A program made the position numbers and the translations under genes. A model generated the notes under the pieces. It ran no database searches, had not been told where the DNA came from, and saw only the letters and a list, made by a program, of their open reading frames with translations. From IMG/VR virus record IMGVR_UViG_3300046751_001172, positions 1 to 27,648 of that record: DNA of 27,648 bases; one strand, written 5' to 3'. Shown one piece after another: positions 1-27,648 of the stretch (positions are counted from its first letter, which is position 1; each line of letters begins with the position of its first letter). The DNA is from a virus.

Positions 1-31
1 GAAGCGAACTATTTCGCATTCAGCTTGGTTT

Positions 32-47
32 AGATCAATTTTGATCT
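32..47. repeat. Perfect inverted repeat AGATCAA-TT-TTGATCT
   Basis: Two 7-base arms separated by 2 bases, just beyond the stop codon of the last visible early gene. The loop is too short and the stem too AT-rich for a good terminator. It could be a protein-binding site or chance. Confidence 0.3.
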
Positions 48-53
48 GACCAG

Positions 54-365
54 TCACACCGTAGAATCAGGGTCATCAAAGTATGGTATCGGGCCGTTTA
101 AATCAAAAATAGGGCCATGCAACTCTCTGAGTATTACAATAAGTGCTTGGATGAATGTATCCCTTTCGGTACTTCCCCTAAGCATAATTTCTACCCCATC
201 AGATTCTTTACCATCTACCTCCAGGGCAGTACACCCATCATCTTTAAGTGTTACTTTAACATACCCTCCATGTCCTGCATCTCCTCCGTGACAGCCATTA
301 TGCTCAACTGTAACGGATAGCATATTTGCTGAAATAATTTGTTGGTAAACCTTTCTCATGCTCAT
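54..365 (-). CDS. Hypothetical protein, early operon
   Basis: I do not recognise this 103-aa protein. The start at 365 is chosen over an upstream in-frame codon at 410 because AGGAAA lies about 6 nt before the ATG and because it avoids overlap with the preceding gene, which ends at 382. A His/Gly-rich segment (HNGCHGGDAGHGGYVKV) near residues 22-38 is followed by predicted strands (VTLKDDGCTALEVDG) and an amphipathic helix (RDTFIQALIVILREL). The Gly/His loop could bind metal, but that is a guess. It is the most downstream early-operon gene in the window, and 53 bases without a gene remain to the left edge. Confidence 0.6.
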   Translation of the reverse strand: MSMRKVYQQIISANMLSVTVEHNGCHGGDAGHGGYVKVTLKDDGCTALEVDGKESDGVEIMLRGSTERDTFIQALIVILRELHGPIFDLNGPIPYFDDPDSTV

Positions 366-381
366 ATTATTTCCTTTCTCT

Positions 382-573
382 TCAATTATTCGGCCCTGAG
401 ATAGAACCATTCTTTTTCAATATGTCTCGAACATATCTCGAGACACTCTTCCTCTTCCTGTGAGCATTTTGCATCAGCTCCTTCTTTTGATCTACTGTCA
501 TCGCTATACTCAACTGACTAGTTCTAGGAAGCTTCTCCCCCTCACAAAAATCTCTAGACTTGTACTTGCTCAT
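382..573 (-). CDS. Small ribbon-helix-helix-like protein
   Basis: A 63-aa basic protein. The start at 573 (MSKYKSR) is preceded by AGGAGG with a 9-nt spacer; the longer reading frame to 603 has no such site. The segment SQLSIAMTVDQKKELMQNA followed by KSVSRYVRDILKK fits a short beta strand and two helices, as in Arc/MetJ/CopG-type RHH DNA-binding proteins. The gene overlaps the 3' end of the MazG-like gene by 20 bases, suggesting translational coupling. A role as a transcription regulator is inferred from the fold resemblance only; a small non-DNA-binding protein cannot be excluded. Confidence 0.6.
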   Translation of the reverse strand: MSKYKSRDFCEGEKLPRTSQLSIAMTVDQKKELMQNAHRKRKSVSRYVRDILKKNGSISGPNN

Positions 574-868
574 CCATGTCTGCCTCCTTAACAAACACAC
601 CATCGACCATCACACCTCTTCTGTCCTTAATGTCGTTATAAGCAGTATTTAAACATTCCTCTAAGGTAATGAAGTTTCGCTTACAGATATTAATCATTAT
701 GACCAACATGTCTCCTATATCATCAGCTGGGCAGTTCTTCTTGCAGATAGAGTCACTCAACTCCCCTAGCTCTTGCATTAATTTTAAGACCTGATCCTTG
801 TCGGTTGATCCTAAGATCAAATTCCGATCCTCATGCCATTGCTCTACTTTTTTTACTAAATCTTTCAT
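554..868 (-). CDS. MazG-like nucleotide pyrophosphohydrolase
   Basis: A 104-aa protein with the all-alpha NTP pyrophosphohydrolase pattern: QELGELSDSI (first metal-binding Glu cluster), then PADDIGDMLVIMINICKRN (Asp residues of the second metal site), then EECLNTAYNDIKDRRG, a typical C-terminal motif of phage MazG-like proteins. The family hydrolyses (d)NTPs to NMPs and pyrophosphate; in phages the role is thought to be nucleotide-pool or alarmone modulation. The start at 868 is chosen because TAATG couples it to the stop of the small gene 868-1029; a longer in-frame start at 934 would lie inside that gene. Together with the dNMP kinase upstream it forms a nucleotide-metabolism pair. Confidence 0.8.
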   Translation of the reverse strand: MKDLVKKVEQWHEDRNLILGSTDKDQVLKLMQELGELSDSICKKNCPADDIGDMLVIMINICKRNFITLEECLNTAYNDIKDRRGVMVDGVFVKEADMDEQVQV

Positions 869-1029
869 TACTTGTATTCGCAGATAGGGCAATTTCCATG
901 CCCAGGTTTCGGGCAACATAATTTCTTCGCACAACTAACACTTGAGCAAGAAGCCAGCAAATAACTCACTAGCATAACTAACCCCAAGCATAGTAAGATA
1001 AATCCCCAGTCCGATTTTACATTACTCAT
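868..1029 (-). CDS. 53-aa Cys-rich membrane or lipoprotein-like peptide
   Basis: A small gene found by reading the gap between the dNMP kinase and MazG genes. Its ATG (1029) overlaps the kinase stop (ATGAGTAA), and its TAA overlaps the MazG ATG (TAATG), so it fits the operon exactly. A short N-terminus (MSNVKSDWG) leads into a hydrophobic helix (residues about 9-26) ending in LLASC, which resembles a lipobox (L-A-S/G-C). The C-terminus has six further cysteines, including CC-x7-CPIC. It could be a lipoprotein, a single-pass membrane protein or a small metal-binding peptide. The exact tiling of start and stop is the main evidence that it is translated. Confidence 0.65.
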   Translation of the reverse strand: MSNVKSDWGFILLCLGLVMLVSYLLASCSSVSCAKKLCCPKPGHGNCPICEYK

Positions 1030-1561
1030 CTATAATAATCTCCTTATCTATATGTTCTTCAGGTAAGCCATCCTCAGATGAATGACTATCTTCCTTCGGT
1101 AAATATCCTTCTCGTTTTAATTTCCATACTTCTCCACCAAGCTCATGAATCATATCTGCTTCATTCCTGAATCGAATGTCATCAACGATTACTCGTGCGC
1201 TTTCTATCCCCACAGCCTCAAAAGCTTTTATCCTTCTATTAGCTTCTATCTTTGTGTGATTAACCCAAATATCTGGGTAACATGCTCGCCCAAATTCCGT
1301 ACCTAGTCGTTGCATGAGAACTCTTGCAGTTATTCCTTCAGGGAATCCTGGTATCTGCTTCTCCTTTTCCTCGTAGATGTAAATCTTCGGAACTATAAGT
1401 TCAAGCATCTGCTTGATCGGCGTTGATAAACTCAAAATTTCCCCACCTATGCGATTAGCAAAAGTAGTCTTCCCCATACCCTTCGGGCCGGTAAGCCCAA
1501 TTAATCTTGGGAAGGTAAATTCTGTCGAATTAATGTCTTTACTGAGCGTAAATGTCTGCAT
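1022..1561 (-). CDS. Deoxynucleoside monophosphate kinase (dNMP kinase)
   Basis: A 179-aa P-loop kinase. It has a Walker A motif (GPKGMGKTT, residues 25-33), a central LMQRLGTEFGR segment (82-92), a core strand and Asp pair (VIVDDIRFRNEADMI, 124-138), and the conserved C-terminal LGGEVWKLKRE and DSHSSE motifs. This is the pattern of phage dNMP kinases of the T4 gp1 type, which phosphorylate dNMPs to dNDPs for phage DNA synthesis. The ATG at 1561 overlaps the preceding SWIM gene by 61 bases. No good ribosome-binding site lies next to it, but no better start precedes the P-loop. Confidence 0.85.
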   Translation of the reverse strand: MQTFTLSKDINSTEFTFPRLIGLTGPKGMGKTTFANRIGGEILSLSTPIKQMLELIVPKIYIYEEKEKQIPGFPEGITARVLMQRLGTEFGRACYPDIWVNHTKIEANRRIKAFEAVGIESARVIVDDIRFRNEADMIHELGGEVWKLKREGYLPKEDSHSSEDGLPEEHIDKEIIIDE

Positions 1562-1746
1562 TGTTTTAATGGTTTTTTTCCTTTCTTTAACTGCGGGCCA
1601 ATCTTGAACGTAAAATATTCACATGAGCATTCTCCATAGCCGTCATACTCGTCTAAATCTACTAGGTGGACATTTTGAGGGTTTGCTAAACTTGTAAGTA
1701 AGAATCTTTTTGCCTCTAAGTGATGAATCTCAAAGCGAGTATTCAT
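1501..1746 (-). CDS. SWIM-type zinc-finger protein
   Basis: An 81-aa protein with the signature C-x-C-x(n)-C-x-H: GECSCEYF near the middle, a lysine-rich linker, then CRHLRSVKTL. This is the SWIM zinc finger known from SWI2/SNF2 and MuDR-related proteins and from various bacterial and phage proteins, where it binds DNA or protein. Here the domain stands almost alone. The start at 1746 is preferred over 1758 because AGGAAG lies just upstream of it. The function in the phage is unknown; a DNA-binding or recombination-mediator role is inferred from its place in the replication/recombination operon. Confidence 0.65.
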   Translation of the reverse strand: MNTRFEIHHLEAKRFLLTSLANPQNVHLVDLDEYDGYGECSCEYFTFKIGPQLKKGKKPLKQCRHLRSVKTLIRQNLPSQD

Positions 1747-1981
1747 GACTTCCTGCAAATTGCTTCATCCGTCTAGGTATCCCTGTACCAATTCTTTTTC
1801 CGTCATCGGTAAATCCGCATATCTGATCACGTGACCAAAAGTATTCACATGCCTCATCCACCTCTTTCTTCAAACTTGACCAGTAGCCTCGATCATTCTG
1901 AGTGGCAGGGCCTTTATCCTCCCTACCACTCGAATGATCAAAGGAGTCAGAACTATTCCTTTCCACCGTCTTGAACCTCAA
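1730..1981 (-). CDS. Hypothetical early protein
   Basis: An 83-aa protein that I do not recognise. The frame opens with TTG at 1981; a GTG at 1966 preceded by GAGG (9-nt spacer) is an equally likely start. The N-terminus is polar (RNSSDSFDHSSGRED), followed by an aromatic, charged segment (GYWSSLKKEVDEACEYFWSRDQ) and a basic tail (RIGTGIPRRMKQF). It overlaps genes on both sides, consistent with translational coupling. Confidence 0.5.
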   Translation of the reverse strand: MRFKTVERNSSDSFDHSSGREDKGPATQNDRGYWSSLKKEVDEACEYFWSRDQICGFTDDGKRIGTGIPRRMKQFAGSHEYSL

Positions 1982-2192
1982 GCTTTTGCTTCAGCTCAAG
2001 ATTCTCGAGGCGGACAGCTATGGTCTGTACCTTTTCGAGGATTCCTTCCATCCGTTGGTATGCCTCTTGGCGAGACATTGCGTTATTGGCAATGGTGTTG
2101 ATCTTTTCATCAACAGACATTGCTTCCCATTTTTGTTTTGCTTCCTCTTCAGTTTGTTGAACAGGAGCCTCTGCTTTTTCTTCTTCCGCCAT
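1953..2192 (-). CDS. Acidic coiled-coil hypothetical protein
   Basis: A 79-aa protein with an acidic N-terminus (AEEEKAEAPVQQTEEEAKQ) and a C-terminal helix with heptad-like hydrophobics (ILEKVQTIAVRLENLELKQKL), so a short coiled coil is likely. The ATG at 2192 lies one base after the TAA of the upstream gene, indicating coupling. No family is recognised. Confidence 0.55.
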   Translation of the reverse strand: MAEEEKAEAPVQQTEEEAKQKWEAMSVDEKINTIANNAMSRQEAYQRMEGILEKVQTIAVRLENLELKQKLEVQDGGKE

Positions 2193-2193
2193 A

Positions 2194-2382
2194 TTAATTT
2201 GCGTTTTTAATTAGTTGGTAAACTTTCGAGATTGGAAGGCTAACCATTGCCTTTGCTGTTCTGCCTTTAGGCTTAAACTCCAATTCGTTAGTTTCTGCAT
2301 TGATTGTGATTATCAAGTTTCTACCGTTCCCATCTTCCACGTTAGTCTCTCGACAAATATTTTTTGTTAGTAATGTTGCCAT
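2194..2382 (-). CDS. Hypothetical 62-aa early protein
   Basis: The ATG overlaps the stop of the SSB gene (TAATG), so it is almost certainly co-translated with SSB. The sequence suggests beta strands (NLIITINAETNELEFKPKG) followed by a helix (ISKVYQLIKNAN). No family is recognised. It may be an SSB-associated or other small replication accessory protein, but only its position suggests this. Confidence 0.55.
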   Translation of the reverse strand: MATLLTKNICRETNVEDGNGRNLIITINAETNELEFKPKGRTAKAMVSLPISKVYQLIKNAN

Positions 2383-2822
2383 TACCAGGGTACATCCTCA
2401 CCCAGATCAGGATCCTCTACCTTGTCAGCAGTCTGAGGCTTACGGGCTTTGGATTGCGAACTGCTAGCGATTCCTTCGGAATCGCTCCCTTTAGGGGTTT
2501 GGGCGCCGGATTGAAACATGAAGGTCATGGGCTTAACCACAAACTTAGTTTTCTTACGGGGCTTACCATCCTTATCCTCGAAGGTATCGATCCTAAGATC
2601 AGCTTCTAGGAAAACGGAATCACCTTTCTTTGCGAACTTCGCAATGTACTCGCCAGCTCCACGCCATGCCTCAAAATCAAAAAAGTGGGCAGATTTCTCT
2701 CCACCCTTTCCTGGGAGGTTTACGGCTAGGCTGAAAGTCACAAGGGAAGACTCGCCAATCGTTTTTTCTGTCGGATCGCTTGTAAGGCGACCCATGAATG
2801 TTGCTTTTGCTAATGCGCTCAT
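2382..2822 (-). CDS. ssb: Single-stranded DNA-binding protein (SSB)
   Basis: A 146-aa OB-fold SSB. The N-terminal domain has the family pattern ATFMGRLTSDPTEK, VTFSLAVN, HFFDFEAWRGAGEYIAKFAKKGDSVFLEADLRI and KTKFVVKPM. A disordered Ser/Lys/Gln-rich linker is followed by an acidic tip ending DLGEDVPW, equivalent to the DDDIPF-type C-terminal tip that recruits replication partners. The start at 2822 lies two bases after the helicase stop; the open frame continues upstream to 2876, but that part overlaps the helicase gene and has no SSB features. It coats ssDNA during replication and annealing and probably works with the neighbouring helicase and Rad52-like protein. Confidence 0.9.
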   Translation of the reverse strand: MSALAKATFMGRLTSDPTEKTIGESSLVTFSLAVNLPGKGGEKSAHFFDFEAWRGAGEYIAKFAKKGDSVFLEADLRIDTFEDKDGKPRKKTKFVVKPMTFMFQSGAQTPKGSDSEGIASSSQSKARKPQTADKVEDPDLGEDVPW

Positions 2823-2824
2823 GA

Positions 2825-4090
2825 TTAATGTAATACAGGTCGTGGTGTGAATTTCTGGATTTTTGGTTTGAAGCACACTTCGATGTCACCACATGCACCG
2901 TCGCGTTGCTTTTCTAAAGATATAATTGTTTCATCAGGGTCATCGTTTTTCCTCCAAAGCATGAGACAGACATCAGCATCTTGTTCTAGTGATCCTGATT
3001 CTCTCATGTCGGATAATCTTGGCTTACGATTCAATTCGTCTGCCGAACGATTTAGCTGTGATAAAAGGATGACTGGAATGTCTAGCTCCATTGCGATGTC
3101 TTTCATGGATCCTGCAATCTCAGCGACTTGCTGTTCTCGAGGGATTCTCGCATTGATTGGTCGCATTTTCTGCGCGTAATCCACAACGATCATATCGAGT
3201 CCTTTTCGTGCAAACTTCCTAGCCTTTGCTTTCACTTGAGCTGTATTTATGTTTCCACGATCATCTACCCAAAAGCTTCGGTCTTTCATCCAGTCCATTG
3301 CCGACTGATATTTTGCGATATCCTCGGGGCGAGCAGTATTATCAACTATGTATCCTACAGGAACTTCTGATTTATTCGAAATAAGCCTACGCATGACTGC
3401 CTCAGCTTTCATCTCTAATGAGAAGAACAAAACTCTCTTACCTTCCTTGACTGCATTCAGAGCCATCTCGCATCCAAAAGCAGTCTTTCCTACTGAGGTT
3501 CGCGCTGCCACCACTATGAGATTGTTGGGCTGCCAACCATGAGTCATCTGATCGAGCTTATTTATTCCTGTTGAAATACCACTCATGCCATCTTGCTCCA
3601 TGCGCTTTTGAAGCTGTTCCCACATGGAATCAATGATTTCAGGAGCAGAACGAACATCCTCTTGGTTATCGATAGTCAGCTTAGTTAGCTCACGATCAAT
3701 TTCCTCAATCAAAATCTTAGACTGCTGATTACTAGCTAGGTCATTGGAAATCTGAAGAGAAATCTTTTTCAGCCCATTTTTGATGTACTGCTCCTTTAAG
3801 GCTTCAACAAAAGAACCAAAACCTGTTGAGGTTTCACAAGCCTCATAGATTGATGTTACACGGTCACGATCTTCAGCTTCTTTAAAGGAAAGAATTACAT
3901 CAATGTCTATACATTCGGAATCCTTATGCTCGAGCATAAGAGTCCAAACCTTCTGATGAAATGGCTCTGAAAACCAATCTGTATTTATTCCCATGCAGAT
4001 AGCTTCATCCAAGCATTCAATCGACTTGGCTGAGCAAGCGAGGAAACCTCGCTCGACATCAGGATCACTTATTGTTGTCAGCATATTCAT
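2825..4090 (-). CDS. dnaB: Replicative DNA helicase, DnaB family
   Basis: About 421 aa from the ATG at 4090 (4084 is also possible); the longer frame to 4186 overlaps the preceding gene and does not look like a DnaB N-terminus. It has an N-terminal helical domain (DPDVERGFLACSAK onward), a linker, and a RecA-like domain with Walker A AARTSVGKTAFG (about residues 195-206), SLEM, Walker B DMIVVDYAQ (about 299-307), SQLNRSADELNRKPRLSDMRESGSLEQDAD and LEKQRDGACGDIEV near the C-terminus. The family unwinds the replication fork as a hexamer. No primase is present, so it probably works with host primase and polymerase. The upstream gene may be its loader. Confidence 0.92.
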   Translation of the reverse strand: MNMLTTISDPDVERGFLACSAKSIECLDEAICMGINTDWFSEPFHQKVWTLMLEHKDSECIDIDVILSFKEAEDRDRVTSIYEACETSTGFGSFVEALKEQYIKNGLKKISLQISNDLASNQQSKILIEEIDRELTKLTIDNQEDVRSAPEIIDSMWEQLQKRMEQDGMSGISTGINKLDQMTHGWQPNNLIVVAARTSVGKTAFGCEMALNAVKEGKRVLFFSLEMKAEAVMRRLISNKSEVPVGYIVDNTARPEDIAKYQSAMDWMKDRSFWVDDRGNINTAQVKAKARKFARKGLDMIVVDYAQKMRPINARIPREQQVAEIAGSMKDIAMELDIPVILLSQLNRSADELNRKPRLSDMRESGSLEQDADVCLMLWRKNDDPDETIISLEKQRDGACGDIEVCFKPKIQKFTPRPVLH

Positions 4091-4604
4091 CGATGTACAA
4101 TTGGTCGATATCTTGAATTGATTTCGCTGTACGATATTTCTCGAAGATCGGTGGACGCTTATCCTCTGCCCAATATAGAAAATCATTTAGTGAAATAGTT
4201 TCTTTCTCCGTTGCTGGTACAGGACGCCAATCGGGATTATTTCTAAGCCAAATTGTAAGACATGAACCCCAATGTTTGACGGGTGATTTCCCGACAACCC
4301 AACCTTTGGATTGATAATGATCAAAGAATAGCTCAGCCTTTGGCTGAAGAGGCTCAGCAACACTTCTTTGCTTGAAGTAATCGATGACCTCTTTGATGTT
4401 CTTTGGCTTATTACCTTCACCCAAACTTTTCTTGCTATTGGGTCTACGTTTCGATTCCTTTTTCGGTTCAGGTGCTTGGATGTTCGGCATGTACTGGGCA
4501 AAAGCGGCTAATAATATCTGTTGCTTTTCCATGCCGAACATTTGTTTCATGTTTTCCAAGCGAGCTTCGACCGTATCCGAAAGTCTAACCTCTATCCGTT
4601 TCAT
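4065..4604 (-). CDS. Putative replication accessory protein or helicase loader
   Basis: A 179-aa protein. The N-terminal 45 residues (MKRIEVRLSDTVEARLENM...QQILLAAFAQYM) look like an RHH DNA-binding module, followed by a basic Lys/Pro/Ser-rich linker. The middle and C-terminal part has the pattern AELFFDHYQSKGWVVGKSPVKHW...IWLRN, commonly seen at the C-terminus of phage replication initiator and helicase-loader proteins (FYDYYESNGWxVGKxxMKDWKAAVRxW type). It lies immediately upstream of the DnaB gene and overlaps it by about 20 bases. It plausibly binds the phage origin and delivers DnaB. The loader role is inference; the exact fold is not certain. Confidence 0.6.
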   Translation of the reverse strand: MKRIEVRLSDTVEARLENMKQMFGMEKQQILLAAFAQYMPNIQAPEPKKESKRRPNSKKSLGEGNKPKNIKEVIDYFKQRSVAEPLQPKAELFFDHYQSKGWVVGKSPVKHWGSCLTIWLRNNPDWRPVPATEKETISLNDFLYWAEDKRPPIFEKYRTAKSIQDIDQLYIDEYADNNK

Positions 4605-5019
4605 CGATTTCTATGAGGTGTACGTAAATACCAGGTTGCTGATGTCGAATCTTCATCATCGCTAATTCCACGACTTGGGCATCATCGTTCCAAAATAGGA
4701 GCTTACCCATTGTATCTTGAAATAATTTAAGCAAATTATCGGAATCAGGTTTCTTGATGTGATATTCCCAGCCACGTTCTTTTACCGCTTTCTTCTCATT
4801 AGAGAGAAAAGGAAGCTTATAAATAATCGTAAGCTTAAGAGGGCCTTCGCAAGGCTTCTCAGGCACATGCGGCATAAGGAGTGACATAAAGTCGGCTTCT
4901 TGCTGTTTTCCTTTCGCTGTAGTGAATGAAAATGGCTTTCCATCTTTTCTAACTCCTATTCTCTTGGTTGATTGAGCAGTTGATCTTGGTGGGTTACAAC
5001 TAATGAAAAATGCATTCAT
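4585..5019 (-). CDS. rusA: RusA-family Holliday junction resolvase
   Basis: A 144-aa endonuclease with the RusA signature: KPDSDN (residues 90-95), Asp102 (LFQDTMGKLLFWNDD), the DDAQV motif (112-116) and Lys123 downstream, matching the catalytic Asp/Lys set of the family. RusA dimers resolve four-way junctions and D-loops. The ATG overlaps the stop of the upstream nuclease gene (ATGA). It probably completes the phage recombination module formed with the Rad52-like protein and the PD-(D/E)XK nuclease. Confidence 0.9.
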   Translation of the reverse strand: MNAFFISCNPPRSTAQSTKRIGVRKDGKPFSFTTAKGKQQEADFMSLLMPHVPEKPCEGPLKLTIIYKLPFLSNEKKAVKERGWEYHIKKPDSDNLLKLFQDTMGKLLFWNDDAQVVELAMMKIRHQQPGIYVHLIEIDETDRG

Positions 5020-6098
5020 TCTGCTGTTACTGACTTAGCTTTTGCTTTCTGAAACATTACCTGCTCAAGGCGCTGACGTAGGTCTTTGCGAGCTTGAGCC
5101 TTTCCCTGTTTCGTAAATTCCGCCCAGATGGTAACCAAGTCGGGTTCGCTAATTTTGACTGCTTGTAGAAATTCCTTAACAGGCAAATTCGAGCCAAATA
5201 GAATTTCTGCCGCACCTGCAGCATCAAAGGAAGTAGTTGATCCAGTGTTCCTAAGCTTATATCCAGGAACATCAACCCCAGCTTCAAGACGGCTCTTAGT
5301 AGCAGATTTAACACTTTTGCCGAAACGTTCGATAAGGCCAACAAGCCCCATCTTTTCAGCCAATTCGTCATTTGAAATATTATCCATATCAATCTCTTTA
5401 GTTTCATTTTTTAAGTATTCGAAAGCTGTTGGACAGTGAGCCAACGCTTTGCAGTATTTACATTGTTTAGGGCCGGCAGTTTCCTCTGCTTCTTCGTCTT
5501 CTACTTTAATAGATAACTCCCTTATCAATCCCTTGAGGATTATTCCTAAGTCACGATGCATTATACCTGTGGTGCATTTACCAAGGGCAGGTTGTAGCAA
5601 CGCTAGCTGAATCTGTTGAACTTCGGGATAATTCTCAAATACGAGCATGGCATACACTTGAAGCTGTTTATTCCGATGAGCCTCCTCGTAATTGCCATAC
5701 AGCATTTTGTAGTCAAGAATGGAGGCATCCTCTCCGTCAATCTCGAGCCTATCGATCTGACCAGAGAGGATGCCCAACTCATCCTTTTCGTCCTTGAGCC
5801 ACAACCTAGGCTCGCGACTAACACTACCCTTTAACCCAAATTTCTTGGTTACAATGTCTTCCATTCTACGGCATTCCTGTATGATGAAACGCTCGTTGTT
5901 ATCAATGATTTCATCAAGAGGCACTCCGTCTTCCATGTAGGAATGAAGTTGAGTTCCTGCGGAAGCATCGGAAGTGTCGTAATCCTTAAACTTCTGGGAT
6001 GCCTTGAATCTCGCAAGGCAGAGCATATTTTCATAAACGGAGCTACCAGACATTTTGGTAACGCCGTTCCATGCTCGCTCGTCTCTTTTTACTGCCAT
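5016..6098 (-). CDS. PD-(D/E)XK nuclease, Cas4/AddB-like with probable Fe-S cluster (DUF2800-like)
   Basis: A 360-aa protein. Nuclease core features are a His in GTQLHSYMEDG (H52), GQIDRLE (D116), ILDYKMLYG (D129 and K131) and KQLQVYAML (Q145, Y149), the order expected of RecB/Cas4-type enzymes. Cys27 (SSVYENMLCLARF) together with Cys213, Cys216 and Cys222 (QCKYCKALAHCP) forms the one-plus-three cysteine arrangement that binds a 4Fe-4S cluster in Cas4 and AddB. The layout matches phage DUF2800-type proteins. The last 130 residues are a helical extension. It is likely the exonuclease that makes ssDNA for the adjacent Rad52-like annealase. The start overlaps the annealase stop by 10 bases. Confidence 0.8.
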   Translation of the reverse strand: MAVKRDERAWNGVTKMSGSSVYENMLCLARFKASQKFKDYDTSDASAGTQLHSYMEDGVPLDEIIDNNERFIIQECRRMEDIVTKKFGLKGSVSREPRLWLKDEKDELGILSGQIDRLEIDGEDASILDYKMLYGNYEEAHRNKQLQVYAMLVFENYPEVQQIQLALLQPALGKCTTGIMHRDLGIILKGLIRELSIKVEDEEAEETAGPKQCKYCKALAHCPTAFEYLKNETKEIDMDNISNDELAEKMGLVGLIERFGKSVKSATKSRLEAGVDVPGYKLRNTGSTTSFDAAGAAEILFGSNLPVKEFLQAVKISEPDLVTIWAEFTKQGKAQARKDLRQRLEQVMFQKAKAKSVTAE

Positions 6099-6565
6099 CC
6101 TTCTAAGTTTGCGCTTTTCTCACCTGAGATGTCTTTTGGTAAAGCCCACTTAGGCAACTGAGGTGGATTCTTTATCTTGCGATACTGATCAATTTCAACC
6201 CATTTTGCTGGCAAATAATAAAGGTATCTTCCGATTCCCCATTTAACTGCTGCTCTTTTGAACGCATCTGAAATAGCACCCTTTTCACCTTCGACGTTGG
6301 TGTCACCCGCACCATCGGTTTTCCCAATCCATTCACCATCGATTCGAACTTTAAGGGTACAAATTAATCTTCCACTAGCAGTTTCTGCATAGCAGTCTTT
6401 CCAGTTTTCCATTCCAATAACCTCGTCAAGACGTTTCATGACATCTCTAGCATTAAGGTAGGCTAGGGCAGTTCCCTTAGATTTATCTTTGGTTGTCGAT
6501 CCGACTCGCCAATGGACTGCATTGGCTGGAAAAGGATTTTTTAGTTTAGTCTCAATATCACTCAT
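6089..6565 (-). CDS. Rad52/Rad22-like single-strand annealing protein
   Basis: A 158-aa protein. Motifs LAYLNARDVMKRLDEVIGMENWKD (about residues 34-57) and GAGDTNVEGEKGAISDAFKRAAVKWGIGRYLY (85-116) are characteristic of the Rad52/Rad22 DNA-annealing domain, including the Gly-rich turn and the K-RAAVKWGIGRYLY helix. Phage members promote RecA-independent annealing of complementary strands. The ATG overlaps the stop of the upstream HTH gene (ATGA). It lies in one operon with a candidate exonuclease and a resolvase. Confidence 0.88.
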   Translation of the reverse strand: MSDIETKLKNPFPANAVHWRVGSTTKDKSKGTALAYLNARDVMKRLDEVIGMENWKDCYAETASGRLICTLKVRIDGEWIGKTDGAGDTNVEGEKGAISDAFKRAAVKWGIGRYLYYLPAKWVEIDQYRKIKNPPQLPKWALPKDISGEKSANLEGWQ

Positions 6566-6774
6566 ATAATTTCTTCCATTACGGTTAATGCCTCAATCTC
6601 TGACTTGAGGACGCGTTTATTTCTGCTGAAAGGCGTTTTGAAAGCACGAAGCTTTTTTGCCTTAATCAGTTCGTTTACAGAACGGAATGAGTCGAACTTC
6701 AAAATCCTAGCTGCTTCGCTAAGACTCAGAGTTTCGGCCAATCTCACCTGTTTTCCACACACTTTTTCACTCAT
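6562..6774 (-). CDS. Small HTH protein (MerR/excisionase-like), first early gene
   Basis: A 70-aa basic protein. The segment LSLSEAARILKFDSFRSVNELIKAKKLRAFKTPFSRNKRVLKSEIEAL follows the helix-turn-helix plus wing plan of MerR-like and excisionase-family DNA-binding proteins (HTH_17 type). It is the promoter-proximal gene of the leftward operon, next to the divergent switch region. It could be the excisionase, a Cro-like early regulator, or both; the sequence cannot separate these. Confidence 0.7.
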   Translation of the reverse strand: MSEKVCGKQVRLAETLSLSEAARILKFDSFRSVNELIKAKKLRAFKTPFSRNKRVLKSEIEALTVMEEII

Positions 6775-6819
6775 GGTTTACATCTTTAGCGGATATCGTT
6801 TCCTGAAAAAAGAAAAAAA

Positions 6820-6876
6820 TTAGCAAAATGCAAAATAATTTAGCAAACCACAAAAACAAGTGAAAAAAAGTGAAAT
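6820..6876 (-). promoter_or_regulatory. Probable early promoter/operator region with phased direct repeats
   Basis: An AT-rich spacer between divergent genes. TTAGCAAA occurs at 6820-6827 and again at 6840-6847 (20 bp apart), and GTGAAA at 6860-6865 and 6870-6875 (10 bp apart), so both pairs lie on one face of the helix. On the minus strand TTTCAC (6865-6860), 17 bases and TAAATT (6842-6837) form a plausible sigma-70-like promoter for the early operon, overlapping both repeat pairs. RHH repressors typically bind tandem half-sites spaced about 10 bp. The promoter call is weak; the repeats are directly visible. Confidence 0.45.
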
Positions 6877-6888
6877 AAAGTATTGACC

Positions 6889-6917
6889 TTGATAATTTTT
6901 TTATGTTTTTGTAGGAA
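6889..6917 (+). promoter_or_regulatory. Weak candidate promoter for rightward RHH gene
   Basis: TTGATA (6889-6894), a 17-base T-rich spacer and TAGGAA (6912-6917) lie 40 bases before the ATG of the RHH gene. The -10 match is poor, and an adjacent TTGACC (6883-6888) is an alternative -35. Supported mainly by position. Confidence 0.25.
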
Positions 6918-6956
6918 AATGTTAAATGCACAGCTTGCCCAAATCGAGGAATACCG

Positions 6957-7181
6957 ATGAATAAAACCACAGAAAAATCAATAGGCATTAGAGTGAAGCC
7001 TGAAACATACGATGAAATTCTATCTATGTGTGAAAAGCTCGGAGGTATTCCAGTCAATAACTTTGCTCAGAATGCGATAGAATCAGCATTAGAGATGCTG
7101 AAAGATAAAGAAATAACCGTTCCAAAGTGGATTGCGGTAGGACGCTACGCTTTGGATTTTACCAAAGGAGAAAAATTATAA
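6957..7181 (+). CDS. RHH-like DNA-binding protein, candidate phage repressor
   Basis: A 74-aa protein. The start is fixed by GAGGA (6946-6950) six bases before the ATG. KSIGIRVKPETYDEILSMCEKLGGIPVNNFAQNAIESALEML fits a beta strand followed by two helices, the RHH fold, with a short C-terminal tail (VPKWIAVGRYALDF). It diverges from the early operon across the phased repeats at 6820-6876, the usual position for a regulator controlling early transcription. No CI-type repressor is visible in the window, so this is the best lysogeny-control candidate. The regulatory role is inferred. Confidence 0.65.
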   Translation: MNKTTEKSIGIRVKPETYDEILSMCEKLGGIPVNNFAQNAIESALEMLKDKEITVPKWIAVGRYALDFTKGEKL

Positions 7182-7186
7182 GACCA

Positions 7187-7546
7187 ATGAACCAAATTGA
7201 AGTTAAGCTACAAGGTGAAACTCGTAATGTTGAATTTGATCAGCCTATACTTTGGGTTGATTTTCCCGTTAAAGGATTTTATCGATCAAAAAGTTTTTTG
7301 ATCGCCATTATGATACTAACGATTGGAGTTTCTATTGGTTGGTATATTAATAACGAGAATTTAGATAAAGCACTACTTGAATCAAGTTATTACAAACAGG
7401 AGGTTATAAGACTCCAGCATGAGAAAATCGAGATGCAGACAATGTTGAGAGAGAGAGGCATAAAAGGTCACTTAATCCAACCCGAGAAACCGATTGGCAA
7501 TGCTTTGGCAATAAAACCCTCTAAACAGCATATTAGAGGCAGATAG
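7187..7546 (+). CDS. Single-pass membrane protein with coiled coil
   Basis: A 119-aa protein starting at the ATG 7187, five bases after the RHH gene; an upstream GTG (7127) in the same frame lies inside that gene and is unlikely. It has a soluble N-terminus (about 33 residues), a transmembrane helix FLIAIMILTIGVSIGWYI (about 37-54), a helical charged segment that could form a coiled coil (ENLDKALLESSYYKQEVIRLQHEKIEMQTMLRERG), and a basic tail. The position beside the regulator and integrase suggests a lysogenic-conversion or superinfection-exclusion role, but no family is recognised. Confidence 0.6.
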   Translation: MNQIEVKLQGETRNVEFDQPILWVDFPVKGFYRSKSFLIAIMILTIGVSIGWYINNENLDKALLESSYYKQEVIRLQHEKIEMQTMLRERGIKGHLIQPEKPIGNALAIKPSKQHIRGR

Positions 7547-7647
7547 CATCTCACCTCCCTCTCCTTAAAATCCTCTCCCTTGTATGTATGGTTTTATTCC
7601 TAAGAAATTAGCTATACTTTATATCTATGCTTCTTAGCCTCCTTAAT

Positions 7648-7667
7648 CCCCCCCTATAGTCCCCCCC
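7648..7667. repeat. Paired C7 tracts (G7-N6-G7 on the minus strand)
   Basis: Runs of seven C at 7648-7654 and 7661-7667 are separated by TATAGT. On the minus strand this reads G7-ACTATA-G7, which can supply four G3 tracts with loops of 1, 6 and 1. The surrounding 7547-7778 gap between the membrane protein and the integrase stop holds no gene I can support. Confidence 0.5.
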
Positions 7668-7744
7668 TTAATGGTTCCAGAATCGGCTAAAAACCGCATA
7701 AAAACTAGGGTTTTAAAAACGGAAAATTAAGCTTACACGTTGAA

Positions 7745-7764
7745 ACTACGTTATATACCGTAGT
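7745..7764. repeat. Inverted repeat ACTACG-N8-CGTAGT near integrase 3' end
   Basis: ACTACG (7745-7750) and CGTAGT (7759-7764) are exact inverted arms around TTATATAC, with CACGT on both outer sides (7736-7740 and 7768-7772). No T-run follows on either strand, so a terminator is unlikely. It could bind integrase or a regulator, or be chance. Confidence 0.3.
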
Positions 7765-7778
7765 CTGCACGTATGGAG

Positions 7779-8699
7779 CTACGGGATTAGCCGGAAGTAT
7801 TTTTCAGCATCTTTTGCATTTGCAGAAGATTCGCAATAGTGGCGATGGAAAGTTTTATAATTAGAATGTCCAGTGTATCGCATGGTCATTTCCATCCCCA
7901 TTTTGAAATATGCATAAGTGCAAAATGTGTGCCTCATAGCATCATGTGCAATGTTTCCAAAATATCTTCTGCGAGCCAATCTGTAAGCATTGTAAGAAGA
8001 GTCTGGTAATGGATATTTCTTTAGCCATTTTATTAAATTTGGAGGCAAATCATGAAGCACTCTCGTGCGCCTAAGCTTCGAATATTCCCCAAGCAAATAC
8101 AGCTTTTTTCCTTGTAAATCTAAATCCTTACTTTGGATTTTCAAGGATTCATAGGGTCGGATTCCTGCAAATAACTGCAACGCAGTTCGAGCTTTGAATC
8201 GATCAGGCATAACATTTAGCAGTTTCTGAGCTTGTTCTACTGACAAAATATCAATTGGATTCTCATCTTGTAAAACTTCCATAAGCTTAATTTTGTAAAA
8301 TTGACCCTCCTTAATCCATCCCATTTGCCCACACCAATTCAAAAATACGCACACATCATTGCGATGACCGACTCTTGACCATCTCCCTGAGAAAGATTCA
8401 GCAAAAGTTTTTACATCTTTCCGAGATATTTCATCTAACTTTTTATCGCCAATCCATGTGATAAAGGCAGAAACTCGCTGTCGCATGGTCACTAAAGAAG
8501 TCTTGCGCAAGTTGCGTTGAGCGCATGCATGCTGGTACATGCGGTGAGCTTTGTCAGGTGCAGGAAGCCTCCCTAAGTCATTCTTTGATACTAAGTTAGG
8601 CTTGGTGGGAGATGGCAGATTCGAACTGCCGACCTCATGCGTGTCATGCATGCCTGGTAACGCCTTCTTAGTCAATGTTTTAAGTATTTTTTTGATCAT
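7779..8699 (-). CDS. int: Tyrosine-family site-specific integrase
   Basis: The 306-aa ORF has the full tyrosine-recombinase set: Arg181 (FAGIRPYESL), Lys208 (EYSKLRRTR), His252 and Arg256 (HDAMRHTF), His278 (TGHSN) and the nucleophile Tyr288 (HRHYCES). A SAM-like core-binding domain spans about residues 52-125 (MYQHACAQRNLRKTSLVTMRQRVSAFITWIG...). No clear arm-binding domain is seen. Residues 16-33 are encoded by the tRNA-Val-like attP segment. AGG lies five bases upstream of the ATG at 8699, so this start is plausible in the free phage; Met17 (inside the tRNA segment) and Met54 are alternatives, especially after integration. It converges with the 7187-7546 gene and diverges from 8762. Confidence 0.9.
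   Translation of the reverse strand: MIKKILKTLTKKALPGMHDTHEVGSSNLPSPTKPNLVSKNDLGRLPAPDKAHRMYQHACAQRNLRKTSLVTMRQRVSAFITWIGDKKLDEISRKDVKTFAESFSGRWSRVGHRNDVCVFLNWCGQMGWIKEGQFYKIKLMEVLQDENPIDILSVEQAQKLLNVMPDRFKARTALQLFAGIRPYESLKIQSKDLDLQGKKLYLLGEYSKLRRTRVLHDLPPNLIKWLKKYPLPDSSYNAYRLARRRYFGNIAHDAMRHTFCTYAYFKMGMEMTMRYTGHSNYKTFHRHYCESSANAKDAEKYFRLIP
8603..8653 (-). other. attP: Probable attP core: 3' portion of a tRNA-Val(GAC) gene
   Basis: On the minus strand this segment reads as tRNA positions 26 to 76. It has a perfect 5-bp anticodon stem (CATGC/GCATG), loop ATGACAC with U33 and anticodon GAC, a 5-base variable loop, a perfect T-arm (GGCAG-TTCGAAT-CTGCC), the 3' acceptor strand ATCTCCC, discriminator A and encoded CCA. 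The preceding bases do not form a D-arm or the matching GGGAGAT acceptor strand, so this is not a complete tRNA gene. Tyrosine integrases commonly use such segments as the core that restores the host tRNA on integration. Phage genes flank it on both sides, so it is attP rather than attL or attR. Confidence 0.82.
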
Positions 8700-8729
8700 T
8701 GTTACCTATATTTTATGTTTACACTTGAA

Positions 8730-8748
8730 GAATCACAGAGAGTGATTC
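8730..8748. promoter_or_regulatory. 19-bp palindrome, candidate operator
   Basis: GAATCAC-AGAGA-GTGATTC has perfect 7-base arms and sits between the divergent integrase (start 8699) and rightward (start 8762) genes. The arms and 5-base spacer fit a dimeric HTH-repressor site. It could instead form a hairpin in an integrase leader transcript, but no T-run follows. Confidence 0.5.
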
Positions 8749-8761
8749 ATAGTTAAAAGTC

Positions 8762-8977
8762 GTGAAGGATGAAGAGATTTTAAACAACGTTGAGCCGATG
8801 CTGAAGGAGTACTACTCAACATTTTTATTAGTGGGTTTTAAAGCTGATACTGGGGAAATTAGTTCCATAGGATGTCTTGGTGACATCAAAGACCCATCAG
8901 GAGAATATAAGAAACTCAAGCCTATTCATGGCAAAATATGTAGATTAGTGGAGAAAAGTAATGAGGAAGATTCGTAA
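8762..8977 (+). CDS. Hypothetical protein, first rightward late-arm gene
   Basis: A 71-aa protein using GTG at 8762; a later in-frame ATG at 8798 would give 59 aa. No clear ribosome-binding site precedes either. The sequence STFLLVGFKADTGEISSIGCLGDIKD suggests a beta-rich core. It overlaps the next gene by 17 bases. No family is recognised. Confidence 0.5.
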   Translation: MKDEEILNNVEPMLKEYYSTFLLVGFKADTGEISSIGCLGDIKDPSGEYKKLKPIHGKICRLVEKSNEEDS

Positions 8978-9356
8978 AGGTTGGGCAGTATTTGATGAAT
9001 TTCCGCCTATTTTTGTTAGGCTTTTGGCTCGGGAGAGGATTCTAAATGAGAACGGAAAGACAAGTGCAGTTAGAGTTCTTTCTGATGAAGAGATAGCTAT
9101 CAACTCAGAGCTAGATATTGATAAGGTGAAATTACTTAGCGAACGACACAACTGGGATGATATCGAGGTTGGTGAAGCTAAAAGGTTCTGTCAGGGATGT
9201 AACTTTGATCTGTTTGATTGGCAGGTAAGAAATTCAGCATATGCACTAGCCTCAAACGGTAGCTTTGCTTATCTTAGGTCTAGCCCTGATTGGGTGAAGA
9301 AATACAAGCCAATGTTAATGTCATTTTTTAGAAATGCCGCGACGTCGAAAGTATAG
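8961..9356 (+). CDS. Hypothetical protein upstream of terminase genes
   Basis: A 131-aa protein; GGAG lies about 8 bases before the ATG. The middle part (LSDEEIAINSELDIDKVKLLSERHNWDDIEVGEAKRF) looks helical and could include a helix-turn-helix, followed by CQGCNFDLFDWQVRNSAYAL and an aromatic, basic C-terminus. It overlaps the putative small terminase gene by 23 bases. A DNA-packaging or regulatory role is possible from context; I cannot assign a family. Confidence 0.6.
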   Translation: MRKIRKGWAVFDEFPPIFVRLLARERILNENGKTSAVRVLSDEEIAINSELDIDKVKLLSERHNWDDIEVGEAKRFCQGCNFDLFDWQVRNSAYALASNGSFAYLRSSPDWVKKYKPMLMSFFRNAATSKV

Positions 9357-10002
9357 TACTGATGAGTTAGCCACTCTCATGCGCAAGCATGATGGTAACT
9401 ATGGAACAGCTGCAGAGGAATTAGGTATTGCAGAGCATAATTTGCGTGAGAAAGTTAGGCGTGATCCGAAGCTTAAAGCATTATGGCAAGTAGCTGGCGA
9501 ACAAGGTCACGCACCAACTGAAGTTGAACTGATGGCTAGATCGGAACCGCCGGAAGCTCCAAGCCACAAGGAATTTCTTGGTGCATTGAAAGCCAACGGA
9601 AAAGAAGTTTTCATGAACGATATTGAGGGAATGCTAAAAAACCCTGCCAATATTGAGAAGCTAAAAGTATTTGATAACCTCCAAGGAGGTATAGGACGTT
9701 TAATGTCCAATGCCCTAGAGGTTACTCAAAAGATAGCAATTCGTCAAAACATGGCTTTGTTTGAGGTTGGAGAGAAGTTGAGAGACGATATATCAGGAGG
9801 CTCGTTGGATCCTGAGGAGGAAATACTCAAGACAAAGTTATTTCTCCAAGCAACCGAGCAACAAGGTAAGTTCTACGATAGGTTACTGCATGGGTTAGAT
9901 TTGATGATCAAGATGAGTGATAAAGATAAGAAGCAAGACAAGAGGAAGCCTGGCTTCCGACCGCTCAAGGAGATGTCAAATGCCGAGGCTAAAGAAGATT
10001 GA
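9334..10002 (+). CDS. Putative terminase small subunit
   Basis: A 222-aa protein with an N-terminal HTH (YSTDELATLMRKHDGNYGTAAEELGIAEHNLREKVRRDPKL), a helical central region (IEGMLKNPANIEKL...LQGGIGRLMSNALEVTQKIAIRQNMALFEVGEKLRD) and a basic tail rich in Lys and Asp. DNA-binding N-terminus, helical oligomerisation region and position directly before the large terminase fit TerS, which recognises the packaging site. No specific TerS family is recognised, so the call rests on architecture and neighbourhood. The last 23 bases overlap the large-terminase gene. Confidence 0.65.
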   Translation: MPRRRKYSTDELATLMRKHDGNYGTAAEELGIAEHNLREKVRRDPKLKALWQVAGEQGHAPTEVELMARSEPPEAPSHKEFLGALKANGKEVFMNDIEGMLKNPANIEKLKVFDNLQGGIGRLMSNALEVTQKIAIRQNMALFEVGEKLRDDISGGSLDPEEEILKTKLFLQATEQQGKFYDRLLHGLDLMIKMSDKDKKQDKRKPGFRPLKEMSNAEAKED

Positions 10003-11518
10003 TCCAAAAGCTTTCATCGATGCATTCGATGAAGAAGAAGAAGAAGAGGTAGATGTAGAACCTTGGTCACCGAGTCTATCGGGTAGCCAGCAGGAACTAT
10101 TCGAGAGTACTTCTAAATACATTCTAGCCTATGGGGAAAGGGCATCGGGTAAGACTTTTGTGTTGGGTGGACATAAACTTGTTCGTCATGCTTATGAGAA
10201 TTTTAACGCACTTTGTTTGATTGTTGTGGGAATTAAGTCACAAGCAACTCAGGGTGGTGTTTGGCACAAATTGCAGACCGAGATATTACCCGAGTGGAAA
10301 GAAGGTCTTGGTCTTGAGCATACGGATGAGAAAATGGACTTACAGAAAGCTCCGTATATTGATGTGCAGAACCGATATGGTGGTTGGTCTAGGATCAGCC
10401 TCATGTCTGCTCCGTTTGGAAATATATTGTCTGACCGAATAAAGGGATTTGAACCAAGCTATGTATTTGTAGATGAGCTGACGAACTTGGAGTCTCCAGC
10501 TTACTTCGAGGCAATAGTTCAGCAGTTAGGTAGAAGGCAGGGAATCGAGGGCTGTCAGCAATATTGCGCTGCTTGCAATCCGAGTGGGCCATCCCACTGG
10601 GTGTATAAAAGATTTTTCGAAAATCCCCTAGATGAAGATGGTAATTACAATAAAGATTATCATGTAGTGCATGTAAGGATTGCCGAGAATGTAGATAACT
10701 TACCCGAAGGATATTATGACAGAGTGATGGAGGCTGTCTCCAATGACCCCATTGAAGCAAAACGAATGCTCGAGGGGGAGTGGGTAGATAGACCATCGGG
10801 CGACGCTATATTAGCTCCGTACTTCTCAAAACCTCTTCATGTGGTCGGTGACGCCAAAAGAGGTATAGTTCCCAATCCAGACTTCCCAGTCATTATTGGA
10901 TATGACCCAGGGGCAGTAAATAATGCTATGATCTTTTTGCAATGCCTCATAGGCAAAGAGAAGTCGGTATGGACGGTATTCGATGAACTAGTAACAATAA
11001 ATAAGAAAGTTCCTTATACTACTTTAATTCCTTTGATCTATCGAAAGATGAAGTATTGGAATGATCATGTCGGCCAAAAGCTAAAATTTGTACATATCTC
11101 AGATAATAGTGCGTTCAATCAATATAGGGCAAAGACAGGATCCTATGATGTCAGAGACTTTGAGGAGATATCTAAGCAAAAGTGCGATCATTTTGATCTA
11201 GAGCCTATTCGTATGAAAGCTGCACCAAAGTTTCAAGGCTCAGTTGAGGGTAGGGTAAGGCTAATGATTGCTAAGCTTGTACAGGAAGAGATTATCATAT
11301 CAGCACAATGTACAGATGTCTTAAAGAGTGTTAGGCATCTTTCATCGGAAAGGCAAAAGGACGGCAAATATGACCCAAATTTAGGTCTTAAACCAAAGAG
11401 GAGTGTTTATATTCATGCCTTCGATGCTCTTACTTATCCTATTATGTATTACGATGTAAAGTCAGGCACACCGTATGCGAATGTGAAGTCAGCTAGCATT
11501 ATTGAAATAAATGCTTGA
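9980..11518 (+). CDS. terL: Terminase large subunit (ATPase/nuclease)
   Basis: A 512-aa packaging motor. The start at 9980 is set by AAGGAG seven bases upstream. After an acidic N-terminal run (DEEEEEEVDVEPW) come Walker A GERASGKT (residues 52-59), Walker B VFVDE (162-166) and a coupling-type CNPSGPSHWVY segment. The C-terminal RNase H-like nuclease has three acidic residues: D309 (IIGYDPG), D375 (HISDNSAF) and D482 (HAFDALTYPI). The protein translocates DNA into the procapsid through the portal and cuts it. Motifs are complete and the length is normal for the family. Confidence 0.92.
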   Translation: MPRLKKIDPKAFIDAFDEEEEEEVDVEPWSPSLSGSQQELFESTSKYILAYGERASGKTFVLGGHKLVRHAYENFNALCLIVVGIKSQATQGGVWHKLQTEILPEWKEGLGLEHTDEKMDLQKAPYIDVQNRYGGWSRISLMSAPFGNILSDRIKGFEPSYVFVDELTNLESPAYFEAIVQQLGRRQGIEGCQQYCAACNPSGPSHWVYKRFFENPLDEDGNYNKDYHVVHVRIAENVDNLPEGYYDRVMEAVSNDPIEAKRMLEGEWVDRPSGDAILAPYFSKPLHVVGDAKRGIVPNPDFPVIIGYDPGAVNNAMIFLQCLIGKEKSVWTVFDELVTINKKVPYTTLIPLIYRKMKYWNDHVGQKLKFVHISDNSAFNQYRAKTGSYDVRDFEEISKQKCDHFDLEPIRMKAAPKFQGSVEGRVRLMIAKLVQEEIIISAQCTDVLKSVRHLSSERQKDGKYDPNLGLKPKRSVYIHAFDALTYPIMYYDVKSGTPYANVKSASIIEINA

Positions 11519-11540
11519 GTAACCTAATCTTTTGGGTTAC
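11519..11540 (+). promoter_or_regulatory. GTAACC...GGTTAC leader element before acidic gene
   Basis: GTAACC (11519-11524) and GGTTAC (11535-11540) form an inverted repeat spanning the TerL stop and the start region of the next gene, whose ATG follows after nine A/T-rich bases. A similar arrangement precedes the capsid gene. Confidence 0.35.
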
Positions 11541-11549
11541 AAAAGTATT

Positions 11550-11819
11550 ATGCAAGACTTGTTACAACTCTCGCTTGGTGATGAAGAGGTTGCCGAGCTT
11601 TTCGAAGGCATCAACGCAGGAGATAAGGTAAAGCTTACTTTAGAGGTAACCATTTCGGAACTTGATGAAGAACGTTTAAATGCAACTGTGGATATGGTTC
11701 ATGATGATGTGAATGTCGAGGAAGAGGCAGGTGACTTCGAAGAGGACGAGGATTATGAGGAAGATGAAGATGAAGACGAAGATGAGGAGTACGAAGAGGA
11801 AGAAGCTGAGGAAGAATGA
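11550..11819 (+). CDS. Small acidic protein with Asp/Glu-rich tail
   Basis: An 89-aa protein from the ATG at 11550 (an in-frame TTG at 11532 is less likely). The N-terminal half (MQDLLQLSLGDEEVAELFEGINAGDKVKLTLEVTISELDEERLNATVDMV) looks folded; the last 35 residues are almost entirely Asp and Glu. No Shine-Dalgarno is visible. Strongly acidic tails occur on DNA-mimic and chaperone-like phage proteins, but no family is recognised. Its 3' part overlaps an ORF in the +1 frame that is correspondingly basic. Confidence 0.6.
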   Translation: MQDLLQLSLGDEEVAELFEGINAGDKVKLTLEVTISELDEERLNATVDMVHDDVNVEEEAGDFEEDEDYEEDEDEDEDEEYEEEEAEEE

Positions 11820-12144
11820 TTATTCTCCAGCTTCCCTTCTAATAACAAATCACTACAGGCACGTCGGAGTTAACGACATATGGGACAGGAATCGAGTACA
11901 AAGATTATTGGGCTATCTAAGAATGTCAGAGAAAGAGTTAGTTGCCTTATTAAACACTACTATGTCCGCCTTCAAGGCATGTTATCTCCGTGGAAGCATA
12001 TCAGGACCCTGCGCACTTTTATTAACCGTCTTAGAACAGACATATATGGGAGACTTCGTAACAGATTCCGTCCCTAACTTATTCGATTTTTATGGTTCAT
12101 CCAGACATACTAGAGAAGACGGGAACGACCCAAGCGAGACTTAG
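11782..12144 (+). CDS. HTH-like hypothetical protein between TerL and portal
   Basis: The reading frame is open from 11713; I place the start at 11782 (120 aa) to limit overlap with the acidic gene, but 11713, 11764, 11770 and 11923 are all possible. The supported part is VQRLLGYLRMSEKELVALLNTTMSAFKACYLRGSISGPCALLLTVLEQTYM, which resembles the helix-turn-helix of XRE-like proteins followed by an allLtlLE-type helix. The 3' end overlaps the portal gene by 53 bases. A DNA-binding role is inferred from that resemblance. Confidence 0.5.
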   Translation: MRSTKRKKLRKNDYSPASLLITNHYRHVGVNDIWDRNRVQRLLGYLRMSEKELVALLNTTMSAFKACYLRGSISGPCALLLTVLEQTYMGDFVTDSVPNLFDFYGSSRHTREDGNDPSET

Positions 12145-14389
12145 AGAAGTATTTTGTTGTAAGAAAAGCGATTCCAAGAATTGGAAGATTAAGGAACGCT
12201 TAACAGATTTAGTCCGAAGTCGAGTCCACGAGGGGATTTATCACTCATGCAAAAATCACTCATTGTACCTCTCTGTGGACTTGGCTTGGGACAGCCTCCC
12301 TATTAATAAGTTTACGATTCCTCTTCTTCAGTATGCTCAAGGAAAAATCAATATCCAACAATGCGAACAGAAACTTGAGGGTATAGATCCTGAGCTGAAA
12401 GATAAGTTCGTAGAGTATGATGATGAGGGTGATATCAAAGATATTAACCTTATGCGTTTGTATGAGGTTTCAGTATCTTTAATACGTTCTTATGTAACTC
12501 GAAGAGTTGCGGCACAGACCTCTAGGTTTTCTAATCTCTTTCCATACTTTAAGTATGAGGCAAGAGGTACTGACATTCCTTCTAAGATTAGGGCAGAAGT
12601 ATTGTCACAACGTGTTGAAATGATGGCTGAGCAGTTCGGATACAGACATCAGTTTGAGCAGTCTATCCGGCATATGTTTATGTATGGATACTCTCTCATG
12701 TTCCCATCTGAGCCATGGACTAGAGAAGTCCACTGGAGGGAATCCCCTGACGGCATGGAGTCATTTGTGGAGAAAGAAGGTATACATTTTATTAGTCCAC
12801 ATCCCACTAGAACATTCTGGGACAACTCTGCTCCGTTAGCTGCAGTGAATACAAATCTCGGGCCGAATTGGTTAGGGTATTGGGATATTGTCCGATATTC
12901 AGATGTACGTGAGAATCCTGGGTATTGGAATCTTGGAGAAGTTGAGTACACCAATTCATTACATGGTTTGGTTAATGCATACAAAGACTTCTTCGATTAC
13001 TATTTTGATGGATCGGTATTAGCATTTCCTAAGAAGACTGATTGGTTTCCGTTCGGCAACGACAGAACTTCTAACAAGGGAATCTATGCAGGTGAGGATG
13101 AGGACAAAGCAATGTTCGTATCTACCATCTACATGAAGTTGAATCCTAAAGCCGAAGGGCTAGGGGATTACCCTTTTGATTGCTGGTTAAAACTAGTTGT
13201 GGCATCTGATGAGACAATTATCTATGGCGAGTGGATGCCTTCCATACCTGCCATATATGGTGGTATAAATCAGAATGATGATCGTATGGCTAACTGCTCG
13301 TTCGCTCATGACTTAATGCCTTATCAGGATCAAATGAATAACATCGTTTATGCGATGCTTCATCACATGAAAATATCTATGTTTAAGATTCTGACAATTG
13401 ATCAGGATGCATTAGATGAAGATGTGAAGGAATACTTACAGGCATCCTTGGCAGAAGATAATTTCTATCAGAAACCAAAAGCTATGTTCTACTCAGGAGC
13501 TAAAGCTGCAGACTTAGGAATTGATACAAAAAACATAATCAATGTAGTAGATGTATCTAGGGAATTAGCTCAGGGCATTAGTATGTCACTTAATTCCTTA
13601 TTCCAATTACTTAACTTAGTTGAGAAGTTAATGATACTTTCTCCACAAGAGTTAGGGCAAGCTGCACAAAGAGAAATATCTGCAACCGAGGTTAGTGAGA
13701 TAGCTAACACGACTAATACAATTTATGCTTTTATCTCAGAAGGTATCGATGAGATGCGCGCTGCAGCCAAGAAGATGATCTACGAGCATCTCGTATGCTG
13801 TAGCACTACAGAATTTAATGTCCCTGTGAAACAAAGGTTCTCCCTTAAAACAATTACCGATGCTGGACTAGAGATAGAAGACACTGGTGATCAGGATGAG
13901 AATCCAAAGGGTAGGAATATTATTGGAAGCCCAAGGAACTTAATCCACGAGTACTTATTCTCGGGAAGAGATGGATCAGAAAGGTCAAGGGACACACAGG
14001 CGGCGCAAACCTTAACACAACTCTTTTCACAAGTATTGGGCATGAAAGAAATAGCCCAAGCTTTAGGGAAGGAAAGGATATTTGGTATACTTAACGAAAT
14101 CTTCCGTATGTCAGGAGCAGGTTATGATCTTAATTTGCAGATGGACGAACAAGATGAGGCTGAAGACTTATCTATGGAAGACGAGCAGTTCATTGCTGGA
14201 TTGAAGGAGAAGATTCCACAGTTTGAACAGATGCTCCAAATGATCATGCAACAAATGCAAGGTGGTCAACAAGGTGGGCAACCACAACTACCTGGGGGAG
14301 GAGAAGCACCACAACAAGCATTACCCCCAGGGCAAGCTGCACAAGCAGCAGGTGCGCCTCCACCGCAAGGACAGCCGATACCACAATAA
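12092..14389 (+). CDS. Portal protein
   Basis: A 765-aa protein between TerL and the scaffold gene, the expected portal position. The N-terminal part (HSLYLSVDLAWDSLPINKFTIPLLQYAQGK), a region around YVTRRVAAQTSRFSNLFPYFKYEARGTD and RHMFMYGYSLMF, and the long central helical region (YQDQMNNIVYAMLHHMKISMF; ATEVSEIANTTNTIYAFISEGIDEMRAAAKKM) fit large podovirus portals. The C-terminus is a disordered Gln/Gly/Pro/Ala-rich tail. The portal forms the dodecameric ring at one capsid vertex through which DNA passes. The assignment rests mostly on size, order and general sequence character. Confidence 0.82.
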   Translation: MVHPDILEKTGTTQARLREVFCCKKSDSKNWKIKERLTDLVRSRVHEGIYHSCKNHSLYLSVDLAWDSLPINKFTIPLLQYAQGKINIQQCEQKLEGIDPELKDKFVEYDDEGDIKDINLMRLYEVSVSLIRSYVTRRVAAQTSRFSNLFPYFKYEARGTDIPSKIRAEVLSQRVEMMAEQFGYRHQFEQSIRHMFMYGYSLMFPSEPWTREVHWRESPDGMESFVEKEGIHFISPHPTRTFWDNSAPLAAVNTNLGPNWLGYWDIVRYSDVRENPGYWNLGEVEYTNSLHGLVNAYKDFFDYYFDGSVLAFPKKTDWFPFGNDRTSNKGIYAGEDEDKAMFVSTIYMKLNPKAEGLGDYPFDCWLKLVVASDETIIYGEWMPSIPAIYGGINQNDDRMANCSFAHDLMPYQDQMNNIVYAMLHHMKISMFKILTIDQDALDEDVKEYLQASLAEDNFYQKPKAMFYSGAKAADLGIDTKNIINVVDVSRELAQGISMSLNSLFQLLNLVEKLMILSPQELGQAAQREISATEVSEIANTTNTIYAFISEGIDEMRAAAKKMIYEHLVCCSTTEFNVPVKQRFSLKTITDAGLEIEDTGDQDENPKGRNIIGSPRNLIHEYLFSGRDGSERSRDTQAAQTLTQLFSQVLGMKEIAQALGKERIFGILNEIFRMSGAGYDLNLQMDEQDEAEDLSMEDEQFIAGLKEKIPQFEQMLQMIMQQMQGGQQGGQPQLPGGGEAPQQALPPGQAAQAAGAPPPQGQPIPQ

Positions 14390-14392
14390 TTT

Positions 14393-15700
14393 ATGAGCGA
14401 AGAAGAAGTTAAAGAAAACGAGAATGTAGAGGAAACGCCGGAAGTAGAGGAGGAAGATTCCTCTAATCCAATTTTTAATGCTTTATTTAAAGCCGTTGAA
14501 AAGGAAGAGCCTGAGGAGGGGGAAGAGGAAGAAGAGTTTACTCCACCCAGTAGCTTGCAGAGTGCATTGCATGATATAGAGGTGGGTGAGAATGAGCCAC
14601 AGCAAGAAGAGGAAGCTACCGAAGAGCCACAAGCTACTGAGGAGGTAAAAGAAGCTCCTAAGAAAAGAGTAGCTCGTAAGAAAAAAATTATAGATCCTGA
14701 CTTTAAGCCACAAACAAAAATACCACCAAAGCCACGATCTACTAATGTAGACACAAGTGCTTTAAATGATGCTGAAAAAGAGAGATATGAGTTAGCTAAG
14801 TGGGCTAGTTCAAATGTTGATGGCTTTAAGGGTAAAGATGCCGAGTACTTACAGTTCTTTAGGAATCACAAAAACTACCTTGAGAAAAGAATCCAAGAGG
14901 ATCCTGATTTAGATTTTCAAGAGGATGAAGATTACAAAAGGTTTTTAGCTCAGAACAAAGTTCAGTTTAATGCTAACCAAGTTAAGGAAGCTAAAATACA
15001 AAAGCAGGCAGAAGAGAATGCTTTGCAAAAGCTAACTCCCGAAATACAGAAACAGCAAAGAGAGTTGCATCGTATGCGCGCAGAGCCTGTAGCTAAGAAA
15101 GCTATAGAGGAATCGAAGAAGCTAGTTGCTAAAGCTGTGCCAGCAGAGATTATGGAGCAGTTTAGGAAAAATCCTCAGTTTACTAAGACTCATGGGTTAG
15201 AAGCTAAGATAGTTGATCGTGTTCTTGGGGATGCAAATAAAATGATTGAAGCTTTCCATGGTATTGCTTCTGACATTGTTGATTTTGACGAAAAGAATCC
15301 AGTTCATATACGATTGTCTAACTGGATCAATCAAGAGCAAGAAGCATTCATACAATCTGGTAAAACGAAAAGAGGAGGAAAAACTTTTGTGCGAAGAGAA
15401 AGATACCCTCATGTTCCTGAATCAGACCGAAATAAATACTATACCTTTTCAGATTCAGATGTGATGCAACTTCTCGCTAAACGTGCAGGTGACTCCATGA
15501 GTAAGCAGATAGCCAAGAGCTTGGAAGAGCTTCAGTCATCTGGTTTTGTAAGGAAGTCAGCTCCAGTGCAAAATACGCAAACTCCTCAAGTAGAACAATC
15601 TGCAAAAAGAATGAACCCATCTCCAAGACCTGGGCCATCCATGGAAACAGGTAATTCAGATCAAGGAGAGAACAAGGTTTTGTCCCTCTTGGGATTATAA
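14393..15700 (+). CDS. Putative scaffolding protein
   Basis: A 435-aa, highly charged protein. An acidic, probably disordered N-terminus (about 90 residues, many Glu runs) is followed by a basic stretch (PKKRVARKKK), then a long helical region (EAKIQKQAEENALQKLTPEIQKQQRELHRMRAEPVAKKAIEESKKLV) and a polar C-terminal tail. This composition, and the place between portal and major capsid genes, is typical of phage internal scaffolds that direct procapsid assembly. No protease is adjacent. An internal virion protein is the main alternative. Confidence 0.7.
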   Translation: MSEEEVKENENVEETPEVEEEDSSNPIFNALFKAVEKEEPEEGEEEEEFTPPSSLQSALHDIEVGENEPQQEEEATEEPQATEEVKEAPKKRVARKKKIIDPDFKPQTKIPPKPRSTNVDTSALNDAEKERYELAKWASSNVDGFKGKDAEYLQFFRNHKNYLEKRIQEDPDLDFQEDEDYKRFLAQNKVQFNANQVKEAKIQKQAEENALQKLTPEIQKQQRELHRMRAEPVAKKAIEESKKLVAKAVPAEIMEQFRKNPQFTKTHGLEAKIVDRVLGDANKMIEAFHGIASDIVDFDEKNPVHIRLSNWINQEQEAFIQSGKTKRGGKTFVRRERYPHVPESDRNKYYTFSDSDVMQLLAKRAGDSMSKQIAKSLEELQSSGFVRKSAPVQNTQTPQVEQSAKRMNPSPRPGPSMETGNSDQGENKVLSLLGL

Positions 15701-15743
15701 AATGCATCTTTTGGCTTTCAATTAAGAAAGCTATTCTAGATAC

Positions 15744-15763
15744 ACCCCCATTAAATTAGGGGT
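15744..15763 (+). repeat. Short hairpin ACCCC-N10-GGGGT before capsid gene
   Basis: A 5-bp GC stem with a 10-base loop in the 140-bp scaffold-capsid gap. It has no T-run, so it is a weak terminator at best; it may be a leader structure. The same gap contains the octamer GCTATTCT twice (15730-15737 and 15799-15806). Confidence 0.3.
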
Positions 15764-15810
15764 AAAATCAGCGTTTATAGAATTTTGATGTGTAAGACGC
15801 TATTCTGTTT

Positions 15811-15832
15811 GTAACCAAATTAACTAAGTTAC
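15811..15832 (+). promoter_or_regulatory. GTAACC...GTTAC leader element before major capsid gene
   Basis: GTAAC (15811-15815) and GTTAC (15828-15832) form an inverted repeat ending eight A/T-rich bases before the capsid ATG. No Shine-Dalgarno is present despite presumed high expression. It resembles the element at 11519-11540. Confidence 0.4.
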
Positions 15833-15840
15833 AAATTATT

Positions 15841-17724
15841 ATGGCAAACGAAATATCAAATTCAGGACAATTTACTACTTCTGGGTATCAGAACACAGCA
15901 ATGGCGCAACCTACTGCGTCTTCGCCAAGTTCCTTAATTCCTGGATCACAAGGTTCGGGTTATGACGCCCTACCTCGTATTATTAAAGTCGATAGCTCTA
16001 CGGGCTGCACCTTAACTAAGGCACACATCAAAGGTTTAACACCTGGTGAGTTCGAAGCACTTGGTAACAAGGAAATCGACCTAGCAAGAGTTATTGCATC
16101 TGCTGCTGAAGCCAAAACCCTTGGGGTTGAAGAACGTGGACTTACCACTCTTCTTACTTCTTCCGTGCAGAACATCAAGCCATTGATCAATAAGCAAAAT
16201 ATTGCTGAGCAATCAATCATCTTGCCATACATTCAGCGCAGACAACGCTCTGTTATCAATGCAAACTATTTTGCCATTGAGGGCGGTTCAAGTGCTTCAG
16301 GTTCTGATGCCTATGATCCTTCTTACACTAATAAAGCTGGTGATTATAAAATAACCGTTAATTTGGGTGGCTCTGATTGGGTAACTCCTATTGGCAACAT
16401 CGAACGTTACTTCCTTCCTGGTGGATATGTTATTGTTAACCACTGGACAAGTGGAGGAGCAGTTGTAGAGGTTCAGTTCATGATCGTTGGTGCTACCAAC
16501 GCTGATGGTGCTAACTCTGGCAACACGGGAACAATTGCTAAAGCTGAAGTTATTCTTCGCCCAACTGGTAAAGAAGTTCCAGCAAGTGCTAGTTTCTCTA
16601 CGCTTCCGGCGCCTGAGCAAGCTAAATTCGCACCTACCGCAGGTATTCTTCAAACCATTGCCAACAACATCAACGACTATGAGTCATGGTGCAGAAATCA
16701 ACCAACCGACATGAGCGTTCGCTTACTTGTCAACTGGTTGCAAACCACTCGTGAATCTCGTGAGGTCAACGATAGCTACAAGAAAACTCTTGAGCAAATC
16801 ATGTCTGGCAAGGTTAATCCTTATCTTTCTTCCATGGTCTACCAACCATTGGCTGAGCAAAACAAAATTGCTTCCAAGGTTTCCCAAGATCAATGGAATC
16901 GTGCTGTATGGTACAACCAAGCACTCAGCGATGCTCAGAAGCCTGAGACTTACATGCAGTTACCTGGCGTTGCTGACCCAGAAGACACCAACTGCACACT
17001 CGAGTACAAAGCCAACGCGCTTGGTATCAAGAGTCTTCTTCGTGAAGGTGGTCGTATTAAGGACAATGGCGGAAACGCTCTTGATCTTGATTCCTTGTTC
17101 TCTGACTTGTACTTCCTCAAGCGTAACCGTGAGCAGGACGGAGACACCATTTCGGTGATCGACGTAATGACCGACCGTTTGACCGCAGTCAAAATCTTCG
17201 AGGCATTCAACTCCTACTACAAACTCCGTTACGGATGGGAGACTCAGCGTAATGCTAATATCAATCAGACGATTGAGCATAACGGGATTATTCTCTTCAA
17301 CTACAACGTTTACGACATCCCTGATGTTGGAGTTCAGTTGGCTGTCTTCCATGACCCAATGTTCGATGACCTCCTTAATGTTGGTTCTGGTCAGAAGTAC
17401 CTTATTGATGGCACACGCTCTGGCGATGATGTCTTCAGCGGAGGAGATGCTTCCAAGTTCACCTCAACTCATCGTATGCTTTGGCTCGTTGATTGGAGTG
17501 ACGTTAAGATCGGAATCGCTGGCACTAACAGCGTTACACGAACACAGCCTCATCCAGAAGTTGATCGTCTTTACAGCTGCCGTATGGACTCGGTGAAACG
17601 TACCTTCAATCTTCGTTCCACAAAATGGACTACGATGATGGATCGTCCACACCGTCACCTTATCTTGGAAAACATTTCCGATTCGGTACAGTTCACATTG
17701 GGTGGCACGACCCACTCATTCTGA
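15841..17724 (+). CDS. Probable major capsid protein
   Basis: A 627-aa protein directly after the scaffold gene and followed by a strong terminator. It has a Gly/Ser/Thr-rich N-terminus, a beta-rich middle (VNLGGSDWVTPIGNIERYFLPGGYVIVNHW) and a long C-terminal region with SVIDVMTDRLTAVKIFEAFNSYYKLRYG. The gene is the most C-ending and CGT/CGC-biased in the window, as expected for the most abundant virion protein. The family is not recognised directly; an HK97-type fold is assumed from the class of phage. A major tail or decoration protein is less likely given its size and order. Confidence 0.75.
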   Translation: MANEISNSGQFTTSGYQNTAMAQPTASSPSSLIPGSQGSGYDALPRIIKVDSSTGCTLTKAHIKGLTPGEFEALGNKEIDLARVIASAAEAKTLGVEERGLTTLLTSSVQNIKPLINKQNIAEQSIILPYIQRRQRSVINANYFAIEGGSSASGSDAYDPSYTNKAGDYKITVNLGGSDWVTPIGNIERYFLPGGYVIVNHWTSGGAVVEVQFMIVGATNADGANSGNTGTIAKAEVILRPTGKEVPASASFSTLPAPEQAKFAPTAGILQTIANNINDYESWCRNQPTDMSVRLLVNWLQTTRESREVNDSYKKTLEQIMSGKVNPYLSSMVYQPLAEQNKIASKVSQDQWNRAVWYNQALSDAQKPETYMQLPGVADPEDTNCTLEYKANALGIKSLLREGGRIKDNGGNALDLDSLFSDLYFLKRNREQDGDTISVIDVMTDRLTAVKIFEAFNSYYKLRYGWETQRNANINQTIEHNGIILFNYNVYDIPDVGVQLAVFHDPMFDDLLNVGSGQKYLIDGTRSGDDVFSGGDASKFTSTHRMLWLVDWSDVKIGIAGTNSVTRTQPHPEVDRLYSCRMDSVKRTFNLRSTKWTTMMDRPHRHLILENISDSVQFTLGGTTHSF

Positions 17725-17761
17725 GTCGATTAAGCCTTCCACATCTCATCACTCATGAACG

Positions 17762-17801
17762 GACGGGAGGCGCTGCGTATGCGGAGCCTCCCGTCTTATT
17801 T
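17762..17801 (+). terminator. Rho-independent-type terminator after capsid gene
   Basis: A perfect 10-bp stem GACGGGAGGC (17762-17771) / GCCTCCCGTC (17786-17795) with a 14-base loop is followed by TTATTTA. It lies 38 bases after the capsid stop and 10 bases before the next ATG. It probably attenuates or stabilises the capsid transcript. Confidence 0.8.
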
Positions 17802-17810
17802 ACATAGATT

Positions 17811-18218
17811 ATGAAATATTTACATTTTGAAAATGCTAATAAAGACTATAACGGATATGAGGGTTTTATACCTGTACTCATTGGATCATCTTGGGTAGGT
17901 CTTGCTGAAGTAGAAGATAAAGTTGCTGAAGAGCTGAAAGATGTTCCTGGTGTTATGGAATTATCTGAAGCTGATTGGGACTGGTACAAAAAAAAAGTCG
18001 GGGGGGAGAAAATAGCATTTCGCAACTTCGCAACAATAAAGCAAGAGCCGGAGAAAAACCCAAATGCAAGTTATGCGGAGGAAATAAAGAGCGAAGCTGG
18101 AAAACCATCTTCTTCGGATAACCCAAAAGATTTAATTGAGGTAGATGTTGTTGAGGTAGAAAAGCCATTAGAGGAAGAGCCTGCTCCAAAGCCTAAAGCT
18201 AAGAAAGGTAAGAAGTAA
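17811..18218 (+). CDS. Hypothetical capsid-adjacent protein
   Basis: A 135-aa protein. The N-terminal half (KYLHFENANKDYNGYEGFIPVLIGSSWVGLAEVEDKVAEELKDVPGVMELSEADWDWYKKK) looks like a compact domain, and the VPGV-ELSEADW segment resembles small proteins often found directly after capsid genes. The C-terminal half is disordered (Pro/Glu, then a Lys-rich end). It contains adjacent A9 and G7 runs at 17988-18006. A minor head protein is possible. No Shine-Dalgarno is present; the ATG follows the terminator by 10 bases. Confidence 0.6.
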   Translation: MKYLHFENANKDYNGYEGFIPVLIGSSWVGLAEVEDKVAEELKDVPGVMELSEADWDWYKKKVGGEKIAFRNFATIKQEPEKNPNASYAEEIKSEAGKPSSSDNPKDLIEVDVVEVEKPLEEEPAPKPKAKKGKK

Positions 18219-18365
18219 ATGGATCAGCACACTACGGTCGGAACTGTCGGCTGGGTGGCATCGTTTGGTCTAGCTGAATACCACTTAGTTGCCGCTAGCT
18301 TTGCAGCAACATTCACGACAATCTACATGGCAATAGCCATTTACAAAAAGCTTAGCGAGAAATGA
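18219..18365 (+). CDS. 48-aa membrane peptide, holin-like
   Basis: A small gene whose ATG follows the preceding TAA directly and whose TGA overlaps the next ATG (ATGA). A short polar N-terminus leads to a weakly hydrophobic segment (VGTVGWVASFGLAEYHLVAA) and a hydrophobic helix (AASFAATFTTIYMAIAIY), ending in a charged tail (KKLSEK). Size, hydrophobic core and basic C-terminus fit small class II/III holin-like proteins, which permeabilise the membrane at lysis. No endolysin gene is visible in the window, so the lysis role is inferred from these features and a second holin candidate nearby. Confidence 0.65.
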   Translation: MDQHTTVGTVGWVASFGLAEYHLVAASFAATFTTIYMAIAIYKKLSEK

Positions 18366-19291
18366 ATACCGTTAACATAAATGCAATAGGGAGGGACAAG
18401 TATTCGTCTGAAGATTTTAATCCTATAATCGGGGTTACGGACAACCACTTGCTTGTCAATCAACACCCTTCTGTGCATGGGCCTTACGAGGCTGATAACG
18501 ATCATTTGCCATCCATTACTGCAAAGTCATTTCGCATGACAAATGCCACTAGTAATAACATACTGGTCGAGCAAAAAGTATTGGTCTTCTCTAGGTACTT
18601 TGATGAAGAAACCGTTGGCATCGCACCTGATTCTCCCACTGTTAGAATCGATACTAACATGCAAACGACACCCTTTGGGGATAGCCAAGTAGTTGAGTTA
18701 AGTTACGAAGCAGGATCTTCTGCTTATGCAACTGTACCAGTTGTACCTTTATCACCTGAGCTTAATTATACCGTATTATTTAAAATCAAAAGCATACAGG
18801 ATGATTTACAGCCATTAGGTGTCTACACCAAGAAAGCTAGTATAGATATTAATTTCCCTGCTGCTGCTATTAGGATTAAACCCGATCTATCCATAAAAGC
18901 GCGTGTTGGCGAAACTGAGTTCGAGCCAGCTTCTTCTGCTGACATACAGCTTAATGTCTGGCACAGAGCAATAATACGACGTGTAAATAGTGATTTTACC
19001 ATCCAAGTTGATCGCTACGAAGCAGGTGCGTTTGTATCTCTAATCGCATCAGGGGAGACATACACCTCAATTGGTGCAGGGCTTTTAGACGAGATAGATA
19101 ACCTAAGCACATATGTAATAGGTTTTGCTTCAGAAGGTGGGGGTGTCCAACAAATAGATTCGTTCGAGGTTTTCAAAGCTAATAACTTTAGTGAAACCCT
19201 AATTGCAGGCACAACCAAGGAGTATTTCTGTACTAAGAGCTTAGATGAGTTTAAGGTAGATGGTCAGGTAAGCGGTTACTACAGATCATAG
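18362..19291 (+). CDS. Hypothetical virion protein, beta-rich
   Basis: A 309-aa protein without a recognised family. After a polar N-terminal 60 residues, the sequence is dominated by alternating strands (VVELSYEAGSSAYATVPVVPLSPELNYTVLFKIKSI; IRIKPDLSIKARVGETEF; LNVWHRAIIRRVNSDFTIQVDRYEAG; IDSFEVFKANNFSE), reminiscent of a concanavalin/laminin-G-type jelly roll. Position among head and tail genes suggests a structural or capsid-surface protein, possibly glycan-binding. This is inference from secondary-structure pattern only. Confidence 0.6.
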   Translation: MNTVNINAIGRDKYSSEDFNPIIGVTDNHLLVNQHPSVHGPYEADNDHLPSITAKSFRMTNATSNNILVEQKVLVFSRYFDEETVGIAPDSPTVRIDTNMQTTPFGDSQVVELSYEAGSSAYATVPVVPLSPELNYTVLFKIKSIQDDLQPLGVYTKKASIDINFPAAAIRIKPDLSIKARVGETEFEPASSADIQLNVWHRAIIRRVNSDFTIQVDRYEAGAFVSLIASGETYTSIGAGLLDEIDNLSTYVIGFASEGGGVQQIDSFEVFKANNFSETLIAGTTKEYFCTKSLDEFKVDGQVSGYYRS

Positions 19292-19303
19292 ATTTCGGGC
19301 AAG

Positions 19304-19672
19304 ATGACTAAAAATGAGTCAGAGGCATCTTTTTCTGAGTCCACTCAGTTGAAAACCAATGCTGCTTTTGCTGGGAAACTAATTCTAGCGGTGGCTAGTG
19401 GGGTCTGGCTTTGGGGTGAGCTTACAAACCGAATGTCTAGCATGGAGATGCAGATGGGTAGGGTACAGCATGAGTCTACACTTCTGGGCGATTTATCTGC
19501 AAGAGTTATGCATATAGAGAAGTTTACTGAGCAAGCCAAGGCAGACCTTGATCATTTAGTTGAAATGCAAGATTCACCGATCACATCAGACCATCAGCAA
19601 TTCGAGAGACTCAAGTACCTTGAGAAAGAGCTAGATAGGTTAAGAGACAAGGTGGAGGGAGTTAATAGATGA
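19304..19672 (+). CDS. Membrane-anchored coiled-coil protein
   Basis: A 122-aa protein with a polar N-terminus (about 18 residues), one hydrophobic segment (AAFAGKLILAVASGVWLWGEL, about 20-40) and a long charged helical part ending in a clear coiled coil (FERLKYLEKELDRLRDKVEGV). It is directly coupled (ATGA) to the putative holin that follows. One transmembrane helix plus coiled coil is compatible with a spanin-like or XhlA-like lysis accessory protein, but no specific family is recognised. Confidence 0.6.
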   Translation: MTKNESEASFSESTQLKTNAAFAGKLILAVASGVWLWGELTNRMSSMEMQMGRVQHESTLLGDLSARVMHIEKFTEQAKADLDHLVEMQDSPITSDHQQFERLKYLEKELDRLRDKVEGVNR

Positions 19673-20133
19673 TCGAGCTAGTAACAATGTTCTTTACTGC
19701 TGGCGGTTCAGCAGCTTTGGGTTCAGTTTTAAAAGGGGTGTTTGGTGCTGTAGCTGATAGTCGCCAACAAAAATTTGAATTAGAATTAGCTAGGGAGGCT
19801 AGAGGAAATGAATTTGCACTTAAATTTCAAGAACAACTTAATAGCGGTCCTGGTGGGGCTTTCACTCGTGCCACAAGGAGGTTGCTCGCACTCGTCCTCG
19901 TCTCCACCTTGTCGGCAACAATCATACTTTGCACCCTTTTCCCCAGCCAAGAAATCATTACCCTCAGTAACCCCACAGGAGAAGGAGCAACCGAGTTCCT
20001 CTTTGGACTCATCACATTTCCTGTTAAACAGCAGGCCATTATGGTTACCACTGGACATTTAAGCGCTTATTTCGTGATCGTTCTCGCCCCTATGGTACTT
20101 GGATTTTACTTCACCCCAGGAGGCCGGAAATGA
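19669..20133 (+). CDS. Putative 3TM-type holin
   Basis: A 154-aa membrane protein. It has an N-terminal Gly/Ala-rich hydrophobic segment (VTMFFTAGGSAALGSVLKGVFGAVA), a charged helix (DSRQQKFELELAREARGNEFALKFQEQL), and two C-terminal transmembrane helices (RRLLALVLVSTLSATIILCTLF; LSAYFVIVLAPMVLGFYF). This order matches the GTA-type holin family with three TM segments, in which an amphipathic charged helix separates the first segment from the last two. Together with the small peptide at 18219 it suggests a lysis cluster between the capsid and tail genes. The ATGA overlap with the next gene indicates tight coupling. Confidence 0.6.
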   Translation: MIELVTMFFTAGGSAALGSVLKGVFGAVADSRQQKFELELAREARGNEFALKFQEQLNSGPGGAFTRATRRLLALVLVSTLSATIILCTLFPSQEIITLSNPTGEGATEFLFGLITFPVKQQAIMVTTGHLSAYFVIVLAPMVLGFYFTPGGRK

Positions 20134-20864
20134 AGACTTGGCAAGAATTTAACGATACGGTCAATGACCTCTTACTAGTCGATGGTTTAAGAAAGGGTCG
20201 TGGAGTAGAAAAGTTCCGTGATCGTATGGTCGTAGCAGGCGTTCGTGACCTTATGGCGTATATCCCTGAGCTACGAACAACTCCCATGGAAGAGTCGTTT
20301 AGTAAGGATGAGCTAGAGTTGCATGGTGAAAAGCAATGTATGATTGGTCAATTCGATGTAGAGTCAGCAAGAATACTCGATGTAGTCTTGAGGCAGTTAC
20401 CAGAAGATGATGGTGATACATCAAAGTATTATAGGCTTCATATTTACCCTGCGTACAAGAGGCACACAATATTTGATGGTGGGCATTCTAAAAGATCAGC
20501 TACTTACCCTGGAAAGATTAGTTTTGACAGGGGTCAATTTTATACTGCTCCAGTCTTAGTGGATAATGAGACATTAAGCATACTTTATAACCAAGAGTAT
20601 GTATATAAACCTTTATTTGAGGCTACAGCAGAACAAAAATCTTATAAAACCAACTTAGGTGACGATGCGGCCTTGGCCGTTCACTACTTTGTGAAGTATC
20701 ATTTTATGAAGGACGTAAATGATGACGCATCGCAAGCACAGACCAACTTACAAAATTACCAAAGGGAAAGGCGGAAAATTGCCGTTAATAAGCCCGAGGT
20801 GCTTTCAACACAGAATCCAGTCGAGTCTCTCGACCAAGGTGGAGGATTCCTTTTAGGAGGATAA
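20130..20864 (+). CDS. Putative head-tail adaptor / tail tubular protein
   Basis: A 244-aa protein with a strong AGGAGG site seven bases before its ATG. The N-terminus MKTWQEFNDTVNDLLLVDGLRKGRGVEKFRDRMVVAGVRDLMAYIPEL is helical, followed by a beta-rich middle (YYRLHIYPAYKRHTIFDGG; GKISFDRGQFYTAPVLVDNETLSILYNQEYV) and a helical, Gln-rich C-terminus. Its place between holin and fibre genes and before a large nozzle-like protein suggests a ring protein joining portal and tail. I do not recognise a specific family. Confidence 0.5.
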   Translation: MKTWQEFNDTVNDLLLVDGLRKGRGVEKFRDRMVVAGVRDLMAYIPELRTTPMEESFSKDELELHGEKQCMIGQFDVESARILDVVLRQLPEDDGDTSKYYRLHIYPAYKRHTIFDGGHSKRSATYPGKISFDRGQFYTAPVLVDNETLSILYNQEYVYKPLFEATAEQKSYKTNLGDDAALAVHYFVKYHFMKDVNDDASQAQTNLQNYQRERRKIAVNKPEVLSTQNPVESLDQGGGFLLGG

Positions 20865-20865
20865 T

Positions 20866-22440
20866 ATGGCTAGTCGCACTCAGTTAAAATCATCCTTCTC
20901 AGCTGGTCAGAGAATTGGTGAGTCATCCTTTGCAACACTAATTGATAGTTTAGCTCACTTAACAGATGACGTTAATAGCGGAGCATTGGCTTCCGGCGAA
21001 TCTGTTTCTGCTATACAGACAACGATGGCAGCATTGCAATCACTAGCTGACCAAACAAAGCAAGAGCTAGATGACTACATGGGTACACATCCATCTACGG
21101 CAGAGATGCAAGATGCAGACGCAGTGCTATCTAACACCTTAAATGCAAGCATTACACAGATGTCATCTGAGAGGGTTGCAAAAGATGCAGAACTGACAAC
21201 TCAGATGTCAACATTGCAAGCAAACTTTGATGCACACGAAGTGATGCTTGATGCAAAGTGGGATGACACTAATTACAAGGTCGATCAATTACCTAGCACT
21301 TTCGCAACAATTGCTGATTTAAATACTAGAGAGACTCAACTAGAAGAGCTAGCAAACTCTAAAGCACCCGAGGTGCATTTCCATGACGAGTATGCAACGA
21401 AGGTTTCAATAGCTAATTTTATTACACTCGATGATGTGCCAAAGTATGCAGCTGAAGTGCATGGGCATCAGGCAAGCGAAATAACGGGACTTGATGAGCT
21501 GTTCATGACGCCAGCTGAGACTCAAGCATTAATTGACGAGAATAAGGTTACCCTTAATTTAGAAGCAGTATTGTTTGATAACTTCTATGATAAGGATGAG
21601 GTAGATCAGAAGTTTCATGTAGCTAGGTGGAGAACAGATCAAATCAGTTTATTTAATCCCACGGTGGTGAGCATTACGCAGCCGTTAATTGATATTGCAT
21701 CTAATGAGGTTAAGGTCAGTATATCTAATGTTAGGGCTGAGGAGGTTGCTAAAGACGATGCTGTTAGATCATTAATTGCATCAACAAGAGCAGAAGTTGA
21801 AGTCTCAATAGGCAACACAAATAGCACGGTTGAATCCAATAGAGTAACTGCTGAGCTTGGCAGAATTACACTTCAAGGTAATATTGACCAAGTACAAATT
21901 AATGCTTCTGCATCCATAGCCTCATCACAATCGCATGTGCTTGCAGAGTTGGCTTCGGTTAGAGCTGAAGCATTGCAAGAGACATCGAGTAATGCCTCTG
22001 CAATTACTCAAGCTGAGTTAGATTCAAATACATACACCGACACTAAGATTGATAATTTGTTAAATGGTGCAGGTGCTGCGTATGATACGCTAAAAGAACT
22101 GCAAGATCATATCGTTAGTAATGATTCAGATGCTGCAGTAGAACTTACAAATCAGATTGGAATCGTACAGGGTCAGATAGATACAAATGATTCTGATATT
22201 ACTGCATTGCAGGGTAGGGCAACCACTTTAGAGTCACGAGCTACTAGCTTAGAGGGTCGAGCAACTGCACTTGAAGCGCAAGATGTTACTTTCCAGTCTA
22301 ATCTTGATACCTTTCAGACTACTTATAATAATCTTGTTGCATCTAATAATAGTCTTACTGCAGCCTACCAAGGTTTACTCGACAGAGTTGAGACACTTGA
22401 GAATACAGCATATGCACAAGCAGGGTATATTTTCCCATAA
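20866..22440 (+). CDS. Coiled-coil tail fibre-like protein
   Basis: A 524-aa protein with GGAGG before its ATG. It is mostly predicted helix and coiled coil, with Ala/Ser/Asp/Gln-rich heptads. HFH (EVHFHDEYATK) and HGH (EVHGHQASEITGL) motifs near the middle resemble metal-coordinating HxH elements of trimeric phage fibres, and NGAGAAYDTLKELQDHI is a common fibre segment. The C-terminal part has three exact 7-residue repeats (G/S-RAT-x-LE) at 22213-22275. It probably forms a trimeric rod on the tail. The stop overlaps the next ATG (TAATG). Confidence 0.72.
   Translation: MASRTQLKSSFSAGQRIGESSFATLIDSLAHLTDDVNSGALASGESVSAIQTTMAALQSLADQTKQELDDYMGTHPSTAEMQDADAVLSNTLNASITQMSSERVAKDAELTTQMSTLQANFDAHEVMLDAKWDDTNYKVDQLPSTFATIADLNTRETQLEELANSKAPEVHFHDEYATKVSIANFITLDDVPKYAAEVHGHQASEITGLDELFMTPAETQALIDENKVTLNLEAVLFDNFYDKDEVDQKFHVARWRTDQISLFNPTVVSITQPLIDIASNEVKVSISNVRAEEVAKDDAVRSLIASTRAEVEVSIGNTNSTVESNRVTAELGRITLQGNIDQVQINASASIASSQSHVLAELASVRAEALQETSSNASAITQAELDSNTYTDTKIDNLLNGAGAAYDTLKELQDHIVSNDSDAAVELTNQIGIVQGQIDTNDSDITALQGRATTLESRATSLEGRATALEAQDVTFQSNLDTFQTTYNNLVASNNSLTAAYQGLLDRVETLENTAYAQAGYIFP
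22213..22275 (+). repeat. Three tandem 21-bp (7-residue) heptad repeats in fibre gene
   Basis: Units at 22213-22233, 22234-22254 and 22255-22275 encode GRATTLE, SRATSLE and GRATALE. They extend a coiled coil by whole heptads. Confidence 0.75.
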
Positions 22441-24818
22441 TGGCGAAAAAAGCATACAAGCACTACTCATTGATGGTGCCAGATGGTGGAAACCTAATAT
22501 CAGGATCTAATTCACAAGATACTGCTGGTGCTAATAATTATGTAGAGAAGATTAACTTCCGCAGAGAAACGGATGGGGAAGTTAGACGAGAGGGTTGGAG
22601 TAACTTTAGTGTGGGTGGATCAGAAGTATCTAAGCTAGATAGTTCTGATGCTCCTATTCGTATGTTACATCAATTCGAGTCAGAGGGTGTAAAGGTTCTA
22701 GTTGCAGCTTGTAGAGATAAAATATACAGATTTAAAGAGGATACCAAGGAGTGGGTACTGATTGCCGAAGGTCTATTTAATTTAGACAAAATAGGCTACA
22801 GTCCTACAAAGCAAGGCATCGCAAATAAATATAATCTAGAGGCAACTCGTTGGGAGGTTGTTACTATTGATGGTTATTGCATCATGAATAATGGTGTAGA
22901 TTTACCTTTGTTTTACCGAGACGGTTGGCCCTGTGCTTTCCCATTATTCTCACTTAGAGAGAGGGGCATTGTTAGAGTAGGCACAATATCAGAGTTTGAT
23001 GGTAGGCTTTTTATTGCTGACGTTGAGTACTTTGATGAAACCATCGAAAACAACTTCAGTTATTTCATGGGTGCTGCAAATTTTCCCTATGACATTCCTG
23101 AGTTCTTTTATGATTATGATGATTATGTAACAACTTATAAAGTCCCACACATAATAGAGTTTTCGTCCTGGAGGCTGGCAGATGATCAGCGTGAGGCTAG
23201 GGCAGCACCAAATCTTTTTGGGCAGAACTACGATGCTAAGGTTCATGCAATGAGTAATGGTGCAATTATCACCCTTACTTTAGATTATCCTCTTGGTGGG
23301 ACTCGTGAGACAGGATCCTCGGGATATGAGAGTTTTACACATAATCCATATTACTACTTCACAGAGTCTGAGTTAGCTGCTTTAGATTACTCTCATTCTA
23401 CATTTATTGCAGGCGACTCAATACGCATGACGGTAACTGATTCACTTGGAGTAACAAAGGTTTACGATGCAGATATTGTTTCTTTAAATTCGAACTGGAT
23501 AATGGGTAAGACCTTTATTGTATTACAAGGAGCTTACAATAACACTTCGGATGGCGTTGTCACAAGTACTGGAGATGAGCAAGCTGGTAGCACACAGAAT
23601 GTAGCTGTTGGTGATAAAGCTAGTTTTATATTACTTAAAGAACCCGACACTTTTAGCCCAGAGCTTGAAATGGTAAGAGAGTCATCTGATTCAATTGCTT
23701 TCCCTGAGGATGGGTCGCGTATCTTGCGGATGTCTAAGCTTGGTGATAAGTTGATGGTTTACAGACAGACGGGGTATCTTTCTATAAGTAGAGGGGATAA
23801 GTATACTGCTTTCTACTATGAGGAGAGATATAAGGGTGAGCGTGTGGCAGACTTTAGGCACACCGTTATAAATATTGATGAGCAACGACAGATGTTTGCC
23901 GGATTTAATGGTGTGTTTGTTGTAAGCCCTGCATCTATAGAGCCTATCCCATTCCCACAATATATGAATGGGCCTGAGTTTTGGAGGCTTATATCTAATG
24001 CAGAAATCGAATATGTTTATTCTGCTGAGAATCCAATGACGCAAGAGATTTTAACTACTGCCCCGATAGGTTATGTGGCAGATCAAACTTCGCTTGTATT
24101 GGATTGGGGCATGATTGGTTACGATTTGCTACAAGGCACTATCTCCCAGGTAGATTTTGCAATGACTGCAATGACTGCATTATTTCCTACTGATGCCATC
24201 AATAGTCGAAGATTTATAATGGGTACACATCTATGTGCTAAAACTATTAATTCTGATGGCACAATATCCTACTCCCCTGAGAAGTTTATTGATTCAGAAA
24301 ACTTTACTCCTGAGGCAGGTAAGACTTATTTTTATGGGGCAAGAATTGTAAGATATGGATATGGTTCAAGCGAAGTGGATCGTGGGCCATATAGAGAGTT
24401 CTCTAGAAATGGATTAGATTATCCATGTACATTAAAGTTTGGGAAAACCGACCTGCAAGACAAGTTTTCGGAGAAGAAAATGAGGTCATATGCACTACAT
24501 ATGTCGGACATATTTGACTATTCTACCTATGTGGCTGGTGGTTATGTTGAAGATGAGTTCACAGATACCGCCGTTATTGCTAATGTAAAACTATCTACAT
24601 TCAGCACAACCCAGCAAACCGAGGTAGAGGAAGTAGAGCAAGAGCTGGAGGATTTAAGTAATGAGGTTATGATACCATTATTTGCACAGGGTAATTACTT
24701 CCAGGATGTGATTACCCTCAGAGGTATAGACCAGCCATTCAAAATATTAGGTAGAACTGTAGAGGTTTCAGGTGTAAGAACCAAGCTGACATCGGAGGTA
24801 GTACAAAGTGGCTCGTAG
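22440..24818 (+). CDS. Large tail protein, putative tail nozzle / tubular B-like
   Basis: A 792-aa, beta-rich protein. The N-terminus (YSLMVPDGGNLISGSNSQDTAGANNYVEKINFRRETDGEVRREGWSNF) and repeated strand segments (KVLVAACRDKIYRF; WEVVTIDGYCIMNNGVDLPLFYRDG; GTISEFDGRLFIADVEYFD; MVYRQTGYLSISRGDKYTAFYYEERYKGERV) suggest a beta-propeller-like or nozzle fold, as in podovirus gp12/gp10-type tail proteins. Size and position after the adaptor and beside the fibres support this. The C-terminus has an acidic helical stretch (TEVEEVEQELEDLSNEV). It would form the distal tube of a short tail. The fold is inferred. Confidence 0.6.
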   Translation: MAKKAYKHYSLMVPDGGNLISGSNSQDTAGANNYVEKINFRRETDGEVRREGWSNFSVGGSEVSKLDSSDAPIRMLHQFESEGVKVLVAACRDKIYRFKEDTKEWVLIAEGLFNLDKIGYSPTKQGIANKYNLEATRWEVVTIDGYCIMNNGVDLPLFYRDGWPCAFPLFSLRERGIVRVGTISEFDGRLFIADVEYFDETIENNFSYFMGAANFPYDIPEFFYDYDDYVTTYKVPHIIEFSSWRLADDQREARAAPNLFGQNYDAKVHAMSNGAIITLTLDYPLGGTRETGSSGYESFTHNPYYYFTESELAALDYSHSTFIAGDSIRMTVTDSLGVTKVYDADIVSLNSNWIMGKTFIVLQGAYNNTSDGVVTSTGDEQAGSTQNVAVGDKASFILLKEPDTFSPELEMVRESSDSIAFPEDGSRILRMSKLGDKLMVYRQTGYLSISRGDKYTAFYYEERYKGERVADFRHTVINIDEQRQMFAGFNGVFVVSPASIEPIPFPQYMNGPEFWRLISNAEIEYVYSAENPMTQEILTTAPIGYVADQTSLVLDWGMIGYDLLQGTISQVDFAMTAMTALFPTDAINSRRFIMGTHLCAKTINSDGTISYSPEKFIDSENFTPEAGKTYFYGARIVRYGYGSSEVDRGPYREFSRNGLDYPCTLKFGKTDLQDKFSEKKMRSYALHMSDIFDYSTYVAGGYVEDEFTDTAVIANVKLSTFSTTQQTEVEEVEQELEDLSNEVMIPLFAQGNYFQDVITLRGIDQPFKILGRTVEVSGVRTKLTSEVVQSGS

Positions 24819-25302
24819 GAAACAGAGTGGTCGTGTTCGCTACGAAATGAATGTAGCATTTAAGGAGGGTCAAAACAATTTACCTGAAGTGCTTACAAGA
24901 TTAACTGAGAAAGTAAATCGTAAGCAAGATGCAGTAGAGCTTGAAAGAGTTGTGGACTTATCCATTTATCGAAACTCTGAGCAATTTAATGAGATACAAG
25001 ATCAGATAACAGATTTGCAGGATGATTCCTCTGTAATGCCTACAGATCAAATAACTGCCACTGGGGTAACCTCATATACTGTAGGCTTTGATATGACTAG
25101 TGACTCTGAAGCAAACTACGATGTGAGCATTAATGGTTTGGTTCAGGATCCACTATCTGACTACCAAGTGAGTTTAGCAGGAAACACATTAACATTTACA
25201 AATGCACCTAGTGCAGGGGCAGACATTGTGATAACCCAAAGAGATACATCTACCTTCGATGCTGAAAAAGCACTCGAGGACTTTCTTGCTGCATTGCAAT
25301 AA
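24808..25302 (+). CDS. Tail fibre protein with beta-sandwich domain
   Basis: A 164-aa protein starting with GTG at 24808; GGAGG lies nine bases upstream and the start overlaps the previous stop. The helical N-terminal half (RYEMNVAFKEGQNNLPEVLTRLTEKVNRKQDAVELERVV) may be a coiled coil. The C-terminal half ITATGVTSYTVGFDMTSDSEANYDVSINGLVQDPLSDYQVSLAGNTLTFTNAPSAGADIVITQRD matches the widespread phage fibre domain of the type VFVNGVLQxPxxDYTVxGNTITFTxAPPAGAxI. It is probably a fibre tip or a connector. Confidence 0.7.
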   Translation: MARRKQSGRVRYEMNVAFKEGQNNLPEVLTRLTEKVNRKQDAVELERVVDLSIYRNSEQFNEIQDQITDLQDDSSVMPTDQITATGVTSYTVGFDMTSDSEANYDVSINGLVQDPLSDYQVSLAGNTLTFTNAPSAGADIVITQRDTSTFDAEKALEDFLAALQ

Positions 25303-25314
25303 TTTTCTTAGTGC

Positions 25315-25337
25315 GTTACATATATAAATAGGTTACA
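25315..25337 (+). promoter_or_regulatory. Direct repeat GTTACA-N11-GTTACA before fibre cassette
   Basis: GTTACA at 25315-25320 and 25332-25337 lies in the short gap before the ATG at 25347, nine bases from it. The box also precedes the genes at 11550 and 15841. Confidence 0.35.
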
Positions 25338-25346
25338 ATATACGAG

Positions 25347-25592
25347 ATGCAGAATATACTCACAGAGATAGGCAGAAGGCTTGCACAAGTTAAGAAGCAA
25401 ATAGCCGATAAGACTCTGCTGAGTTTATTAGATGTAAACCCGAACCCAGTTAACCTAGGTGTACTCCAGTACAACAGTCTTACGAACCAATGGATTGCAG
25501 AGCCTCCCGAATTGATCGGGGCTGTAATAGATGGTGGCGTTGCGGACACCGTACACTTGGAGGCATTGGATATCGATGGAGGAGGAGCATAA
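25347..25592 (+). CDS. Small tail fibre or adaptor protein
   Basis: An 81-aa protein. The N-terminal helix MQNILTEIGRRLAQVKKQI matches the beginnings of the two later fibre genes (25853 and 26779). It is followed by LLDVNPNPVNLGVLQYNSLTNQWIAEPPEL, resembling the L-D-V...G-x-LxYxxxxxxW module common in phage fibres. It probably attaches to the tail through the N-terminal helix. The stop overlaps the next ATG (TAATG). Confidence 0.6.
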   Translation: MQNILTEIGRRLAQVKKQIADKTLLSLLDVNPNPVNLGVLQYNSLTNQWIAEPPELIGAVIDGGVADTVHLEALDIDGGGA

Positions 25593-25840
25593 TGGCAGAA
25601 TTAAGACGCATCTTGCAAAGGCGCGATACTGCGGAGCAATGGGAGTCCATCAATCCTGCCCTACGACAGGGCGAAATAGGCCTAGACCTAACCAATAAGA
25701 GAATGAAGGTAGGTGACGGATTCAATAACTGGAATGACTTGGACTACATGGATCAGGCAGGGCTTGATTCATTAAGAGCAGAATACGGAAACGAAGTTAC
25801 CTTCGGACTTAATTACGATTTACACAGAAATTCTAACTAA
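25592..25840 (+). CDS. Tail protein with Mtd/fibre N-terminal-like domain
   Basis: An 82-aa protein. The start at 25592 is supported by GGAGGAG five bases upstream and overlap with the previous stop; the frame is open from 25490 but that part lies inside the preceding gene. RRILQRRDTAEQWESINPALRQGEIGLDLTNKRMKVGDGFNNWNDL is the pattern found at the N-terminus of many phage tail fibres, including the major tropism determinant (Mtd) N-terminal domain. Here it stands alone as a short protein instead of leading a long fibre. It is probably a fibre adaptor. Confidence 0.7.
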   Translation: MAELRRILQRRDTAEQWESINPALRQGEIGLDLTNKRMKVGDGFNNWNDLDYMDQAGLDSLRAEYGNEVTFGLNYDLHRNSN

Positions 25841-25852
25841 CTACTACAAACA

Positions 25853-26779
25853 ATGCCAGCTACAGATATATTAGGAAAAATAGGTGAGAAAGTCGGGGGG
25901 CAAATAAAGTCTCTTGAAAGCTCAATAACGAATGACTTTGCTACAAAAGCAGAGTTAGGTGTACTTCAAGGCGAAGTAAATACCACCCAGACAGGGGTAG
26001 GGTTAGGTGCTGATGGCACTTATACTGCACCAACGTCTAGTAACTATCTATCAGCAGCATCATCATTGGCTGATGCAGACAATAAACTTGATGCACAAGC
26101 GAAAGCAAATGCAGACGGAGTCTCCACAAATGCTGCTGCAATTAATACGATTGAGACTGCATCAGGATTGAATGCTAATGGCACTTACATTGCTGAAACA
26201 AATTCAAATTACATTGATGAGGCTCAAAGCTTAGCTGAAGCAGATTCTCTGATTGATGCTCAGGTCGGAACGAATGCTAGTAACATTTCAACCAATGCTA
26301 CTAACATCACTAATCTTACAAGCGATAAGTATGATAAGACTGGTGGTACAATTTCTGGTGCAGTTACAATCTCAGGCAACCTCACCGTTCAAGGCACTAC
26401 TACTACAGTTACATCAACTGAGGTTAGTGTAGCAGATAATACCATTGAGGTTAACTTAGCCTCTGATGGTTCTGTTACTGCATCAACAGGTGGATTTAAT
26501 GTAAATCGTGGCAATAATGAAGATGGTGATCCACATCCTAAAGCAGGTCTTATTTGGGATAATGACGAAAGCACCTGGGAGTTGAAGCTTGGCACAGCTG
26601 CAGCTAATCTTACTGCTGCAACCGTTACTGCGAATCTGACTGGAAATGTTACGGGTAATGTCACAGGTAATGTTACAGGTATTTGTACCGTACCTAACGC
26701 AAATGGTCTTGTAGTAAATACTACACCACTTGGTGATTACTCTACTTTCGAGTCTGCATTTAATACTGCTATAGCCTGA
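25853..26779 (+). CDS. Tail fibre protein with internal duplication
   Basis: A 308-aa protein. The N-terminal helix (DILGKIGEKVGGQIKSLES) is shared with neighbouring genes. Residues about 44-98 and 99-153 form an internal repeat of 55 aa (GLGADGTY...SSLADADNKLDAQ versus GLNANGTY...QSLAEADSLIDAQ). A beta module (TISGNLTVQGTTTTVTSTEVSVADNTIEVNLAS...AGLIWDNDESTWELKLG) resembles units widespread in marine phage structural proteins, followed by tandem GNVT repeats. It probably forms a trimeric fibre shaft. The stop overlaps the next start (TGATG). Confidence 0.72.
   Translation: MPATDILGKIGEKVGGQIKSLESSITNDFATKAELGVLQGEVNTTQTGVGLGADGTYTAPTSSNYLSAASSLADADNKLDAQAKANADGVSTNAAAINTIETASGLNANGTYIAETNSNYIDEAQSLAEADSLIDAQVGTNASNISTNATNITNLTSDKYDKTGGTISGAVTISGNLTVQGTTTTVTSTEVSVADNTIEVNLASDGSVTASTGGFNVNRGNNEDGDPHPKAGLIWDNDESTWELKLGTAAANLTAATVTANLTGNVTGNVTGNVTGICTVPNANGLVVNTTPLGDYSTFESAFNTAIA
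25982..26311 (+). repeat. Two diverged 165-bp (55-aa) tandem repeats in fibre gene
   Basis: Residues 44-98 and 99-153 align through LGADGTY/LNANGTY, SSNYL/NSNYI, SLADADNKLDAQ/SLAEADSLIDAQ and GVSTNAAAI/NISTNATNI. Confidence 0.65.
26639..26686 (+). repeat. Four 12-bp tandem repeats (GNVT units)
   Basis: Units begin at 26639, 26651, 26663 and 26675 with consensus ACAGGTAATGTT, encoding TGNV repeats of the fibre. The last unit is diverged. Confidence 0.7.
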
Positions 26780-27126
26780 TGACCGATATCTTAGCCCAGA
26801 TTGGCGATAAGCTGGGTTCTAAGATCAAGGAACTTGAGGCGCAGATAAACTCTGGTGGCGGAGGTGGAGGTGGCGATAGCCACACCCACCCCGATCCATC
26901 GGATAATTATACAGAATCGACATTCACAGATGGAGTGTTGACTGCCATGACAACTTGGACGAACAACCAGAAGCTTACATTAGTTAGTAGTAAGGCGTTT
27001 ACGTATGCTAGTGGTTTGCTCACTCAAGTGGTAGAGAAAGACGAGAATGATGCGGTGCATCTAACCAAAACCTTAACCTATGACTCAGGTGGAAACTTAG
27101 AGTCAGTAACTAAGGACTACGCATAA
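26779..27126 (+). CDS. Small fibre/adaptor protein with Gly-linker and HxH motif
   Basis: A 115-aa protein. The N-terminal helix MTDILAQIGDKLGSKIKELEAQI is nearly the same as that of the 25853 gene. A seven-Gly linker is followed by DSHTHPDPSDNY, an HxH motif that may bind metal in a trimer, and a C-terminal beta-rich segment (TFTDGVLTAMTTWTNNQKLTLVSSKAFTYASGLLTQVVEKD). It is probably a short fibre or chaperone-like adaptor. The start overlaps the previous stop (TGATG) and the stop overlaps the next start (TAATG). Confidence 0.6.
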   Translation: MTDILAQIGDKLGSKIKELEAQINSGGGGGGGDSHTHPDPSDNYTESTFTDGVLTAMTTWTNNQKLTLVSSKAFTYASGLLTQVVEKDENDAVHLTKTLTYDSGGNLESVTKDYA

Positions 27127-27648
27127 TGGCAACTTACACTGTATCAAACGGTCGGCTAGTGTGTACGGGTTCGGATATTACGAGCGATGGTATTAAGACT
27201 GCTATTGACTCAAATCCAAGCGTGGGAACGGTACAGAAAATTGACGGAGTCAATAACTCCTCTCCAATGTTTCAGTTTAAAGCTGAAATTTCAATAGGTG
27301 ACAATAGTTCCACTACTTCAACATGGAAAATCACGGACGAATATGTTCATGTAACTGGTCAATTTTTTATAGTAAATGGTGCTAATGCAAAATTGCAGTG
27401 CGGACAGCTTGACTCTCGTAATAAAGCACAGAATACAAGTTGCTTCACTTACTCTTGGAGTGACGGCACTAGTACCAATGACGACTTCGACAAATTTCAA
27501 CTGAACAATGGAGGGGGTTTATATGTTTATGGTGGTTACTTTAAGGTAACATCCCGCAATGCAAGTAAAGGAAGAATAAAGAGAAGTCCCACCTCGCCTG
27601 TCTATATGCAGGACGCTGAATTAGAAATCGAGGATGCTATAAACACGA
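27126..27648 (+). CDS. Partial tail spike-like protein, runs off the window
   Basis: The ATG at 27126 overlaps the previous stop (TAATG) and the frame stays open to the window edge (174 codons, incomplete at the 3' end). The visible part is rich in short strands and Gly/Asn/Ser/Thr turns (ATYTVSNGRLVCTGSDI; EYVHVTGQFFIVNGANAKLQCGQL; NNGGGLYVYGGYFKVTS; SPVYMQDAELEIEDA), the regular pattern expected of a right-handed parallel beta-helix as in phage tailspikes. Receptor binding or depolymerase activity would reside further downstream. The fold is inferred from repeat character only. Confidence 0.65.
   Translation, partial: MATYTVSNGRLVCTGSDITSDGIKTAIDSNPSVGTVQKIDGVNNSSPMFQFKAEISIGDNSSTTSTWKITDEYVHVTGQFFIVNGANAKLQCGQLDSRNKAQNTSCFTYSWSDGTSTNDDFDKFQLNNGGGLYVYGGYFKVTSRNASKGRIKRSPTSPVYMQDAELEIEDAINT

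Follow-up and report, generated by a model that had tools for sequence, protein, structure and literature searches.

The window, by which we mean the whole 27,648-nucleotide stretch of viral DNA analyzed here, probably contains an attP site lodged within the 5' coding part of an arm-less tyrosine integrase gene, in a temperate phage that infects marine Opitutia. Integration at this site would detach the integrase body from its own start codon, and this self-disconnection would serve to control the direction of recombination. We assign a probability of roughly 0.6 to this reading taken as a whole, the shut-off of the integrase and the control of direction included.

At its longest, exact identity between the window and a host tRNA-Val(GAC) gene spans 51 nt; it runs from position 8653 to 8603 on the minus strand and corresponds to tRNA nucleotides 27–77, from the anticodon stem to the CCA inclusive. 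The initial annotation, made from the DNA sequence of the window, had equated a 51-base tRNA-Val(GAC) segment with residues 16–33 of the integrase open reading frame (ORF), and exact alignment shows its coordinates and residue numbers to be right: the core is in frame within the ORF at 7779–8699, beginning with base 2 of codon 16 and ending with base 1 of codon 33. The stretch that it named as the core, 8597–8699, does contain the core but is slightly larger than the actual 8603–8653. ARAGORN detected no intact tRNA in the window, and Rfam returned only a sub-threshold tRNA match there (20.4 bits), as expected because the core is half a tRNA. The segment had also been supposed to belong to an intact bacterial tRNA-Val(GAC) gene. 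A scan of genome contigs recovered the exact 46-nt core in 13 marine Opitutia genomes, each time within an intact tRNA-Val(GAC), and the same 46 nt are exact in 20 viral stretches. As a sequence match, an exact agreement over 46–51 nt is far beyond chance; the intact core-bearing tRNA genes point to marine Opitutia (Verrucomicrobiota) as the host group. Phage and host are alike in G+C content (about 42% and 37–49%, respectively). Identity between them ends just 5' of the anticodon loop in all lineages; by analogy with the usual practice of tyrosine integrases, the crossover probably takes place at this loop.

Table 1. Features of the attP–integrase region and of the neighboring genes (positions in the window).
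Feature	Position	Strand	Evidence or remark
Rad52/Rad22-family protein	6089–6565	-	Near SSB, RusA and a DUF2800/PD-(D/E)XK protein
HTH_17 protein, possibly Xis- or AlpA-like	6562–6774	-	Heads a leftward operon; also present in sister phages
Tyrosine integrase ORF, 306 aa, attP core in 5' end	7779–8699	-	PHROG 1 integrase, E 3.7e-16
Catalytic domain	7782–8240	-	Pfam PF00589, sub-threshold, residues 152–229; AlphaFold model
Core-binding (SAM-like) domain, starting near residue 48, and linker	8241–8558	-	AlphaFold model; Pfam SAM_1/SAM_4 in close relative L037
attP core	8603–8653	-	Exact match to tRNA-Val(GAC) nt 27–77 over 51 nt; part of residues 16–33
Anticodon loop ATGACAC, presumed 7-bp crossover region	8641–8647	-	Sequence; anticodon-stem inverted repeats on either side
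Phage-specific N-terminal extension, residues 1–16, presumably cut from the int body on integration	8652–8699	-	Start codon kept in 5/5 lineages
Motif TAGGTAACA, clade consensus TARGTWACA	8700–8708	-	Directly before int start codon; kept in all lineages
Hairpin GAATCACAGAGAGTGATTC	8730–8748	.	Sister phages have a counterpart at this position
Divergent small ORF, 71 aa	8762–8977	+	Related ORF in sister phage L104

In the ORF, residues R181, K208, H252, R256, H278 and Y288 are conserved in 11/11 aligned relatives, and the window integrase thus possesses the full catalytic set of the tyrosine recombinases (R, K, H/R, H and the nucleophile Y); judged by these residues, the integrase body left behind the tRNA could thus act if made. 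An AlphaFold model predicts residues 1–42 of the clade integrase to be disordered, with the fold starting at the core-binding domain. Residues 2–16 are under weak purifying selection (pN/pS 0.87) and the integrase body is strongly constrained (0.24–0.33); the extension may therefore have no role other than that of a leader. The start codon is invariant across the five lineages of the clade described below, while the codons after it have diverged, with a mean difference of 52% over the last 42 nt of this stretch; by a rough rate estimate, three invariant columns would arise by chance with a probability of about 0.002. Potential starts downstream of the core differ by lineage (GTG46, TTG38, ATG54 or none). 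In L012, no ATG, GTG or TTG (nor ATT, ATC or ATA) occurs from the core to residue 65–68, well within the core-binding domain, and translation there must therefore begin at or before the core. We also considered the tRNA-coded residues as a conserved integrase domain and rejected this, given that relatives lack them and that it is the tRNA which dictates their sequence.

The same in-frame layout is present in 12 further phage contigs, with integrases 65–97% identical, and in a truncated contig that starts inside the core (L050). It is shown by 12 of the 20 core-bearing viral stretches together with L037, some of these contigs being near-identical and one possibly representing the window's own phage. 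The core of the clade always reads HDTHEVGSSNLPSPT in the integrase frame, the start codon lies 15–16 codons upstream of it, and insertions and deletions between the start and the core-binding domain comprise whole codons only. The integrases with this layout form five lineages, 65–100% identical to the window integrase. In the phylogeny, they constitute a single branch nested among arm-domain integrases with a support of 100/100 (92/99 with the core-binding and catalytic domains only; the root placement rests on distant rows). All five lineages descend from one origin and do not constitute independent tests. L037 (CALIKS010000040.1) is a phage contig of the clade that was binned in a metagenome-assembled genome (MAG) labeled ‘uncultured archaeon’, likely a mixed bin. 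Among known phages, we found no portal relative, the att region had no match at the DNA level, and the integrase matched one Helicobacter phage only, at 27% identity.

How this layout could have arisen is indicated by a group of sister phages (L005/L055, L009/L053, L020/L051 and L104) that carry four integrase types (L051, L053, L055 and L104), about 40–47% identical to the window integrase. They are syntenic with the window phage, with TerL 71–75% and portal about 75% identical, and with the same gene order and module position. They also share its tRNA core (a close variant in L104); in the sisters, however, the core lies outside coding sequence, and the start of int follows about 180 nt downstream. 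The sister core is flanked on both sides by arm-type repeats, TTTGACAAT, or AACGCCACC in L104, and a beta-beta-beta-alpha fold, as is usual for arm-binding domains, is predicted at the N-terminus of the L053 integrase. Near the core of the window clade, no arm-type repeats were seen. From the core to the NLR landmark codon, the distance is 127–139 nt in the window clade versus 411 nt in the sisters, which brings core and core-binding domain nearer to each other by about 275 nt in the window clade. Judging from sequence and structural models, the window-clade integrase looks arm-less, with arm repeats and arm-binding domain both gone; the initial annotation missed this loss, which accompanies the layout. 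The layout probably goes back to a single deletion of about 275 nt that took away the P' arm sites along with the old start codon and the arm-binding domain, with a new integrase start acquired on the far side of the core. One such deletion would account for both the loss of the arms and the approach of the core to the core-binding domain.

Host and phage sequences were joined at the core in silico to yield attL and attR; both are constructed rather than observed because no integrated member was found. In the constructed attL, the tRNA-Val is followed at once by the integrase body, with the frame open from a TAG in the tRNA D-arm. The first start is then AUG 17, supplied by the host tRNA within its anticodon stem and base-paired in the folded tRNA; after integration, it is the only start common to all lineages. 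The constructed attR retains the phage start and the core, which run into host DNA to give a stub of 34–71 amino acids. These products support the proposal of the initial annotation that integration restores the tRNA and leaves the int body directly downstream of it, in the same orientation and without the phage start. Of the two internal starts that it named, Met17 within the tRNA segment is common to all lineages, and Met54 is absent in 2/5. It had further anticipated that the tRNA-encoded part would not be conserved in integrases that use other att sites, and indeed related integrases in elements beside other tRNAs (for example Phe, Gly and another Val) are without this stretch.

Taken together, a model for the life of this integrase emerges. 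In the free phage, translation of the integrase would start at ATG 8699 and continue without a break across the core derived from the tRNA. It would then recombine the core with the host tRNA-Val(GAC), probably at the anticodon loop, restoring the tRNA and bringing the int body, with its core-binding and catalytic domains, directly behind the tRNA in the same orientation and without the phage start. The upstream phage region, the start codon and the first 16 codons would come to lie at the opposite prophage end and encode a stub only. In the lysogen, integrase synthesis should stop or drop to the level of tRNA read-through. Upstream of ATG 8699, we found no sigma-70-like promoter, and we therefore only infer that a promoter is lost upon integration. 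The usual setters of direction, an arm-binding domain and arm-type sites, are missing, and self-disconnection is thus the likely control of direction. More tentatively, and at somewhat less than even odds, we propose a bacterial, independently evolved ‘suicidal’ integrase: one deletion of the arm sites and arm-binding domain would have forced the start beyond attP, integration would turn the integrase off, and excision would need either a tRNA read-through message translated from the anticodon-stem AUG or the integrase of a second infecting phage.

A different account does without the shut-off: the lysogen would transcribe int from the tRNA promoter and translate it from AUG 17 into a fully active integrase of 290 amino acids, the layout merely swapping one promoter for another. 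Every constructed attL is open from the D-arm TAG and AUG 17 arrives with the host tRNA; furthermore, the core-binding and catalytic domains are intact, and residues 1–42 look dispensable in the structural model. However, AUG 17 is paired in the anticodon stem and has no clear Shine-Dalgarno sequence, tRNA end processing is expected to sever the message behind the CCA, and the starts farther downstream are unconserved. We regard this account as unlikely, while giving it more weight than the two that follow.

Conventional control of an ordinary temperate integration is a poorer candidate still. Here, the overlap would be a by-product of compaction, and direction would be set by a recombination directionality factor (RDF), for example the HTH_17 protein. 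That gene persists in both the window clade and the sisters, and an RDF may therefore exist in the window phage; a tRNA just upstream of int is also common in this integrase family, and relatives in host genomes often display a tRNA–spacer–int order at other tRNAs (Phe, Val and Gly). On the other hand, Xis accompanied only recombinases with an arm-binding domain in a large survey of integrative and conjugative elements (PMC8138268), and arm-like repeats were not seen near the window core. Least probable of all is that the integrase starts downstream of the core and that the upstream open frame is accidental, so that attP adjoins the gene instead of lying inside it. The predicted disorder of residues 1–42, a pN/pS near 0.9 for residues 2–16, and initiation past the core in sister and host-genome relatives would all suit such a start. 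Against it stand the L012 integrase, which has no usable start from the core to residue 65–68, the lineage-specific placement of the candidates elsewhere, the whole-codon insertions and deletions from the start to the core-binding domain, and the conservation of ATG 1 and of the motif upstream of it.

Integrated copies were sought in several ways. An int profile revealed no prophage of the clade in 373 genomes of the order and 42 genomes of the family, and no integrated copy around host tRNA-Val loci. The core scan of genome contigs led to the 13 intact tRNAs and to a single phage contig, located in a MAG, but to no attR; viral contigs with a rebuilt tRNA numbered 0/20. In two Opitutia genomes, 5' halves of the same tRNA-Val, 44–46 nt long, were observed (L141, G153 C13:1132–1177; L142, G215 C78:44–87), which run into unrelated DNA and not into the normal 3' half; in G153, the half is followed by an integrase-like ORF of 491 amino acids. 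These look like other elements that break the same tRNA-Val at the anticodon arm, in systems distinct from that of the window.

Several elements surround the integrase. The hairpin upstream of int folds far better than shuffled sequences (z -5.4). In both phage groups, it occupies a constant position in the interval from attP to the divergent small ORF; its arms differ in sequence among lineages and still appear to pair (window, L104, L053, L055 and L051). The initial annotation had counted this palindrome among the integrase elements lost on integration, a view that is probably not right, as the sisters have a similar hairpin at the same place, next to the divergent small ORF. It is probably no int switch element because the sisters keep a counterpart even though their int starts beyond the core; from its position, it more likely belongs to the divergent ORF. 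The TARGTWACA motif occurs three times in the window, at 8700–8708 (-), 15825–15833 (+) and 25329–25337 (+), each time just upstream of an ORF start (int, a 627-aa ORF at 15841 and the ORF at 25347), and it may be an expression signal of the phage. The Rad52/Rad22 gene and its SSB, RusA and DUF2800/PD-(D/E)XK neighbors make up a phage recombination module.

Among known systems, the archaeal ‘suicidal’ integrases (SSV1, pTN3 and pT26-2) were called exclusively archaeal in a 2021 review, where they are marked by Pfam PF16795 and proposed to provide a substitute for an RDF, with strand exchange at SSV1 attB located at the anticodon loop (PMC8371274). The window system shares with them an att of tRNA origin within int, and a division in which the parts lost upon integration lie N-terminal to a catalytic piece that can sit behind the tRNA. 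It differs in that the window integrase is without PF16795 (Phage_integr_3), Pfam giving PF00589 and SAM-like domains only, and in that the loss amounts to 16 phage codons and tRNA-coded residues, no known domain being cut; the counterpart of the archaeal int(N)/int(C) split is known here from joined sequences alone. In mycobacteriophages with integration-dependent immunity (BPs, Brujita and Weirdo19ES), attP lies within a gene, and the integrase is arm-less, with neither arm sites nor an evident RDF (PMC9262239, PMC7194413). The window phage is like them in having attP in coding sequence, a tRNA attB, and an integrase devoid of arm-binding domain and arm sites, such that recombination rewrites a gene; Brujita integrase (5vfz) is also among the fold matches of the window integrase. 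Their attP, however, is in the repressor gene, from which integration removes a C-terminal degradation tag, whereas in the window attP is in int, and the N-terminus and start are removed. An HTH_17 gene, which may or may not encode an RDF, is present in the window phage.

The Myxococcus phage Mx8 is likewise a bacterial phage with attP within int, and integration alters its int gene; there, int receives a new 3' end, and its product remains an active enzyme whose specificity is altered (PMC6070905). In the window, it is the 5' end that would be exchanged because the core lies at codons 16–33. That attP is spanned by the integrases of Mx8 and SSV had been remarked by the Islander authors (PMC4383910). 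Matches between tRNA genes and att sites have served earlier to assign hosts to phages of marine Verrucomicrobia, apparently without a description of an attP-in-int layout (PMC3861242). A search of the open-licence literature for bacterial phages with attP in the 5' portion of int yielded only Mx8, at the 3' end, and the archaeal cases. A further comparison is with the sister phages, which have the same backbone, the host tRNA-Val core and a homologous integrase, and differ by a non-coding core, arm repeats, a predicted arm-binding domain and a start downstream. By analogy, the window clade would work like the archaeal suicidal integrases and the Brujita-type systems, and it is a member of neither.

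The loss of the arms and the move of attP into a coding gene occur together both here and in the mycobacteriophages, in different genes. Since sisters with an ancestral-looking layout are available, the evolutionary step can be read, and the idea that an integrase losing arm control needs recombination itself as a direction switch becomes testable in related phage pairs. If true, the window clade would provide a bacterial counterpart of the suicidal integrases, with the same kind of geometry, in contrast to the claim that these are exclusively archaeal (PMC8371274).
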